From: Armatimonadota bacterium
GTDB taxonomy: Bacteria > Armatimonadota > Fimbriimonadia > Fimbriimonadales > Fimbriimonadaceae
Assembly: GCA_020161505.1 (NCBI GenBank)
Contig: JAIUNY010000004.1
Location: 1-64,000 of the forward strand
Direction of reading: 5' to 3'
Length of the DNA stretch: 64,000 nucleotides
Under the pieces are notes generated by a model. It had not been told where the DNA came from. It was given only the letters and a program-made list of their open reading frames with translations, and searched no databases. Positions 1 through 64,000 of the stretch are shown here, piece by piece. The position numbers were made by a program, and so were the translations under genes. Numbering within the stretch: the stretch's first letter is position 1; each line of letters opens with the position of its first letter.

Positions 1-1
1 C

Positions 2-181
2 ATTGCTGGCAGCGTTGCGATAGGTGCGCGCACATGGCTCGGTATCGGCGCCGTTGCCAAGCAGGGCATCCAGATTGGCGCAGATGTTGTCGTTGGCGCC
101 GGCGCTGTTTGCGTCGCCAATATTCGTGATGGGGTGACGGTTGTGGGTGTGCCGGCTCGGGAGGTCAACAAAATTGCGTAG
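2..181 (+). CDS. Hexapeptide-repeat sugar O/N-acyltransferase, C-terminal end (partial)
   Basis: The window opens inside this gene: an open frame of 59 codons runs from the left edge to TAG at 179-181. The translation has the left-handed beta-helix periodicity of hexapeptide acyltransferases (IGARTWLGIGAVAKQGIQIG, then VVVGAGAVCVANI) and ends with GVPAREVNKIA, resembling the usual 'GVPAK/R' terminus of NeuD/PglD-like sugar acetyltransferases. The family transfers an acyl group from acyl-CoA to an amino sugar or similar acceptor. A DegT/DnrJ aminotransferase starts 10 bases downstream, so the two probably act in sequence to make an acylated amino sugar for a surface glycan. The start and N-terminal domain lie outside the window. 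Confidence 0.8.
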   Translation: MAGSVAIGARTWLGIGAVAKQGIQIGADVVVGAGAVCVANIRDGVTVVGVPAREVNKIA

Positions 182-191
182 CGCGGTGGAA

Positions 192-1376
192 ATGGCCTCG
201 AGGGCCGATCCTTTCCCCATCTGGCCTTCTTTCGGGGCCGATGAGCGTGCAGCTGTGGATCGGGTGCTGGTTTCAGGCAAGGTCAACTATTGGACCGGCG
301 AGGAGGCGCGTAACTTTGAACGCGAGTACGCCGCCGAGGCGCGGACGGCGCACGCGATCGCATTGGCTAACGGTACCCTCGCGCTGGAGCTGGCGCTCAA
401 TGTGCTGAACGTCGGGCCGGGCGATGAAGTGGTAACGAGCCCGCGGACGTTCATTGCCTCCGCCAGCTGTGCTGTGATGCGCGGAGCGACACCTGTATTC
501 GCGGACGTCTGTCGCGATAGTCAGAATATCACCGCGGAATCCATCGAACGCGTTCTGACGTCGCGAACGAAGGCGATCATCGTTGTGCATCTTGCAGGTT
601 GGCCCTGCGAAATGGACCAAATACTCCAGCTGGCGGTGTCACGTGGCATCGTAGTCATCGAAGACTGCGCTCAGGCCCACGGGGCGCGGATTGATGGCAA
701 GAGCGTCGGTTCGACTGGGCACTGCAACTCGTGGTCGTTTTGCCAAGACAAGATCATGACCACGGCGGGAGAGGGGGGATTTGTCTCGCTGAATGACGAC
801 GAAATGTGGTCGCGAATTTGGAGCTACAAGGATCACGGGAAGAGCTTTGAGGCGGTTTACAAGCGCGAGCATGCCCCGGGATTCCGGTGGTTGCATGAAT
901 CGATTGGGAGCAACTGGCGGCTGACCGAGCCTCAGTCGGCGATTGGCCGGGTTCAGTTGCGGAAGCTCCCGGAATGGGTGGAGACGCGGCGGGCGAATGC
1001 GGCGGTTCTGACGGAGATTCTCGGGGATTTGGATGTGATTCGGATTCCTCAGCCGCGTGAGGGGCTTTACCACTCGATGTACAAGTACTACGTGTATTTG
1101 AACCCAGATCGGATGGCGGACGGGTGGACTCAGCTGCGGGTGGTTGAGGAGATTTCTGCGCAGGGGATTCCGGCTTTTGTCGGGTCGTGCAGCGAGATTT
1201 ATCGTGAGAAAGCGATTGCGGATCTCGGGCTCGCGCCGGAGCAGGCTCTGCCGGTGGCGAAGGAGCTGGGGGAGACCTCGTTGATGTTCTTGGTGCATCC
1301 CACGCTGGATCGGGCGTTTATGGAGCGTGCGGCGGGCGTGATTCGGGATGTTCTGCTCCGGGCGACCAGGGCGTAG
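192..1376 (+). CDS. DegT/DnrJ/EryC1-family PLP-dependent sugar aminotransferase
   Basis: A 394-residue protein of normal family length. It has the fold-type I features of nucleotide-sugar aminotransferases: an ANGTLALELAL segment near the N-terminus, a VIEDCAQAHGA motif (E157-D158, Asp contacting the PLP ring nitrogen), and an FCQDKIMTTAGEGG motif whose Lys187 should be the PLP Schiff-base lysine. The family aminates keto-sugar nucleotides with glutamate as donor. I chose ATG 192; an in-frame ATG at 141 would overlap the upstream acyltransferase and adds a segment with no family character, and GTG 186 is a possible alternative. Together with the upstream acyltransferase it looks like the tail of a surface-polysaccharide cluster. 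The exact sugar substrate cannot be read from sequence. Confidence 0.88.
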   Translation: MASRADPFPIWPSFGADERAAVDRVLVSGKVNYWTGEEARNFEREYAAEARTAHAIALANGTLALELALNVLNVGPGDEVVTSPRTFIASASCAVMRGATPVFADVCRDSQNITAESIERVLTSRTKAIIVVHLAGWPCEMDQILQLAVSRGIVVIEDCAQAHGARIDGKSVGSTGHCNSWSFCQDKIMTTAGEGGFVSLNDDEMWSRIWSYKDHGKSFEAVYKREHAPGFRWLHESIGSNWRLTEPQSAIGRVQLRKLPEWVETRRANAAVLTEILGDLDVIRIPQPREGLYHSMYKYYVYLNPDRMADGWTQLRVVEEISAQGIPAFVGSCSEIYREKAIADLGLAPEQALPVAKELGETSLMFLVHPTLDRAFMERAAGVIRDVLLRATRA

Positions 1377-1397
1377 CCCGGAGCATTGATTTTGTTT

Positions 1398-1661
1398 TCA
1401 GTCGACCGGCCAGCGACGCTGCAAGCGCTGATAAGCCGCCTCCCTACCGGCTGCACAGCATCCTCTCAAAGCGAGAAGCGAATTGCCGCCCTCTCGATGA
1501 ATTCCCAGCTTCAAGGACCTGCCACAACAGTCAGGGCAACAGAATCCGCTCAGTTCATCTCGGAATAAGTTTAGCTTTTTGCGGATCAGTGACTCCCGTT
1601 CTTTGGCCATGAGTCGTGCTTGGCGACGGATCATCTTTTCGAGCTCATTGAAATTGTTCAT
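1398..1661 (-). CDS. Small cysteine-rich hypothetical protein
   Basis: An 87-residue reading frame, not recognised. The N-terminal half is basic and helical (NELEKMIRRQARLMAKERES), followed by CCPDCCG and later a CC pair, which could make a zinc knuckle. No good ribosome-binding site is visible. It sits convergent to the aminotransferase and divergent from the exported protein at 1749. Coding status is uncertain: the ordered charged-helix/Cys-cluster layout argues for a real protein, the lack of SD against it. Confidence 0.4.
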   Translation of the reverse strand: MNNFNELEKMIRRQARLMAKERESLIRKKLNLFRDELSGFCCPDCCGRSLKLGIHREGGNSLLALRGCCAAGREAAYQRLQRRWPVD

Positions 1662-1690
1662 TTCAAAATTTCAGACGACATTGCCAAATT

Positions 1691-1702
1691 TGTATCGATA
1701 CA
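1691..1702. promoter_or_regulatory. 12-bp perfect palindrome, possible operator
   Basis: TGTATCGATACA is a perfect palindrome lying between the divergent small gene (start 1661) and the exported-protein gene (start 1749). Position and symmetry would suit a dimeric regulator, but nothing else supports it. Confidence 0.2.
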
Positions 1703-1748
1703 GCATTCGGCGTGATCCACGGCCAAGCGGCGTAGTATCCTTGCGGGC

Positions 1749-2558
1749 ATGAATGTCCGACCCTTGTTTTTGCTGGCCTGCGCTTGCGCGGCGACTGCGG
1801 GATTTGCCCAGGTTGAGTTGATTGGGCGCGATCAGTATCCGCAGTTTCGAGGGGCTTCGGGGTTGCCGGGGAGCGGCGCTCCGGTGCGTCCGGTTGGGGG
1901 GATCGGGCTGGGAGGCGCATGGACTCTGACGACGCCGATTGCCTACAGTCTGGGGCATTGGCAGTTCTTCGTGGGCGGGAGTTTGCTGAGCACGGATGGC
2001 GCGATTCCGCCGTTTGCGAAGAACAGCGGCAGTGCGGAAGCCCTGAACAGCAACGGCACTTTTTGGCAAATGGGGGGATTCAAGTTTGGTGACCTGGGGG
2101 ATTTGACTCTGGCGAACATGTTTGTGAGTACGGAAGGAGACAACGGGAGCAACGTTCACTTCCGGTTCAATGTGGGGGATCCTCGGGTGGGGTTCGCGGT
2201 GGGGATTCAGGACACGGCGGGCCAGGTCGGTTCGGCGGGCGATGTTTTCCCGGCGGATGATGTGCGCACGTCTCGGTCGGCTTATGGGGTCGTGACTCTG
2301 GCGGTCGGGGAGAAGAGTTTTGTGAGCGCAGGCTGGGGGACGCGTCGGTTTGAGAAGGGGTTCGCGAGCGCGACTCACTGGGTGTCGGATCGGTGGGCGG
2401 TGTTCACCGAGTTTGAAGGGAAGCACTGGAACGTGGGGGCGGGCTATGGGTTTGGCTACGCCGGGTTCTCGGTGAGGGGGAGCCGTGCCGAAGGGTTTAT
2501 GAGCTTCGGCACGGTGCGAGGGCAGTACCCGTTCTGGTCGGTGGGCGTCGGGTTTTAG
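1749..2558 (+). CDS. Exported protein of unknown function, possibly outer-membrane beta-barrel
   Basis: 269 residues starting with a clear signal peptide (MNVRPLFLLACACAATAGFA, then QVE). The mature part is rich in Gly, Phe and alternating hydrophobic/polar residues (for example FVSAGWGTRRFEKG, WNVGAGYGFGYAGFSV) and ends with Phe in SVGVGF, features shared with small outer-membrane barrels. No family motif recognised. A TAGTAT hexamer near 1732 could be a -10 element; no -35 was found. It is monocistronic and converges with the gene ending at 2563. Barrel topology is inference. Confidence 0.7.
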   Translation: MNVRPLFLLACACAATAGFAQVELIGRDQYPQFRGASGLPGSGAPVRPVGGIGLGGAWTLTTPIAYSLGHWQFFVGGSLLSTDGAIPPFAKNSGSAEALNSNGTFWQMGGFKFGDLGDLTLANMFVSTEGDNGSNVHFRFNVGDPRVGFAVGIQDTAGQVGSAGDVFPADDVRTSRSAYGVVTLAVGEKSFVSAGWGTRRFEKGFASATHWVSDRWAVFTEFEGKHWNVGAGYGFGYAGFSVRGSRAEGFMSFGTVRGQYPFWSVGVGF

Positions 2559-2562
2559 GGGG

Positions 2563-3354
2563 TTAGCGGTCTTTGAAGTAGCTCAAAAGGGCCTTAGCGT
2601 CTGCCCTTGCCTCAGCGCGGTACTCGGGGGTATTCCTTACATGCCCAGGAGGAAGACGACTAATGTATTCTGAGCGTAGCGCGATGCTCTTCTCGGTCAA
2701 CGATTTGCTGAGTGGCATTTCTAAGATGGCAACCCACTTGTAACTCTCTGCAAGGAAGATAAGTCGAGAGCCTTGTCGGAATTTCAGCTTCTCCTGTTTC
2801 TCTAGTAGCTTCAGCAAGGTCGTCCGATTCACCCCCACCTCAGGGTTCATCGCAGCCCAGAGGATGTAGTGTTGTTCCAGCTCGGTATCTGCTTGATTCT
2901 TGGCATAGAGCTTTTCGATGAGTTTGTTTCCTGCAAATGTGTCGTGTCCGGAAGTGCGATAGATGCAAATTGCAAGAGTGCGCGTAAAGTGAAACGAGTC
3001 CACAGGTTTCGTCCATGATCTCATTGCATTTCTGAATTTTCGAAGCTGAGGCCCCATTCCGCTAATTCGCCCTACGTTGCCGTCGCTGAGCAGTATCTCG
3101 TACCAAGCAAGGGCACGCATAAAAAGTATGCTATCTATTGGATCGTTTAGGAATGCGTTTGAGTGAAAAATGAACTTATCTGCACAAGCCCTCTCGTCGA
3201 TGAAGCCGTCCTTTCCGTAGAAAGGACGGACGTCGTCGAGGATTTGGGAGTAGGCTTTGTCCTGTCTGCTCCATTCGCCTCTCGCCCACTGTGGGAGAAG
3301 GTCGGGGTGGTGAGAGCCCGAACTGAGGACAAGTGCTAGACTAATCAGGGGCAT
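2563..3354 (-). CDS. Paralogue 3 of a tandem family of exported proteins of unknown function
   Basis: 263 residues; last gene of a four-gene minus-strand operon. A short hydrophobic N-terminus (MPLISLALVLSSGS) looks like a signal peptide. It is followed by the block PQWARGEWSRQDKAYSQILD and VRPFYGKDGFIDE, which is almost identical in the two upstream genes. The rest is all-helical, recalling TPR-like solenoids, but has no recognised domain; it keeps the family landmarks RTLAICIYRTS, LIEKLYAK and a C-terminal LPPGHVRNTPEYRAEA. It is the most divergent of the three copies. The gap to the upstream paralogue is 5 bp, implying co-transcription and perhaps translational coupling. Function unknown; co-expression with the large secreted protein suggests a cell-surface or periplasmic role. 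Confidence 0.75.
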   Translation of the reverse strand: MPLISLALVLSSGSHHPDLLPQWARGEWSRQDKAYSQILDDVRPFYGKDGFIDERACADKFIFHSNAFLNDPIDSILFMRALAWYEILLSDGNVGRISGMGPQLRKFRNAMRSWTKPVDSFHFTRTLAICIYRTSGHDTFAGNKLIEKLYAKNQADTELEQHYILWAAMNPEVGVNRTTLLKLLEKQEKLKFRQGSRLIFLAESYKWVAILEMPLSKSLTEKSIALRSEYISRLPPGHVRNTPEYRAEARADAKALLSYFKDR

Positions 3355-3359
3355 GTTGT

Positions 3360-4163
3360 TTAGTCTTTCCAGTGGGCGGTCTGCTTTCGTTTCTCTCTGA
3401 TGGAATCAAACACTTTCGCCCTGTAGTCGGCAGTGTTGTTGTTGATGTGTCCCGGAGGAAGCGCTGCGAGATAGTCTAGCTTGAGTTGGAATCCTTTCTC
3501 CATCAGACGCCTGCTTGGTGGTGCGTGGAAGCTAGCGAAGTTGTAGCACATACTCAATGTGAAGAGTCGAGTACCTTTACGGAACTCAATTTTCTCCTGC
3601 TTCTGAAGAAGTCGCTCAATCGGGAGTCGACTGGGAGATACTTCCTGATTCATACAGAGCCATACGATGTAGATGAGTTCAAGCTCCGTGTCCGACGGGT
3701 CTTTGGCGTACAGCTTCTCTAAAAGTCGGTTTTCGACAAACATGTCTGGCGACGTGGTGAGGTACGTGCAAATTGCCATGGTTCTTACGAAAGAGAAAGA
3801 ATCTACAGGCCTGCTCCATAGTCTCATGGACTGAATGAACTTTCGCTGAATGAGGGCGCGGCTTTCCGTGCGTGCGAAGTTGTAGTCAGAATAGGTTAGC
3901 TCGTGCCAAGCCAAGGCTCGCATGAGCTTAAGACTGTTGCCCTTATCTTGCAAGTATTGATTGACGTGGTACTCGTACTTCTTCTCCACGACATCCTCGT
4001 CGATGAAGCCGTCCTTTCCGTAGAAAGGGCGCACTTCGTCGAGGATCTGAGAATAGGCTTTGTCTTGCCTGCTCCATTCGCCTCGCGCCCACTGCTGTAG
4101 AGGAGCCCGTACCGGGCTCCTCGCGACTTGACCGAGCAGGAGTATTGCTGAAATTACTCCCAT
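3360..4163 (-). CDS. Paralogue 2 of a tandem family of exported proteins of unknown function
   Basis: 267 residues with a signal-like start (MGVISAILLLGQVARS), then the family block QQWARGEWSRQDKAYSQILD and VRPFYGKDGFIDED. The helical body (LKLMRALAWHELTYSD, VDSFSFVRTMAICTYLTTSP, LEKLYAKDPSDTELELIYIV) is very close to paralogue 1 and less close to paralogue 3. The C-terminus keeps LAALPPGHINNNTADYRAKV. It lies 6 bp after paralogue 1 and 5 bp before paralogue 3, consistent with tandem duplication inside an operon. No catalytic motif is visible and no function is assigned. Confidence 0.75.
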   Translation of the reverse strand: MGVISAILLLGQVARSPVRAPLQQWARGEWSRQDKAYSQILDEVRPFYGKDGFIDEDVVEKKYEYHVNQYLQDKGNSLKLMRALAWHELTYSDYNFARTESRALIQRKFIQSMRLWSRPVDSFSFVRTMAICTYLTTSPDMFVENRLLEKLYAKDPSDTELELIYIVWLCMNQEVSPSRLPIERLLQKQEKIEFRKGTRLFTLSMCYNFASFHAPPSRRLMEKGFQLKLDYLAALPPGHINNNTADYRAKVFDSIREKRKQTAHWKD

Positions 4164-4169
4164 AGGTGA

Positions 4170-4961
4170 TCAGTACTTCCAATGTGCAACTTGCTTTCTC
4201 TCCTCTCGCATGGACTCGAACACCTTCGCCCGATACTCTGCAGTGTTGTTCACGTGGCCTGGCGGAAGAGCCGACAGATAGTTCAATTTGAGCTGGAAAC
4301 CTTTCTCAAGTAGCCTGCGACTCGGCGTTTCATGCGAACTCATGAAACTGTAACACATGCTCAACGTGAATAACCTGGCACCTTTGCGAAACTCAAGCTT
4401 CTCCTGCTTCTGCAGAAGTTTCTCGATGGTGAGGCGGCTTGGCGATATGCTCGGGTTCATGCTGAGCCAAACGATATAGATCAGCTCGAGCTCCGTGTCT
4501 GACTGATCTTTGGCGTAGAGCTTCTCGAGAAGGCGATTCTCGGAAAACATATCCGGCGATGTCGTGAGGTACGTGCATATTGCCATTGTTCGCACAAAAG
4601 AAAAGGAATCAACTGGCCTGCTCCACAGTCGCATAGCCTGCAGAAATTTCTTCCTGCTCCGATCAGTTGCGGCGTCATCGAAGATATCGGAGTCCGAACA
4701 TGCAAGTTCGTGCCAGGCAAGTGCTCGCATGAGTTTCAGGCTGCTGCCTCGATCCTGGACAAATGCTTGTGCATGGAAGCGATACTTTTGTGCTACTAAA
4801 TCCTTATTGATGAAGCCGTCTTTTCCGTAGAATGGACGGACTTCGTCGAGGATCTGAGAGTAGGCTTTGTCTTGTCGACTCCATTCGCCTCTTGCCCATT
4901 GTTGGATCAGATTCGATTGCTGAGAGAGGAGAACTGCGCCCAGCGCAAGTGCTGAAGTCAT
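4170..4961 (-). CDS. Paralogue 1 of a tandem family of exported proteins of unknown function
   Basis: 263 residues from ATG 4961 (MTSALALGAVLLSQQSNLIQ), chosen because an AGGA motif precedes it at normal spacing and the stop of the upstream gene lies just 4 bp before; a longer in-frame start at 5063 would sit inside the upstream gene. After the signal-like segment comes the shared block QQWARGEWSRQDKAYSQILD and VRPFYGKDGFIN, then a helical body nearly matching paralogue 2 (VDSFSFVRTMAICTYLTTSP, LLQKQEKLEFRKGARLFTLS) and the C-terminal LSALPPGHVNNTAEYRAKVF. Unknown function; likely exported together with the first gene of the operon. Confidence 0.75.
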   Translation of the reverse strand: MTSALALGAVLLSQQSNLIQQWARGEWSRQDKAYSQILDEVRPFYGKDGFINKDLVAQKYRFHAQAFVQDRGSSLKLMRALAWHELACSDSDIFDDAATDRSRKKFLQAMRLWSRPVDSFSFVRTMAICTYLTTSPDMFSENRLLEKLYAKDQSDTELELIYIVWLSMNPSISPSRLTIEKLLQKQEKLEFRKGARLFTLSMCYSFMSSHETPSRRLLEKGFQLKLNYLSALPPGHVNNTAEYRAKVFESMREERKQVAHWKY

Positions 4962-4965
4962 TTCC

Positions 4966-6854
4966 TTACTCTCTCCACCAAGTCGACGGGATTTGGTGTT
5001 CTTTTGTGCCGAGCCAGTACAGTGTCCGCCAAACACCTTGTTGCGGATTGGGATCATATTCATATATCAAATCCATTCCCTGGAAACCCTGCACACCAAA
5101 CTTCTGCGCGAGATGGACTTTAACATCCGAAGCTTCCATCAGCTGGGCTTGCCATTTGAATAGGTCTCCGTATTCACGCGCACTTGCACCAGCGGGCATT
5201 CCTGCTACGTGCGTCCACCAGTTTGTCGGGAACACTTTATACTGCAACGCCCTAGTATGGTCGATTTGAATCTCCTCTGTCACTTCGTTGACAACTGTCG
5301 AAGTGATGCCGGCTATGGCGGCCAACGCGGCTGTCATAGGATTCCCGCCTGCTGCGGCAAGATCCATTACGCCAGCGGCCAGTTCGACAAATGGGCCGAC
5401 AAACGTGAGGTTTCCGGTAAAGGTTGTTCCTGGTTCCATCTTTGGAGTCATGTCTACCCATCCACGAAGGTCGTGAATGCATACACCGGAGAACAGATCA
5501 GGGTGCACGATCTCTAGCTTCTTTCGGAGTTCTGTCGTCGCGAGAGCTCTACCTGAAACGCCGTCGTTCCACTTAAACGAGAAGTTCTGAGTCAAAGTCT
5601 CAGTTTCAGCGCAGTGCTCCGTAATGGATTCCTCTACATACAGCAAATAGCTCATAACGTGGTGCTGCATATAGTCGACCTGCCTCACTTGTGCTCCAGA
5701 GTTCGAGATAGTGGTCTGGGCAGGAAGACTTCCCGATGGCCCTGGTGAATAGGAGTAGGTGTTTGGACTTTGTGTTGTGCCGGAAAGTGGACTCGCCGAA
5801 CCTTGGTGCCAGATGCTGAACGGGAACGGCACGTTCGGATCGTGGTGGAAAGTCTCTTCGGTAATCATGTTGGTCCCGATTCGCTTTTTCGCAAGGGGTC
5901 GCCCAATCCGATAGAAGATGTTGAAAGAGTCAATCCCCGTATTGCTTGGCTGGAATGGCACTGGTACGTAGCTTGCCGCGCTTCTCGTTTCGGTTGCTGA
6001 GCAGTCCTTGAAAGTGATGACGAAGTTCTGCGTACCATTAGGCGTAGCGTCCATGATTGGATCGAAGGAATTCCGAAGCGCAAGGCTCTTATTCGATGGC
6101 TTGATCTCGGCTGCGATCTCCGCATAGACAGACGCTTGCATACCCTCGGACTCCGCCTCCGCTTTGGCCGTCGGAGTTTCGTACATTGCCGCTGTTCCGG
6201 ACGCGTTGATGAACTTGAGTTCGCCAGAGTGGCTGGTGTAAGCATTGTTCAGGCCCCCAATATAGTCGAAGACTTGCCGGTGCTGCCCGCCCAGTCCATT
6301 GTCGGTGGTAGCACTGCCAAAGGTACCGAAGGCCGTGTTGTAGTACGCGTTGGCGGTTTGAAAACACTCGATCGGGACGTTCTTACTTGGAGTGCCGAGG
6401 CCTTGGTATGCCAAGTAGATCACGTACTTACCCTCCGCCGTCCACTTGGCGGACATGTTCGCTCCTGCAGGAATCGAATACTGCATCCCTGTCGGCACAT
6501 TGTTGACCTTCCACTGGCCTCCGAGTCCGTCATTTTGATTTCGGGTTCTGGTTTCCGTAGTCACAACTCCGTTGTAGTTGTTCACGAGCACCACGGTGTC
6601 TGTGATGTGCTTTTCAATCGACGTGATCACCCAGCCTTGGCCGACGGCGACTTGACCACCGCCTCCTCCGCCACCTGGATCGCCACCGCCCATGCCTTGC
6701 GCGAGAGCGGGTTGGACCGAGAGGGCGAGAGCCGCCATCACGAGGATCAGAACACTAGATCGACCGCGCCGCTTTTGTGCGGGGGGGGGGTAGGAGTAGC
6801 CATGGTGGCTTGAGTGCTGGAACTTGTTGCGAGTTTTTCTGGGGAGGATTTCAT
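4966..6854 (-). CDS. Large secreted protein of unknown function; frame interrupted at a C10 tract before the signal peptide
   Basis: First gene of the four-gene operon. The frame from GTG 6741 to the TAA at 4966 gives 591 residues, but it begins in the middle of a signal peptide. Reading further upstream gives a full one: basic AQKRRGRSS, then VLILVMAALALSVQPALAQG. The best start is ATG 6854 (MKSSPEKLATSSSTQ), 5 bp after a GAGGAG site, but it joins that frame only if the C tract at 6781-6790 has 11 (or 8) residues instead of 10. As given, translation from 6854 stops early at a TGA near 6752. The mature protein starts with a Gly-rich linker and has a beta-rich, Asn/Thr-rich body with few cysteines; no domain recognised. 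Either a phase-variable gene in its OFF state or a homopolymer sequencing error. Confidence 0.7.
6781..6790. repeat. G10/C10 homopolymer at the signal-peptide junction
   Basis: Ten consecutive G on the + strand (C on the coding strand), flanked by C and T. The tract encodes a proline run in the N-terminal region and separates the SD-preceded start (6854) from the signal peptide frame; gain of one base restores a single open frame. Tracts of this length are known to slip during replication. Confidence 0.9.
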
Positions 6855-6876
6855 TTCATCTCCTCTTACATCACCA

Positions 6877-6905
6877 ATCTTACAGAGAAAGTCGATGACT
6901 GTAAA
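6877..6905 (-). promoter_or_regulatory. Predicted sigma70-type promoter of the 6854-2563 operon
   Basis: On the minus strand TTTACA (6905-6900) and TAAGAT (6882-6877) are separated by exactly 17 bp. Transcription would start about 6870, leaving a short leader with the GAGGAG site before ATG 6854. It lies directly downstream of the hairpin that ends the acyl-CoA synthetase unit, so this operon has its own promoter. Confidence 0.55.
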
Positions 6906-6927
6906 GCCCTTGAGTGAAAATTCACGA

Positions 6928-6973
6928 AAAATCGTGGCTCGTCGCTTGGGAACAAGCAGCGAGCCACGATTTT
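6928..6973 (-). terminator. Rho-independent terminator after the acyl-CoA synthetase gene
   Basis: A perfect 14-bp stem (AAAATCGTGGCTCG, 6928-6941, with its complement at 6960-6973) encloses an 18-nt loop that itself contains an inner GCTTG/CAAGC stem. On the minus strand the stem runs into TTTTT, as expected for termination of the gene ending at 6994. Confidence 0.8.
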
Positions 6974-6993
6974 CTGGGAGGAGCCGGGGGTGA

Positions 6994-8721
6994 TTACACG
7001 CTCGGGCGTTGCATGGAGGAGATTTCGGTGGCGTATTTTTCCTTCACGACCTTCCGGCGAACCTTGAGACTCGGGGTGAGTTCGCCGTCGTCAACCGAGA
7101 ACGCCTTGCCGACCAAAACGTGCCGCTTGACCTTCTCGAAGTCGGCGAGCTGCTTGTTGGCGGCATCGACTTCCTTCTTGATCAGGGCCTTCACGTCGTC
7201 GCGGGTGACGAGGGCGGAGGGGTGCTTTTCCGTGACGCCTTGCGTCGCCAGCCAGGCGGAAATCCGGTCGAACTCTGGCACGATGAGGGCGCAGCAGTAT
7301 TCCATTCCATCGCCGAGGAGCACGACCTCGGAGATGAAGTCGCTCTCTTTGAGCTTATTTTCCACCGGCTGAGGGGCGACGTTTTTGCCGTTGCCCAGGA
7401 CGAGAAGATCCTTCTTGCGGTCGGTGATTTTGAGATACGGGCCGTCGAACACCCCGATGTCGCCGGTGTGGAACCAGCCGTCGGCATCAATGGCTTCTCG
7501 GGTGGCGTCGGGCAGGTTGTAGTATCCGAGCATCACCGAATCGCCCTTGATGAGGATCTCGCCATCGGCGGCGATCTTCATTTCCACACCCTTGATGGCG
7601 GGGCCAACGGTTTCGGGGCGGTTGTCATGCGGTGGGTTCAGACTGCTGGCGGCAGTGGTTTCGGTGAGACCGTAGCCTTGCAGAACCGTGATGTTGAAGG
7701 CAAGGAAGAACTCAGTGACGTGGGGAGGCAGGGCCGCTCCGCCGGAGACAAAGAACTTGAGTCGGCTGCCGGTGCGCTCGCGAATCTTCGCTCCGACGAG
7801 CTTATCGAGGACTCCGGCGAGAGGGGCGAACCCGCCCTTCACCTTGGTCATGCCTTGGGATTGGGCGAGGGCGAACAGTTTCTGCCGGATGGGAGGCTGC
7901 TTGCTGACGTTTTCAATCACGCGGGCACGGATGCTTTCGAGCATCCGGGGCACGCAGAGCACGATGCTCGGGTTGAGCTTCTGCATGTCGGTGGCGAGAC
8001 TGGCGACGTTGGTGTAGGCGACGGTCGCGCCGACGGCCATCGGGAGCACGTGTCCGGCATATCGCTCGAACACGTGGCTGAGGGGGAGCCAGCTGAGGAA
8101 GAGATCGGTGTTCTCGATGGGAAGCGTGTCGCGGATATTGTCGCTGAGCTGAGTGAAGTTGCGGTGGGCGAGCATCACGCCCTTGGGTTGGCCCGTGGTT
8201 CCGCTGGTGTAGATCAGGGTCGCGAGTTCGCTGGGTTCAACAAGGTCGATGCTGGCTTCCCACTGCTGGCGGTCGAGAGTGGAATTCGCGCCGAACTCGG
8301 AGATCGGATTGGATTGCCCGGCTTCCCAGGTCACCAGTTTGATGCCGGTGAGCTTGGCGACCTGCTTATCATCGCTGCAGATGGCAACGGATGCGCCGCA
8401 GTCGTTGGCGATGTATTGAGCTTGGTCGGGGGGAAGGGTGGGGTAGATCGGAACTGTGACGACACCGAGAGTCTGGGCGGCCCAGTCGGTGAGAGCCCAC
8501 TCAAATCCGGTTTCTCCCATGATGACGACGCGGTCGCCGCGCTTGAGCCCGAGCGCATCGAGGGCTTTGGCCCGCGAGTAGGCGCATTCAAAGAACTCGG
8601 AGTAGGTCATGGACCGGTGGTTCTTGCCCTCCGGGATCATGTGGGAAACTTTGTCCGGGTAGTTCCGGACAGATCGGCGGAGCATGGCGCCCAGCGACTT
8701 CGGCGTCGTTGTGTCAATCAT
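6994..8721 (-). CDS. Long-chain acyl-CoA synthetase (AMP-forming)
   Basis: 575 residues, ANL superfamily. The phosphate-binding loop LIYTSGTTGQPKGVMLAHRN lies about residues 168-188, then GYGLTETTAASSLN (A5), GWFHTGDIG (A7) and DRKKDLLVLGNGKNVAPQPV (A8), the arrangement of FAA1/FadD15-type long-chain synthetases. Reaction: fatty acid + ATP + CoA to acyl-CoA + AMP + PPi, feeding beta-oxidation or lipid synthesis. No signal peptide; cytosolic or membrane-associated. It is monocistronic, followed by the hairpin at 6928-6973. The complementary strand holds an equally long open frame, a codon-bias shadow. Chain-length preference cannot be inferred. Confidence 0.93.
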   Translation of the reverse strand: MIDTTTPKSLGAMLRRSVRNYPDKVSHMIPEGKNHRSMTYSEFFECAYSRAKALDALGLKRGDRVVIMGETGFEWALTDWAAQTLGVVTVPIYPTLPPDQAQYIANDCGASVAICSDDKQVAKLTGIKLVTWEAGQSNPISEFGANSTLDRQQWEASIDLVEPSELATLIYTSGTTGQPKGVMLAHRNFTQLSDNIRDTLPIENTDLFLSWLPLSHVFERYAGHVLPMAVGATVAYTNVASLATDMQKLNPSIVLCVPRMLESIRARVIENVSKQPPIRQKLFALAQSQGMTKVKGGFAPLAGVLDKLVGAKIRERTGSRLKFFVSGGAALPPHVTEFFLAFNITVLQGYGLTETTAASSLNPPHDNRPETVGPAIKGVEMKIAADGEILIKGDSVMLGYYNLPDATREAIDADGWFHTGDIGVFDGPYLKITDRKKDLLVLGNGKNVAPQPVENKLKESDFISEVVLLGDGMEYCCALIVPEFDRISAWLATQGVTEKHPSALVTRDDVKALIKKEVDAANKQLADFEKVKRHVLVGKAFSVDDGELTPSLKVRRKVVKEKYATEISSMQRPSV

Positions 8722-8822
8722 TACGGTTCCGTACAGATTACGTGATCGGTGATCTTACCGTCTCATTTTGCCTGAAAGCAGGGCTGTGGGTAACCCCGGA
8801 GGTTCGGCAGGACGTTAGATAG

Positions 8823-10061
8823 GTGATGGTTCTCGCGCTTGCCGTGATGGTGGAATCGATGGTGGCCCAGCCGCATCCTCTGATGCAGAGATTTGCGGCG
8901 TTGCCTGCGATTTCGGTCGCCCCGCTGGTGAAATCAGATCCGGAGCGCGGGACGGCCAAAGGGCTGACCAAGGTTTATCGAGGGCCAGGAGAGAATGTGA
9001 TTTCTCTCGACAATGGTTTGGCGCGGATCAGTTTTGATGTGGGGAAAAACGGCGTGACATCGGGCATGGTGCATCGGGGGGATGCTTCGGTGACAAGGAA
9101 TTGGGCGGAGCCGGGGCTTGGGATCAACTCGGTGATAGAGCCGCTATGGACTCAGTCGGAAGGGGGCTGGGTTCTGAGCTCGGCAGGGCACGGCATGATC
9201 GGCAAGCCGTTTGATCTGGGAACGATGATGGTGCCCGCGCTCTGGCCTCCTCGGGGGATGGGTCTGCGGCTCTCGTACACACGGCCCGATTTGCCAGCCG
9301 TGCAGGTGGATTCGGTTTTCGAATTGCTGGATGGTGAGCGGGCGGCTCTGCATCGCCTCGTGATTCGGAATCTGGGGCAGGCTCCGATCAAGCTGGATCG
9401 TCTGGAGGATGCGAGCGGGGAATGGCCGATGCAGCTCACCGAGGGGCCAGAGGTGGACTTGGTGGTGCGCGGTGGGGGTGTCGTGGAGTTTTTGCCTCGG
9501 TGGATTCTGCTGGAGCCGAAGAGGTCGCCAGAGATTTTGAAGGTGACTCAACCCTACGGTCTTGGGCATCTCAAGGGTGGGGTGGTGGCTCCAGCGCTTG
9601 GTGCGCCGACGATGGAGATTCGGGAGCCGGTGATTGTTCCCGCCACGCTGGTTCCGTATCTGTTTGATCTGACCTCGGGCGAAGAGAAGTCCGTTCAGGA
9701 TTTGACCTCGGCGGTGAGGAAGGCGGGTCAGGCGGCGATTTTGGAGGTCGATTTGACCGTGTTGGCGGCGGCGGATTCGGAGCGGACCGGAGGGGCGGGA
9801 ACGCCGATTTGTCTGGATTCGTCGTTCGGGCTGAAGGTTCGGCAGCAGTTGCCGCTCTTGGTCAAGCGGCTCGGGTTCCAGGCAGTGATCCTCTCGGGGG
9901 CGTTGCCGGGGTCGTGCGGGAGCAAGGGGCACACCGCGCACCAGAATCTGCGGGATTCCGCGTTCGAGAATGAGCGGAAGGCTCGGTTGCTGATGGAGTC
10001 GTTGCTTCGGCAGGGGGTGCATGTGAAGTCGAGTCTGCGGTTGTATGGGCCGGTGAATTGA
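8823..10061 (+). CDS. Exported protein with galactose-mutarotase/glycosidase-like N-terminus, function unknown
   Basis: 412 residues; hydrophobic N-terminus (VLALAVMVESMVA, then QPHP) suggests export. The first part (ENVISLDNGLARISFDV, then NWAEPGLGINSVIEPLW) resembles the beta-sandwich domain found at the N-terminus of some glycoside hydrolases, a tentative reading. A later segment (PLLVKRLGFQAVILSGALPG) resembles a strand-helix element. No catalytic pair can be named with confidence. The start could be 8823 or 8826; the SD is weak. It lies alone between the divergent acyl-CoA synthetase and the repeat region. Confidence 0.65.
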   Translation: MMVLALAVMVESMVAQPHPLMQRFAALPAISVAPLVKSDPERGTAKGLTKVYRGPGENVISLDNGLARISFDVGKNGVTSGMVHRGDASVTRNWAEPGLGINSVIEPLWTQSEGGWVLSSAGHGMIGKPFDLGTMMVPALWPPRGMGLRLSYTRPDLPAVQVDSVFELLDGERAALHRLVIRNLGQAPIKLDRLEDASGEWPMQLTEGPEVDLVVRGGGVVEFLPRWILLEPKRSPEILKVTQPYGLGHLKGGVVAPALGAPTMEIREPVIVPATLVPYLFDLTSGEEKSVQDLTSAVRKAGQAAILEVDLTVLAAADSERTGGAGTPICLDSSFGLKVRQQLPLLVKRLGFQAVILSGALPGSCGSKGHTAHQNLRDSAFENERKARLLMESLLRQGVHVKSSLRLYGPVN

Positions 10062-10102
10062 GGGAGATTGGGTCGTCTGTGAGGCTCGGAGCGGGTGGTG
10101 GG

Positions 10103-10162
10103 CCCGCCCCTCCCGACCGTTGGGCACCCTCCCCGAGTCAAGCTCGGAGAGGGCGTCGATTG
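10103..10162 (-). repeat. Dispersed palindromic repeat, inverted fragment A'
   Basis: Reading the minus strand, CGCCCTCTCCGAGCTTGA then CTCGGGGAGGGTGCCC closely matches 43112-43150 on the + strand. It lies in the 440-bp gene-free stretch 10062-10501 and points opposite to the larger copy that follows. Palindromic pieces (CTCCCCGAG / CTCGGAGAG) could fold as a hairpin. Confidence 0.65.
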
Positions 10163-10210
10163 GAGATCGTCTGTTGGATTTGGGAGGAGTCGCACGGAGC
10201 CACAGGAGCA

Positions 10211-10449
10211 TGGGTGCCCCGAGCCCTTTAGGGTCGGGATGGGCAGACTTCCAATCGACGTCCTCCCCAAAATCTCCCTTTTTGGGGGAGGATGCCCCGA
10301 GGGGGCAGGAAGGGGTTCCGTACTCGGCTGGGCGTTAGCCCCGTCGAGCCCGCGCTCTGCTTGTTTTCGGTCGGGCCTGCGGCCCCGAATCCTCTCCGAG
10401 GATTCGGATTTTCCCCCTCCCGCCCTTTGGGCACCCTCCCCCGACGGGA
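10211..10449 (+). repeat. Dispersed palindromic repeat, copy A (interrupted by the IS481 element)
   Basis: About 240 bp closely related to 33735-33990: shared landmarks in the same order are AGGGTCGGG, ATCGACGTCCTCCCC, TTTGGGGGAGG, GGTTCCGTACTCGG, GCTCTGCTTGTTTT/TTTCTGCTTGTTTT, GGGCCTGCGGCCC, CGAGGATTCGGATTT and CCTCCCCCGACGGGA. Several landmarks are hairpin arms (GAATCCTC...GAGGATTC; CCTCCCC...GGGGAGG). The copy stops at CGGGA 10449 and resumes past the IS at 11658 with CGGGAAGCGGTGG, matching CGGGAGTCGGTGG in the other copy. Open frames here are repeat-derived and not taken as genes. Confidence 0.85.
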
Positions 10450-11657
10450 GTGTGCTGTGACATGACATCCTTGACACTCCGAGACAGGACATTGTTGACA
10501 CATGCCTTTCTCGGGTTGGTCGGTTATGGATTCGCGTCTTTTACTTGTTCATCGCGTTCTGGTCGAAGGCAGTAGTGTGGCGTTGGCTGCTCGTCTGGCA
10601 GGGGTGAGTCGCGAGACGGCGTACCGCTGGATTCGCAGAGCCAAAGAAGTTGGCATCGACGAATTGCGCGAGCACTCGCGGCGACCCCACACCAGCCCTC
10701 TTGAGACTCCGGAGGAGGTGGTGAGTGCATTGCTTGCTCTCAGGCAGCGTTACCCTCTGTTCGGCCCCTTAAAGCTTTGCGCCCTTCTCGATGTTCCGCT
10801 CAACCCCCGAACGGCGGCCCGTATCCTCAAACGACACGGATACTCGCAACCCAAGCAACTCATGCCCGAAGAAATCCTCCAGAGATTTGAGCGCAGCCAG
10901 AGCAACGAACTCTGGCAAATGGACTTTAAGGGCCTCAAAAGACGCGGGCAGGGCTACGAAATTCTGAGCATTTTAGATGATGCAACGCGTTGCTGCTTGG
11001 CCTTGAAAGCCCTTCCCGACCAGCGGCTTGTGAGCGTCTGGGAGACCCTCTGGTCTCTCTTTGGTGAAGTCGGCCTCCCTGATGAAATTCTTTCTGACAA
11101 CGGCCCAGCATTTGGAAGTGGAGGCGTTTGGAGGCTCTCCAAACTGGATGCTATGCTCCTGCGGCTCGGAATCCGGCCCACGCACGGGCGGCCTTACCAC
11201 CCTCAAACTCAAGGCAAAGTGGAGCGCTTTCATGGCACTCTGCAACAAGAAGTTGGCCCTGATCTGTATGCTCCTACTTTTGAGGAGGCAGAGCAAAGGT
11301 TGGAGCAGTTTCGGGCTTTTTACAACTGGCAGCGACCGCACCAGGCCCTTGACCAAAAGTTTCCGGGCAGCCTGTATCGCCCCTCCAAGAAACACCGACC
11401 ATCCACCCTCCCAGAGCCCAACTACCCGGCCGGATCTCAGATTCGCAGAACTGAACAAGATGGCTACTTTCAGTTCAAAGGCCAGGGCTACAGAGCAGGC
11501 AAAGGCCTGGCCAGACAAGCCATCGCCATCCGGGAATGCAGCACCACAGGAGTGCTTGAAGTCTACTTCTGCGATGTCAAACTCGCACCCCTTGACGACC
11601 TCAAAGTGTCACGGATGTCGTGTCCTGAAGTGTCACGAATGTATTGACACTTGACAC
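10450..11657 (+). mobile_element. Complete IS481-family insertion sequence
   Basis: 1208 bp. The ends are inverted repeats of about 50 bp with mismatches: left end GTGTGCTGTGACATGACATC, right end read inward GTGTCAAGTGTCAATACATT, with further matching TTGACAC/GTGACAC and GGACA motifs. The element is bounded by a direct 5-bp repeat CGGGA (10445-10449 and 11658-11662), a target duplication. Removing the element and one CGGGA restores the dispersed repeat continuously. The single gene it carries is an intact DDE transposase, so the element could still move. Confidence 0.88.
10502..11647 (+). CDS. IS481-family DDE transposase
   Basis: 381 residues. N-terminal helix-turn-helix (LAARLAGVSRETAYRWIRRA) binds the terminal repeats; the rve/RNase H-like core follows. 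Catalytic residues: Asp141 in WQMDFKG, Asp199 in LSDNGPAFG, Glu241 in QGKVERFHGTL. The Asp-Glu spacing of 41 is a little longer than the usual 35 because of a small insertion after DNGPAF. YNWQRPHQAL near the C-terminus is typical of IS481/IS3 integrase cores. ATG 10502 overlaps the left terminal repeat; ATG 10526 is an alternative start. No frameshift or stop is seen. Confidence 0.93.
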   Translation: MPFSGWSVMDSRLLLVHRVLVEGSSVALAARLAGVSRETAYRWIRRAKEVGIDELREHSRRPHTSPLETPEEVVSALLALRQRYPLFGPLKLCALLDVPLNPRTAARILKRHGYSQPKQLMPEEILQRFERSQSNELWQMDFKGLKRRGQGYEILSILDDATRCCLALKALPDQRLVSVWETLWSLFGEVGLPDEILSDNGPAFGSGGVWRLSKLDAMLLRLGIRPTHGRPYHPQTQGKVERFHGTLQQEVGPDLYAPTFEEAEQRLEQFRAFYNWQRPHQALDQKFPGSLYRPSKKHRPSTLPEPNYPAGSQIRRTEQDGYFQFKGQGYRAGKGLARQAIAIRECSTTGVLEVYFCDVKLAPLDDLKVSRMSCPEVSRMY

Positions 11658-11739
11658 CGGGAAGCGGTGGGGTGCGGGCGGCCCATGCAATGGAAGGAGA
11701 AGAGCTTGGCCTACTGAGGCTTCTCCAATTCAAGACACT

Positions 11740-12567
11740 CTACGGCAACTTGAAGAGGGCGGTCATATTCTCACCGCCGAGGCCAGCAGAGATCGCTTCC
11801 GAAGTCCGTGCTCGGATCGCCTCCAGAACCGGGCCGCTTTCGGTGTAGCGTAAGTCTTTGTCAAGCAACTCCACGGGAAAGAGCGGCGCGAACTGCCCGT
11901 TCAGCATCATGGATCCGTTGATTTTGGCCACCGGGCTGAGAACCGGTGTTGCGCCGATGACCTCCCAAGCCTGAGCTTGGTCGAGACCCTGATCCCCGAT
12001 CCAGCGCAAGATTTCTGCCACCGCAGCGACCTGAACCCCCAGCAGAGCATTCACCGCGAGCTTCACCACGGCGCCCGCACCGGCTTCTCCCACCGGATGC
12101 ACCGCTCCCCCCATGGCGAGAAGAAGTGGAGTCGCCGCGTCTACGGCCGAGGCCTCCCCGGCGGCGAAGAAGATCAGTGCCTTTGCCTCTGCCTGGGGGA
12201 GTGATCCGCTGAGTGGAGCCTCCACCCAAGCCAACCCTCGTTCCGCCGCCAACGCCGCCATCTCGCGTGCATGATCGACGGAGATCGTCGAGGATTCGAT
12301 GGCCAAGGTTCCGGGGGCGAGCAAGGGCAAAACCTGCTCCACCCAAATCTCCCGCGAAGCCTCGTCGTCCCGCACCATGCTGATGATCGCCTCGGCCCCT
12401 TTGACCGCGCGTGCGAGATCGGGCTGAAGGTGAGGGTGCAAGGGGCTCTCCGGAGAAATTCTCCCCGGAGAGCGCGTCCAAACCGTGACCTCGAATCCGG
12501 CATCAATCAGCGATTGAGCCATGCGCGATCCCATCGCGCCGAGTCCAAGAAAAGTGATGCGCTTCAT
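11740..12567 (-). CDS. NAD(P)-dependent 3-hydroxyisobutyrate dehydrogenase-family oxidoreductase
   Basis: 275 residues from ATG 12567, which has GAGGAG upstream; a longer in-frame start at 12612 would overlap the preceding gene. N-terminal Rossmann motif FLGLGAMGSRMA, a VRDDEASREIWV segment, then the APLSGS substrate-binding signature and the family's all-helical C-terminal domain. Members oxidise beta-hydroxyacids (3-hydroxyisobutyrate, tartronate semialdehyde, gamma-hydroxybutyrate) or reduce imines; specificity cannot be called. It follows the CMD-family gene by 11 bp and is probably in one transcript with it, under the divergent LysR regulator at 13250. Confidence 0.88.
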   Translation of the reverse strand: MKRITFLGLGAMGSRMAQSLIDAGFEVTVWTRSPGRISPESPLHPHLQPDLARAVKGAEAIISMVRDDEASREIWVEQVLPLLAPGTLAIESSTISVDHAREMAALAAERGLAWVEAPLSGSLPQAEAKALIFFAAGEASAVDAATPLLLAMGGAVHPVGEAGAGAVVKLAVNALLGVQVAAVAEILRWIGDQGLDQAQAWEVIGATPVLSPVAKINGSMMLNGQFAPLFPVELLDKDLRYTESGPVLEAIRARTSEAISAGLGGENMTALFKLP

Positions 12568-12578
12568 GCTTTCGCTCC

Positions 12579-13145
12579 TCAAACCGCCACGCGCTGCGAG
12601 GGATGAACCCATGCAAAGGGTCGAACCGGAGCATCCACCTCGGTCTTTGCGAGAGCGTTGGTGTAGTTGCTCAGAGTTTTGGCGGCAAGACCGACGATCA
12701 CCTCGAGCATTTGTTGGCGAGTGTAGCCTGCCCGATCCATCGATTCAATGGCTGCCTCAGAAACATGACCGCGATTCTCAATCATCTCTCGGGTGAAGCG
12801 GCGAAGGGTCTCCAGCCGGGCATCGGCAATCGGTGTGCCTTCGCGCAGAGCTTCGATCACGTCCTTCGGTGCGCCGATTGCGCCCATCAGATAGGTGTGG
12901 CCGGGCACGCAGTAGTGGCAGTTGTTCTCGTAGTTCGCCGTCATCATCACGACTTGCTGCTCAATCGGGGTGAGGCTGGTTTGGGAAACGAGGTCAAACA
13001 CGTTGAGGTAGGCCTCATAGAGAGCCGGCGATTCCGCCATCACCGCGTGGAGATTCGGGAGGAAGCCATAGGCGGCCTTCGATTTCTCGATCAGCGGAAG
13101 GGAAGCGGTCGGGGCAGTGGTCGGCGTGTGTTGAGTGAATTTCAT
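12579..13145 (-). CDS. Carboxymuconolactone decarboxylase/AhpD-like family protein
   Basis: 188 residues. The CMD-domain hallmark is NCHYCVPGHT (CxxC and His about residues 84-93), the peroxidatic pair in AhpD-like members, preceded by LTPIEQQVVMMTANYENNC. The length and the NLHAVMAESPALYEAYLNV segment fit the 'peroxidase-related' alkylhydroperoxidase branch, so reduction of peroxides or quinone-type electrophiles is more likely than lactone decarboxylation. First gene of a two-gene unit with the dehydrogenase at 11740, divergent from a LysR gene 104 bp away. A perfect TTGACA (minus strand, 13226-13221) may be its -35 box. Confidence 0.87.
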   Translation of the reverse strand: MKFTQHTPTTAPTASLPLIEKSKAAYGFLPNLHAVMAESPALYEAYLNVFDLVSQTSLTPIEQQVVMMTANYENNCHYCVPGHTYLMGAIGAPKDVIEALREGTPIADARLETLRRFTREMIENRGHVSEAAIESMDRAGYTRQQMLEVIVGLAAKTLSNYTNALAKTEVDAPVRPFAWVHPSQRVAV

Positions 13146-13249
13146 TGTTTTGTCCGTGTGTGCTTTTCTGCAACACGATCATTTTCAGGCATGCGCAACT
13201 GGTAGATAAAGAGGCCTTTTTGTCAATGATTCCGGCGTAGAATGCAGGA

Positions 13250-14191
13250 ATGGTGTTGCGCGACCTTGAAATATTCGTGGAGGTGGCGCGGAAGGGGAAC
13301 TTTGCCACCGTGGCCCGGGATCGCGATGTCGATGCCACGACCATTGCACGGTCCATTCAGAGCCTGGAGCAAGAACTCGGCATTCCTCTCTTCACCCGGA
13401 CAACGCGTCGTGTGACCCTGACGGATTCCGGCGAAAGGTATCTGGAACGGGTCGGCGGCCTGATTGAGGACCTCATTGATGCGGGAGAAGAAGCTCAAGC
13501 CCTGCACCGGGAGCCTCGGGGCCGGATCCGCATCCAAGGGCCGGTGAGTTTCTCTGAGCTGAATGTCGTGCCGCTGCTCCCGGGCTTCTTCCAAGCGCAC
13601 CCTGGCATCGAAGTTGATCTGATCCTCAGCGATGAACCCCTCGATCTCATGGCCCAGCGGATTGACTTAGCCCTCAGGCTTGGCCCGGTTCACCTGAGCG
13701 GATCACACCGAGTTTCGCTTCTCGCCCAAATGGTGAGTCGCGTGGTCGCCACGCCGACCTACTTGGCGGCAAGCCCTCCTCTTCGCACGCCCGAAGATCT
13801 CGCACGCCATCCTTGCCTGCTCCTGGACATGCCAGGGTTTGGAGGCCAGTGGTTCTACCGATCCAGTGAAGCCAGCTCCATTCAGTCGGTACCGGTGAGC
13901 GGTCCTTTGCGCACCTCCAATGCGATCGCCCTCAAGCAGATGACCCTTGCTCATGGTGGCCTCAGTCTCCAGGCCGACTGGATGGTCGGCAAGGAACTCG
14001 CCTCCGGGGATCTGGTCGATGTGTTTCCGCAGCACGAGTGGACCGCGAGCTTCTTTGGCAATGCGATGTTTACCGTTTTGCCACCAGGGAGCCGGATGCC
14101 TCGCAAGACCAAAGCCTTCCTCGACTATCTCCGCCATGCCTTCCGATCCGGACCAATCTGGTCCGTGTTTGGTCGACTTCCGGAGCCGTAA
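13250..14191 (+). CDS. LysR-family transcriptional regulator
   Basis: 313 residues. N-terminal winged helix: LEIFVEVARKGNFATVARDR, TTIARSIQSLEQELGIPLFT, then RRVTLTDSGERYLERV, followed by the periplasmic-binding-protein-like effector domain (about 90-300). LysR proteins usually control a divergent neighbour, here the CMD-family/dehydrogenase unit. The effector is not predictable. The start codon is uncertain by a few residues (ATG 13250, GTG 13253, TTG 13256); the AGGA before 13250 is too close for an ideal SD. Ends at a strong bidirectional terminator. Confidence 0.93.
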   Translation: MVLRDLEIFVEVARKGNFATVARDRDVDATTIARSIQSLEQELGIPLFTRTTRRVTLTDSGERYLERVGGLIEDLIDAGEEAQALHREPRGRIRIQGPVSFSELNVVPLLPGFFQAHPGIEVDLILSDEPLDLMAQRIDLALRLGPVHLSGSHRVSLLAQMVSRVVATPTYLAASPPLRTPEDLARHPCLLLDMPGFGGQWFYRSSEASSIQSVPVSGPLRTSNAIALKQMTLAHGGLSLQADWMVGKELASGDLVDVFPQHEWTASFFGNAMFTVLPPGSRMPRKTKAFLDYLRHAFRSGPIWSVFGRLPEP

Positions 14192-14207
14192 CCTGAAACG
14201 AAGAAAA

Positions 14208-14238
14208 GAGCCCACCGCTCCGGGAAGGCGGTGGGCTC
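14208..14238. terminator. Bidirectional rho-independent terminator
   Basis: GAGCCCACCGC (14208-14218) pairs perfectly with GCGGTGGGCTC (14228-14238) over a 9-nt loop. It separates the convergent LysR gene (ends 14191) and metY (ends 14268). There are short A/T runs at the flanks, with AAGAAAA on the left giving U-rich sequence for minus-strand transcripts. Confidence 0.85.
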
Positions 14239-14267
14239 AACCATTGCAAGCAAGAAGTCAGCGAATG

Positions 14268-15584
14268 CTATTGGGAAGCGCGCAGAGCGCGGTCGAGATC
14301 TTGGATGAGGTCATCCACGTTCTCAAGCCCGACACTCAGGCGAATAAAGTCGGCCGTGACACCGGTCGAGAGTTGCTCGTCCGGAGTCAGCTGTTGGTGA
14401 GTGGTTGAAGCCGGGTGGATGACCAGGCTCTTGGCATCGCCGATGTTCGCGAGCAAGCTGAAGATCTCCAGCTTGTCGATGAACTTGAGAGCGGCTTCGT
14501 AGCCGCCCTTGATGCCGAAGCCCAAGATCGCGCCGAACTTGCCTCGGGTGTGATACTGCGCCGCGCGCTCATAACCCGGGTTCGACTTGAGCCCCGGATA
14601 GTTCACCCAGCCGACCAGCTCGTGACCCGCCAGGAACTCAGCGACCTTGAGAGCGTTTTCGCAGTGTCGATCCATCCGGACGTGAAGGGTCTCAATCCCT
14701 TGCAGAATCTGCCACGCATTGAATGGGCTAATCGCCTGACCCTGGTCGCGCAGACCCTGAACTCGGGCCTTGAGGGCAAATGCCACATTTCCGAGACCAG
14801 GGAAGTTGCCAAAAACTTCCCAAAACTTGAGACCGTGGTAGCTCGGGTCGGGTTCGGTGAAATTCGCGAACCGACCGCTGCCCCAATCGAAGTTGCCACC
14901 ATCCACGAGAATCCCGCCGATGGAGGTGCCGTGCCCGCCGAGGAACTTGGTCAGCGAATGCACCACAATGTTCGCCCCGTGATCAAACGGTCGCACTAGG
15001 TAAGGCGTGGGAACCGTGTTGTCGATCATCAACGGGATGCCGTTCTCTGCCGCGATCTTGGCGACTTCAGCGATCGGGAACTGGTCGACGCGCGGGTTGC
15101 CCACGGTTTCGCCATAAAACAGCTTGGTCTTGTCGGTAATCGCCGCGCGGAAGCTCTCCGGATTCTGCGAATCGACAAACTTCACCTTGATCCCGAGCTT
15201 GGGCAAAGTGTAGTGGAAGAGATTGTAGGTTCCGCCGTAGAGCGAGGAGCCGGAGACAATCTCATCGCCCGCTTCGCAGATCGTGGTGATCGCGAGGAAT
15301 TCCGCTGCTTGTCCGCTGGCCGTGGCGACCGCCATCACTCCGCCCTCTAGAGCCGCCACGCGCTGCTCCAACACGTCGGTTGTCGGGTTCATGATGCGGG
15401 TGTAGATGTTGCCGAACTCTTGCAGGCCAAAGAGCCGAGCCGCGTGGCTGGTGTCGTCGAACACGTAGCTCGTGGTCTGATAAATCGGCACGGCGCGAGA
15501 TTTCGTGGTCGGATCCACGTTTTGCCCGGCGTGAAGGGCCAGAGTCTCGAAGCTCTTTTGAATACCGCCAACGGTGGTTGCCAT
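14268..15584 (-). CDS. metY: O-acetylhomoserine aminocarboxypropyltransferase / sulfhydrylase
   Basis: 438 residues, the length of MetY-type enzymes of the Cys/Met PLP family (longer than cystathionine gamma-synthases of about 390). N-terminal [10 protein letters not shown] and [13 protein letters not shown] are typical; Lys213 in [13 protein letters not shown] should bind [14 protein letters not shown] and [11 protein letters not shown] are further family landmarks. Reaction: O-acetyl-L-homoserine + sulfide (or methanethiol) to homocysteine (or methionine) + acetate. Start taken at ATG 15584 ([17 protein letters not shown]); ATG 15593 is three codons earlier. No SAM riboswitch is visible upstream. 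Divergent from ribF. Confidence 0.93.
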
Positions 15585-15779
15585 GAAGTGCAAGGTACCA
15601 GTAATGACTCATAATCTGCGGCCCACGCTGGGCCTCGCGGTTCACCATGGAACGTGATATCGTTGAACATTGCGCTCTTGACGAATAAAATTAGTCAAAC
15701 ACAAGGTCGCCCCGATTCTCGTTTTGCTCGCGGATGGGACCGCATCTGCCTGGGCTCCGGTATTCTGCAGGACGACGCG

Positions 15780-16703
15780 ATGCTGGTTCACTTTGGCGTA
15801 GACCTCTTGCACCCGGAATGGCAGGAAGCTGTGGTGTGCATTGGCACTTTTGATAGCGTCCATCGAGGCCATCGCGCCCTCATTGAGCGATCTGTCGCGA
15901 TTGCCGCAGAAGAGCGGGTTCCAAGCGTCGTGGTGACCTTCGATCGCCACCCCGCAGCAACCCTGGCTCCAGAAAAGTGTCCGCCCGCCATCGCCACCCT
16001 GGAACAAAACGTCTGGCGGATGCGCGAGGCGGGTGCGAGCGTCTGCGTCATCCTTGCCTTCGATCATCATCTCGCCGAGATGACCGCGACCGACTTTCTG
16101 AACCACATTCTCATCAATAAACTTCGAGCGAAACAGCTCGTGGTCGGCCACGATTTTGCTCTCGGCAAAGGGAGGGAAGGCACGACGGACTGGCTCGCCC
16201 AACATCTGCCCACCGAAGTCCTTGAGCCAGTCACCCACCAGGGAGAGCGAGTGAGCAGCTCGGCGATTCGACGCGCCATTGCCGAGGGCCGCGTCGCCGA
16301 CGCGGCTGAAATCCATGGACGGCCCTATTCCGTGAGAGGAGTGGTGGTCAAAGGCCAGCAGCTCGGCCGCACCATCGGATTCCCCACCCTCAACATTGCG
16401 CGATCGAGCGCGCAGATCGTGCCGCAAGATGGTGTCTACGCTGGCGTTGCCCACACGCGCACGGGCAAGTTCGCCGCCGCGATCAGCGTCGGCATGAGAC
16501 CCGTCGTTCAAGGCAAAGCCCGCACCATCGAGGCATACCTGCTGGACTACCCCGGCGATGAGCTCTATGGGCAAACCGTCGAGGTTGGCTTCCATCATCA
16601 CCTCCGCGATGAATGGTCTTTTCCAAGCCTAGAAGAATTGAAGGTTCAGATCGAACGGGATGTTGCCGAAACAAGGGAACGGATCACTCCCATTTTGAGT
16701 TAG
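15780..16703 (+). CDS. ribF: Bifunctional riboflavin kinase / FAD synthetase
   Basis: 307 residues from ATG 15780 (MLVHFGVDLL), the normal length; an in-frame ATG at 15654 adds 42 residues without family character. N-terminal FMN adenylyltransferase domain: IGTFDSVHRGHRALIE (nucleotidyltransferase HxGH-like loop), VTFDRHPAATL, and SSSAIRRAIAEGRV near the domain end. C-terminal riboflavin kinase barrel: GRPYSVRGVVVKGQQLGRTI then GFPTLN. It makes FMN and FAD from riboflavin and ATP in the cytosol. The response-regulator gene begins 20 bp downstream and may share the transcript. Confidence 0.94.
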   Translation: MLVHFGVDLLHPEWQEAVVCIGTFDSVHRGHRALIERSVAIAAEERVPSVVVTFDRHPAATLAPEKCPPAIATLEQNVWRMREAGASVCVILAFDHHLAEMTATDFLNHILINKLRAKQLVVGHDFALGKGREGTTDWLAQHLPTEVLEPVTHQGERVSSSAIRRAIAEGRVADAAEIHGRPYSVRGVVVKGQQLGRTIGFPTLNIARSSAQIVPQDGVYAGVAHTRTGKFAAAISVGMRPVVQGKARTIEAYLLDYPGDELYGQTVEVGFHHHLRDEWSFPSLEELKVQIERDVAETRERITPILS

Positions 16704-16723
16704 CATCAACTCAGGAGCTTTCA

Positions 16724-17443
16724 TTGACCGATACCGCTGTTCAACAGATTTCCGCCCTCGTGATTGAGGACGACGCGGCTATTCGCCACATGCTCAGCGT
16801 GGCCTTGCAGGACACCGAGTTTAAGCTCTTCGAGGCCGCCACCGGGCGAGCCGGGCTCGAAAATGTCACCAAGCGCCAACCGGAAGTCATCCTCCTCGAT
16901 CTCGGTCTGCCTGACCAAGATGGACTCGGAATCGTCAAGAGCCTGCGGACTTGGTCGCGTGTGCCCATCATCATCATCTCGGCGGAAGGTGACGAGTTTC
17001 GGAAAGTGGAGGCCCTCGAAGCAGGTGCCGACGACTACGTCACCAAACCGTTTGGTGTCAACGAGCTCCTTGCTCGGATGAGAGTGGCCTGGCGTCGCAC
17101 CAAAGAGAGCGGAGTGGCTCAAGATCAGCCCATCCTGCGATTCGGCGATGTTGAAGTGGATCAAGTGGGGCGCACGGTCACCAAAGCTGGTCTGAACATT
17201 CACCTGTCGCCCATCGAATTCCGACTGCTCACGATGCTGGCAAGCCATGCCGGGAGAGTGGTGACGCACCGGCAAATCCTCAACGAAGTCTGGGGGAGCG
17301 AGTACGCCGATGAAGCCCAGTATCTGCGGGTCTACGTGGGATATCTCCGCAAGAAACTCGAGGACGATCCTTCGCGCCCAAGCTTGATCCTCACCGAGCC
17401 CCGCATTGGCTACCGCTTGCAAGCGGATCCCTCGCGTTCCTAA
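16724..17443 (+). CDS. OmpR/KdpE-type DNA-binding response regulator
   Basis: 239 residues from TTG 16724, preceded by AGGAG at 7-bp spacing; an ATG at 16613 lies inside ribF and is rejected. Receiver domain: VIEDDAAIRH acidic pair, phospho-acceptor Asp59 in VILLDLGLPDQDG, switch Ser in IIIISAEGD, and Lys in ADDYVTKPFG. C-terminal winged helix (HLSPIEFRLLTMLASHAGRV, VYVGYLRKKLEDD, EPRIGYRLQ) is closest in style to KdpE. Its likely partner is the convergent kinase gene at 17440-18705, whose stop overlaps this gene's by 4 bp. No kdpFABC genes are in the window, so a role in K+ control is not claimed. Confidence 0.92.
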   Translation: MTDTAVQQISALVIEDDAAIRHMLSVALQDTEFKLFEAATGRAGLENVTKRQPEVILLDLGLPDQDGLGIVKSLRTWSRVPIIIISAEGDEFRKVEALEAGADDYVTKPFGVNELLARMRVAWRRTKESGVAQDQPILRFGDVEVDQVGRTVTKAGLNIHLSPIEFRLLTMLASHAGRVVTHRQILNEVWGSEYADEAQYLRVYVGYLRKKLEDDPSRPSLILTEPRIGYRLQADPSRS

Positions 17444-18705
17444 GACGGCTGGAGCTGAGGGTGCGCGATGGGCAGGGTCACCGTCACGGTCGTGCCGCGC
17501 CCCGGGCCAGGGCTCTCCGCCCGTACCGATCCTCCGTGCTCCGCCACAAGTTGATCCACAATCGAGAGTCCCAGACCGAGCCCCGCCTGGCGAGGTGTCC
17601 CTGGGCCAGATATTTGGCGGAATCGGTCGAAAATGTGGGCAAGCTGATCCGCCGGAATGCCAATTCCGTTGTCCTGAACCGCGACTTCAACCCGCTCCCC
17701 GACCTCGCGAATCGAGATCCGGATTTCTGAACCTTCTTCGGAGTATTTGAGGCTGTTCGACACCAGATTCGAAAAGATCTGAATCAGCCGCAGGGCATCG
17801 CCTCGAACAAAGCAGGGCTCTCCGTCTCTTGGCCCCAAGATGTGCTTGCCTTGCTGGATCGCCATGGCTTCGTGGGCCCCGATCACGTCGGCAATCGACT
17901 CTTGAAGATCAATGATCTCCATGTGCATCTTGAGCTGACCCGTGACAATGCGGCTCATATCGAGCAAATCTTCGACGAGATGCGCTTGCTGACGCGCCGC
18001 TTTTTCGATCGCCTCCATCCCGTCGAGGACTTTCTCGTCAGTTGCCTGAGTTTTCAGAATCTCTGTCCAACCGATGATCGAGGTGAGCGGTGTGCGGAGC
18101 TCATGCGAGAGCGTCGCCACAAATTCGTCCTTGCGCTTGCTCTCCTGTTCGGCGCTGTTTCGTCGGGCTCGTTCCTCCGCGAGAAGGGCGAGCTGGGCTT
18201 GTTCCAACTGACGCTGGGCGTCCTCCGACGCGGCAAGGGCATCGGAAGCCTGCTGGCGTTTTACCAACAGCACATTGCTGACCCAGGAAACAAAGAGCCA
18301 GATGCTCCCAATTCCGACCACGGAGATCCAGGAGGAAATGTCTGGAATCCAAAAACTTCGCTCCGGAGGCAAGATGTAGTAGACGCCCAGAGTCAGCCCC
18401 AAAAGGCTCGCCACCACACCAGGCCAGAATCCACCGATCGTCGCGGCAATCACGACGGGGAGAGTGTAGAACACGAGGTGTGACTTGTCGCCCGCGTACT
18501 CACGAATTCCGAATCGGAATGCCGTGATCACCCACGGCAACACCAGGGCCGCCATGTAGGCCGCCCGCAAGCTTTGCCAACGGCTCTCCTGCCCGCGCAA
18601 GGATCGATCTTGTGAAACCGGTTCGATGGATTCAAGATACCGGGTTTTGAGAGTGTGGGCGAATCGGCTTGCGCTGGTTTTCCGGAGAGGGTAAACCCGC
18701 AGCAT
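17440..18705 (-). CDS. Membrane sensor histidine kinase with KdpD-like (DUF4118) transmembrane module
   Basis: About 421 residues if started at ATG 18705; the real start is uncertain (the frame is open to 18798). A hydrophobic region with about four membrane segments (YMAALVLPWVITAFRFGI, LVFYTLPVVIAATIGGFW, VVASLLGLTLGVYYIL, ISVVGIGSIWLFVSWVSNVL) fits the KdpD-type DUF4118 module; the large KdpD/Usp cytosolic N-terminus is absent. A coiled linker leads to HisKA (His201 in TLSHELRTPLTSIIGW) and HATPase: N box FSNLVSNSLKYS, G1 VQDNGIGIPADQ, F box IFDRF, G2 GLGLGLSIVDQL. Probable partner of the convergent response regulator. Its start nearly coincides with that of the divergent oxidoreductase (18704), so each promoter would lie in the other's coding region. 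Confidence 0.87.
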   Translation of the reverse strand: MLRVYPLRKTSASRFAHTLKTRYLESIEPVSQDRSLRGQESRWQSLRAAYMAALVLPWVITAFRFGIREYAGDKSHLVFYTLPVVIAATIGGFWPGVVASLLGLTLGVYYILPPERSFWIPDISSWISVVGIGSIWLFVSWVSNVLLVKRQQASDALAASEDAQRQLEQAQLALLAEERARRNSAEQESKRKDEFVATLSHELRTPLTSIIGWTEILKTQATDEKVLDGMEAIEKAARQQAHLVEDLLDMSRIVTGQLKMHMEIIDLQESIADVIGAHEAMAIQQGKHILGPRDGEPCFVRGDALRLIQIFSNLVSNSLKYSEEGSEIRISIREVGERVEVAVQDNGIGIPADQLAHIFDRFRQISGPGTPRQAGLGLGLSIVDQLVAEHGGSVRAESPGPGRGTTVTVTLPIAHPQLQPS

Positions 18706-19675
18706 GTCTCTTCGCATCGCTTTTGTCGGCACGGCCCACATCCACACCCCAGGATTTCTGAACGCCCTGAAGGAGCGAGACGCCACGCTCGTCGGCATTT
18801 GGGATCACGATGCCCCGAGAGCAGCTGCAAACTCCGAGAAAACCGGTGCCCCGATGATGGCGCTCGATGATCTGCTCACCCAGCCGAACCTGGACGGCAT
18901 CATCATCTGCAGCGAGACGAACCGTCACCCGGAGCTTGTGGAAGCAGCGGTGAAGCTCGGCAAGCCGGTTTTTGTCGAAAAGCCTATGGGAGCCAGCGGC
19001 AAGGATTCGCAGAAGATCGCGCGGCTTTTTGAAGAGTCGGGCTGCGTGTTTCAGACCGGTTACTTCTCCCGAGGAATGGCACAGACGCAAACGCTCCGCA
19101 AGCTCCTCGCTGAGAAAGCATTCGGCACCGTGACGCGCGTTCGCATGAGCAATTGCCACAGCGGCGCGCTTGGCGGATGGTTCGATACTGACTGGCGCTG
19201 GATGGCGGATCGTGAGAAGTCGGGCGTCGGAGCTTTTGGCGATCTGGGCACCCACGTTCTCGACCTGATGCTCTGGTGCTTCGGCGAAGTTGAAGCCGTG
19301 ACCGGAACTCTCAGCATGGGGACGGCACGATACGAGGGTTGCGACGAGTACGGCGAGGCTCTCATCAAGTTCAAAAGCGGGGTCATCGGCACCCTCGCCG
19401 CCGGGTGGAACGACGTCGCCGACCCGGTTCGTGTCCAAGTTTGTGGCACCGAAGCTCACTTTATCTGGGGCTCCGAGGTAAAGGTCGCCGGTGAGGACGG
19501 GAAGTTCGCCGAAGTCGAACTCGCTCCTGGAGTTCCCGCAGGCCTCAACTCTTTCCTCGATCACTTGGAAGGCAAGCCGGCCGAGCTGGTCACCGCCGCC
19601 GAAGCCGCCGAGCGCGACCGCGTGATGTCCGCGATCTACGAAGCCGCCGAAGCCTCCAAGTGGATCAAACTGTAA
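18704..19675 (+). CDS. Gfo/Idh/MocA-family NAD(P)-dependent oxidoreductase
   Basis: 323 residues. The N-terminal Rossmann fold starts MSLRIAFVGTAHIHTPGF; the family EKP motif is in GKPVFVEKPMGASGKD (about 88-104), and the C-terminal substrate domain has WRWMADREKSGVGAFGDLGT then HVLDLMLWCFGEVEAV, with catalytic-type Asp/His. These enzymes oxidise or reduce sugars, inositols or related polyols, often in catabolic clusters; here no transporter or sugar operon is adjacent, so the substrate is open. GGAGAGGG upstream is a distant SD candidate. Followed by a hairpin terminator. Confidence 0.9.
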   Translation: MSLRIAFVGTAHIHTPGFLNALKERDATLVGIWDHDAPRAAANSEKTGAPMMALDDLLTQPNLDGIIICSETNRHPELVEAAVKLGKPVFVEKPMGASGKDSQKIARLFEESGCVFQTGYFSRGMAQTQTLRKLLAEKAFGTVTRVRMSNCHSGALGGWFDTDWRWMADREKSGVGAFGDLGTHVLDLMLWCFGEVEAVTGTLSMGTARYEGCDEYGEALIKFKSGVIGTLAAGWNDVADPVRVQVCGTEAHFIWGSEVKVAGEDGKFAEVELAPGVPAGLNSFLDHLEGKPAELVTAAEAAERDRVMSAIYEAAEASKWIKL

Positions 19676-19730
19676 GTTTCGTCCAGATTGCTGCCGTTTT
19701 CTCGGAGTGATTCCGATCCGTCCGCTGCTT

Positions 19731-19757
19731 ACCGTTCTCCTCTAAGAGGAGAACGGT
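19731..19757 (+). terminator. Rho-independent terminator after the oxidoreductase
   Basis: A 13-bp inverted repeat ACCGTTCTCCTCT / AGAGGAGAACGGT with almost no spacer (the loop must open the innermost pairs), followed by CTT. It lies 56 bp after the oxidoreductase stop. The rest of 19676-19845 shows no gene. Confidence 0.65.
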
Positions 19758-19845
19758 CTTCCCCCACCCAGCCTTGAGCACCCCGACCTTGGTCGGCGGA
19801 ATCCTGATCAAAGAGCCTGGCACTGCCTCCTCGAAACGGCCCGAC

Positions 19846-20394
19846 TTATTTCGATCCAGGCACTGGATCAGGCTCGTCGGCACCGGGGATGAAAGGTTCG
19901 TAGTGCGCGCCTTCTTTCCCGATCAGTTCAGGATTGATGACTAAAGCTGTTGTTTCCGTCATCTCCTTCGTCACGCGATGCCGGTACTTGAACAGCTTGT
20001 CGATCTCTTCCTCGATCATCAAGGTGTTGATGAGCTTGCGGAAGGGGCCGCCGGGCGGCGTGTAGGTCACGGTGTCGCGCAGGATCGTCTCGCCCTCTGA
20101 GTCGATGAACTCATGGCGATGTGTCCAGCTTTTGAAGGGAGACTTGATCGCAGTATCGGTGAAGCCATGGGGCGGCTGAACCCCGTGAATCTTGGCTTTC
20201 CACACAATTTTCAGCCCAAACTTCTTGGTCTGAATGATGTGGATCGCGCCTTCGCGAACTGCATTGTCCTTGCTGAGCAGCGTCACCTCCTGCCCGGGAG
20301 GCGTCAAAATTTTCAGGGCGTCGGCTGAACTGTGGAAGTCCCAGACCTTCTGCACCGGCGCCAAGATTCGAGTTTCGTAAACCTTGGTAACCAT
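19846..20394 (-). CDS. SRPBCC (START/polyketide-cyclase-like) ligand-binding protein
   Basis: 182 residues. The opening YETRILAPVQKVWDFHSSAD is the start of the SRPBCC/Bet v1-like fold; later LTPPGQEV, SWTHRHEFIDSEGETILRDT and TYTPPGGPFRKLI match the beta-sheet of the family branch often annotated as cell-division inhibitor/cyclase-like (seen also at the N-terminus of SulA-like epimerase fusions). These proteins bind hydrophobic ligands in a deep cavity; no catalytic function is evident. The C-terminal 25 residues are Pro/Glu-rich. Stands alone, with a weak SD. Confidence 0.8.
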   Translation of the reverse strand: MVTKVYETRILAPVQKVWDFHSSADALKILTPPGQEVTLLSKDNAVREGAIHIIQTKKFGLKIVWKAKIHGVQPPHGFTDTAIKSPFKSWTHRHEFIDSEGETILRDTVTYTPPGGPFRKLINTLMIEEEIDKLFKYRHRVTKEMTETTALVINPELIGKEGAHYEPFIPGADEPDPVPGSK

Positions 20395-20466
20395 CTCCTT
20401 CAGTGTACGAAGAAATCGTCACCTTCGGAAGCAAAACTTAGCCGATTTTCCGGGAATCTGAGTCGT

Positions 20467-20892
20467 TCAGCACCCGTATGATCCATCCGGATTTTCGGGG
20501 CGACGCAAGGCCATCAGACGATTTTCGCTCGTGAAGCCAAACTGCTCGTAAAGCGTGTGGGCATCCTTCGTCCCCAGGGTGACCAATCGGAGCCCGCTCA
20601 CTTCCTCGTGATCCAAGCAGGCGCGCATAAGCGCCTTTCCGATCCCCTGCCCGCGATGATCCGGATGAACCATCACATCGCAAATCCAGGCATGGGTGGC
20701 TCCATCCGTGATGACCCGAGCAAACCCGACCTGATCCTGACCCAGGAAGGCGCTCAGGCACAAAGAGCGATCCCAGCTTCTCCGCGCGGTTTCCTCCGGA
20801 CGATGGCTCGCCCAGTAGGAAACTCGGAGCCATTCCAGCACCAGCGACTCGTCCATCCGATCCCGATCCCACGTCAATTCGAGGCCATCCAT
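20467..20892 (-). CDS. GNAT-family N-acetyltransferase
   Basis: 141 residues from ATG 20892 (MDGLELTWDRD); an in-frame start at 21045 would lie inside the upstream gene. The acetyl-CoA binding motif A is clear: VMVHPDHRGQGIGKALMRAC (about 71-90), followed by LRLVTLGTKDAHTLYEQFGF, the usual motif B. SYWASHRPEETARRSWDRSL resembles GNATs with 'sensory' short N-termini. It transfers acetyl from acetyl-CoA to an amine; substrate unknown. It starts 20 bp after the DUF5916 gene's end and may be read through from it. Confidence 0.88.
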   Translation of the reverse strand: MDGLELTWDRDRMDESLVLEWLRVSYWASHRPEETARRSWDRSLCLSAFLGQDQVGFARVITDGATHAWICDVMVHPDHRGQGIGKALMRACLDHEEVSGLRLVTLGTKDAHTLYEQFGFTSENRLMALRRPENPDGSYGC

Positions 20893-20912
20893 GAGCCCAT
20901 TTTGACGAAGAA

Positions 20913-22880
20913 TCAGTACTTGACGGTGATGGGAACCACGGCCTTGATGACCAATCGGTTCTGGAACGAATCTGCTCGAGGATCGCCGACGAGCACGAAA
21001 TACTCCGCTCCCTTGCCTCCGCTCAGGCGGTAGCTGAGATACCAATTCCAGCGATCATCCTCGTACACCGCTCGACCGCCGACCGCCTCCAGACGATTGA
21101 AATCGTAGTTCGCGGAGATGATGTATTGCGTCTGCCACGTGGTGTGGTCGATGAACTCGGCACCGGCATTCAGTTGTAGCCGATTCAGGGGGCGCCAGCG
21201 GAAATCGACTTCATAGCTCTCGAAGTTCTCGTTGCGGAACGTGCCCTTTGCGTACTCAAATCCGAGCCCGTTGTAGGGGTTGTTGTAGGGGTATCCCATC
21301 CCGATTTCGAACGAATGATCGGCGAACTGCTCGAACTTATCCCACTCGATGCTTCCCCCGATGGCAAAGCCGTTCTTGAGGTTCACACTGCCGTAGATGT
21401 CCAGGCCATCGCGATAGAAATCCCCACCGTGACGAACATAGCTGCGTCCGCCAAAACCGTATTCAAAGGAGTTGACTGGTCCACTCGACGGAGTGGCATC
21501 TGCGTTGTAAAAAAGGCTCGCTCCGTAGTAGTTTCGCTCCGAGGAAAAACCGAGCCACGGATTGAAGTCGGCGCTCACCTGGGAAAGATCCAGGCTGATG
21601 TATTGAGAGCCCTTGTTATAGGAGACCCCCATGCTGTTGCGAATCCCGCTGCCCCGGTTTTGGTCGTCTGAGAGTTGGTTGGTGCTGTAGACCTCGAGGT
21701 CACCGACGCGGTCGAAGTAGTTCAGCATCACGCCGTTGCTGTTTCGGCCTTCCTGGAGGTTGCCGACATAGGCAAACTGGAACTGCTGCTCGGGCTTGGG
21801 TCGAACCCCAACCGAGACCACGTTCGCGATCTGGTTGCCGAAGTTAAAGGTGCTCAGAGCCCCCACCGTGATGTCCTCGCCGATTGTGCCGTAGAGTTTA
21901 AGACCAGCGTCGAACGAGCGGATCCGCTGGGACGCAAACAGCCGTTGCTCAAAACCTGTTCTGATATAGTCGTTACCTTCCTGGAAGAAGGGGCGGTTCT
22001 CGCTCGCCAGTCGCTCGAAATAGCTGAAATCGAGCGACAAAATGGACGACTCGATGTTTCGGAAGTCTGGATTCACCGTTCCGACCAGAGACAGAGTCTC
22101 GCCGATACTCGTTTTGAAGTCGAGTCCGGCGTCGTTGATCGGCTTCTCGCCTTCTTGGATTCCGGAGACTCCGTACGGCAGTAGGTTCAGGACGCGGCTT
22201 CGGTCGACGGCGGGGACTTGCACACCCTGCCAAACTGGGATGTTCTCTGCTCGATTGTTCGTAAACTTGTAACTGTACGTATTGCTCTTGTTGCTTCGGA
22301 ACCAGTTGACGTTGAACCGCATGTCCCGCTGGCCCATCGGAGGCATGTTCATGATCGCCCACGGGATGCGCATTTCGGCTTCCCAGCCCGTTTCCGTCAC
22401 GCGCCCGTTGGCGAGGATCTCGCCCAGCCACTCGGTTTTGGCGGCTCGACCTCCGCTCAAACTGATGCTTGTCGCTCCATTGGAGTTGGTGCCAAAGCTG
22501 TTGAAGTTGCTCGCGTTGCCAAACGGGTCGATATCCAACCGGACATTGTCGTTTCCGCTCAGGCCGACGTTCTGTCGATACTCCTGCCGAACCACTTTGC
22601 GGGGGTCGGTTTTGAATCGGGCGGCCAAATAGACTGCTTTGTCCGTGTAAACCAGCCAGAACTCCCCGAATTCATCCGAGGCCAGGTTGGTGTCCTTATC
22701 CGAAAAACCTTCGCCTCGGGCTTCCGCAGGGTACTCGTTCGGCTCAATTTTGCCGTCGATGACCGGTGCCTGAGCGACCTTGACCGCCTTCAGATCGGGC
22801 TGGGCGACCGCCATGGTCACCACGCTTGTCGCCATCGCGGCGCACACGAACCCCCTACGAATCCAAAACTGTCCCAACAT
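20913..22880 (-). CDS. Exported DUF5916-type protein: carbohydrate-binding-like domain plus outer-membrane barrel
   Basis: 655 residues from ATG 22880 (MLGQFWIRRGFVCAAMA); a GTG five codons earlier is possible. Signal peptide to about TMAVAQ, then a CBM9-like N-terminal sandwich (APVIDGKIEPNEYP, WLVYTDKAVYLAARF, NDNVRLDIDPFGN, WEAEMRIPWAIM), the arrangement of DUF5916 proteins. The remaining about 400 residues alternate aromatic/polar strands (EYGFGGRSYVRHGGDFY, YEVDFRWRPLNRLQLNAG) and look like an outer-membrane beta-barrel. Role unknown; the family is common in diderm soil bacteria. Divergent from the secA leader ORF. Confidence 0.8.
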   Translation of the reverse strand: MLGQFWIRRGFVCAAMATSVVTMAVAQPDLKAVKVAQAPVIDGKIEPNEYPAEARGEGFSDKDTNLASDEFGEFWLVYTDKAVYLAARFKTDPRKVVRQEYRQNVGLSGNDNVRLDIDPFGNASNFNSFGTNSNGATSISLSGGRAAKTEWLGEILANGRVTETGWEAEMRIPWAIMNMPPMGQRDMRFNVNWFRSNKSNTYSYKFTNNRAENIPVWQGVQVPAVDRSRVLNLLPYGVSGIQEGEKPINDAGLDFKTSIGETLSLVGTVNPDFRNIESSILSLDFSYFERLASENRPFFQEGNDYIRTGFEQRLFASQRIRSFDAGLKLYGTIGEDITVGALSTFNFGNQIANVVSVGVRPKPEQQFQFAYVGNLQEGRNSNGVMLNYFDRVGDLEVYSTNQLSDDQNRGSGIRNSMGVSYNKGSQYISLDLSQVSADFNPWLGFSSERNYYGASLFYNADATPSSGPVNSFEYGFGGRSYVRHGGDFYRDGLDIYGSVNLKNGFAIGGSIEWDKFEQFADHSFEIGMGYPYNNPYNGLGFEYAKGTFRNENFESYEVDFRWRPLNRLQLNAGAEFIDHTTWQTQYIISANYDFNRLEAVGGRAVYEDDRWNWYLSYRLSGGKGAEYFVLVGDPRADSFQNRLVIKAVVPITVKY

Positions 22881-22950
22881 AGTTCCCACGGTCACTACAG
22901 TTATGGTGAAGGAAATGTTTCCCGTCCCTTAGGTGTTTGGGCCTTTGAAC

Positions 22951-22956
22951 TATAAT
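22951..22956 (+). promoter_or_regulatory. Consensus -10 box for the leader-secA transcript
   Basis: A perfect TATAAT (followed by G) 17 bp before ATG 22973. No convincing -35 is seen 16-18 bp upstream. Because the hexamer overlaps the first in-frame ATG (22955), a start at 22973 would be the one actually transcribed. Confidence 0.4.
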
Positions 22957-22972
22957 GTATCTCATCAAGCGC

Positions 22973-23278
22973 ATGTGGAATTGGCTTCCCGCGTTGCTCC
23001 TTTTGGTGGTTCAGGGTTCGGCGAATCCTGAGGCTCTGCAGCATCGTGCCGATCTCCTGCGCTACCTGGCCAGCCATCCGCAAGTCTTCAGCATCTCGCT
23101 GAAGTCGGTGCAAGAGGCGCGGTCTGACGAATCCAGCACGAGCGCGGAATCTTCTCGCGCGCAAACCGTGCTGTCTTCGGTGGTCTGCCTCTACCCGTGC
23201 GACACCGTGCTGGCGATCCCCTCGGGGCTCGGCACGTGCCTCAATCCCCGTGATGGACCTCGCGATCACCGCGCCTAA
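22973..23278 (+). CDS. Small secreted protein upstream of secA, candidate secretion-monitoring leader
   Basis: 101 residues from ATG 22973 (ATG 22955 would give 107). A strong signal sequence (MWNWLPALLLLVVQGSA) is followed by a short mature part with LRYLASHPQVF, a Ser-rich stretch, two Cys (VVCLYPCDTV) and a polar end NPRDGPRDHRA. It is the only gene between its promoter and secA, 91 bp away. The layout (short secreted leader directly before secA) is that of SecM in enterobacteria. No SecM arrest motif (FxxxxWIxxxxGIRAGP) is present, and the C-terminal Pro/Arg/Asp-rich stretch is only suggestive. A GCGCC/GGCGC hairpin straddles its stop codon (23271-23285). It could equally be an ordinary small exported protein. 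Confidence 0.55.
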   Translation: MWNWLPALLLLVVQGSANPEALQHRADLLRYLASHPQVFSISLKSVQEARSDESSTSAESSRAQTVLSSVVCLYPCDTVLAIPSGLGTCLNPRDGPRDHRA

Positions 23279-23369
23279 CCGGCGCCTCTCCTCCTGATCG
23301 CTCCGGGGCCGATTGCGCCTCCTCGTCGGGCAGAGCTTCTGCTCTCCAACTACACCAACCGACACAACC

Positions 23370-26300
23370 ATGCTCAAGCTTTTGCGAAAGTGGCTCGACA
23401 CGAGCCATAAAGATGTTGCCAACCTCCTGCCGACCGTTGAGAAAATCAACCTGCTGGAATCGAAGTACGAACCGATGGATGACGATGAGCTGAAAGCTCA
23501 AACCGACATCCTGCGCGGACGACTCGTTGCCGGTTCAACCCTTGAAGAAATCCTTCCCGACACCTTCGCCGTCGTGCGCGAAGCCAGCCGACGAACCCTG
23601 GGGATGCGCCAGTTCGACGTCCAGTTCATTGGGGGCATCGTTCTTCACCAAGGCCGCATTTCGGAGATGCGCACCGGTGAAGGTAAGACCCTCGTCGCCG
23701 TCGCCCCGATGGTGCTGAACGCACTGGGCGGCAAGGGCGCGCACCTTGTTACGGTCAACGACTACCTTGCTCGACGGGACGCCACCTGGATGGGTCCGAT
23801 CTATCACTTCCTCGGTCTCACCGTGGGCATCGTTCAGGGCCAAGCTGCGGATACCGATGAGCTCGGCGGCAGCTACATCTACGAGCCGGGCTACAAGCAC
23901 GACGACCCTCGATACAACAATCTTCGCCCGTGCAGCCGCCGGGAAGCCTATCTGGCTGACCTCACCTACGGCACCAACCACGAATTCGGATTCGACTACC
24001 TCCGCGACAACATGGCTTTCGACCTCAATGGTCTGAGCATGCGCGAACTCAACTACGCCCTGATCGACGAAGTTGACTCGATCCTCATCGACGAAGCTCG
24101 AACGCCCCACATCATCAGCGGCCCGAGCCAGGAAGACGTGAGCGTCTACCGCATGGTCAACGAGATCGTGAAGCACATGAAGATCGAGGAGCACTTCACG
24201 GTCGACAAAAAGAGCCACAGTGCCAGCTTCACCGAAGAAGGCATGGACTACCTGGAAGAAGCCCTCGGAATCGACAACATCGCCACCGAGCCGCGACTGT
24301 TCCACCATGCGGGCGCTGCGATCAAGGCGTATGGTCTCTTCGAGAAGAACGTCCACTACGTGGTGCGCGGCAACGAGGTCGTGATCGTCGACGAAAACAC
24401 CGGACGCATGATGTTCGGTCGCCGCTATAGCGACGGTCTGCACCAAGCGTTGGAAGCAAAAGAAGGCGTTCAGGTTCAGCGCGAGAGCCAAACCGTCGCC
24501 GTCATCACCTTCCAAAACCTCTTCCGCATGTACGACAAGCTCGCTGGAATGACCGGTACGGCGAAGACGGAAGAAGACGAGTTCCGCAAGATTTATGGTC
24601 TTGATGTTGTGGCGATTCCCACGCACCGAGACATGATCCGAAAGGATCTTGAGGACATCGTTTTCAAAACGATGGACGCCAAGTTCCGAGGCGTCGCCCG
24701 AGAAATCCTGCGCCTTTACGTGAAGCAACAACCCACTCTGGTGGGGACACGATCCATCGAGATGACCGAAGTCGTCTCCAGTCGTCTCACGGGCGAGAAC
24801 CTCCAGAAGCTGATTCTGACGGACTACATCCTGGACAAGGTGACCAACGAGAAGAGCCTCAAGTCGCTGGAAAAGGAATCGGAGCCTCTGTTCAAAACGC
24901 CTTTGAATCAGCTCGAAATGAAGCTGATCAAGACGGTCATGCAGCAAGGTTCGTTGGCAACTGATCCGATGGGCGATGAACTCATGACGTGGTTCCTCAG
25001 CAAGCATTCGCTCGCCGGAGAAGAGGCGCGCACTCGGCTCAAAGAAGCTCTCGCCCATGGCGTGGAGCACAACATCCTCAACGCCAAGTTCCACGAGCAA
25101 GAAGCTCTCATCATCAGTGAAGCCGGTCGCAAGGGTGCAGTCACGATTGCCACGAACATGGCCGGTCGGGGCGTTGATATCCTCCTCGGCGGACGGGTTC
25201 ACGACGATGAAGTAAGCCGCGCCCGCGAGCGCGAGGAGGTCGAAGGCGGCCTCATCACGGAATACGATGACACCTTCCTCAGCTATCGTCGGGGTGGTGT
25301 CGAGCGTGCGGCACCTCCGCTCCCGCTCAACGATACTGAGCGTCGCGAAGCCTCCGAAGAAGTGCGCAAGCTCGGCGGCTTATTCATTCTCGGCACCGAA
25401 CGCCACGAAAGCCGACGCATCGACAACCAGCTCCGAGGCCGTGCCGGTCGCCAAGGCGACCCAGGCGAAAGCCGATTCTTTGTTTCGCTGGAAGACGAGC
25501 TCTGGCGCATCTTCAACAAAAACATGATGGACAACCCGGTTCTCAAAGCCTGGCCCGACATGGAAGAAGTGCGCGCCAAGTTCATCAGCGGCATGATCCT
25601 GAAAACCCAGGAGCGCATCGAGAACCACTACTTCGAGGCTCGAAAGCACATCCTGGAGTACGACGACGTCCTCAACGCCCAGCGCGAGACGATCTACGCC
25701 CAGCGACGGGGAATCTTGCTCGGCGAAGATTGCCGCGCCGAGATCAAGCAAGGCATCGGCAGCTTCATCGCGGAAACGGTGGAGAACGGATTCTTCTTCG
25801 ACCCCGACACCGGCGAGCGCGGCTACGACCACACCAAGGTCTATGAGCGGGTCAACGAGATGATGCCTCTGGTGGACCACCTCACCCCGTCCGAGTTCGC
25901 CACCCTGACTCCTGGTCAGGAGATGGTGGACACCCTGAGCGAGATCGCGGCCGAGGAATACGACGCCAAGCTTTCCCGCTATGGGGAGGAGGTCTTCAAG
26001 GAGCTTGAGCGCCAAGTCATGCTCCGCGCTGTCAACGATGCGTGGATGGAGCACCTCCAGATGATCGACTACATCCGCGAGGGTATCGGACTGCGCGGCT
26101 ACGGTCAAACAGACCCGCTGGTGGCTTACAAGAAGGAGACCTTCGATCTCTTCCAACACACCAAGAAGCAGATCCGCGACCAAGCCGTGCGCATGGTCTT
26201 TGCTGCGCAGCTTCGGGTTGAAGAGCCCGCGATAGAAGCGGCACCGACGCCGGAGAATCCGCTGACGATCACGCCGGAAGCTCCGATGGCGATGATGGCG

Positions 26301-26447
26301 ATGGACACAGAGGTTCAACCCAAGGAAATTGATGTTGATTCCATCGATTGGAGCCGGGTCGGTCGCAACTTGCCCTGCCCGTGTGGGAGCGGTCAGAAGT
26401 TCAAGTCATGCCACTATCCGCTCCTGCGGCAAATGGGCAAGATCTGA
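23370..26447 (+). CDS. secA: Preprotein translocase ATPase SecA
   Basis: 1025 residues from ATG 23370 (MLKLLRKWLDTSHKD); the frame is open further upstream but the family starts here. Walker A MRTGEGKTLVAVAPM, DEAD-like LIDEVDSILIDEART, the preprotein cross-linking domain, NBD2 with MAGRGVDILLGG and GLFILGTERHESRRIDNQLR, the helical scaffold VLEYDDVLNAQRE, and a C-terminal zinc motif CPCGSGQKFKSCH. It drives Sec-dependent export, binding SecYEG, preproteins and (via the zinc tail) SecB or ribosomes. No SD precedes the ATG (ACCAACCGACACAACC), unusual for such a highly expressed gene, so translation may depend on the leader ORF upstream. Ends before a strong terminator. Confidence 0.97.
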   Translation: MLKLLRKWLDTSHKDVANLLPTVEKINLLESKYEPMDDDELKAQTDILRGRLVAGSTLEEILPDTFAVVREASRRTLGMRQFDVQFIGGIVLHQGRISEMRTGEGKTLVAVAPMVLNALGGKGAHLVTVNDYLARRDATWMGPIYHFLGLTVGIVQGQAADTDELGGSYIYEPGYKHDDPRYNNLRPCSRREAYLADLTYGTNHEFGFDYLRDNMAFDLNGLSMRELNYALIDEVDSILIDEARTPHIISGPSQEDVSVYRMVNEIVKHMKIEEHFTVDKKSHSASFTEEGMDYLEEALGIDNIATEPRLFHHAGAAIKAYGLFEKNVHYVVRGNEVVIVDENTGRMMFGRRYSDGLHQALEAKEGVQVQRESQTVAVITFQNLFRMYDKLAGMTGTAKTEEDEFRKIYGLDVVAIPTHRDMIRKDLEDIVFKTMDAKFRGVAREILRLYVKQQPTLVGTRSIEMTEVVSSRLTGENLQKLILTDYILDKVTNEKSLKSLEKESEPLFKTPLNQLEMKLIKTVMQQGSLATDPMGDELMTWFLSKHSLAGEEARTRLKEALAHGVEHNILNAKFHEQEALIISEAGRKGAVTIATNMAGRGVDILLGGRVHDDEVSRAREREEVEGGLITEYDDTFLSYRRGGVERAAPPLPLNDTERREASEEVRKLGGLFILGTERHESRRIDNQLRGRAGRQGDPGESRFFVSLEDELWRIFNKNMMDNPVLKAWPDMEEVRAKFISGMILKTQERIENHYFEARKHILEYDDVLNAQRETIYAQRRGILLGEDCRAEIKQGIGSFIAETVENGFFFDPDTGERGYDHTKVYERVNEMMPLVDHLTPSEFATLTPGQEMVDTLSEIAAEEYDAKLSRYGEEVFKELERQVMLRAVNDAWMEHLQMIDYIREGIGLRGYGQTDPLVAYKKETFDLFQHTKKQIRDQAVRMVFAAQLRVEEPAIEAAPTPENPLTITPEAPMAMMAMDTEVQPKEIDVDSIDWSRVGRNLPCPCGSGQKFKSCHYPLLRQMGKI

Positions 26448-26482
26448 AGGGTAGGAAACAGACTGAGTGTCTCTTTTGCGCT

Positions 26483-26516
26483 ACCGAGTGCTTAAGGGGC
26501 GCTCGGTCTGTTTTTA
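26483..26516 (+). terminator. Rho-independent terminator of secA
   Basis: ACCGAGTGC (26483-26491) pairs with GCGCTCGGT (26499-26507) with one mismatch over a TTAAGGG loop; CTGTTTTTAT follows. An outer pairing AAACAGACTGAG (26456-26467) with CTCGGTCTGTTT (26502-26513) is an alternative structure. Confidence 0.85.
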
Positions 26517-26548
26517 TCTGCCTAAGGTTTTGCCTGAGCGAGGATGCG

Positions 26549-27865
26549 TTAGTAAGGCAAACCACCCTGCTGATACGCCCGCATCAGCAGGAAGTTATCC
26601 GGCACCGGTTCTGTCCGAGGGGACTTGAGGATTCGGTTGGTGATGTCCACGACGCTCGGTTCCCCGGTCAGGGGATCTCGGAGCTCGCGGCCGGTGACGC
26701 GAGCGTAGCTCTCGCGGACTTCGGCTTCGGTCACCTTCGCCCCGGGAGGAGTGAGGAGTGAGACAATCGCCGCTTGAAGAGAAGCATCCGTTAAAAAGGC
26801 CGATTCGACGGACGGAACCATCGCCGCCACCACATCCCAGGCGATGGCGACCCCTCCAGCATTGGCGTGCTGGCGCATCGCATCGCGGATTCGGTCGGCT
26901 TTCCAATGTTCCGGAGCAACTTCAAAAGGATCCATGCTCCACGCGGACTGCAACGAACTCCGCATCGCCATCACCTGAGTTTCCAAATCCATCCAGCCGC
27001 CCGATCCGACCTGAGCGAGTTGTTCGGCCCAGTCGCGGGTGAGTTCGAGAGTCGCTTCGGAGCTGTAAAACTCTTTCACCTCGGCACGGTGCTCCAGCAG
27101 CTTGTCCTTCATCACGTCGATTTCCCCGCCGCGCGACACGATGGTCAGAATGTGATCCTCTGCATCCTCCCCCACCCGAGCCGTGGCCACCAGGCGTTCC
27201 ACCCCGATCGAGCCGAACTCCGATTGGACGGCGGGCGTGATTTCCCTCCGGTAGGAGATGGACGCAACCACTTTGGCCAATTCTTCGCGCTGAGCCGGGG
27301 TGACTCCCGGTTCTCGAGAGAGTTGAACCGCCTGCTCCGCCGCCAGAAGCACACCAGGCGCAGAATCCATCCTTTGCAACCCGATCCCCGTGGTCACCGA
27401 TTTCCCGGCAACTTCCAAGCATTCCTTCGCGGCTGCGACCGCCTCGGGAATCTTCCCTTCGAGAGCCAAGAGGCGCGAGCGCAGGACAAGCGCGCTGACG
27501 CCCTGCTGATAGAACATGCTCGCCGATGCCGGATCGTCGCCTGCCTTTGGTTCTGCGGCCAACACCGCTTTGCGATACTCTTCGAGCTGCTGAAGCATCA
27601 CCGCGCGATCTTTGCTCCCTGCGGGCAGAGACCATTGCTGTCGCTGCGAAAACGGATCGGCCAAGGCATCGGACCACAGGCCATCCATCGGCAAGTCAGC
27701 CGCCACGAATCGCCAGGCATCCCAGGGGACTTCGCTGGCCGGTTTCGCTCCGATCTCGCCCAGTTTCGATCGCACCTCGGTTTCGGTCGAGACTTCTTTC
27801 GCCTGCGGCGCACATCCTGCCAGACCCACCGCCAGAAGCACCGCGAAAGCCGACCCAAACTTCAT
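26549..27865 (-). CDS. Lipoprotein of unknown function
   Basis: About 438 residues from ATG 27865 (MKFGSAFAVLLAVGLAGC); ATG 27877 is four codons earlier. A lipobox GLAGC gives Cys at about residue 18, so the mature protein should be diacyl/triacyl-anchored. The body is helical and acidic with Ala/Glu-rich stretches (LRSRLLALEGKIPEAVAAAK, AEQAVQLSREPGVTPAQREE) resembling TPR-like repeats. The C-terminal end has RDPLTGEPSVVDITNRILK, perhaps a small exposed domain. No family recognised. Divergent from uvrC with a 44-bp gap. Confidence 0.75.
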   Translation of the reverse strand: MKFGSAFAVLLAVGLAGCAPQAKEVSTETEVRSKLGEIGAKPASEVPWDAWRFVAADLPMDGLWSDALADPFSQRQQWSLPAGSKDRAVMLQQLEEYRKAVLAAEPKAGDDPASASMFYQQGVSALVLRSRLLALEGKIPEAVAAAKECLEVAGKSVTTGIGLQRMDSAPGVLLAAEQAVQLSREPGVTPAQREELAKVVASISYRREITPAVQSEFGSIGVERLVATARVGEDAEDHILTIVSRGGEIDVMKDKLLEHRAEVKEFYSSEATLELTRDWAEQLAQVGSGGWMDLETQVMAMRSSLQSAWSMDPFEVAPEHWKADRIRDAMRQHANAGGVAIAWDVVAAMVPSVESAFLTDASLQAAIVSLLTPPGAKVTEAEVRESYARVTGRELRDPLTGEPSVVDITNRILKSPRTEPVPDNFLLMRAYQQGGLPY

Positions 27866-27909
27866 GCCATCGAGCATACTCAGGAAACGTAGACAAGAGT
27901 TGATCCTGC

Positions 27910-29811
27910 ATGAGAAGTGCCCCGACGAATCCCCACGTTCAAGAGCGACTGAAGCAGCTTCCCAAGAACCCGGGATGCTACATCTACCGCGATGAAAACG
28001 GGTCGATCCTCTACATCGGCAAAGCTGTTGACCTGAGAAGCCGGGTGAGGAGCTATTTCCGGGCCAGCACCAACCACTCCACCCGCATCGCCCGGATGGT
28101 GCACCGCATCCGCGAGATTGAATGGATGGTGGTGGAGTCAGAACTGGAGGCTCTGGTGCTCGAATGCAATCTCATCAAAGAGCATCGCCCGCCCTACAAC
28201 GTCCGGCTTCGCGATGACAAGAGCTATCCCTACATTGCCGTGACCAAGGAGGCGTTCCCCCGCGTGATCTTCACCCGGAATCCCCGGCGCGGATTCGGCC
28301 GGAGCTTCGGGCCATACACCAGCGCGTGGCAGGTTCGGCAGACTCTCCAGGTCCTCCACAAGGTGTTTCCCTTGATCCCATGTGGCAAAAGCTGGAGCGG
28401 GAAGGCCGAGCAACGCCCCTGTCTTTACTATCACATGGGCCAGTGCATGGCTCCGTGCGCGGGGATGAGTGATCGGGCGGAATACGGCGAGGTTCTGGTG
28501 CAAGTCACTCGGTTCCTGGAGGGCAAAGAGGATGGGGTGATCCAGGATCTGGAGGCTCAGATGCACCAAGCCGCCGAGGATCTGGAGTTCGAAAAGGCCG
28601 CGACTCTGCGCGACCGCGTCGCCGCCCTTCAAAGCGTTCAGGAACGTCAGAAGGTGATGAGCGACGATGGTCAAGACCGGGACGTCATCGCCGTGGTGCA
28701 AGACGAGCGGGGCGCGGCCGTTCAGATGCTCTACATCCGCCAAGGCCGCCTGATTGGGCAGCAGTATTACACGCTCGATGGCAGTAAGGAAGCCTCTCCC
28801 ACCGAAGCCGTGCAGGAGTTTGTGAAGCAGTACTATGCCGACGCTCCGGAAATCCCACGCGAGGTGTTGCTCCCCGTCGAAATTGAAGAACGCGCGATTG
28901 TGCAGCAGTGGCTCCGTCAGCGACGCGGTTCAGCGGTGACGGTGGAGGTGCCCCAGGGCGGGGAAGGGCTGCGCCTGATCGACATGGCAGCGACCAACGC
29001 CGAACTCGCTCTCCGCACGATGGCTCTGGAACTCGAGCAGCAGGAGCAATGGGGCGAACAAGCGATTCAACAACTCACGGAGGCTCTCGACCTGCCCACC
29101 CCCGCCATCCGGATTGAGGGGTACGACATTTCGAACATCCAGGGCAAGATGCCCGTCGGCTCGATGGTCGTCACCGACAACGGAGCCCCGGCGAAGGATC
29201 TCTACCGCCGATTCAAGATCAAGTGGAACCCGGAGTCTCCGAACGACTTCGCGATGATGAACGAGGTGCTGATGCGCCGCCTTCGCAAGTTTCTGGATGG
29301 CGATGAGAAGTTCTCCCCCTTGCCGGATCTGATTGTGATCGACGGTGGCAAAGGCCAACTTCATGCTGCGCTGAAGGCCCGCGATCTGCTCGGGCTCACG
29401 GTGCCGATGGTGGGTCTGGCAAAGAAGCAGGAAATCCTCTTTGTCCCGGTGGTTGATGCTCTGGGGGGTCGGAATCTGGAGGATCTCTCGGCGATTGAGC
29501 GGGAGTATTCGTACCGCGAGGTGGTGTTGCCCCTCACCTCGCCGGGGCTGATGCTCGTGCGCAAGCTCCGCGACGAAGCCCACCGATTCGCCCTCACCTA
29601 TCACCGCAAGCTGCGGGATAAACGGATGTCGGGCTCGGTGCTCGACGAGGTTCCGGGGATTGGGCCGAAACGTCGCCGGATGCTCCTGCGGACATTCGGA
29701 TCTTTGGAGGCCATCCGCCGGGCATCGGTCGAGGAAATCGCCGCCGTGCCGACCCTGACTATGCGTCAAGCCGAGACGATCAAGGAATACATGAAGTCGG
29801 ACGGGGTGTGA
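27910..29811 (+). CDS. uvrC: UvrABC excision nuclease subunit C
   Basis: 633 residues, standard length. N-terminal GIY-YIG nuclease (GCYIYRDENGSILYIGKAVD, then LRSRVRSYF; catalytic Tyr/Arg) makes the 3' incision; the UvrB-binding UVR helix pair (DLEAQMHQAAEDLEFEKAAT, LRDRVAAL) follows; the RNase H-like endonuclease with IEGYDISNIQG and LIVIDGGKGQLHAA makes the 5' incision; two helix-hairpin-helix motifs (VLDEVPGIGPKRRRMLLRTF, AAVPTLTMRQAETI) end the protein. It cuts DNA around bulky lesions with UvrA/UvrB. ileS begins 88 bp downstream and may share the transcript. Confidence 0.96.
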   Translation: MRSAPTNPHVQERLKQLPKNPGCYIYRDENGSILYIGKAVDLRSRVRSYFRASTNHSTRIARMVHRIREIEWMVVESELEALVLECNLIKEHRPPYNVRLRDDKSYPYIAVTKEAFPRVIFTRNPRRGFGRSFGPYTSAWQVRQTLQVLHKVFPLIPCGKSWSGKAEQRPCLYYHMGQCMAPCAGMSDRAEYGEVLVQVTRFLEGKEDGVIQDLEAQMHQAAEDLEFEKAATLRDRVAALQSVQERQKVMSDDGQDRDVIAVVQDERGAAVQMLYIRQGRLIGQQYYTLDGSKEASPTEAVQEFVKQYYADAPEIPREVLLPVEIEERAIVQQWLRQRRGSAVTVEVPQGGEGLRLIDMAATNAELALRTMALELEQQEQWGEQAIQQLTEALDLPTPAIRIEGYDISNIQGKMPVGSMVVTDNGAPAKDLYRRFKIKWNPESPNDFAMMNEVLMRRLRKFLDGDEKFSPLPDLIVIDGGKGQLHAALKARDLLGLTVPMVGLAKKQEILFVPVVDALGGRNLEDLSAIEREYSYREVVLPLTSPGLMLVRKLRDEAHRFALTYHRKLRDKRMSGSVLDEVPGIGPKRRRMLLRTFGSLEAIRRASVEEIAAVPTLTMRQAETIKEYMKSDGV

Positions 29812-29874
29812 TGAGGAATCAACCAGTCGCGGCACCCTCGAGACTGGCGACGCTAACAAAGGGACCCCGGCGAC

Positions 29875-29893
29875 CCTCCGGTACACTCGGAGG
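29875..29893 (+). promoter_or_regulatory. Hairpin sequestering the ileS ribosome-binding site
   Basis: CCTCCG (29875-29880) pairs perfectly with CGGAGG (29888-29893) across a 7-nt loop. CGGAGG is the SD of ileS, six bases before its ATG at 29900, so the stem would hide it. The leader between uvrC and ileS is only 88 nt and has no T-box bulge, so this would be a simple RNA switch or translational throttle, if functional. Confidence 0.4.
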
Positions 29894-29899
29894 CCTCTC

Positions 29900-32680
29900 A
29901 TGAACCTCAAAGATACGCTCAACCTGCCTGACGCAGAGTTCTCCATCCCCATGAAGGCGAACCTGACCCAGCAAGAGCCGACGATTCAGGCTCTTTGGAA
30001 TGAGATTGGGATTTATGAGAGAATCCAAGAAGCCCGCAAGGACGCCCCCGTTTACCTCCTCCACGATGGGCCGCCGTACACCAACGGGCCGATCCACATC
30101 GGAACTGCGCTGAACAAGATCCTCAAGGATTTTGTCGTCAAGAGCCGCACCATGATGGGTTTCCGATGCCCCTACGTGCCGGGCTACGACAACCACGGAC
30201 TCCCCATCGAACAGGCCGTGCTGAAAAAGCTCCACGAGCAAAAGATCGATCCGGACATCCTCACTCTGCGCAAAGCCTGCCGCGAACATGCCCAGCACTT
30301 CATCGGCGTGCAGAACAACCAGTTCCGCCGACTCGGCGTCTTCGGCATGTGGGATAAGCCCTACACCAGCATGAACTACCGCTTCGAAGCGGAAATCATC
30401 CGGGTGTTCAAGCGACTCATCGAAGGCGGCTATGTCTACCGAGGCCTGCGCCCCGTGCTCTGGTCACCGACCAGCCGCACTGCCCTCGCCGATACGGAAA
30501 TCATTTACAAAGAAGGCTACACCAGTACCTCGATCTATGTGGCCTTCCCGCTGAAGGAAGACAAAAGCGGCACGTTCGCAGGGCTGAGCAACGTCAGCTG
30601 TGTCATCTGGACGACGACGCCCTGGACGATCCCCGCGAACCTCGCCGTTGCCTTCCACCCGCATCTCACCTATGTGGTGGCTCAGGTCGGAGACCAGCAC
30701 TTCATCGTGCTCGAAGATCTCCTCGCCCACACCGCTGAGAAGGCAGGCTGGAGCAGCTACGAAGTCGTCAAAACCTTCCAAGGCCGCGAGGTCGAGTACG
30801 ACGTCTTCGCTCATCCCGTGTTCGGCCGAGATTCCCTCGCCGTTCTGGCGGACTACGTCACGACCGAAGACGGAACCGGAATCGTCCACACGGCGCCTGG
30901 TCACGGACGGGAAGACTTCATCACTGGTCAGAAGTATCACCTCGATGTCCTCTGCCCCGTCGATGAAAAAGGCGTCCTCACCGAAGAAGCGGGCGAGTTC
31001 GCCGGAACCTACTTCAAAAAGTGCGACGAAGTCGTGGTCAATCGGCTCAGAGAACTCGGCGCGCTCCTCCATAGCGAGCCGTTCACTCACAGCTATCCTC
31101 ACGCCGAGCGCGATGAGCAGCCCGTCATCTTCCGCGCCACCGAGCAGTGGTTCGTCCACATGGACGCCCCATTCCACCTTGACCCCAGCATCACTCTGCG
31201 CCAAAAGATGCTCCAGGAGATCGAAAAGGTCACTTGGCATCCCGAGGGATCGATCAGCCGCATCCGCGCGATGATCGAAAACCGCCCCGACTGGTGCGTT
31301 TCGCGTCAGCGACCCTGGGGCGTGGGAATCCCCATTGTTTACGGTGCGGAGAGCGGCGAACCAGTGCTCGACCCGGTGGCGATCGAATCGATTGCGAACT
31401 ATGTTTCCGAGCATGGCTCGGACGCATGGTATGACGCCGATGCAACCACCATGCTCCCCGCAGGCTATGCGCATCCAACCACGGGCGAAACGAGCTTCCG
31501 CAAGGAGGTCGATGTCTTCGATGTCTGGTTCGACAGTGGCTCGACTCACCTCGCCGTGCTGGAAGGCAATGTGGAGCCAAGTTGGAAGGAAGATCTTCCC
31601 GCTGATCTCTATCTGGAAGGCAGCGATCAGCACCGGGGATGGTTCAATGTATCCCTGATTCTCGGGACAGCTTGCCGAGGGCACGCTCCCTACAAGAGCG
31701 TCCTCACCCACGGATTCCTCGTTCTCAGCAGCGGCGAAAAGATGTCCAAGCGCAAGGGCAACACCATTGACCCGGTGGAAGCCAGCGACCGTATCGGCGC
31801 GGAGATCATCCGCTACTGGGCGGCGAGCGTGAACTACGTTCACGATGCCCCGGTCGGGGAAGACCTCTTCCAGGCTGCCGGCGAGAGCTACCGGACCGTG
31901 CGCAACACGCTCCGATTCCTCCTGAGCAATCTCAGCGACTACGATCCTGCGGATCAGGGCTCGCCGAGCAAAATCGACCGCTGGATCGTGCAAGCCGCCG
32001 ATCAGTTGGTCGAAAAGGTGCGCAAAGCTTACGAGGAGTTCGACTTCAAGGAAGCGATGAGCCTGACGCACAACTTCTGCGTCAACGAACTCAGCCGGTT
32101 CTATCTAGATGCGATCAAGGACGTGATGTACGCCGATGCCAAGGCCTCGCCGCGCCGACGCGCCGCGCAACATGCCTGCCACGTTGTGCTCGATCGACTC
32201 GTCGGCCTCTGCGCGCCGATCCTCGTCCACACCGCCGAAGAAACGTATCAGCGTATCCCCCACATCCACACTCTGCCGAGCGTCCACATGGAGACCTTCC
32301 GGGCTCCCATTTCGACGTACGATGCCGCGCTGAACCAAGAGATCACCGAACTCCTGGCGATCCGCACCAAGGTCTTCGCGGAGTTCGAGCTCCAAAAGGC
32401 GAATCTTGGCGTCAAGAATACGCAGGAAATTGAGGCGGATCTCGTGCTTCTGGCGCATGAAGCCAAGGTGCTTCAAGGCTTCGGCGATGATCTCGCGAAT
32501 CTCTTCAAGATGGCGGATGTCCGGGTGAAGAGTGGCGATGGTTTCTCCGTCGGATTCAAGGCGAGCAGCTACCTCGAATGTTCGCGTAGCCGACTCCGCC
32601 GCGCGGATGTCGAAATCGTGGAGATCGACGGCGAACAAATCCCGCTCAGCAAGCGCGACCGCGAGGTTCTCGGCGTCTGA
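29900..32680 (+). CDS. ileS: Isoleucyl-tRNA synthetase
   Basis: 926 residues, bacterial-type class Ia. Signature 1 (HIGH) in PYTNGPIHIGTALNKILKD, editing CP1 domain with VIWTTTPWTIPANLAVAF and GIVHTAPGHGREDF, signature 2 GEKMSKRKGNTIDP, and an anticodon-binding domain (LSRFYLDAIKDVMYAD). It charges tRNA-Ile with Ile and edits Val. The C-terminus lacks the four-Cys zinc module of many bacterial enzymes, so it looks like the shorter type. Its TGA overlaps the lspA ATG (32678-32682), implying translational coupling. SD GGAGG lies inside the hairpin at 29875-29893. Confidence 0.96.
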   Translation: MNLKDTLNLPDAEFSIPMKANLTQQEPTIQALWNEIGIYERIQEARKDAPVYLLHDGPPYTNGPIHIGTALNKILKDFVVKSRTMMGFRCPYVPGYDNHGLPIEQAVLKKLHEQKIDPDILTLRKACREHAQHFIGVQNNQFRRLGVFGMWDKPYTSMNYRFEAEIIRVFKRLIEGGYVYRGLRPVLWSPTSRTALADTEIIYKEGYTSTSIYVAFPLKEDKSGTFAGLSNVSCVIWTTTPWTIPANLAVAFHPHLTYVVAQVGDQHFIVLEDLLAHTAEKAGWSSYEVVKTFQGREVEYDVFAHPVFGRDSLAVLADYVTTEDGTGIVHTAPGHGREDFITGQKYHLDVLCPVDEKGVLTEEAGEFAGTYFKKCDEVVVNRLRELGALLHSEPFTHSYPHAERDEQPVIFRATEQWFVHMDAPFHLDPSITLRQKMLQEIEKVTWHPEGSISRIRAMIENRPDWCVSRQRPWGVGIPIVYGAESGEPVLDPVAIESIANYVSEHGSDAWYDADATTMLPAGYAHPTTGETSFRKEVDVFDVWFDSGSTHLAVLEGNVEPSWKEDLPADLYLEGSDQHRGWFNVSLILGTACRGHAPYKSVLTHGFLVLSSGEKMSKRKGNTIDPVEASDRIGAEIIRYWAASVNYVHDAPVGEDLFQAAGESYRTVRNTLRFLLSNLSDYDPADQGSPSKIDRWIVQAADQLVEKVRKAYEEFDFKEAMSLTHNFCVNELSRFYLDAIKDVMYADAKASPRRRAAQHACHVVLDRLVGLCAPILVHTAEETYQRIPHIHTLPSVHMETFRAPISTYDAALNQEITELLAIRTKVFAEFELQKANLGVKNTQEIEADLVLLAHEAKVLQGFGDDLANLFKMADVRVKSGDGFSVGFKASSYLECSRSRLRRADVEIVEIDGEQIPLSKRDREVLGV

Positions 32681-33216
32681 TGCATCGGTCGTTCCGGGTG
32701 TTCCTGTTCACGGTCTTCCTCCTGGTGGGGGCGGATCAGTGGCTCAAAGCGTTCAGCCGGAATGCGGCCGAGTGGACAGAGGGGCGTGTTTTCATGCCCC
32801 TCTGGCCTGGAGTTTTTGAGCTCAAACTGGTCTACAACGAAGGCGTCGCTTTTGGCCTTGCCCAGGGCGCGGGGATCTTCCTGACCCCGATCGCGTTCGG
32901 CATGATCGGCTACACCGCTTGGCATTCGTGGAAGAAGCCGGAGGAGACGAAGCTGATCCGCGTGCTCCTTGCGCTCCTGTGCGCCGGGGCGCTGGGCAAC
33001 CTCATCGACCGACTCTGGATGGGCAAGGTCACAGACATGTTCTGGTTCCGGCTCATCAACTTCCATGTCTTCAACATTGCGGATGTCTGCATCACTTTCG
33101 CGGCGATTCTTATCCTCTGGCTTGCCCTGCAAGATGCCTTCAAACCGAGAGCGGCGGTCACCGAGCCCGCCATGAGTCCCGAAGAGTCTGAAACCCCCAA
33201 GCCTTCCGCTGAGTAA
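32680..33216 (+). CDS. lspA: Lipoprotein signal peptidase (signal peptidase II)
   Basis: 178 residues; four membrane helices. Conserved LspA blocks: VYNEGVAFGLAQG (NxGxAFG), GALGNLIDRLWMGKVTDMF (catalytic Asp in NLIDR) and NFHVFNIADVCITFAA (second catalytic Asp in NIAD). It cleaves the signal peptide of diacylglyceryl-prolipoproteins at the inner membrane, and substrates in this window would include the lipoproteins at 26549 and 45036. ATG overlaps the ileS stop; the ileS-lspA pairing is conserved in many bacteria. The C-terminus is extended by an Ala/Pro/Glu-rich tail of about 25 residues. Confidence 0.95.
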   Translation: MHRSFRVFLFTVFLLVGADQWLKAFSRNAAEWTEGRVFMPLWPGVFELKLVYNEGVAFGLAQGAGIFLTPIAFGMIGYTAWHSWKKPEETKLIRVLLALLCAGALGNLIDRLWMGKVTDMFWFRLINFHVFNIADVCITFAAILILWLALQDAFKPRAAVTEPAMSPEESETPKPSAE

Positions 33217-33234
33217 CCCCGATCAGAACAAGAA

Positions 33235-33705
33235 ATGAGACGCATTCCTGTATCTGGTTCGGGTTGGATCGTGCTGGCCGCCGCTGCGGTGCCGATCGTG
33301 ATCGCCTCCTCCAAGCCTCTGGCCAAGAAGATCGGTCGAGGTCTGGAGAAGCTGGGCAAGAAGCTCGCGGAATCGGCGGAAGAGATGGAAGAGAAGATCT
33401 CCGAAACCGTGGAGAAGGTCGAAGAAAAGCTGGACGATCTCGTCGAGACGGCTCAAGAGAAGGCCGATGCGGTCGCGGAAAAACTCGCCGACAAGGCCGA
33501 TGCCGAGTCGAAATCGGAGCCGAAGGCGGCAACCACCGATTCTGAGCCCGCCGCCGCGGAACCTCAACCGAAAGCGGCTCCCAAAGCCCGCCAAACCAAG
33601 CCCCGCGCCGCAAAGACCGGCGTAACCGCCAAGAAGTCCACCGCCAAAACCGTCAAGGCCCGCCCCCGACGCAAACCCGCAGACGACTCCGAATCTGAGG
33701 GCTAG
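33235..33705 (+). CDS. Membrane-anchored coiled-coil protein with a Lys/Ala/Pro-rich histone H1-like tail
   Basis: 156 residues. A single hydrophobic segment (WIVLAAAAVPIVIASS, about 11-26) is followed by a heptad-rich helix (LEKLGKKLAESAEEMEEKIS and VEKVEEKLDDLVETAQEKAD) of alternating Lys/Glu. The C-terminal third is low-complexity KAAPKARQTKPRAAKTG and AKKSTAKTVKARPRRKP, compositionally like H1/HupB tails that bind DNA or other polyanions. It starts 18 bp after lspA and is probably in the same transcript. Function unknown; a membrane-to-nucleoid or membrane-to-cell-wall linker is conceivable but unproven. Confidence 0.7.
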   Translation: MRRIPVSGSGWIVLAAAAVPIVIASSKPLAKKIGRGLEKLGKKLAESAEEMEEKISETVEKVEEKLDDLVETAQEKADAVAEKLADKADAESKSEPKAATTDSEPAAAEPQPKAAPKARQTKPRAAKTGVTAKKSTAKTVKARPRRKPADDSESEG

Positions 33706-33734
33706 TCGCCCATCATGCGGGATCCTCGGTTCCC

Positions 33735-33990
33735 CGACCCTTCAGGGTCGGGGAACCACCAACTATCAATCGACGTCCTCCCCCAAGTCTGCCGATTTGG
33801 GGGAGGGTGCCCATCGGGCAGGTGGGGGTTCCGTACTCGGTTGGGCGTGAGCCCAATTGAGCCCGCTTTCTGCTTGTTTTGAGTTGGGCCTGCGGCCCGC
33901 CGAATCCTCTTCGAGGATTCGGATTTCCCCCTCCCGGCCTTTGGCCATCCTCCCCCGACGGGAGTCGGTGGCGGGCGAGTCCAAGAGTCG
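33735..33990 (+). repeat. Dispersed palindromic repeat, copy B
   Basis: An uninterrupted relative of copy A, occupying most of the gene-free stretch 33706-34160. It begins with the hairpin CCCGACCCTTCAGGGTCGGG, followed by ATCGACGTCCTCCCCCAA / TTTGGGGGAGG, GGTTCCGTACTCGGTTGGGC, GGGCCTGCGGCCC, GAATCCTCTTCGAGGATTC and CCTCCCCCGACGGGAGTCGG. It provides the intact junction that shows where the IS481 element went into copy A. Confidence 0.85.
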
Positions 33991-34033
33991 TCCTCCGGTT
34001 CCAAAGTTAGTGACCCATAAATCGCCCCATATT

Positions 34034-34118
34034 GGGTGCCCCGATCCCTTCAGGGTCGGGATACCACTGACTCCCAATCGACGCCCTCCCCAAAACCTCA
34101 AGTGAATTGTGAGGTTTT
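34034..34118 (+). repeat. Dispersed palindromic repeat, partial copy C with possible terminator hairpin
   Basis: TGGGTGCCCCGATCCC then AGGGTCGGGATACCACTGA and CAATCGACGCCCTCCCC match the first 70 bases of copy A. It ends in AAAACCTCA (34092-34100) pairing with TGAGGTTTT (34110-34118), a 9-bp stem ending in T4 that could terminate transcripts coming from lspA/33235 before the flagellar operon. Confidence 0.7.
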
Positions 34119-34160
34119 GCCCCTTGTGCTCCTGGTATTTCTGCCGATACCCAGAGCAGG

Positions 34161-34895
34161 ATGCAAAGAGGTCTTTATTCTGCGGCGACCGGCATGTCCG
34201 TCGCTGAGCGATGGATGGATGTCATTAGCCACAACCTCGCGAACGCCTCCACCACCGCCTTCAAGCGCGATGTGATGGTGTTCAACGAGGGATTCGAGCG
34301 CCTCCTGGCAAACTCCGGCGGAGAGGGAGAATCGATCGGACGACTCGGCGCAGGACCGGAAGTCAAAGGTGTCTTCACGGTTTGGGAGATGGGAGGCATC
34401 GCCCCCACAGGAAACGATTTCGATGTGGCTCTTGCCACCGAAACAGGCATGTTCCAAGTGCGATCTGCGAACGGAAGCACCACCTACACCCGTGACGGAG
34501 CCTGGGCACTCAGCACCGAACGCACCCTCGTCTCCAAGAACGGAGCCGAAATCCTTGACACCGAAGGCCAACCGATCACGATCCCGCCCGGTCAAATGAC
34601 CATCGGCAAGGACGGCGTCGTGGATGTCAACGGACAACGAATCGCCCAGATCGCGGTCTTCACCGGCGCCTTTTCCAAGATCGGAAACGACGAATACGCT
34701 AGCAACAACGCCGTTGCCATGACCCCTGATACGGTGCAGATTCAGCAACGCTTCATCGAGAGCTCGAACGTGAATGCGATCGAGGAAATGATCTCGATGA
34801 TCAAGCTGAACCGAGCCTTCGAAATGGCCCAGCGCAGCGCGCAAAGCCAAGACGAATCCACCGGACGACTGATCCAGATCCTCCAAGGACGCTAA
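34161..34895 (+). CDS. flgF: Flagellar proximal rod protein FlgF
   Basis: 244 residues. N-terminal MQRGLYSAATGMSVAERWMD and ISHNLANASTTAFKRD are the rod/hook (Flg_bb_rod) helix; the middle has the FlgF/G core GMFQVRSANGSTTYTRDGAW; the C-terminal helix IEEMISMIKLNRAFEMAQRS is the Flg_bbr_C region that packs with the N-terminal one. It is a proximal rod component, exported through the flagellar type III apparatus. First gene of the flagellar operon. GCCGATAC at 34143-34150 resembles a sigma28 -10 box but no matching -35 is seen; GAGCAGG is the SD. Confidence 0.9.
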   Translation: MQRGLYSAATGMSVAERWMDVISHNLANASTTAFKRDVMVFNEGFERLLANSGGEGESIGRLGAGPEVKGVFTVWEMGGIAPTGNDFDVALATETGMFQVRSANGSTTYTRDGAWALSTERTLVSKNGAEILDTEGQPITIPPGQMTIGKDGVVDVNGQRIAQIAVFTGAFSKIGNDEYASNNAVAMTPDTVQIQQRFIESSNVNAIEEMISMIKLNRAFEMAQRSAQSQDESTGRLIQILQGR

Positions 34896-35027
34896 ACGCA
34901 CGCTGGACCGACTTCATGGATAAGAAGTCGGGAGCGCGAGACCACTCAGAAGCAGTGATCTCAAGCAAGCATGTCTACGGAAGGGCGCGGATCGCTGACA
35001 AGCGAAAAAAGGAAACGAACCGCCCTT

Positions 35028-35816
35028 ATGATGCGAGCATTGAATACCGCGGGAACCGGAATGGTCTCCCAACAGATGAACTTGGACATCATCGCCAACA
35101 ACTTGGCGAACGTCAACACGACGGCTTTCAAAAGCCAACGTGCCGAGTTTCAAGACCTGATGTACCAAACCTTCCGGGCCTCTGGCGCGGCAACGGGCGG
35201 CGAAAACCGGGTGCCTCAGTCCGTCCAAATCGGTCTTGGTTCGCGATTCTCCGCATCGGCCACAACCTTCACTCCTGGCAGTCTGCTCACCACCGGTAAC
35301 GCCTCGGATGTCGCGATCAATGGCGCGGGGTTCTTCCAAGTCCAGATGCCAAGCGGCGAAACCGCCTACACCCGAGACGGCTCGTTCAAGCCGGATGCGA
35401 ACGGACTCCTGGTGAGCAGCGACGGCTACGCCCTGGTGCCCAACATCACGATTCCCCCGGGATCCCGAGCCCTCTCAATTTCGCCGGAAGGCGCGGTAAG
35501 TGCCATTACGCCCGGAAACAATGAGCCGACGGATCTTGGCAACATCTCGATTGTGATGTTCTCGAACCCGGCTGGTCTCACCCGAGCGGGGCAGAACCTC
35601 TACCTCGCGGGAGGCTCGAGCGGCGAACCTCAAGAAGTCACCCCTGGGCTCGAAGGCTCCGGCACCCTCCAGCAGAACTTCCTGGAAGGCTCCAACGTGC
35701 AGGTGGTCGAGGAGATGGTGAAGATGATCACCGCCCAACGCGCCTACGAAATCAACTCGAAGGCGATCCAAACCTCCGACGACATGCTCTCGATTCTCAA
35801 CAACCTGAAGCGCTAA
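35028..35816 (+). CDS. flgG: Flagellar distal rod protein FlgG
   Basis: 262 residues from ATG 35028 (MMRALNTAGTGMVSQQMNLD); an ATG at 34971 adds 19 unrelated residues. IIANNLANVNTTAFKSQRAE is the rod helix; core GAGFFQVQMPSGETAYTRDG; C-terminal VEEMVKMITAQRAYEINSKA, then IQTSDDMLSILNNLKR, is the FlgG ending. The FlgG-specific insert QSVQIGLGSRFSA after the N-helix is present. Forms the distal rod crossing the P and L rings. flgA starts 2 bp after its stop. Confidence 0.94.
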   Translation: MMRALNTAGTGMVSQQMNLDIIANNLANVNTTAFKSQRAEFQDLMYQTFRASGAATGGENRVPQSVQIGLGSRFSASATTFTPGSLLTTGNASDVAINGAGFFQVQMPSGETAYTRDGSFKPDANGLLVSSDGYALVPNITIPPGSRALSISPEGAVSAITPGNNEPTDLGNISIVMFSNPAGLTRAGQNLYLAGGSSGEPQEVTPGLEGSGTLQQNFLEGSNVQVVEEMVKMITAQRAYEINSKAIQTSDDMLSILNNLKR

Positions 35817-35818
35817 TC

Positions 35819-37093
35819 ATGACTCTTTCCCTGCATCGCTCCCTCCTCTTCGCCGGCTTGATCCTTCTCGCCGGAGCGGCTTGTGCCGAAGCTCCACCGA
35901 CTGTTACCGTGCGTATCGATGGCGAAGGCTATCTCCGTTTTGCTCGCAACGGGGAAGTGGTCTACGCTCGATCCGCCGAACTCACGGTGAAGAACGGACG
36001 GATCGCCTCGACCAACGGCCCGTGGGTGCTCCCGGCGGTTCCTGTCGAAGGCGTGCCCGGCAAGTTGAGTGTCGATCTGCAGGGCAGAATCCTGGGCACA
36101 TTCGGCTCCGAAACGCGCGAACTTGGTCGCCTCGTCCTCGCCAGTTTTGATGACGAAACCCGCCCAGTGGAGAGCGAAGGCTTCTACAAAATGTTCGCCC
36201 CGGTGAAGCTGGGCGAGCCGGGTGAGGGGCTCTTTGGCGTCATCCGCACCGGCTCTACCAACGCGATCGTGGTGCATCAACCGAGTCCGATCCCGGCCGA
36301 TCCTGATTCGACGGAGGTCATTCAAATTGAGAACGCATTGAACCGCGCTTCTGGGCCGGTGATCAATGGGCTTCCTGCCTTCACTCCTGACCGTGCGTTT
36401 CATCGCAATGGAGGCATCGAGATCGTGATTGGCACCGATGCCGAGGTCGAAGGGTCGATGATCCGCCTTGAGAGCATCGCGCAGATTCATGGCGAAGCCA
36501 CCCAAGTCGCTCTGCTTCAAAGCCTGACAATGGGCAATGTCCCTGCTCTCGGCGCGGCCCGGATTTTCGATCGCACCGCCATCATGGCGCGGCTCCGACA
36601 AATTGGCCTGGATCCCCAAAAGGTTCGGATCGTCGGCCCGATTCAAACCAGGGTTGTACAGGCCTCGCAAACCGTGACCCACGATCAATTCATCCAAGCT
36701 GCCGAGGTCGCGGCGCAGAAAGAATACGGCGATTTCGTTGCCGAACCCCAACGTCCGATCTCCCCGATGGCTGTGCCCAAAGGCACCCTCGAACTCATCA
36801 CCGAGAAGATCCGCCCCAGCGGCGCGACTCTCAGCGTGACCATTGCGGTTCACGTGAACGGCAAGCGCATCAATAGCCGCACGATCTCGCTGGAAAACCG
36901 CGCGATCCCCCTCAACATCGAGGTGGGCAGCGCGGTGAGCATCATCGTCCGCAGCGGCGATGTGCGCGTGGAATCCACCGGCAAGGTCAAGAAAATCGAC
37001 CGACTGACCGGCCAAATCACGGTGACTCTCCCCACCGGCAAGGAACTCGTGGGACGCATGACGAAAGATCAAAAGATTGAGGTGAAACTATGA
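35819..37093 (+). CDS. flgA: P-ring assembly chaperone FlgA with an N-terminal rod-protein-like domain
   Basis: 424 residues, far longer than usual FlgA (about 220-230). Signal peptide MTLSLHRSLLFAGLILLAGA to about ACA. Residues about 30-130 (GEGYLRFARNGEVVYARSAE, LTVKNGRIASTNGPWVLP, LGRLVLASFDDETRPVESEG) follow the beta-rich core of FlgG/FlgF (GxFxV...YTRxG...GxLxxxxG...). The C-terminal half is canonical FlgA: an SAF-like domain ending ISLENRAIPLNIEVGSAVSI, VRSGDVRVESTGKVKKIDRL, TGKELVGRMTKDQKIEVKL. FlgA is a periplasmic chaperone for FlgI. The fused domain, next to flgG, suggests duplication; it might dock on the rod. Identity of the N-terminal domain is my reading of pattern, not a search. 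Confidence 0.85.
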   Translation: MTLSLHRSLLFAGLILLAGAACAEAPPTVTVRIDGEGYLRFARNGEVVYARSAELTVKNGRIASTNGPWVLPAVPVEGVPGKLSVDLQGRILGTFGSETRELGRLVLASFDDETRPVESEGFYKMFAPVKLGEPGEGLFGVIRTGSTNAIVVHQPSPIPADPDSTEVIQIENALNRASGPVINGLPAFTPDRAFHRNGGIEIVIGTDAEVEGSMIRLESIAQIHGEATQVALLQSLTMGNVPALGAARIFDRTAIMARLRQIGLDPQKVRIVGPIQTRVVQASQTVTHDQFIQAAEVAAQKEYGDFVAEPQRPISPMAVPKGTLELITEKIRPSGATLSVTIAVHVNGKRINSRTISLENRAIPLNIEVGSAVSIIVRSGDVRVESTGKVKKIDRLTGQITVTLPTGKELVGRMTKDQKIEVKL

Positions 37094-37722
37094 CCAGATC
37101 CAACATTTTCATGGGAATGGCGGTCGCCGCCATCCTCGCGACCAGCGGAGTCGCCGAAGCTCAAGACCCCAGCGGAAAGACCGCCGATGGGGGCAAGGAG
37201 AACGCAGGTTCAATCTACACCACGTCGGCGAACCCCTACATCGACCGAGTGGCCCGCGTCAAGGGCGACATCTTGCTGATCGTCATCAACGAGCGCTCCA
37301 CCTCGAACTTCACTGCGTCCACCGAAGCAACCAAGGACGATTCCAGCCAGGTCAGTTTAGATCTCGTCAAAGGCTTCCTCGCCCGACTGCTCGGGCCGCT
37401 AGCGAGTGCGGGAAGCAGCACAACGGCCGGCGATGGTTCCACCACTCAATCCAGCCGCATGGCCACCCAAATGTCGGTGGTCGTGAAGGAGGTTCTCCCG
37501 AACGGCACGATGATCATCGAAGGCACCCGGACCCTGGTGACGAACAAGGAAACCCAAACCTTCGTGCTCAGCGGCATCATCCGAACCGCCGACATCACCC
37601 CCGAAAACACCATCGATTCCTCCAAGATCGCCGAAGCGGAAATCCGCATGGAAGGCAAGGGCCTGGTGAGCGATCGTCAGCGCAAAGGAATCCTGACTCA
37701 AGTGCTGGACTGGTTGTTCTGA
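37090..37722 (+). CDS. flgH: Flagellar L-ring protein FlgH (no lipobox)
   Basis: 210 residues; ATG overlaps the flgA stop by 4 bp. Signal-like MTRSNIFMGMAVAAILATSG, VAEAQDPS. FlgH landmarks: SANPYIDRVARVKGDILLIV, NERSTSNFTASTEATKD, MSVVVKEVLPNGTMIIEGTR, GIIRTADITPENTIDSSKIA, EAEIRMEGKGLVSDRQRKG. Most FlgH proteins are outer-membrane lipoproteins with a Cys at the cleavage site; none is present here, so a different anchoring is implied. Forms the outer-membrane bushing of the rod. Confidence 0.93.
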   Translation: MTRSNIFMGMAVAAILATSGVAEAQDPSGKTADGGKENAGSIYTTSANPYIDRVARVKGDILLIVINERSTSNFTASTEATKDDSSQVSLDLVKGFLARLLGPLASAGSSTTAGDGSTTQSSRMATQMSVVVKEVLPNGTMIIEGTRTLVTNKETQTFVLSGIIRTADITPENTIDSSKIAEAEIRMEGKGLVSDRQRKGILTQVLDWLF

Positions 37723-38972
37723 TGAAGTTTTTGAATCTCACGTGGTCTGATCTCAAGGCGATGCTCGTGGTGAGCCTCGCGGTTCTCGCGGTGATCGCCA
37801 CCGCGCAGGCCACCGATCCCGGCCCAGCGGTGCAGCCGCTCTCCGAGAAAGAGCGACAGGAACAGATCCGCCGTGCGGACGAGCAAGCGCGCAAGCGACA
37901 GGAATCGATCCGCGCCGCCGAGGCCAATGGAATCTCGGTCGAAGCGGGCGCGATCGGCGGCTTCCGAGGTGCCCGATCCAACGTCATCATGGGCTACGGC
38001 ATCGTCGTCGGCCTGAATGGAACAGGCGACAGCAAGCAGGTTGAAGTCACGTCGATTGCGATGTCCAACGCGATCTCACGCTGGGGCACCGTGGTCGATC
38101 CGAAGAACTTCCGAAGCAAAAACATCGCCATTGTCAGCGTCACCGCCGAGCTTCCGCCGTTCGCTGCGCCAGGTCGAAAGATCGACATCACCGTGCAGAG
38201 CCTCGGCGACTGCAAGAGCCTGGAAGGCGGTGTCCTGCTCCCGACTCCCCTCGCCACGATGACGGACTACTCGAACATCTACGCGATGGCGGCCGGAGCG
38301 GTCAGTATCGGTGGATTCAACGCAGGTGGTGGAGGAAACAGCGTCCGCAAAAACCACCCGACCGTTGGTCGCGTCCCTGAAGGCGCGGATGTCCAGAAGT
38401 CGGTGCCAACCCAGTTTGTTTTCAACGGCAACACGCTCTACTACGATCTCGACAACCCCGATTTCACGACGGTCAAGCGCACCGCCGACAAGATCCAGGA
38501 AACCTTCCCCGGACTTGGCGTGCAGGCCATCGACGCGGTCACGATCGCGATCACCATCCCGAGCGCCGACGACGCCGTCTCGGTCATTAGCCAGATCCAG
38601 AAGATGGAAGTGATGGCGAACAGCGAACCGACCGTGGTCATCAACGAACGCACGGGCACGATTGTCATCGGTGGCAATGTCCGACTCGGCCCCGCTCTCA
38701 TCGCCCACGGATCGCTCCGGGTGCAGATCGAGACCGAATTCATCACGAGCCAGCCTGCGCCTTTCAGCAATGGCGAAACCACCATCGTTCCGAGCACCCG
38801 CACCGGAGCCAGCGAAGACTCGCCCGAAGTCGTGGTCGTCGCCCCCAACGCGACCCTTGACGACCTCGCCAAGATCTTCCAAGCGATGGATGTCTCGGCC
38901 CGCGACATCATCGCGATTCTGCAGGCTCTCGCCGACCAAGGCGCCCTCAAGGCAAGGATTCGCATCCAATGA
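37722..38972 (+). CDS. flgI: Flagellar P-ring protein FlgI
   Basis: 416 residues, starting on the last base of flgH. After an N-terminal hydrophobic segment (AMLVVSLAVLAVIATAQA) and a charged helix, it shows the FlgI core: GARSNVIMGYGIVVGLNGTG, SKNIAIVSVTAELPPFAAPG, KIDITVQSLGDCKSLEGGVL, VVINERTGTIVIGGNVRLGP, and C-terminal MDVSARDIIAILQALADQGA. It polymerises in the periplasm around the rod with help of FlgA. The charged extension (SEKERQEQIRRADEQARKRQ) before the core is longer than usual. Confidence 0.95.
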   Translation: MKFLNLTWSDLKAMLVVSLAVLAVIATAQATDPGPAVQPLSEKERQEQIRRADEQARKRQESIRAAEANGISVEAGAIGGFRGARSNVIMGYGIVVGLNGTGDSKQVEVTSIAMSNAISRWGTVVDPKNFRSKNIAIVSVTAELPPFAAPGRKIDITVQSLGDCKSLEGGVLLPTPLATMTDYSNIYAMAAGAVSIGGFNAGGGGNSVRKNHPTVGRVPEGADVQKSVPTQFVFNGNTLYYDLDNPDFTTVKRTADKIQETFPGLGVQAIDAVTIAITIPSADDAVSVISQIQKMEVMANSEPTVVINERTGTIVIGGNVRLGPALIAHGSLRVQIETEFITSQPAPFSNGETTIVPSTRTGASEDSPEVVVVAPNATLDDLAKIFQAMDVSARDIIAILQALADQGALKARIRIQ

Positions 38973-39478
38973 GCCAGCTGAGCCTGAATCCCGCGACGAG
39001 CAATCCGAAGCTCCGCGCCGACTTCGCCCGAACCCTCTCCGACAAGGTGCAGGGAAGCATGGGCAAGCCGGGATCGGAGCAGCACACCCGGCTTGAAGCG
39101 ATCTACCAACCTCTCATGAGCGACGGCAAGATCGACCTCGAGAAGCTGCCGGAACCGGCTCAGCGAGAACTTCGCAAGCTCCAAAAGGCGAGCGAAGATT
39201 TCGAAGCCTTCTTCGTGAAGGGCCTGATGAGCCAGATGCGACGCGTGAAGTTCGGCGAACAAGACTCCCAAGTCACTCAGTTCGCCAAGGACATCATGGA
39301 CGACGCGATGGCGAGCCAAACCGCGCGCGGCTCCAGCAGCATCGGCATCGGCAAAACGGTCTTCCTCAGCATGGGCGAGACCATCGTGAAGCAAGCCATC
39401 GGAGACATGGCCCGGCAACCTCAACCCGGCGCACCTGCCGGACAACCCAGCGTGACGACCGGGGAACCCTCGCGCTAA
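38969..39478 (+). CDS. flgJ: Rod-binding protein FlgJ, N-terminal domain only
   Basis: 169 residues; overlaps flgI by 4 bp. LRKLQKASEDFEAFFVKGLM, SQMRRVKFGE and the C-terminal KTVFLSMGETIVKQ match the rod-binding domain of FlgJ. The muramidase domain (GH73) of enterobacterial FlgJ is absent, the common state outside gammaproteobacteria; a separate lytic enzyme would then open the peptidoglycan. The rod-cap role is from family knowledge. Confidence 0.88.
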   Translation: MSQLSLNPATSNPKLRADFARTLSDKVQGSMGKPGSEQHTRLEAIYQPLMSDGKIDLEKLPEPAQRELRKLQKASEDFEAFFVKGLMSQMRRVKFGEQDSQVTQFAKDIMDDAMASQTARGSSSIGIGKTVFLSMGETIVKQAIGDMARQPQPGAPAGQPSVTTGEPSR

Positions 39479-39523
39479 CGACTCAACGATTTACATCTGA
39501 CGGAACACAACGAGAAACGACCT

Positions 39524-40003
39524 ATGGCGAAAAAGACAAAAGAACTGGAACGACTTTGGTGGGACTGGCTTGGTACCGCCGAACGCCTCCTCAGCACCCT
39601 CCACGAGCAAACGGCGGCTTTGACGATGCGGCAAGTTGAGCGGCTCGAGCGGCTCCAGCCGGAACTCGATGGCCTTATGGACCTCATGCAAACCATTGAT
39701 GAACAAGCGGCCACCGCCGCCCGAACTCTGGCGAGCGAACTGGAATGTGAGCCGTCTCTGAAGGGTCTGGTGACGGCGCTGGAAAAGGCCGATGGCATGC
39801 AGCTGCAGTCGATTGCCAACCGGGTGATCGTCGCGGGACGCAACGTCCAGCGCGTCATCGACAAGAACAAGGCCCTCATCGAGAACGAGCTGGCCTACGT
39901 GAACGGCACGATGACAGTGATCGCCAACGAGGTCACCAAGGCCGAGGGGCCCTACGCCGGAAAAAGGACTCAGGCAAATGTTCTGATGAACCAAGCCGCG
40001 TAA
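39524..40003 (+). CDS. flgN: FlgN-like flagellar export chaperone
   Basis: 159 residues, all helical, starting MAKKTKELERLWWDWLGTAE and continuing TMRQVERLERLQPELDGLMD, with a C-terminal VIANEVTKAEGPYAGKR that corresponds to the FlgN tail. FlgN binds FlgK and FlgL, encoded directly downstream, before export; the order flgN-flgK-flgL supports the call more than sequence similarity alone. Cytosolic. About 45 bp separate it from flgJ. Confidence 0.8.
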   Translation: MAKKTKELERLWWDWLGTAERLLSTLHEQTAALTMRQVERLERLQPELDGLMDLMQTIDEQAATAARTLASELECEPSLKGLVTALEKADGMQLQSIANRVIVAGRNVQRVIDKNKALIENELAYVNGTMTVIANEVTKAEGPYAGKRTQANVLMNQAA

Positions 40004-40033
40004 TGCCGACAATGAAGAACTGAGGCAAAAGAT

Positions 40034-41419
40034 ATGAGCGGTCCGTTTCTCGGGATCAATATGGCGTCGGGGGCTCTCCGGAATTTCCAGAGAGCCATCG
40101 ACACGGCGGGTCACAACATCGCCAATGTGAACACCCGTGGTTATTCGCGCCAAACCGTGGAGTACGGAACCCTGCCCCCCCTGAACTTCTTCAACCGAGG
40201 TTGGAAGTCGGTCGGTCAAGGCTCGGTGATCACCTCGGTCAATCGCATCCGCGATCAATATCTCGATCTCAGCCTCAATAATTCGCAAAGCCAACACGGC
40301 AAATACTCGTCTCTCGCGACGGGTCTCAAGCGAATCGATGCCATCTACGGCGAACCCAGCGACAGCGGAGTCTCCGCCGCCCTTGATAAATTCTTCAACG
40401 CCTGGAGTGGCCTCGGCTCCAACCCGAGCGACGCTGCCGCACGCGCACAGGTGAGAATGTCGGGCCAGGTGCTCACGGATCGCGTTCGCAACCGATTTCA
40501 AGATCTCTCGGTCTTGGAAACTCGCACTCAGAGCGAAATCCAGGGCACGATGGATCAGATCAACGGTCTGGCCCAGCAAATCGCCGCGTTGAACACTCAG
40601 ATCACGACCGCCGCTGCGAGCGGGGGCTCCCCCAACGATCTGATGGATCAGCGCGATCTGGCTCTGAGCGATCTCAGCAAGCTCGTCAACGTCACCAAAG
40701 AGAATTTCCCCGACGGCTCCTACGCCGTTTATGCTTCGGGGTTCACCCTGGTGCAGGGAAGCCAAGCCCGCGAGTTCCCGAACAGCTACAACGCGACCAA
40801 CGGAACCGTCACCGATGGCGCGCTCACCTACACCCTCAAGGGTGGAGCCCTTGCCGGACAGCTCGCCTCGCTCAAGGAAGTCGAGACGCAAAAGGGCAAT
40901 CTCGACACCCTCGCGAACACCCTGCGCACCCAGATCAACACCCCCCACATGACCGGGATCAACGCCCAGGGCAACACGGGAATCCAGTTTTTCAACGATG
41001 TCATCGCGGGACCGCAGAACGGAGCGATTGACTTCAACCTCAGCGCGGATATCCAAGCATCTCCCAACGCGATTGCCGCCGGTCTCACCGGAGAACCAGG
41101 CGACGGAAGCCTTGCGGCCATGTTCGCCGGGATGCGCGATTCCAGCCAAGCCGCTCTGGGCAATGTCAGCTTCGGCAAGTTCTTCCAGGATGCCGTGACC
41201 AAGGTTGCCAACGACGCAGGATACGCCGATTCCGCCCTCGAAACCGAGGAGTCGATCATGGCTCAGATCAGTCAGCAGCAGCAGGCCGTGAGCGGCGTGA
41301 GCATTGATGACGAGATGGCCAACCTGATGAAACTCCAGCGGTCGTACCAAGCTGCCGCCCGAGCCCTCACGGTTTTTGACCAAGTAACCGAAGATTTGAT
41401 TGGCATGCTCCGAAGGTAA
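40034..41419 (+). CDS. flgK: Flagellar hook-filament junction protein FlgK (HAP1)
   Basis: 461 residues. N-terminal INMASGALRNFQRAIDTAGH, NIANVNTRGYSRQTVEY is the hook-associated helix; RVRNRFQDLSVLETRTQSEI and QIAALNTQITTAAASGGSPN, DLMDQRDLALSDLSKLVNV are conserved FlgK central motifs; the C-terminal SIDDEMANLMKLQRSYQAAA, RALTVFDQVTEDLIGMLRR is the other end of the coiled bundle. Forms the first junction zone above the hook. GCCGACAA at 40005-40012 looks like a sigma28 -10, without a -35. Confidence 0.96.
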   Translation: MSGPFLGINMASGALRNFQRAIDTAGHNIANVNTRGYSRQTVEYGTLPPLNFFNRGWKSVGQGSVITSVNRIRDQYLDLSLNNSQSQHGKYSSLATGLKRIDAIYGEPSDSGVSAALDKFFNAWSGLGSNPSDAAARAQVRMSGQVLTDRVRNRFQDLSVLETRTQSEIQGTMDQINGLAQQIAALNTQITTAAASGGSPNDLMDQRDLALSDLSKLVNVTKENFPDGSYAVYASGFTLVQGSQAREFPNSYNATNGTVTDGALTYTLKGGALAGQLASLKEVETQKGNLDTLANTLRTQINTPHMTGINAQGNTGIQFFNDVIAGPQNGAIDFNLSADIQASPNAIAAGLTGEPGDGSLAAMFAGMRDSSQAALGNVSFGKFFQDAVTKVANDAGYADSALETEESIMAQISQQQQAVSGVSIDDEMANLMKLQRSYQAAARALTVFDQVTEDLIGMLRR

Positions 41420-41481
41420 TGCCCTGAATCACCGTTTTTGAATGACCTGTCCCCAGTGAATCCGACCTAAGTGAACCCGCC

Positions 41482-42366
41482 ATGAGAGTCAGCACTCCTT
41501 ACCAGTTCGAGAGCTACAGCAGCGCGATCCGGAAGTCTCAAGCCGAGTACTTCCGCGTGCAGCAACAGGTCACGACCGGCAAGAAGTTTCAGTACTCCAG
41601 CGAGGATCCCCTCTCCGCCAGCCTCAGCATGAGCGCGCGGAGCCTCAAAGGCCGATTCGAGCAGTACGACAAGAATCTACGCGGCGCGAAGGACTACACG
41701 CAGCGCGGGGAGCAGTCAATGGGCGAGATCGCCACGGTGCTCAAGCAAGCCAACGTCCTCGCGATTCAGGCTTCAAGCTCCAGCCTCGATTCCAACTCCC
41801 TCCAGAGCCTGGCGACTCAGATCACGAGCTTGCAAGAGACGCTCGTGCGTCACGCCAACGCCCAGGGCGCGGGTGGACAATACATCTTCTCCGGTCACAA
41901 AACCGACACCAAGCCGTTCACCGTCGCCGCGGGGGCTCTGACGTTCAATGGCGACACCAACGTCATTCGTGCCGAGGTTCGTGCCGGTGAGCAGATGCAG
42001 ATCAATCTGCAGGGCGCAGACACCTTGGTGGCCGACATCTACACCGCGCTTGAGGATCTGAAAACCCGCGTTCAAGCCGGGGACACCATCAATATCTCCG
42101 GAGTCAGCCTGGAAGAGATTCAAGGCCTCCACGACCAAGTGAGCGGTGTGCGCGCCGAGCTTGGCAACAAACTCCAGACCATCGAAGCCCTGAGCAGCGA
42201 AAACACCCGCCGCACCGATGATCTGACGAAAGAGATTTCCGACCACGAAGAAGTTGATCTCGCGGATGCCTTCACTCGGTATCAGCAAGCAGAAACCGCC
42301 TACAGCGCGGCCCTGCAGATGGCTTCTCGCGGAATGCAGTTAAGCCTTATGGACTTTATGCGATGA
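41482..42366 (+). CDS. flgL: Flagellar hook-filament junction protein FlgL (HAP3)
   Basis: 294 residues. MRVSTPYQFESYSSAIRKSQ, then QQQVTTGKKFQYSSEDPLSA, is the flagellin-like N-terminus of FlgL; QGAGGQYIFSGHKTDTKPFT is its beta-domain entry; the C-terminal EVDLADAFTRYQQAETAYSA and ALQMASRGMQLSLMDFMR closes the D0 domain. It makes the second junction zone, on which flagellin polymerises. Its stop overlaps the fliW start by 4 bp. Confidence 0.95.
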   Translation: MRVSTPYQFESYSSAIRKSQAEYFRVQQQVTTGKKFQYSSEDPLSASLSMSARSLKGRFEQYDKNLRGAKDYTQRGEQSMGEIATVLKQANVLAIQASSSSLDSNSLQSLATQITSLQETLVRHANAQGAGGQYIFSGHKTDTKPFTVAAGALTFNGDTNVIRAEVRAGEQMQINLQGADTLVADIYTALEDLKTRVQAGDTINISGVSLEEIQGLHDQVSGVRAELGNKLQTIEALSSENTRRTDDLTKEISDHEEVDLADAFTRYQQAETAYSAALQMASRGMQLSLMDFMR

Positions 42367-42827
42367 CAGCAACGCACATGATCGAGACAACGCGGTTCGG
42401 AGCCCTGGAGTTCACCACTGAGGACGTGGTGGAATTCTCCGATGGATTGGTGGGCTTTCCGGATGTCAAGCGTTTCGTCCTGATCCAGCATAAGGAAGGA
42501 AGTCCTTATCGTTGGCTCCAGTCTCTCGACCTCGGCGATCTCGCCTTTTTGGTCGTGGATCCCGCCGTGTATGTGAGCGAATATGCTCCCGATATGCCCC
42601 GAAGTTTCGCGGATTCTCTTCAAATGCAAGAAGACACCCCGCGACTCGTCTATACTATCGTGACGATTCCTCGGGGACGGCCAGAAGAGATGACTTTGAA
42701 CCTGGCCGGGCCTATTGTGATCAATCTCGCGACACAACGCGCCGCGCAGATCGTCCTGGAAGATGACCGCTTCCCGATTCGATTCAGCGTGTTCCAATCG
42801 GGGGCGTCAGGCGACGAGGCAGCTTAG
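42363..42827 (+). CDS. fliW: Flagellar assembly factor FliW (CsrA antagonist)
   Basis: 154 residues. TTRFGALEFTTEDVVEFSDG, LVGFPDVKRFVLIQH, PYRWLQSLDLGDLAFLVVDP and NLAGPIVINLATQRAAQIVL are the FliW consensus. FliW binds both flagellin and CsrA: when flagellin is exported, FliW is freed, binds CsrA and releases flagellin mRNA for translation. Adjacent csrA, 47 bp downstream, supports this checkpoint. Cytosolic. Confidence 0.95.
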   Translation: MTATHMIETTRFGALEFTTEDVVEFSDGLVGFPDVKRFVLIQHKEGSPYRWLQSLDLGDLAFLVVDPAVYVSEYAPDMPRSFADSLQMQEDTPRLVYTIVTIPRGRPEEMTLNLAGPIVINLATQRAAQIVLEDDRFPIRFSVFQSGASGDEAA

Positions 42828-42874
42828 CACGGTCTTCGTGCTAACCTGCCAGCTAGCCAAGGAAGGCAACAATC

Positions 42875-43084
42875 ATGCTGGTTCTGACACGTAAAGTCAA
42901 CCAAAGCATCATCATCGGCAACGATATCGAAGTCGTTGTCCTGGAGGTGCGTGGCGAACAAGTTCGGATTGGCATCAAGGCCCCGAAGGACGTCGCCGTG
43001 CACCGTCAAGAGATCTTCGTCCAAATCCGTGACGAAAACCAAGCCGCCGCCGGCACCGATCTCGGCGACGTCCCCGATCTCTGA
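42875..43084 (+). CDS. csrA: Carbon storage regulator CsrA
   Basis: 69 residues: [51 protein letters not shown] cover the whole CsrA core with the RNA-binding edge residues (Leu4, Arg6, and Val40-Ala41-Val42-His43-Arg44). An AAGGAAGG SD precedes the ATG. It binds GGA loops in leader RNAs and, with FliW, controls flagellin synthesis. The flagellin gene it would regulate is not in the window. The last gene of the flagellar operon. Confidence 0.96.
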
Positions 43085-43103
43085 GTCGCTTCCGGAACGG
43101 ATT

Positions 43104-43163
43104 CTTGGACTCGCCCTCTCCGAGCTTGCCTCGGGGAGGGTGGCCAAAGGCCGAGAGGGGCCG
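43104..43163 (+). repeat. Dispersed palindromic repeat, fragment D
   Basis: CGCCCTCTCCGAGCTTGCC then TCGGGGAGGGTGGCCAAAGG then CCGAGAGGGG matches the reverse complement of fragment A' (10103-10162). It lies between the convergent csrA and lpxC and may serve as a bidirectional terminator (CTCCGAG...CTCGGGGAG stem). Confidence 0.65.
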
Positions 43164-43198
43164 GACTACCACTCACTCTCGCGCAAGTTGGCCGAAGC

Positions 43199-44017
43199 TC
43201 ACCCGCGACGAGTAACCGCAACCGACTCAACCAACTTCTGAGCCGCCCTGACATTGCTTGCGTGACCGCACCGCTCGCCGACCACATCCAGGTGAGCAAT
43301 CGGCACCCCGCTCAGGGCCAAATCTCCGATCAGATCGAGCAGCTTATGGCGAGTCGGCTCATCCGCAAAACGAGGCTCGTTCAAAAAGCCGCCGCGGCCA
43401 ATCGCAAGACACGACTCCTCGCTCAACCCCTTGCCGAGCCCGGCAGCCTTGATCATGGGCAGCTCCTCCTCCAGCACCACGGTTCGAGCGGGAGCGATTT
43501 CGCGGGCATACGCCTCGGGGCTCCAAGCGAGCTCGACCTCTTGACGACCATGCGCATAGCCATCGAGCTCAAAAATGCAGCGCCACCACCCTTCACCACG
43601 GCCAATCGCGATCTTGATGGGCAGATCCTGGAGGAACACCCGCGCGAACGGGCCTTCCACCTCCACGGAACCGCAAGAAGCCAGGCCAGCTGACTGAATC
43701 GCATTGACATAGGGCAAGGAACAACCATCGCAGGCCGGGAGTTCTCCGCCGTCCACCTCGATCTCGGCGTCCGTCACTCCCATCCCGGCAAGTGCGGAGA
43801 GAACATGCTCCACCGTCGCAACGGGGCCGAGTTGGGTGCAGCGCCTTGTGTCCGTCACTTCGCTCGGATGGGCCTCGATCCGCTGGCCGCCCAAACGGAA
43901 GGCGAAGCCACTCTCACCGGGATGCAAGGTCACGGCAACGGGTTCGCCAGAGTGCAACCCTGGCCCCTCAATCTTGATCGAATCAGCAAGGGTGAACCGG
44001 GGATAGCTCTTCGTCAT
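43199..44017 (-). CDS. lpxC: UDP-3-O-acyl-N-acetylglucosamine deacetylase
   Basis: 272 residues. [20 protein letters not shown], the zinc-ligand [16 protein letters not shown], the signature [14 protein letters not shown], and [17 protein letters not shown] (second zinc His/Asp) are LpxC motifs; the final His is in ERCGHASN. It removes the N-acetyl group from UDP-3-O-acyl-GlcNAc, the committed step of lipid A synthesis, in the cytosol. ATG overlaps the lpxD stop (44014-44017). Last gene of the envelope operon; convergent with csrA. Confidence 0.94.
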
Positions 44018-45066
44018 TCGGACTCCGATTGGGTGGCCTTCAGGCCGGCAAGCTCGCGCTCCAAAGCGCGGAGTCTTTGATACATCTCAGGCAATCGCGC
44101 CTGGAGGGCCATCGAGCGCATCGCGTGGGCAATCGGCATCGCAGGCAGACCGGCGTACTGCCCGGGCTCCGTGACATCGCTCACGACGCCCGTGCGGCCC
44201 CCCAGGACAACATCGTCTCCGACCTTGACATGATCGCTGAGTGCCGCCTGGCCTCCCATCACCACCCGAGATCCGATCTCGCAACTTCCGCTGACTCCTA
44301 CCTGCGCGGCCATCACCGTATGCTCGCCGATGGTGATGTTATGTCCAATTTGTACAAGATTATCGAGCTTGGTGCCCTTACGAATCAGCGTTGCCCCGCA
44401 TGTCGCGCGATCAATGCAAGTATTTGCACCGATCTCTACATCATCTTCCAAAATCACCTGGCCGACTTGGGGAATTTTGGCTCGATGCGTCCCCGTCCAC
44501 GCGAAGCCGAAGCCATCCGCACCGAGCACACAGCCGGCGTGGAGAATACAGCGATCCCCCATGACAACATCCTGCACAAGCGTGACGTGGGGATAAAGAA
44601 TGGTCTGCGACCCAATCTTACACTGATCGCCCACATAGCAGTGAGGGTGAATCACCGCTCCGGGCCCAACAACCGAACCCTCTTCGATGACGACATAAGC
44701 GCCAATCCGGGCGGTCGGATCAACCACGGCGGATGGGGAAATAACCGCGGTCGGGTGAATTCCCCCGGCCAAGGGGAGCGGACGATCCATGATACCGAGC
44801 ACCATGCCGAATGCCTGCCGGGGATTGGGGTGGCGGATTACCGGGCAGTTCAGGGTTGAGGTTTCCATCGGCACGATGATTGCGCCAACTTCTGCCTCCA
44901 AAGCTTTACTCAGGTAACTCGTATCGCCAGCGAAGGTGATGCCGTGCGGGTCGCTCATTCCGGCTGGAACGGGACGATGGATCTCCCGATCAGCCGGGCC
45001 ATCGAGTGTCCCTTTGATCATTTCCGCCAGGGCCCCTAATTGCCAACTTCGTACTGCTTGATCCAT
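44014..45066 (-). CDS. lpxD: UDP-3-O-(3-hydroxyacyl)glucosamine N-acyltransferase
   Basis: 350 residues from ATG 45066 ([19 protein letters not shown]), preceded by AAAGGAA; a longer start at 45177 lies deep in the upstream gene. N-terminal LpxD domain, then a left-handed beta-helix ([40 protein letters not shown]), with the catalytic His in [19 protein letters not shown] and [20 protein letters not shown]. The C-terminal trimer helix is [20 protein letters not shown]. It adds the N-linked hydroxyacyl chain to lipid A precursor. The gene overlaps the upstream lipoprotein gene by 31 bp. Confidence 0.95.
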
Positions 45067-46028
45067 GCAATGAATTCCTTTGTCTTGTTTTGGGCACCCC
45101 GGGGAGAGTCGCTGAGCACCCATCCGCGCGATTCTGCGAACAGTTTGGCTGATCGCTGGATCTCCTCGCGTGACCACGTCGCGCGTGTCCCTCCAGGTGA
45201 ATCCAACGTCTGCCCCGGCGCACGCGGCGCGCCGTGCGATGCGCTGAGCTCCGGCAACCCGGGCAGATCTCGGATGACGCTGCTGATGCCATCATCGAGG
45301 TTTCCAAGAGCATCATTCACCGCCGCTCGTGCATCAGATTCCGCCTGAGCTTCGGCGCGCGCGAGGGCTTGTTTGGCTTCCGCATCCAGGGTATCGCTCG
45401 CGGCTGCGTGTTGCCTGGCCAACGCCTCCAGCGCGCCCTGGCTCCGAGCCTCAAAGTCTGCATCCATCTCGGCAAGCTCCTTCCGCAGCCTCGCGACTCG
45501 TCCCTCTTCGATCGGGATCTGCTCTTCAAGCATTCCCCTGGTGCGCGGGGGACGACCAGAATCAGGGAATCCAACTCGCCCCGAGAGGTCAATGAGAAGG
45601 TTTCCCCGACGCTCGGCGTAGCTCTCAAAGAGCTTCATCACATCGGAAATCGCGGCCTCGCGTTCGACGATCCACTTTTCCTCAGCGGCTTCGCGCAACG
45701 CGCGAGCCTCTCGATTGGCCTGAGCCCGAGCCACCCGCAACAGATCATCACGCAACCGAGCCAGTGCGGTCGCGCGATTCTGACGCAGACGCTCCCGGGC
45801 ATCCCGCGCGAGCGATTCTGCACGAGACTCGCGGATGAATTCTGGTTTCGACCCCGGAAGTGTATAGCTTTTAGCACCAGAACTTACTGATGGGCGAGAG
45901 CGAGGCGTCTGAATCGCCTCCACGTCGGAGACGCCCGACGTCACGTCAGCGGTGTCGATCCACACCCGGGTGGGGGCAGTGCATCCGCCGATTGCACCGA
46001 GCAAAACGCCGAGGCAGAGAATTCCCAT
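45036..46028 (-). CDS. Coiled-coil lipoprotein of the envelope operon
   Basis: 330 residues from ATG 46028 ([16 protein letters not shown]); longer frames overlap the skp-like gene. The lipobox AIGGC places the lipidated Cys at residue 16. Two long helices ([80 protein letters not shown]) give a coiled coil recalling Skp/OmpH, and the sequence ends with a helical segment [16 protein letters not shown]. No family recognised. Being between skp and lpxD, it may act as a membrane-tethered chaperone or an envelope spacer. Confidence 0.75.
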
Positions 46029-46059
46029 GCCTCGGCGTGCGCCGATTTCTCGCAGACTC

Positions 46060-46707
46060 TTAGCGAGCTGCGTCAACCGCTTTGGTTGCGGCTTCCGTAA
46101 GGTCGTTTGCGCCATAAACCGCGACATTCGAGGGGAAGACGACCGAGTAGCCATCTTTCTTACCAATGGCTTGCACCTGATCGCGAGCTTTGCGGAGCAC
46201 CTCATCAATCTTCTGATCTTGAAGCTCGCTCAGCTCCTGCGAAAACTCTTGATTCCACTGCTGCAAGAGCTGCTGAATGTTGTTCCGGCGATTGTTGAAC
46301 TCGCTCAGCTGCGTGCGCTCAGCTTCCGTGATGTTCTGCTTCACCATCAGAGCGTTGTATTGCTTCCCGTCTGCGATGATCGCGTCCTTCACCTTCTGAA
46401 GCTCCGACTTTTCGGCGTCCGTCGGGTTAGCCTTCAGCGTCAGATCGCGCAACTTGCCCGCTTGATCCATGCTCAGCACCTTGTGGGTGTCCACGAATTC
46501 CAGCAGGCCTTGGCGGAGGTTGAACTCGGTTTGCATGTCGTCGCGGATCTTCTTGCCGGTGGCGGAATCAGCGAGGATCTTTTGCATGTCCACGGTGCCG
46601 AACTTCGCCTGAGCGGGTTGGAAACCGCTGACGGCCATGCCGAGCACGAGGGCACCAGCCACCAGCCAACCGGCCATGGCAAATCGCGGGGATGAGGTCT
46701 GTTTCAT
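46060..46707 (-). CDS. Skp/OmpH-family periplasmic chaperone
   Basis: 215 residues from ATG 46707 (MKQTSSPRFAMAGWLVAGAL); an in-frame TTG at 46734 is a poorer start. Signal peptide to about QPAQA, then KFGTVDMQKILADSATGKKI, the typical OmpH opening (a 'vd.qrvl..s..gk' pattern), long helices (NNRRNNIQQLLQQWNQEFSQ, ELSELQDQKIDEVLRKARDQ) and the C-terminal GKKDGYSVVFPSNVAVYGAN, DLTEAATKAV matching the OmpH end. It holds unfolded outer-membrane proteins for BamA, encoded immediately upstream. Confidence 0.9.
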   Translation of the reverse strand: MKQTSSPRFAMAGWLVAGALVLGMAVSGFQPAQAKFGTVDMQKILADSATGKKIRDDMQTEFNLRQGLLEFVDTHKVLSMDQAGKLRDLTLKANPTDAEKSELQKVKDAIIADGKQYNALMVKQNITEAERTQLSEFNNRRNNIQQLLQQWNQEFSQELSELQDQKIDEVLRKARDQVQAIGKKDGYSVVFPSNVAVYGANDLTEAATKAVDAAR

Positions 46708-46743
46708 AGGTTCAGTGTTGTTTCCTTCTCTCAAAAGTGCGCC

Positions 46744-48546
46744 TCAGAAGCTGGCTCCAAAGACGAAGTGGGTTCGAGAACCGCCTTCTTCATTGAACGC
46801 AAAGTCGATACGAATTGGTCCGATCGGAGTGCGGAAGGCCACACCGATCCCATAGCCGAGTCGAAGTTTGGCTGACTGAGATTGCTCAAAGTCAGTGAAT
46901 TCGCCGTAGCCGCCCCAGGCTCCGCCGTAGTCGGCAAAGCCCACCACGTTGAAGCTCCGTTGCAGAGGGTAGCGGTACTCCAGGGTCGCAAGGAACGAGT
47001 TCTTGCCCCAGAATCGCTGGTTGGGATAGCCCCGCAGTGAGTTCACGCCGCCCACGAAGAGCTGCTCGAAGAACGGCACCGTGCCCGCGACGTATCCATA
47101 CTCGGCCTTGAAGGCAATCACCGGGCGAGGATCGCTGAACGAGATGTCCGTATCGCCTTCTTTGCGCTTCGGCGCTTTGCTCCAGTACTGCCGATATTGC
47201 AAGGAATTCCTCACAAACATCGACGAACCGAGCAGGTCTTGGAACTGAGCGACGTTGCCGCCGATCTTGGTGATTTCGCTGTATCCTGGCTCGACGGTGA
47301 GTCGGAGCGAGCTTCCTTGCACCGGCTCAACGCTCGGAGCAGTGGTGTCAATTTCGCCCGTCAGCTGGAGACTGATGAGGTTGCCATCCTGCTGAACATA
47401 GTTCTCCGTGGTGGAGGTCGTCAGGTTTACCGTCTTGATGTTCTGCGCGGAGAGACCAATAGAGGTGCGGTATTTGGTGCCGTACGGTCGGGCGAGTGAG
47501 ACGTTGAAACCGGTGCGACGCTCGTCGAATCGATCCTCCGTGCCGTCGCCTCCGATAAACCCGTTGCCGGTAAAGTTGTACACAACGCGGCTAAACAAGC
47601 GAACGTTGAGCGAGGTGTCTTTGCTGTCGTAGAACCGGTCGCCGTAGGCCAGAGTCGCGCTCGGACCGCCGCCGACGGTGGCTTGTTCGAGCTGGACACC
47701 CACGGTTCGGCCGAGTCCTCGGAAGTTCGAGTCTCCGTAGCTGAGGGTGCCAACCAATCGGCTTTGCGGGTCAAGAGCGACACCGGCGTTGATTTGGGCG
47801 GTGCGGGCTTCCTTGAAGTCGATGATGACGTTGACCACGTTGGCCGCGTCGCCGATCTCCCGGCTCGGCTTCAGGTCTTCAAACCAGTAGGTGTAGTAAA
47901 GCTCTTCAAAATCGCGCTGCAGCTTCTCGATATTGAGCGCATCGCCGGGGCGAGACTTCATGATCCGGCGGATCGTTTGCTCCTTCGTTCGGCTGAGTCC
48001 ACGAAGCTCGATGTTGCCAATGCGTGTTTCCAAAATCTTGATGTTCAGAGTGTTCTCGGATTCATCAAGGGGGCCGATCTGCTCGAAGTCAACAAAGTAT
48101 CCGGCGTCAGAGTAGAGCTTTCGGATCGCCGTCGAAATCGGCTGAGCGCGGCGGTTGTTCCAAATCTGGTTCATCTCCTGCGCATCGGCGACGATCTTGG
48201 TCAGAACTTCATCCGGGAAAACCGAATTGCCCTCAATCCGGATCTCCTTGACCAAGCTGTATTCTGCGACGCTCACGAGCAGATCGACTTCGCTTTCGCC
48301 GACGTTGCTCGGGATGATCTCAACCTTCTTGAAGAAGCCGAGGCTGAAAATCTCGTTCTGGTCACGCTCGATGTCCGTCGGAGCGGCGAGGCGACCTGGC
48401 TGAAGCCGCATCGGAGTTGTGATTGCCGCTGTGTTGATGAGGCTGTTGCCTTGCACCACCACATTGCGCACGGTGCGTGCGCTCTGAGCCATCGCGGTTG
48501 CGGCCAGCACCACGAGGAGTCCAACTAAACTTGCTTTTCGTACCAA
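46744..48546 (-). CDS. bamA: Outer-membrane protein assembly factor BamA (Omp85, three POTRA domains)
   Basis: 600 residues, shorter than the proteobacterial 800. Signal peptide MVRKASLVGLLVVLAATAMA; three POTRA repeats, about 24-95 (TVRNVVVQGNSLINTAAITT), 97-175 (VKEIRIEGNSVFPDEVLTKI) and 177-250 (IGNIELRGLSRTKEQTIRRI); then a 16-strand-type barrel with the L6 VRGF-like motif FVGGVNSLRGYPNQRF and a C-terminal signal ending HFVFGASF. It inserts barrel proteins into the outer membrane. In an operon between tamB and skp. The short POTRA train overlaps in length with TamA, but the neighbours (skp, lpxD) fit BamA; both readings remain possible. Confidence 0.92.
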   Translation of the reverse strand: MVRKASLVGLLVVLAATAMAQSARTVRNVVVQGNSLINTAAITTPMRLQPGRLAAPTDIERDQNEIFSLGFFKKVEIIPSNVGESEVDLLVSVAEYSLVKEIRIEGNSVFPDEVLTKIVADAQEMNQIWNNRRAQPISTAIRKLYSDAGYFVDFEQIGPLDESENTLNIKILETRIGNIELRGLSRTKEQTIRRIMKSRPGDALNIEKLQRDFEELYYTYWFEDLKPSREIGDAANVVNVIIDFKEARTAQINAGVALDPQSRLVGTLSYGDSNFRGLGRTVGVQLEQATVGGGPSATLAYGDRFYDSKDTSLNVRLFSRVVYNFTGNGFIGGDGTEDRFDERRTGFNVSLARPYGTKYRTSIGLSAQNIKTVNLTTSTTENYVQQDGNLISLQLTGEIDTTAPSVEPVQGSSLRLTVEPGYSEITKIGGNVAQFQDLLGSSMFVRNSLQYRQYWSKAPKRKEGDTDISFSDPRPVIAFKAEYGYVAGTVPFFEQLFVGGVNSLRGYPNQRFWGKNSFLATLEYRYPLQRSFNVVGFADYGGAWGGYGEFTDFEQSQSAKLRLGYGIGVAFRTPIGPIRIDFAFNEEGGSRTHFVFGASF

Positions 48547-48662
48547 AACCCGCTCCGATCTACCTAGATCAGCAGTTTAGACGGATGAGCCTTCCCCCCG
48601 TTATCTTTCGGGTAGGCCTTGGGGGAAAACTTGGTGGATAGCCGAACCTTTTGGTTCAAATC

Positions 48663-51600
48663 TTAGAACTTCGTTGACCAACTGAGCCCAGCGCGCCAGG
48701 GCACTTTCTCATCGAATCCGAACGTGAACCGCACGCGGCTGAGGAATCGGTCGCGCGTGGGAGGGCGATAGCTCAGCCGGACATCGTAGCGAAGCTCGCG
48801 GTTGTCGATCCGGGTGACTTGGCGACTCGCTTCGACGATCAGACCCTTGCCCAGGGTCTTGCCACCTCGGATGATCGCACCATCGAACGGGTTGTAGTCG
48901 AGCAGCAGGTAGTCGAGACTCAATGCCTCGGCAAACTGAGCGGTCAGGCCTTGAGTCAGGCTGGGAAGCGCAAGCGTAAACAGGCTGTCCCGTAGATCGT
49001 TGCGGCTGCTCTCGCCAATCGCGGATCGCACGAGAGATTCGAGGAACTCGCGTTGGCCGACAATCGCCTGAATTTGCTCGGTGGTGAGGTCTGGTGGATC
49101 GCTTGTGCCGCTGATGTTGATCCCCTGCGGATCGAGCAGATCGCCTCGGATTTCGAGGTTCAAGGTGTAGCTTTCGAACCGGTCGGCGGTCTGGCGCACC
49201 GTGACCACGGTGCGGCCTTCGAGGTTCACATCGACCCGGGGATTGCCTCCGACTCCTGCTGTGATGACCACGGTGCCCCCCTCCAAATTCACCCGGCTCG
49301 CCGGGAGCAGGATTGTCCCGCTCTCCACCCGGAAGGGCGCACGGATCGAAACGCTCTCCAGCGATCCCGTGATTTCACTCCGACCTTCCAGGTTGAGCTT
49401 GCCGACGGGAAGATTCAACTCAGTGCCCGGATTCAGGATGACCGCGAGGTCTTTGAAGATCGGCACGATCTCGCCCAGTTCTTTCGGGGTGGACTCCGGG
49501 AACTCCGGCGGCAGATTGATCTTCAGGTTGTTCACCTCAACGCTCCCGGCGATTTCTGGCCGCTCGAACGTGCCCCCCAGGGTGATCTTGCCATTGGCTT
49601 CACCCGTCGTGGGATCCTTTGCGACCGCGTAGGTGATCTCGCCGGTAGGGGTCGGAGGCTTGGCGAGCTTGAGGCGTTCTTTCACGCCAAAGTTCTCCAA
49701 GGTCAGATCGCCCGAGAGCTTCGAGTCGAGCAGGGATTCGCGCGAGAACCCTTCATCCAGCAGGGCGGAAAGGTCGGCGCGCACCGTGCCGAGAAGTCGA
49801 CCACCCAGCGAGCTGGTGCCCTTGACGGAGCCCGAGATGTTGCGTAGATTCGCGACATCGAGCACCATTTCCAGGCTTTCCAATGCGGTTTCGACATCGT
49901 TGAGGGCCAGTCGTGAGACTCCGTCGGCATTCGGCGTCCAGGTCATCTTGCCGTTGGCTTGCCACGAGCCCGTTCGTCCCTTAGCGGTGAGCATGCCTTC
50001 GATCGTTCCTGCGGTGCGGTTGAAGTCGATCGCGCCTTTTTCTTGGGTTTGCTTTGTGGGGTCGATCGCGGGCTCCAAGAACCGGCGGAGCTCGCTGACA
50101 TCGCGTGCAGGCAGAGAGAGGTTGATCTCGGCATCCTCCTTGGCCTCCTCGGCTTTCGCGAGCGCGCTCAGGGGAATCCGCGACTGAATCAGCCCTTGCA
50201 GGCCCTCCCACCGCCACAACCCATTCGCGGTGATCACCTCGTTTTCAAGAACGATCTCATCGCTGGAGATCGAGCCATTGATCGTGTTGATCGTGCCGTC
50301 GTTGCCTCGGGTGGCGAAGGAGTCAGCGTTCAGGCTTGCACGGCCGGAGATCGCCTCGCCATCCTGCTTCACCACGAAGGTCGAGTTGATGTTGGCCTCG
50401 ATTTGGGGGGCGTCTTCGAGCAGGCCGAGGAGCGGGGCCGGATTCAGCTTGACCACCTCACCCGACAGGTTGGCCTCGAGGATTTCGTTTTTCGGGCCGA
50501 GGGTCGCCCGGCCGCTCGCCATGGCTTGGCCCTCTCCCATCCGCCACATGAAGCGTCGAAGCTCGACGTTCCCTGGCTCAACCAGGGCGCCGAACGCGAC
50601 TTCGCCGAGGTTCTGCCCTAGTGATCCTAAGTCCACCACGCGCGCCGATTCGAGATCGAGTCGGGGTTTGTCCAGCGTTCCGGCGAAGGCCAGAGTCGCG
50701 CTTGCCTTGCCATTCAGTCCCCGGATGATTCTTTGAACCTGAACATCTTCGATTTTGATCTGGTTACGGATCGCGCGCATCACGCCGTCGAGAGGCACGT
50801 TCGAGGCGAGCGCCCACCCGCTGAGATTCTCGCTCCCCCAGGCATACGTCAGATCGTCGAGTTCGAGGAGGCCGACATCCTGCAGGTCACCACCGATGGA
50901 GGCCACACCGCCATTGATCGAAACTCCTGCCTCGGTCGAGACAATCGTGAAGTTTCCGCCGCCCGCGTTGAATTCGTTGATCGTGGCATCGCGCAGGCCC
51001 AGAGTGAACGAGCCAAAGAGGAACGGCTGCTTGGCATTGATCCTTTCGCCCTCGGCGGGAAGGGTGAATGTGCCTTGTCCGGACAAGGCGCCGGTTCCCG
51101 TGACCTCAAGATCGTCGGATTTGAGGGCCAGGCGATCCAGGGGGATCTCCGAGCTGACCAGGGTGAATTCGCCTTTGCCCGTCTCCGGGATGAACTTCGC
51201 GGTCAGGGTCGCGGTGCCCTCGCCGAGGTTGGCGGTGGCGGATTCCAGATTCAAAACGCCGGCGGCGAAGCCTCCTTCCAGTCGGACGTTCTCAACATCC
51301 ACGCCCTGCACGTTCATCTCTTTGCTTGTGGCGGCAAAGGTGACCACCGGCTGCTCTGCTGTCCCCGAGACCGTCGCGTTTTCGACATCAAATCGCCCGA
51401 CCAAGCCCTCGATGGGGATGAGGTCGGTGAGGAAGATCTCGCGCCCCGTCAGATTCCCCGCCAGGGAGAGGTCGCGGAGCCCCAGGGTGACTTGACCGTT
51501 GAGAGTGCCCAGTCCGAGAGCCCCTTCGATCTCGCTGGCGGTGACGGTGTCAGCATTCGCGATGATGTTCGCTCGGACGCGGGGAATGGAGAGTTGATCT

Positions 51601-53363
51601 TTGCGGACGTTGTAGGCGGTTGCGGTTCCTCGGAACTCCGGATTCGCCCACGGACCAGTGAGACGTCCGGCCGCATATCCGACGCCACGCACCACAGAGT
51701 TCCACGGACCAAGATCGACGCCTCCCGCCTCCAGATCAAGGTTGAGAGTCTGCTTACTTGTGTCGACGGTGCCATCCGCAGCAATGACCCCGTTGCGGCC
51801 GATCAGCACGCCTCTTTCGATGGTTGCAATGCCGTTCGTCCATCGCAGACGAGCCTCCAGATCTCCGAGGATCAGAGTGGGAGCCTCGGGGCGCTGAAGA
51901 GTGCCGCTGCCCTTCGCATTCACCACGACTTCCGGCTTGCGCAGGGTTCCTGTGATAAGGGCCCGGCCCCCGACTTCCAGGTCAAGTTGGTTCGCGCCGA
52001 AGTTGCGCGAAATCCTGAGCGGTTGTCCGCCCGGGAGCTCAATGGCACCCGCGAGGGCCCCCGAGCTTAACGTCACTCCCACGGAGCCAGACAGAACCGT
52101 CCCCTGCCAGCGAGCTTGGCCGAGCTTCGCGGTGAGGAGCCGACCATCAGTCGCAAGGTCAAGGGCAATCCCCGTGAAGCTCTGACCCTGGGCGGTGAGA
52201 CTCGCGATACTCGCCGGGCCGCTCCATTCAATCCGAGATCCTTCCGTGGAGAGTCTGCCCTGGGTGCTCATCCCGGTCGCCCGGATGTCTTTGGGAAGGG
52301 CGCGCGCAGCCAATGGCCAGAGCCGGGCCGACGAATCGACCTGAGCCGTGACATTGCCCACAGATCGGAACTCCCGCGACCAATCGAGAACGCCATCGTA
52401 GGTTGCCGCGCGCCCGGGTTCCCGAGCCTGGGCGACTACCGCCAGTCGGGATCCTCGAAGCAGGATATCCGCCGTCACCGCCGCGTTGCTCAGGAAGTCC
52501 GGATAGCTCAGACCTGTGGCGGCGGCATCGAGATCGGCCTCCAGGCGATCCAGAGTTTTGTCGGTTCCGATCACCTGGGCCTTGCCCTTCACGATCAGGT
52601 CGTTGGCGGAGAGGTTGGAAAGCACGCTTTGGCTCTCCTTCGGCACCCACCGCCGGATGACCGGCTGGAGTGGCACCAGGTTGAGGCGTTTGGTGGTGAG
52701 GTCAAGGCGATACCCAAATGGTAGCTCCTCTTTTTTGTTCTCCAGCTGGATGCGAGACGCGAGCTGGAGGCTTCCGGCATCGGTCAGACTTGCGCCGCTC
52801 TTGGCATAGATGAGCCCGTCGGCGGCATCAACAGTCAAGTTTCGGAGTTCGAGTCTTTGGGTGAGGGAAGGGGTTGCCGTCTCGTCGACCACCCGCACGA
52901 GGGCTCGGTCGAGCTTGCTCGCGAACTTTGGCGGGGGGGCATTGGGGTCGTCGGCGGGGAGGAGATCGAAGAGACTGAGGGCGCCATCCTTTCGCCGGAC
53001 CAACGTGGCCTCAGCCGAGCGCAAATCGACTTGGGGCGCGCCGTTTTTGAGCCGAACAACCGCCTTGCGCGCACTGGCAATTTCTGCCCCCTCAGCATCG
53101 CGGACCGAGACGCCCATCGCAGTGATTGTTTGGGTGATGGGGTCAACGCCGTAGCTCTCCGCGGTCACCCGGATCGCGCCTGATCGGGAGCCATAGGTGA
53201 AGTCAAATCCCGTGCCGGGAGCCGCCAGCACTTCGAGGCACGACATCAAGTAGGCAATTCCGAAGACGAGGAGCAATAGCGATGGCACCCAGGCCACGAT
53301 CAATCGACCGAAGCCTAGGAATCCACGCCAAATCGCGTGTCCCCACCGTCGCGCAGAGTTCAC
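48663..53363 (-). CDS. tamB: TamB-like translocation/assembly module protein (AsmA/DUF490 family)
   Basis: 1566 residues from GTG 53363 (NSARRWGHAIWRGFLGFGRL), 5 bp after an AGAGG site; the frame is open to 53720 but carries no ATG in the extension. One membrane segment (IVAWVPSLLLLVFGIAYLMS) anchors it to the inner membrane; then very long repetitive beta-sheet typical of the lipid-bridge proteins TamB/YhdP (for example LRLSIPRVRAN-like, GRLTGPWANPEFRGTATAYN). The C-terminal DUF490 module has LNLEIRGDLLDPQGINISG, VGQREFLESLVRSAIGES and closes DEKVPWRAGLSWSTKF. TamB spans the periplasm, helping outer-membrane assembly and phospholipid transport. First gene of the envelope operon, 116 bp before bamA. 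Confidence 0.93.
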   Translation of the reverse strand: MNSARRWGHAIWRGFLGFGRLIVAWVPSLLLLVFGIAYLMSCLEVLAAPGTGFDFTYGSRSGAIRVTAESYGVDPITQTITAMGVSVRDAEGAEIASARKAVVRLKNGAPQVDLRSAEATLVRRKDGALSLFDLLPADDPNAPPPKFASKLDRALVRVVDETATPSLTQRLELRNLTVDAADGLIYAKSGASLTDAGSLQLASRIQLENKKEELPFGYRLDLTTKRLNLVPLQPVIRRWVPKESQSVLSNLSANDLIVKGKAQVIGTDKTLDRLEADLDAAATGLSYPDFLSNAAVTADILLRGSRLAVVAQAREPGRAATYDGVLDWSREFRSVGNVTAQVDSSARLWPLAARALPKDIRATGMSTQGRLSTEGSRIEWSGPASIASLTAQGQSFTGIALDLATDGRLLTAKLGQARWQGTVLSGSVGVTLSSGALAGAIELPGGQPLRISRNFGANQLDLEVGGRALITGTLRKPEVVVNAKGSGTLQRPEAPTLILGDLEARLRWTNGIATIERGVLIGRNGVIAADGTVDTSKQTLNLDLEAGGVDLGPWNSVVRGVGYAAGRLTGPWANPEFRGTATAYNVRKDQLSIPRVRANIIANADTVTASEIEGALGLGTLNGQVTLGLRDLSLAGNLTGREIFLTDLIPIEGLVGRFDVENATVSGTAEQPVVTFAATSKEMNVQGVDVENVRLEGGFAAGVLNLESATANLGEGTATLTAKFIPETGKGEFTLVSSEIPLDRLALKSDDLEVTGTGALSGQGTFTLPAEGERINAKQPFLFGSFTLGLRDATINEFNAGGGNFTIVSTEAGVSINGGVASIGGDLQDVGLLELDDLTYAWGSENLSGWALASNVPLDGVMRAIRNQIKIEDVQVQRIIRGLNGKASATLAFAGTLDKPRLDLESARVVDLGSLGQNLGEVAFGALVEPGNVELRRFMWRMGEGQAMASGRATLGPKNEILEANLSGEVVKLNPAPLLGLLEDAPQIEANINSTFVVKQDGEAISGRASLNADSFATRGNDGTINTINGSISSDEIVLENEVITANGLWRWEGLQGLIQSRIPLSALAKAEEAKEDAEINLSLPARDVSELRRFLEPAIDPTKQTQEKGAIDFNRTAGTIEGMLTAKGRTGSWQANGKMTWTPNADGVSRLALNDVETALESLEMVLDVANLRNISGSVKGTSSLGGRLLGTVRADLSALLDEGFSRESLLDSKLSGDLTLENFGVKERLKLAKPPTPTGEITYAVAKDPTTGEANGKITLGGTFERPEIAGSVEVNNLKINLPPEFPESTPKELGEIVPIFKDLAVILNPGTELNLPVGKLNLEGRSEITGSLESVSIRAPFRVESGTILLPASRVNLEGGTVVITAGVGGNPRVDVNLEGRTVVTVRQTADRFESYTLNLEIRGDLLDPQGINISGTSDPPDLTTEQIQAIVGQREFLESLVRSAIGESSRNDLRDSLFTLALPSLTQGLTAQFAEALSLDYLLLDYNPFDGAIIRGGKTLGKGLIVEASRQVTRIDNRELRYDVRLSYRPPTRDRFLSRVRFTFGFDEKVPWRAGLSWSTKF

Positions 53364-53435
53364 CTGTACCTCTAGACGATCCTCACCCCCCACAAAGGCA
53401 CGGACCCGTCTCACATCTTGAAAGAGTGACTTTTG

Positions 53436-53450
53436 GTAACAAAACGTTAC
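53436..53450. promoter_or_regulatory. Palindrome GTAAC-N5-GTTAC upstream of tamB
   Basis: GTAAC AAAAC GTTAC is a perfect 5+5 inverted repeat 73 bp upstream of the tamB start, a plausible regulator site for the envelope operon. No promoter elements could be firmly assigned around it. Confidence 0.3.
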
Positions 53451-53470
53451 GGAAACAACTCTATTGCGTC

Positions 53471-53541
53471 TATAATAGTAACAGTGGACAGCGGATTTCC
53501 GCAGTCGGCGCCTCGCTCCAGAAATGCGGCGGGGCGCTTTT
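53471..53541 (+). ncRNA. Candidate small RNA in the tamB upstream region
   Basis: On the + strand a perfect -10 TATAAT (53471-53476) is followed by a hairpin GCGGATTTCCGC (53491-53502) and a terminator: GCGCCTCGC (53508-53516) pairs with GCGGGGCGC (53529-53537; one G-U pair), loop 12 nt, then TTTTAGTTTT. Transcript about 53483-53541, 60 nt. Both flanking genes are on the other strand, so no known + gene uses this terminator. No clear -35. It may instead be an aborted structure at the DUF3800 3' end. Confidence 0.3.
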
Positions 53542-54613
53542 AGTTTTGCTGCTGGGCGGCTTTGATTGAATTCCGAGTCGACTCGAGTTTTTGCTCCATT
53601 TCGGCTGCGGGAAACACCTTCAGACCGCAGTCGCCAAATCGACCGTCGTTCGCGTAAAAAAAGCGTTCTGTTAGAAACGGCCAGAACTTGGGCTCGGTTG
53701 TTCCTGCGCTCCTCGTCCATTCAAAAACATCGCGAGCAACAAGATCCGAAATTTCCGACGGATGGCTTCCACTCTTCGTTGTGAATGTACAACCAGGTAC
53801 GACCCAGCTTTGAAATACCCTTTGACTGACAAACTGGGTCCCGTGCACAAGGAGGTCGGACAAAGCAGCTTGGTGTTCAGCGTCTTCCCGTGCGCCAATA
53901 CTCTCTAGGTGAACCCGCCCAATTTGTCGGACTTGATCCTGGGCCAAGTAACGTACGTACCTTTCCAGCATCAGCATGATGGCTAGGTCATAGACTGGCT
54001 GGGGCAGGTACTGGTCAGCCCCCGTGTCGAGGAAGAGCCGCTTGAATTCTTGTTTGCGGATCCCGACGCCAAAAACGACAAATGGTGTATCTCGAAGCAA
54101 CTGAAGGAGCTCACGATCAAATTGCTGCTGCCGCATCACGTTGCCTGCAAAGTAGAACTCTTTGTCTCGCTTGCGCATGAAGGGCTCATGGAACACGACT
54201 GCGGTTCGACCGAAGAACTTCTTTTTGAGCTCATCCGCCGCTTGAATGTAGTTTTCTGCCGCTTCGGAAGTCATTGCTACGCCCCCTAAGCTAAATGTAT
54301 CGGTGGAGTCCAGGAGCGATGAGCTTCCACTTTCGTCAAGGAACAGGAGGTTTGGGGGTCTGTGCTCAAGGAGCGGATGGCCAGTTCTTGCCGACTTCAT
54401 TCTCGGCTCGATCCGTCCGACAACCTGCTCAGCCAGGCGGAACGACTCGTTTTGAAGATCGCTCGCCAGTTGAGAAACCACTGAGGTATCCCTCCCGCAC
54501 CTGATCAACGCCCGCACGAGACATTGAGCCAGAGCGCTCGCCTCTTCGGTATAGGATGATTGCCGCAACTTGAGTCGCTTTCCTTCCGGATCCCCTTGTC
54601 TTTCGTCTTGCAT
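53540..54613 (-). CDS. DUF3800 domain protein
   Basis: 357 residues from ATG 54613 (MQDERQGDPEGKRLKLRQSS). The far longer frame to 55519 is an artefact running antisense through the thioesterase and deacetylase ends. After about 85 helical residues, the DUF3800 opening LLFLDESGSSSLLDSTDTF (Asp-Glu-Ser-Gly) begins the RNase H-like fold; later FGVGIRKQEFKRLFLDTGAD, MLMLERYVRYLAQDQVRQIG and VHLESIGAREDAEHQAALSD are typical. DUF3800 proteins are scattered in mobile and defence-related contexts; activity is unproven, nuclease function is suspected. Base use looks more A/T-rich than neighbours, consistent with horizontal gain. Confidence 0.8.
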   Translation of the reverse strand: MQDERQGDPEGKRLKLRQSSYTEEASALAQCLVRALIRCGRDTSVVSQLASDLQNESFRLAEQVVGRIEPRMKSARTGHPLLEHRPPNLLFLDESGSSSLLDSTDTFSLGGVAMTSEAAENYIQAADELKKKFFGRTAVVFHEPFMRKRDKEFYFAGNVMRQQQFDRELLQLLRDTPFVVFGVGIRKQEFKRLFLDTGADQYLPQPVYDLAIMLMLERYVRYLAQDQVRQIGRVHLESIGAREDAEHQAALSDLLVHGTQFVSQRVFQSWVVPGCTFTTKSGSHPSEISDLVARDVFEWTRSAGTTEPKFWPFLTERFFYANDGRFGDCGLKVFPAAEMEQKLESTRNSIKAAQQQN

Positions 54614-54658
54614 GACCGTATCAAGATTATGTCCCGGTTCGCGGGCTATCATCCAAAC

Positions 54659-55225
54659 ATGGAAGCGAAGACGGTCAGTGAGACCAGGATCACAATGGCG
54701 CAGATGATGACCCCGAACGATGCCAACGTCCTCGGAAAGGTGTTCGGAGGGTCGATTCTGGCTCTGATCGACCTCACGGCGAGTGCGGTGTCGAGCAAGT
54801 TCGCGGGACGCGTGTGCGTTACCGCCGCCTTCGACCGGGTGGACTTCCACGAGCCGATCGAAATCGGCGAGCTCGTCGAACTGCATGGGGTCGTCAGCTT
54901 TGTCGGACGCACCAGCGTCGAGGTCACGATTGATGTCTATGCCACCCAACTCACCGCCCATCGAAAGCACCATGTGAACACCGCGCGGGTCACGATGGTC
55001 GCGGTTGAGGACGGCAAGCCTGTGCCCGTGCCGCGCCTGATCTGCCAAACCTATGAGGAGAAGCTGGCCTTTCTCGAAGGTCGGCTGCGCCGAGAGACGC
55101 GCTCCAAGTGGCTCAAAGAAATGGACTCTCTGAACGCTGTTTTGAGGGAAGCAAATGAAGCCACTCTCGATCAGTATTTGGCTTCGGAAGGCTCTCTGTT
55201 TGAGGCCTTGGAAGCGGCTCGCTGA
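54659..55225 (+). CDS. Acyl-CoA thioesterase (hotdog fold, YciA-like)
   Basis: 188 residues from ATG 54659 (MEAKTVSETRITMAQMMTPN); upstream ATGs at 54560 and 54629 are alternatives. The hotdog signature is MAQMMTPNDANVLGKVFGGS, then ILALIDLTASAVSSKFAG, with the YciA/BACH-type Asn-Asp/Gly-Gly core; VDFHEPIEIGELVELHGVVS and TSVEVTIDVYATQL are family strands. It hydrolyses acyl-CoA to free acid and CoA. C-terminal about 45 residues (WLKEMDSLNAVLREANEATL) are an extra helical tail. Its last 55 bp overlap the deacetylase gene on the other strand. Confidence 0.87.
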   Translation: MEAKTVSETRITMAQMMTPNDANVLGKVFGGSILALIDLTASAVSSKFAGRVCVTAAFDRVDFHEPIEIGELVELHGVVSFVGRTSVEVTIDVYATQLTAHRKHHVNTARVTMVAVEDGKPVPVPRLICQTYEEKLAFLEGRLRRETRSKWLKEMDSLNAVLREANEATLDQYLASEGSLFEALEAAR

Positions 55226-55911
55226 ACCCCAAGTTTGCCCTCTCGCAGCATCTGGCTGATCTGAATCGGGGTGAAACCCTTGCGGCTCAGCTCGTCCAGA
55301 ATCTGAGGGATCGCCGTAGCGGTGTGGGGCTTCACGTCGTGCATCAAAATGATCTCGCCGGGGTTGGGCGTAAAGCAGACGTTCCGATAGACCACTTCCG
55401 GATTTGTCGTCGCGGTATCGGCGGCAGATGCCGTCCAAAACACGTTGGTGTAGCCATCCGCCTTCGCGACCTGAGCGAGCGCGCTGCTTCGCATGCCGTA
55501 TGGCGACCGGAAGAGCCACGACTTCACTCCGGTTTCCTTTTCGATCAGTCGCTGGAGATCGTCCATCTCCTTTTGAGCCTGGGCCATCGGCATCTTGGCC
55601 GCGTGTGTCCAGCTATGCAAGCCGATGTCGTGGCCCTCATCCACAATTCGCCGGAGCAGATCGGGGTGGCGCACCGCATTGCTCCCGAGCACAAAAAACG
55701 TCGCCTTGGCACCATGCTCGCGCAACGCATCGAGAATCAACGGAGTCGTGGACGGCAAGGGCCCGTCATCGAAAGTGAGAGCCACCGGCTTGTACCCGGC
55801 AGCAAATCCCTTCGGACGAGTCTCAACATGGCGCGGCAAGCCGAGGTCAGGGATCGTTTGCCGATCCTGATGACCGCTTGTCAGGCTCAGGGTGAGCAGA
55901 ATCGAGATCAT
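55171..55911 (-). CDS. Secreted polysaccharide deacetylase (NodB domain)
   Basis: 246 residues. Short hydrophobic start (MISILLTLSLTSG), then the CE4 motifs: KPVALTFDDGPLPSTTPLIL (motif 1, catalytic Asp and metal Asp), GHDIGLHSWTHAAKMPMAQA (motif 2, HSxTH), WLFRSPYGMRSSALAQ (motif 3), NPGEIILMHDVKPHTATAIP (motif 5). It removes N-acetyl groups from peptidoglycan or chitin-like glycans. ATG overlaps the stop of the upstream membrane protein gene by 4 bp, so the two are co-translated. Overlaps the convergent thioesterase by 55 bp. Confidence 0.92.
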   Translation of the reverse strand: MISILLTLSLTSGHQDRQTIPDLGLPRHVETRPKGFAAGYKPVALTFDDGPLPSTTPLILDALREHGAKATFFVLGSNAVRHPDLLRRIVDEGHDIGLHSWTHAAKMPMAQAQKEMDDLQRLIEKETGVKSWLFRSPYGMRSSALAQVAKADGYTNVFWTASAADTATTNPEVVYRNVCFTPNPGEIILMHDVKPHTATAIPQILDELSRKGFTPIQISQMLREGKLGVQRAASKASNREPSEAKY

Positions 55912-56387
55912 TTTTCTGGAGTCGCGATTCCGTCGACAATTTGGGCTCCCGCTTTCACGTCATCGTAAACCAACGAGACAAGGGCGGTTCCGGTCTTGCC
56001 CGTGATCGCAACGAGCACGATCACCTTCGGGGGCTTATCGCTGTTCGCATGGAGTTGTCGCATTTCGGCTTTCACAAATCCCCCGGTGAACTCTTGAATC
56101 TGAGACTCGAATTTTGGCGGCTCGAAGCCTTCCTTCAGTTTGGTGCTGTATGCCTGAGCGAGTGCCGGACGATCGCCGTTGGCCGCGGCTTCGGCGAATG
56201 CCATTGCCTTGGGCTCAAAGGTGGATCGGAGCTGGGTCGTCGCACCGGAGAGGAATCGCTGGCTGAGGAGGCCCACGATGGCAAAAGTGACGACAACGAT
56301 TCCGAAGGCGATCAGCGGCACGCCGCATCCTGCCGTTTGACCCTCCGTCTGGGAACGTTCGGTTGATTCGGTCGTGTCCTCCGCCAT
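55908..56387 (-). CDS. Single-pass membrane protein of unknown function
   Basis: 159 residues. A polar N-terminus with a Cys (TAGCGVPLIAFGIVVVTFAI, VGLLS) leads into one membrane helix (about 22-45), then about 100 extracytoplasmic residues with a helix-strand pattern (FAEAAANGDRPALAQAYSTK, KVIVLVAITGKTGTALVSLV) that resembles small cystatin/NTF2-like folds. No family assigned. Translationally coupled (4-bp overlap) to the polysaccharide deacetylase, suggesting a shared cell-wall role. Confidence 0.75.
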   Translation of the reverse strand: MAEDTTESTERSQTEGQTAGCGVPLIAFGIVVVTFAIVGLLSQRFLSGATTQLRSTFEPKAMAFAEAAANGDRPALAQAYSTKLKEGFEPPKFESQIQEFTGGFVKAEMRQLHANSDKPPKVIVLVAITGKTGTALVSLVYDDVKAGAQIVDGIATPEK

Positions 56388-56479
56388 CGTTTTGATGATG
56401 GCGCACCGGCACGATTGAGTTCTCGAAAGGCCCCAGTCGTGTCTTTCTGGCTCTCCACGACGTATGATTCACTCAGAGC

Positions 56480-57334
56480 ATGTATTTCATCGTCCAGGGA
56501 GCCGGGGCCAAGCGCGGGCCATATACAGATTCGGAAATCGCTACGATGCTCCAGGGCGGTCTTCTGAGCCGCAGCGACGAGCTGGAGAGCGCGGAAACCA
56601 ACGCCCGGCTCTCGGTGGGCTCGCTCGTCGATTCACTCGGCGATTCATGGGCCGAGGCACCTGGCGACTCTGATTCGGGATTGCCTCCCGTGATCCCGCC
56701 AGGGGGATCTTCGGCGACAGGGGAGGGTATTCCCACCGATCGCCCGTACGGATCAGAATCGGGAGGCCCTCCTCCTCAGCTTGATTTCGATTGGATGCAG
56801 AACCGGGCGGAGCCGATCACGAGCCCCAAGAACAAGATGCTGGTCGGCATCCTCATCGCCGCAACCTTGTGCTTCTGCCCCCTCTTCCTGTTGCCCGCAG
56901 CCTTCAGCCCGTTCTTCTCAGCGGGGAGCCTGCCCGGCAATGCAAACGACTATCCCCGAGCCCTGCAGAACGCGGGACGAGGATTGTTGATTTACACCCG
57001 CGATTGGGATGACAAGTTTCCCTCCAATCTTCGCGAGGGCGAGGCATGGAAGGACTCCGTCCGCGAATATGCTTCGGAATTCGGCCCGAATCCCTTTGCC
57101 CTTGATGGGGATGACACAATCTCCGTGAATCCCAACCTTTCCGGCTTGCGGGCGACCGAAGTTCTGCTCCCGCAGGAGACAATTCTGGTGTACATCCAAT
57201 CGAAGAAACTGGATGACACCGCCCTCGTTCTCACCGTTGACGGGCGAACGTACGTCGTCAAATCGACGGATCTCGACAAGTCGATTCAGTCGAAAATCTA
57301 CAACTTGCCTCAGCCCCTCTCCCGGATTCGCTAG
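56480..57334 (+). CDS. GYF-domain membrane protein with pilin-like C-terminal domain
   Basis: 284 residues. Residues 1-50 match the GYF_2 domain (MYFIVQGAGAKRGPYTDSEI, ATMLQGGLLSRSDELE), a short adaptor for Pro-rich peptides. A Gly/Pro/Ser-rich linker precedes one membrane segment (MLVGILIAATLCFCPLFLLP). The extracellular part has the order NDYPRALQNAGRGLLIYTRD, WDDKFPSN, NPNLSGLRATEVLLPQETIL, VLTVDGRTYVV, which follows the scheme of the 'SNLKQIGLALMMYAQDYDE...P...NPxLSG...DGH' domain of type-II-secretion-like prepilins, though the prepilin leader itself is replaced by the GYF/TM module. The stop overlaps priA by 4 bp, convergent. Confidence 0.8.
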   Translation: MYFIVQGAGAKRGPYTDSEIATMLQGGLLSRSDELESAETNARLSVGSLVDSLGDSWAEAPGDSDSGLPPVIPPGGSSATGEGIPTDRPYGSESGGPPPQLDFDWMQNRAEPITSPKNKMLVGILIAATLCFCPLFLLPAAFSPFFSAGSLPGNANDYPRALQNAGRGLLIYTRDWDDKFPSNLREGEAWKDSVREYASEFGPNPFALDGDDTISVNPNLSGLRATEVLLPQETILVYIQSKKLDDTALVLTVDGRTYVVKSTDLDKSIQSKIYNLPQPLSRIR

Positions 57335-59727
57335 ACCAACTGGTACGGATCGACGTCGATGATGATCCGGCTCTTGCGGGCGGGGAGGTCTCCGAGTGCC
57401 TCGTTGACCAAGGTCACATCGGTGGCATTCGGGAGCTTGATGAGCACGTGGCGACGCCACAGACTGGCGATTCGCTCGATGCTGCAATCCACCGGCCCGA
57501 GGATTTCGGCATCGGGGAGGGCGAGGCGCAATCTCTGCCCTGCCACGGCGGAAAGTTCATAAACTTCGTGCCGATCTGGCCCAGTGAAGAGCACATTCAC
57601 CAGTCGAACGAAGGGCGGATACTGCGCCATCTGCCGCTCGACGATCAGGTTTTTGTAAAGGGACTCGTAGTCGTGGCTCTGACTCGCAATGAGGCTGGGG
57701 TGATCCGCGCTGAGGGTCTGGATGATGACCTTGCCCGGTCGCTCGCCTCTCCCGGCACGCCCCGCAACCTGCGTGAGGAGCTGGAAGGTGCGCTCGCTCG
57801 CCCTGAAGTCGGGGATGTTCAGACTGATGTCGGCGGCGATGACTCCGACCAAGGTTACGCGAGGAAAGTCGAGCCCCTTTGCAATCATCTGGGTACCCAC
57901 GAGGATATCGAGCTCGCCGGCGCGGAACTGGGCGAGAGTGGTTTCGAGAACCCCCTTTCGCCGAGCAATGTCGCGATCGAGACGGGCGACGCGGGCTTCC
58001 GGAAACTGGAGTGACACGGCTTCTTCCACTTTTTCCGCCCCGACTCCGAATGCATTGACCTTTTCACTGTTACACGCGGGGCAGACGGTCGGTGCGGCTT
58101 CGTGGTGGTCGCAGTGGTGGCAACGGAGCCGCTTCTCTTTGCGGTGGAACGCCAGCGAGACCGCGCACCTGGGGCACTCAAACCGGTGACCACACTCCCG
58201 GCAAACCACGAACGGAGCAAACGCCCGGCGGTTGAGGAACAAAATGATCTGCTCCTTTTTCGCGAGAGTTTCGGTCATCGCCTCGCTCAGCCGGGGGGAG
58301 AACACGCTCGCTCTCCGGTCCTTGTAAGCCTCTCGCAGATCCTCAATGATGACCTCGGGCAGGGTCGCGCTGGCCGCTCGGGTGGGGAGATTCAGAAGGG
58401 TCAAATCGCCCTTTTCGGCCCGATAGAAGGCTTCAATGCTCGGTGTGGCCGATCCCATCACGACCGGGCACTGATGCTGCTCCGCCAGACTCTCCGCGAT
58501 CCGCTTGGCGTTGTATCGCGGAGTGTTTTCTTGTTTATAGCTAGCTTCGTGCTCCTCATCCACGACGATCAAGCCGATTCGGTTGAGAGGGGCAAAGAGC
58601 GCGGATCGTGGCCCGAGAACCACCGGCGCATCACCGGATCGGATCCGGAGCCAGTTCTCCATCCGCTCGGACGGAGTCATGTTGCTGTGAAGCACCGCGA
58701 CGCGCTGTCCAAATCGCTCGCGAAGTTGAGCAATCACCTGCGCGGTCAGGGCGATCTCTGGCACCAGGTACAACACCTGCTTGCCCAGCCGCAGCGCCGC
58801 CTCCGCGCTGCGCAGATAGACCTCGGTTTTGCCGGACCCTGTGACGCCATAAAGCAGAAACTTCTGCGCCTGATTCAACTCAATGCTGCCGGAAATCGCC
58901 TGGATCGCGGCGGCTTGGGCCGGGTTCGGAGTCGGAGGAGTTTTGAGGGCAAGGTGCCCTTCCGCCACTGGTTCAAGCAGACCCGCCGTCACGAGGGCCT
59001 TGACCGTCGCATCGCTCACTTGGCCAAGAGCCTTGATTTCCTGGACGCTGAAGCTCGCTGTCTCCGAACCCTGAAGTCGCATGAGGGTGACGGCTTGCGC
59101 GGGCTTCTTCTTGCCCTGGCTCGCGAGGAATTGCTCGATCTTCTTGCGATCCGACGTCAGGTGGTACTGCGCGCCGGAAGTTTCCCGGCTTGTGATCGGA
59201 CGAAGCTGCGATGCAACCTCCGCCAGCCCTTTTTGAACCAAGGATTTGAGCGCGGTCTTGACCGCCGCTGCGACCGGTTTGGCTTTCCGCTCGGTGATCG
59301 GCTCGGCTTTGAGAAGCTGGAAGACTTCGTCTTGCTGCGTCGGGAGGGGAGACTCGGGATCGCGGCCCGTCCATGTCCAGGCTTTGGTGAGACGCTCGCG
59401 GACGCCAGGCGGAGTCGCCAGGCTGAGGCAGACCGCAATCGGGGCAAGTGTCTGCTCACTGACGGTGCGTACGAGCTCGACCACGCTTGGCGGAAGATCA
59501 AGACCGATCACCCGTTGACCGAGGGGACGGAGTTGACTCGCCGGGAATCCGAGTTGGTCGGGCGCTGTCGTGCGGACGGAAAGTACAAACCCCAGGCTCT
59601 GTCGCGGGCCAAGGGGGATGAAGTAGGCTTCGCCGACCTTGGTTTCCGCTCCGGCGCGGTAGGTGTAGACCGCCTCCGAACCGGCCATCCGGCTATCCAA
59701 TCCAACATCGACGACACGCAATTCCAT
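57331..59727 (-). CDS. priA: Primosomal replication-restart helicase PriA
   Basis: 798 residues from ATG 59727 (MELRVVDVGLDSRMAGS). 3'-DNA-binding domain at the N-terminus, Walker A LLYGVTGSGKTEVYLRSAEA, DEEH box GLIVVDEEHEASYKQENTPR, the zinc-binding insertion CRECGHRFECPRCAVSL, FHRKEKRLRCHHCD, CPACN (eight Cys), and helicase motif V/VI VGTQMIAKGLDFPRVTLVGV, LLTQVAGRAGRGERPGKVII. It reloads the replisome at stalled forks with DnaT/DnaB partners. No SD is seen before the ATG; the frame is open to 59784. Confidence 0.95.
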   Translation of the reverse strand: MELRVVDVGLDSRMAGSEAVYTYRAGAETKVGEAYFIPLGPRQSLGFVLSVRTTAPDQLGFPASQLRPLGQRVIGLDLPPSVVELVRTVSEQTLAPIAVCLSLATPPGVRERLTKAWTWTGRDPESPLPTQQDEVFQLLKAEPITERKAKPVAAAVKTALKSLVQKGLAEVASQLRPITSRETSGAQYHLTSDRKKIEQFLASQGKKKPAQAVTLMRLQGSETASFSVQEIKALGQVSDATVKALVTAGLLEPVAEGHLALKTPPTPNPAQAAAIQAISGSIELNQAQKFLLYGVTGSGKTEVYLRSAEAALRLGKQVLYLVPEIALTAQVIAQLRERFGQRVAVLHSNMTPSERMENWLRIRSGDAPVVLGPRSALFAPLNRIGLIVVDEEHEASYKQENTPRYNAKRIAESLAEQHQCPVVMGSATPSIEAFYRAEKGDLTLLNLPTRAASATLPEVIIEDLREAYKDRRASVFSPRLSEAMTETLAKKEQIILFLNRRAFAPFVVCRECGHRFECPRCAVSLAFHRKEKRLRCHHCDHHEAAPTVCPACNSEKVNAFGVGAEKVEEAVSLQFPEARVARLDRDIARRKGVLETTLAQFRAGELDILVGTQMIAKGLDFPRVTLVGVIAADISLNIPDFRASERTFQLLTQVAGRAGRGERPGKVIIQTLSADHPSLIASQSHDYESLYKNLIVERQMAQYPPFVRLVNVLFTGPDRHEVYELSAVAGQRLRLALPDAEILGPVDCSIERIASLWRRHVLIKLPNATDVTLVNEALGDLPARKSRIIIDVDPYQLV

Positions 59728-59861
59728 AGGGGAGGAGATATGAGAATAGCACGGGCTCCGGGGGGAGTTGGCGCAGTTGCTCACACCTGATTTGCTTCAG
59801 AGTGCAGCGCCAACCCCGATCCCGAATCCCACCCGGAGAATCGGTGAGTCTGACCGAGAAT

Positions 59862-60374
59862 TCATGGCAGGAGCCTCCGGATCGGATATTCATCGGAGGG
59901 AGCAGCTGGCTTGCGGAGCCACCTGATTGCCAACACCGCCGCCGCGATGACCGCCGGAACGAGGATCGCCAGCCCGAACTGCGCGCCTTGCGCCAGGAGA
60001 TCACCCGCCAACAAGGAGGCGTTGGTGCGGAGATGGGTGAGCGTGGCGGCGAAGACACCAATCGGGAGCCAGAGAATCAAGGCTCCTAGAATCAGGCGAG
60101 CGGAGAACGGGATTTCGTGCCCGCCGGGTGCTGGTGACTCGAGCTTCCGGGCGGCCCGCTTGCGCGCACCAGGCCGAAGATCTGCAGGGAGCTTGCGTAC
60201 CAGGAGAACGAAGAGCACAATCGCTGGCCACTGAAGGCTGCTGACGATGATCTCCTGTGGCACCACGGTCCAGCCTCCGACGAAGCAATACACAATCTGG
60301 GAGACAAAACTGATGCCGACAATCGCTCCGGCGAACCCAACAAGATTCCAGCGAGGATCGTGCGCGCTCCTCAC
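59862..60374 (-). CDS. Four-helix integral membrane protein of unknown function
   Basis: 170 residues with about four hydrophobic stretches (LVGFAGAIVGISFVSQIVYC, IIVSSLQWPAIVLFVLLVRK, ARLILGALILWLPIGVFAAT, AQFGLAILVPAVIAAAVLAI) and basic loops between them. No recognised family. Isolated between priA and the tRNA gene. The start is ATG 60374; no strong SD. Confidence 0.65.
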   Translation of the reverse strand: MRSAHDPRWNLVGFAGAIVGISFVSQIVYCFVGGWTVVPQEIIVSSLQWPAIVLFVLLVRKLPADLRPGARKRAARKLESPAPGGHEIPFSARLILGALILWLPIGVFAATLTHLRTNASLLAGDLLAQGAQFGLAILVPAVIAAAVLAIRWLRKPAAPSDEYPIRRLLP

Positions 60375-60524
60375 GGCTTTTGGGTTTGCGGCCTACTCCA
60401 GACTCTCCACTCGGTGAGTCTACAGTGCCGGGCTCGGGCGGGTCAACTGAATCAGAAAATGGGTCCGGTCCCTGCTCGGAGGCAGAATCCGGGGGGGACG
60501 TGGTATCTTGACAGTCCCCTGTGT

Positions 60525-60610
60525 GCGCGGGTGGTGAAATTGGTAGACACGCTACCTTGAGGTGGTAGTGCCCACAAAGCGTGAAGGTTCGAGTCCTTTC
60601 CCGCGCACCA
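60525..60610 (+). tRNA. tRNA-Leu(GAG)
   Basis: 86 nt folds as a class II tRNA: acceptor GCGCGGG (60525-60531) pairs with CCCGCGC (60600-60606), CCA encoded in the genome; anticodon arm CTACC-TTGAGGT-GGTAG gives anticodon GAG (decodes CUC and CUU); a long variable arm (TGCCCACAAAGCGT) fits Leu; T arm GGTTCGAGTCC. TTGACA at 60510-60515 may be part of the promoter. Confidence 0.95.
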
Positions 60611-60725
60611 TATCTTCCCTTTGCCCCGCATTCGACAATGAGCCATTGAGCTGTGGGTAAATGCGTTTCGAAGAAGATCGCGGCATGGACATTTGAACCT
60701 GGATGGTAGCCAGGCAGGAGAATGA

Positions 60726-61115
60726 ATGGGAACGCAGAAGCTCCGCAGAAAAATTCCCCCAAATCCAGGCGGACTCCTTTCCGAGTTGCTTCCTTTAGTG
60801 CCAAATCACCTGTGGTGGGTGATGCCCGAGTCGTGCGAGGGGCTGACGGAGTGGACCCCAGCGCAAATGATCCAGGTCGACCTCGTGAGAGAGACTCGCT
60901 CAGAGGTTGGATGCATCCTGCTTCCATCCGGGTTCGATCCTCGCAGTACGAGCGACACGATCCCCTGCCTCGCCTACGCTGAATGGGATTCTGCTTGGGC
61001 AACCTCTATCCAGATTGAGTTCGCGCTCCTCTCCCCAGTGCGGGAGGAGTGGGGAATGGAGTTCACTCCGCTCCCTGAGGACTTCGTGCAGAATTTGAGG
61101 ATGGGCACAGAGTGA
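60726..61115 (+). CDS. Hypothetical protein
   Basis: 129 residues from ATG 60726, which has AGGAG at 5-bp spacing; the alternative ATG at 60722 in another frame is too close. No signal peptide, rich in Trp and Pro (LVPNHLWWVMPESCEGLTEW, REEWGMEFTPLPEDF). No domain recognised. It converges with the LysR gene ending at 61129. Coding evidence is the SD plus a natural composition. Confidence 0.55.
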   Translation: MGTQKLRRKIPPNPGGLLSELLPLVPNHLWWVMPESCEGLTEWTPAQMIQVDLVRETRSEVGCILLPSGFDPRSTSDTIPCLAYAEWDSAWATSIQIEFALLSPVREEWGMEFTPLPEDFVQNLRMGTE

Positions 61116-61128
61116 GCACCCCTCACAC

Positions 61129-62037
61129 TCACTCCACCCGAGCCGCCGTCTCCTCCCACGGAAGCGAATCCCAGACCTGACGGGTGATGAGCGTCGGATT
61201 CTGCGGGGCGATGAGGGCGGTGGTGAATCCGACATCCCCCATCCCCTCGATCTCCAGGAGTTCGACTCCCTCCGGCAGCATCTTCTCCCGAATCTTGCTG
61301 ACAATCGCCCCGCACTGAAGAACCGGGACGAGAGCCAGCCGGCCCAGGGCATCGTTGACCGATTCATCAAAGACCGGCCGGATCCCCAGCTGCTCGCACC
61401 GCCCCAGCACCCGCTGCATGGTTCCAGGCCACACCATGCGTGGCGCAATCAGAATTCGCCCGAGCACGGGATGGGCCAAGCTCACCGGAGCCTGCAGTCC
61501 GAGCGATGACGGCACCGCCACCCGCAGTGGATCCACATGGATCGCTTTTGCCCGTAAGTCGGGCCGGGCCATGGGAAGAGTGAGCAAGCCGAGTTCAAAA
61601 CTCCTATTTCCCACCCCGGCTTCAACCTCCGCATCTCTGCCGCTCTCGATCGTCAGGCTCAGCTTGGGTGAAAGCACCGAGACCTCGCGCAGCACCAACG
61701 GCAGACCCGTGAGCGCGGTGAGAGGGGTGTAGCCCAGATGAATCCGCCCGCTTGCCCCAGAAAGCACCTGGCGGCCTTCTTCCACGCAGTCCACCAGGGA
61801 CTCCAAAATCACCCGAAGGCGGGGAGCGAGGCTGAGAGCCACCTCGTTCGGCGCAATCTTAGGCCCTTTGCGTGTAAAGAGCTCGAAGCTGAGCACTGAT
61901 TCTGCCTGAGAAACCAGCCTCGAAACCTGCGATCCAGAAAGGTGCAACCGCTTCGCGACCACCGTCATCGTTCGACCTTCCGCCAGTTCAACCAAGCATC
62001 GAAGTTGGAGCACACTCAGCTGATGAAGGCGATGCAT
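61129..62037 (-). CDS. LysR-family transcriptional regulator
   Basis: 302 residues. N-terminal winged helix: QLRCLVELAEGRTMTVVAKR, LHLSGSQVSRLVSQAESVLS, FELFTRKGPKIAPNEVAL; effector domain from about 90 (RIHLGYTPLTALTGLPLVLR). Divergent from the alpha/beta hydrolase gene with a 75-bp intergenic gap holding a TTGC-N7-GCAA palindrome, the usual LysR arrangement. Effector unknown. Confidence 0.92.
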   Translation of the reverse strand: MHRLHQLSVLQLRCLVELAEGRTMTVVAKRLHLSGSQVSRLVSQAESVLSFELFTRKGPKIAPNEVALSLAPRLRVILESLVDCVEEGRQVLSGASGRIHLGYTPLTALTGLPLVLREVSVLSPKLSLTIESGRDAEVEAGVGNRSFELGLLTLPMARPDLRAKAIHVDPLRVAVPSSLGLQAPVSLAHPVLGRILIAPRMVWPGTMQRVLGRCEQLGIRPVFDESVNDALGRLALVPVLQCGAIVSKIREKMLPEGVELLEIEGMGDVGFTTALIAPQNPTLITRQVWDSLPWEETAARVE

Positions 62038-62038
62038 G

Positions 62039-62053
62039 TTGCATATGACGCAA
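62039..62053. promoter_or_regulatory. Candidate LysR binding site (T-N11-A type)
   Basis: TTGCATATGACGCAA is a 15-bp interrupted palindrome (TTGC-N7-GCAA) directly before the LysR start at 62037; a half-site TTGCAA recurs at 62070-62075. Spacing and symmetry fit a LysR autoregulatory site for the divergent pair. Confidence 0.5.
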
Positions 62054-62112
62054 GCTAAGCCTGACTATGTTGCAAGAACTACAGGATTTCTTTTGCCGTT
62101 AGGAGAAGCGTG

Positions 62113-63477
62113 ATGAACCATCGCCTGATGACCGTCTTAGGTGTGGCTGCCCTGGCTAGCCTCGCCGCCGCTGTTTCCACCGAATCGATCAAGATTCCGC
62201 ACGGACAAGATACGCTTGTCGGCACCGTGTATCGGCCCAATGGGTTCGATGCCAAGAAGAAGTATCCCGCTGTCATCGTGACGGGCGCTTGGTTCACGAT
62301 CAAGGAGCAAATGCCCTCGTTCTACGCCCGACGATTTGCCGAGCAAGGCTACGTGGCTTTGGTGTTTGATTTCCGCAACTTCGGGGAGAGCACAGGCAAG
62401 GCCCGGAACTTCGAGGACACTGTTGGCAAAACCAAGGATATCGGCGCGGCGGCGCGGTTCTTCGCCCAGCAACCCTATGTAGATTCGTCTCGACTCGCCG
62501 GGATGGCGATGTGCGCATCCACGGGCTACATGGCGAATGCGATCGTGGAAGGGGCACCGTTCAAGGCGTTCGCAGCGAGTGCCCTGTGGATTCAAGACAA
62601 GGCCACCGTCGAGGCGGTCTATGGGGGCGCGGATGCCGTCGCTGGGCTCATCAAGCAAGGCGATGAGGCACGGGCTGAGTTTGACAAGTCGGGCCGCGTG
62701 ATTGATGTCCCGGCGGCTGGTGCTCCGGGGAGCAACGCGATCATGCAACAAGCTCCTTACTATCAAGATCCGAACCGTGGTTTGATTGCCAAGTGGGATA
62801 ACAAGTTCGCGATCATGAGCTGGGGAAGCTGGCTTCGGTTTGATTCCCTGGCCGCAGCGTCTCGCATCAAGATCCCGACGCTTGTGATGCACAGCGACAA
62901 CGCCGCCCTCCCTGCCAAGGCGCGAGAGTTCCATGCCAATCTCGCCGGTCCGAAGGCGATCTTCTGGTCAGAAGAACCCCATATGGACTTCTACGACAAC
63001 GAAGTTGCGGTGAATCGATCTGTCGGCTTGGCGATCGACCACTTTGATCGCTATCTTGCGAAGGCTAGCGATGTCGAAATGATCGAGGAGACGGTGCGTC
63101 AAGTGGCCAATTCGGTGGACGCGAAGAGCTGGGCGGGGGTTCGGCAACTCTTCGCCGATCAGCTCCTGGTCGATTACTCCTCTCTGGGTGGCCCGAAAGG
63201 CACCGTCAATTCGGATCAAATTGTAAAGGATTGGGCGGAATTCCATAACCAATTCTTCGCCATGCGGCACACCTATACGAACTTCGCCACCTCCGTGACG
63301 GGGAACACCGCAACCACTCGATACCAAGGAATCGCCAGCCTTTCTCGCCCCATCGGGGAGACGATGAACCGCTGGATCGTGGCGGGAGACTACGTAACGA
63401 CCCTCGAAAAGAAGTGCGGCAAGTGGATCGTCACGGGCACGACGTTCCAGCTGGGTTACCAGGTCGGAACTCCGTAG
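62113..63477 (+). CDS. Exported alpha/beta hydrolase fused to a SnoaL/NTF2-like domain, Cys nucleophile
   Basis: 454 residues from ATG 62113, seven bases after AGGAG (GTG 62110 is possible). Signal peptide MNHRLMTVLGVAALASLAAA. Alpha/beta hydrolase to about 310: KYPAVIVTGAWFTIKEQMPS, VALVFDFRNFGESTGKARNF, nucleophile elbow LAGMAMCASTGYMANAI with Cys instead of Ser, as in dienelactone-hydrolase-type members and YcjY relatives; acid/His region LVMHSDNAALPAKAREF and SEEPHMDFYDNE. C-terminal about 125 residues (QVANSVDAKSWAGVRQLFAD, QLLVDYSSLGGPKGTVNSDQ, TRYQGIASLSRPIGETMNRW) form a SnoaL-like domain. Under the divergent LysR; substrate unknown. Confidence 0.87.
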   Translation: MNHRLMTVLGVAALASLAAAVSTESIKIPHGQDTLVGTVYRPNGFDAKKKYPAVIVTGAWFTIKEQMPSFYARRFAEQGYVALVFDFRNFGESTGKARNFEDTVGKTKDIGAAARFFAQQPYVDSSRLAGMAMCASTGYMANAIVEGAPFKAFAASALWIQDKATVEAVYGGADAVAGLIKQGDEARAEFDKSGRVIDVPAAGAPGSNAIMQQAPYYQDPNRGLIAKWDNKFAIMSWGSWLRFDSLAAASRIKIPTLVMHSDNAALPAKAREFHANLAGPKAIFWSEEPHMDFYDNEVAVNRSVGLAIDHFDRYLAKASDVEMIEETVRQVANSVDAKSWAGVRQLFADQLLVDYSSLGGPKGTVNSDQIVKDWAEFHNQFFAMRHTYTNFATSVTGNTATTRYQGIASLSRPIGETMNRWIVAGDYVTTLEKKCGKWIVTGTTFQLGYQVGTP

Positions 63478-63501
63478 TCATCTGGTCAATCGGGAAGCGT
63501 G

Positions 63502-63533
63502 CGGGCAGGTGGTTTCACCTGCCCGTATTCTTT
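63502..63533 (+). terminator. Rho-independent terminator of the hydrolase gene
   Basis: CGGGCAGGTG (63502-63511) pairs perfectly with CACCTGCCCG (63516-63525) over a GTTT loop, followed by TATTCTTT. It lies 25 bp after the hydrolase stop. Confidence 0.85.
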
Positions 63534-63618
63534 CTAGATTCTGCCTAGGCACGTCCCGGATGTGCGTTGTGCGAGGGTTAAGGGGTGGTTTCGGTGTGTA
63601 TCCTCAACACTTCTTCTC

Positions 63619-63969
63619 ATGGAATCGTTGGATCAGAGAGTGGTCTCCGCGCAAGCTGTCGCGGAAGTCGCCGAGCGTGAGTCGGGCGGAGAGCGTCCGG
63701 GGCTGGCCCTGGTCGTGGCCCTTGCCGCGATCGGGCTGTTCATCGCAACCGTGATCCTCCAGCAGCCAGCGTTTCTGGTGGCGGCGCTTGTCTTGCTGGC
63801 TCTTTCGGTTTGGTGCAAGATTCAGTCGCGATTCCTCAGCACAGCCGGAATCGCGATCATCGCCCTTGCCGTCGTCTGGCTTCTGCTGAACCGGTACTGG
63901 CTCTATGCAGGCGTCACCGTGCTCTGCGGACTCCTCGGCGGGTTTGTCGGCGGGCGCAAGAGCGGCTAA
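63619..63969 (+). CDS. Small multi-pass membrane protein of unknown function
   Basis: 116 residues from ATG 63619 (MESLDQRVVSAQAVAEVAER); an ATG at 63562 adds 19 residues without membrane character. A hydrophilic N-terminus of about 29 residues is followed by four hydrophobic stretches (LALVVALAAIGLFIATVIL, FLVAALVLLALSVWCKI, TAGIAIIALAVVWLLLNRYW, LYAGVTVLCGLLGGFVGGRK). No family recognised; the SD is weak. The gene is complete, ending 31 bases before the window edge. Confidence 0.65.
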   Translation: MESLDQRVVSAQAVAEVAERESGGERPGLALVVALAAIGLFIATVILQQPAFLVAALVLLALSVWCKIQSRFLSTAGIAIIALAVVWLLLNRYWLYAGVTVLCGLLGGFVGGRKSG

Positions 63970-64000
63970 CCGGGGAGATTGGCCGCGATGAAATCCGGGG

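Follow-up and report, generated by a model that had tools for sequence, protein, structure and literature searches.

The window, a stretch of 64,000 nucleotides at the beginning of a contig from an Armatimonadota bacterium (Fimbriimonadaceae), carries on its minus strand a gene start and a secreted-protein reading frame which are separated by a run of ten C residues (C10, 6781-6790). Upstream of the tract are found a -35-like TTTACA (6900-6905), a -10-like TAAGAT (6877-6882) located 17 bp from the -35, a Shine-Dalgarno-like GAGGAG (6860-6865) and an ATG at 6854. As assembled, this start reads through the tract and ends after 35 codons at a TGA (6749-6747), leading to a leader ORF (6747-6854) which encodes MKSSPEKLATSSSTQATMATPTPPPHKSGAVDLVF. 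In contrast, the frame which follows the tract reads PPPAQKRRGRSSVLILVMAALALSVQPALA^QG and stays open to position 4966. It contains a signal peptide (6696-6780, AQKRRGRSSVLILVMAALALSVQPALA^QG), supported by translation and by a scan for signal-peptide cores, and an uninterrupted ORF of 590 codons from ATG 6738. No other start is present in this frame before the tract, and the only ones after it, GTG 6741 and ATG 6738, have no RBS and leave the signal peptide without its basic KRRGR n-region. These features had been described from the sequence alone, and the description proved correct.

The exported protein (4966-6741, 590/591 residues) contains a Gly-rich linker, and neither it nor its relatives matched any Pfam family. 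An AlphaFold prediction, based on four sequences, gave only one usable domain (residues about 35-214, predicted to be beta-rich, mean pLDDT 39.6). A Foldseek search returned no match at E <= 0.001 and VIA-align gave at best a Z of 5.5 to Bdellovibrio Bd1399, which is within the noise stated by the tool, so no fold or function is claimed. Directly behind this gene (region 2563-5063, minus strand) lie three tandem paralogous ORFs of the WARGEWSRQDKAYSQILDEVRPFYGKDGF family, without Pfam match, at 4170-4961, 3360-4163 and 2563-3354. ATG 4961 directly follows the stop of the tract gene, and these genes probably form one operon. A paralogue of the exported protein (42% identity) is encoded on another contig of the genome, C2, with an ordinary signal peptide and no tract. 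It is followed by a single homologue of the tandem ORFs, so a two-gene unit is duplicated. Elsewhere in the window, an integrase/transposase-like ORF (10502-11647, plus strand) appears by eye to be of the DDE type. The best named matches of the neighbouring AMP-ligase are Fimbriimonadaceae MAGs, from which the genome is inferred to belong to the order Fimbriimonadales.

Long poly-C/G tracts in the genome and its order

In order to assess whether such a tract could arise by chance, runs of C or G were counted. In the window, there are 330, 83, 16 and 3 runs for lengths 4, 5, 6 and 7, none of 8 or 9, and then this single C10. In the whole 3.14 Mb genome, pattern searches returned 8 runs of exactly 8, 1 of 9 and 8 of 10 or more (10, 10, 10, 10, 11, 12, 12 and 15), i.e., a clear second mode. 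By extrapolation, about 0.2 runs of 10 or more would be expected, and the Poisson probability of 6 or more is about 7e-8. A10 runs are few, with 2 in this genome and about 14 listed, against over 130 C10 runs, in the same 18 genomes.

Two of the eight long runs are located at contig ends. The six interior ones all lie, by inspection, at the 5′ end of a secreted-type ORF. Three break the frame around the signal peptide: 1) the window gene, on contig C22, 2) contig C6, with MAVMEQSGKRAGIAGLALGATFALVHFLSTPVHAQS followed by G12 just after the signal-peptide cleavage site, where the frame changes, and 3) contig C29, where ATG AAA GGA CAA CT and C12 are followed, in another frame, by VFQALQRRPLITAGLAIASLLLL (316 aa). 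Two others sit in promoter spacers, with TTGACT-N8-G11-TAGCTT-9nt-ATG on contig C37 and TTGACT-N9-G10-TAGCGT-7nt-ATG on contig C19, both having 19-bp spacers. The last one, a second site on C19, is a C10 located 44 nt upstream of MKDALLSAVLALGATTLS. From the gene counts, we roughly estimate at 6% the chance for a random site to fall so near a secreted gene start, so six of six is not accidental, allowing for the fact that these sites were inspected by eye. Contig C19 also begins (bases 1-60) with a C10 followed by TATACT-7nt-ATG and a secreted-type ORF, which is probably a seventh switch at which the assembly broke.

The promoter-spacer architecture was further searched for in 113 genomes of the order. 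The pattern TTGAC-N(3-13)-G10 occurs at about 22 distinct loci in 15 genomes, against about 4 for the reversed pattern, distinct loci being counted by hand from overlapping matches. In 17 of them, an ATG follows the tract at +12 to +19 and opens an ORF with a secreted-type N terminus, usually as TANNNT-6/7nt-ATG, which is the form of a leaderless promoter. Spacer lengths run from 15 to 24, as expected if the tract slips. The poly-C version of this pattern is not enriched (about 10 loci against about 9 in the reversed control) and was rejected as a general class, although the cases found in two relatives, G018 and G019, look good. In G019, three clustered genes on contig C16 encoding large secreted proteins have similar, paralogous promoters, TTGACATA followed by C10, C12 and C11, respectively, between matching flanks, and represent a good natural test case. 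In G018 and G045, two species of one genus, pilin-like genes (MYRSKGFTLTEVLVVIGIICVLASLGFF) both have a C12 about 160 bp upstream.

Over 92 tracts fetched with their flanks from 14 genomes, a signal-peptide core is found near 29%, against 9% of random positions, 14% of random intergenic positions (p about 2e-4) and 1 of 42 runs of 7-8. Similarly, a secreted-type ATG at +9 to +20 is found for 12% against 1.6% (p about 2e-7). However, not every long tract is of this kind. In several genera many are merely intergenic, only 15 of the 92 tracts lie inside called genes against 81% of random positions, and convergent intergenic sites are not depleted (14 of 66). A crude automatic scan for start-tract-signal-peptide genes was not enriched (10 of 93 against 7% of random positions) and, like crude codon scoring, was too blunt, so the reading-frame class rests on inspected cases. 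In addition, contig ends or N-gaps in G003 (end of contig C8), G017 and G007 carry G25-G44 and mixed G/C runs which look like sequencing artefacts and inflate the tract counts of these genomes. Loss of mismatch repair was considered as a cause, but MutS is present in all 15 genomes tested, including this one, which has no obvious mismatch-repair defect. In the relative G006, a MutS-family gene (a second MutS_V hit, contig C1, 2247645-2248186) seems split into two reading frames.

Comparison of tract length and frame in related genomes had been put forward in advance as a way to probe the proposed switch. Searches of viral and genome contig collections returned no close relative of the window protein, so the tract could not be compared between strains. 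Among the homologues, neither the C2 paralogue nor a relative in G001 has a tract, while the relative in G006 has a frame-breaking G12 just behind its signal peptide. The same is seen in other secreted families, for example in four related proteins of G044 and G017 with tracts before, in or at the end of the signal peptide. Tracts thus appear to arise repeatedly and independently at the 5′ ends of the same kinds of gene, which points to selection on the switch rather than on a peptide.

A candidate slipped-strand switch

Collectively, these data support, with fair confidence, that the C10 tract is a simple-sequence contingency (phase-variation) locus seen in its OFF state. In this view, the tract gains or loses C residues by slipped-strand mispairing during replication. 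The C10, like the other tracts of this genome (C10-C15), is long enough for slippage at a high rate, for which a G/C run of about 8-9 or more is required. Lengths congruent to 2 mod 3 would join the well-placed start to the signal peptide and the 590-residue exported protein, while other lengths, including the assembled C10, would end after about 35 codons. The result would be a population mixed for the presence of a secreted or surface protein and perhaps, by polarity, of the three co-directional genes behind it. The locus would be one of at least six in this genome and of a larger set of candidates in Fimbriimonadaceae, which also uses poly-G runs in the -35/-10 spacer of what look like leaderless promoters of small secreted proteins, and which should tune transcription. 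What the analysis itself establishes is the tract and the broken frame, the genome-wide excess of long runs, their placement at the 5′ ends of secreted-type genes, the recurrent promoter architecture and the different tract lengths in paralogous promoters. Slippage in living populations, an effect on expression and the benefit of the switch, probably escape from predators or phages, or varied adhesion, are inferred. As for length variation between otherwise similar sequences, the C10, C11 and C12 of the G019 promoters are the observation at hand and, without reads or a second strain for the window locus, leave this question undecided. The C10 length itself is likewise unverified, and may be an assembly error for an in-frame length. 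Mixed tract lengths in a clonal population, also named by the sequence-only reading, stay unproven, and reversible, heritable switching of expression in such a population was not measured. The interpretation offered by that reading, a slipped-strand contingency locus with assembly error as the main alternative, is supported by the arrangement of the other tracts, in both classical designs.

Other explanations are less likely. An assembly or base-calling error, the true tract being of a fixed, in-frame length and the gene an ordinary constitutive secreted protein, is possible for this particular length, since homopolymers of 10 are error-prone in any technology, two contigs of this assembly end at poly-C/G and some relatives show clearly artefactual G/C runs at contig ends. 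Nevertheless, a single error at this site explains neither why a long C tract sits there, nor why long tracts are over-represented and fall at the 5′ ends and promoter spacers of secreted genes in many genomes, and the tract-free paralogue shows that the protein does not need the tract. About equally unlikely is a neutral microsatellite, in which a lineage-wide slippage bias lets C/G runs grow wherever indels are tolerated (intergenic DNA or dispensable, fast-evolving secreted genes) and has made here a recent pseudogene. The scarcity of tracts inside genes, the lack of avoidance of convergent gaps and the poor conservation of the tract-linked proteins are consistent with this view, and part of the excess looks like neutral slippage where frameshifts cost nothing. 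Such a tendency probably exists in the lineage and supplies the raw material. However, the oriented TTGAC-G10-ATG architecture and the enrichment of secreted genes over random intergenic positions are not expected from neutrality. Further stops or frameshifts, looked for as signs of a decayed pseudogene, were absent: the 590 codons contain no in-frame stop, against 18-20 in the other forward frames, and the paralogue pair has a pN of 0.39, lower than its pS of 0.84.

Recoding, by which RNA-polymerase or ribosome slippage on the C run would make a constant fraction of full-length protein from every tract length, is very unlikely. Homopolymers of this length can promote slippage, and a slippery run at the junction is compatible with it. 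Transcriptional slippage, however, usually occurs on A/T runs (PMC3711429), and this reading would not explain the promoter-spacer tracts or the lengths of 10-17 found elsewhere. A conserved shift site with a fixed frame offset was not found in the homologues examined, as the C2 paralogue has no tract and the G006 homologue has its tract on the other side of the signal peptide.

Relation to known phase-variable systems

Homopolymer phase variation is known mainly from host-adapted pathogens and is usually explained by immune escape. The remark that it would be unusual in this kind of organism also holds, as no paper pairing Armatimonadota or Armatimonadetes with phase variation was found in the literature searched, which is incomplete. 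The mechanism is thus known, while the lineage appears new. It is somewhat more likely than not that Fimbriimonadaceae carry a lineage-wide set of poly-C/G phase-variable genes for secreted proteins with two designs, reading-frame tracts at the signal peptide and poly-G tracts in the -35/-10 spacer of leaderless promoters, which would be the first phase-variation system known in the phylum, in free-living bacteria without a vertebrate host. A set of such loci across a family of free-living, poorly cultured bacteria would mean that other pressures (phage, predators, attachment) also select for this type of switch, and it gives a ready list of secreted proteins facing those pressures.

The closest known systems are poly-G/poly-C contingency loci with the tract in the reading frame, such as Neisseria meningitidis lgtG, hmbR and hpuAB. 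In these loci also, a G/C homopolymer is located inside a gene, indels of one residue join or split the start and the body, and the products are mostly exported or surface-associated. Here, the host is a free-living Armatimonadota, the tract lies between the start and the signal peptide of a protein without a known family, and switching has not been demonstrated. While the window tract is of this reading-frame type, the other loci of this genome and order, with poly-G of 10-17 between TTGAC and a TANNNT -10, are reminiscent of the promoter-spacer phase variation of N. meningitidis porA, which has 11G between -35 and -10, with 9G and 10G variants (PMC3639595). They differ from it in that the ATG follows the -10 by about 6-9 nt, which suggests leaderless mRNAs, and in that the targets are mostly small secreted proteins of unknown family. 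Finally, 5′ poly(A)/poly(T) tracts have been surveyed as gene-inactivation sites (Orsi et al. 2010, PMC2831843), and these are likewise homopolymers near the 5′ end of genes allowing reversible inactivation. That survey reports short A/T tracts in general coding genes, while here C/G runs of 10 or more are found at secreted-type genes.
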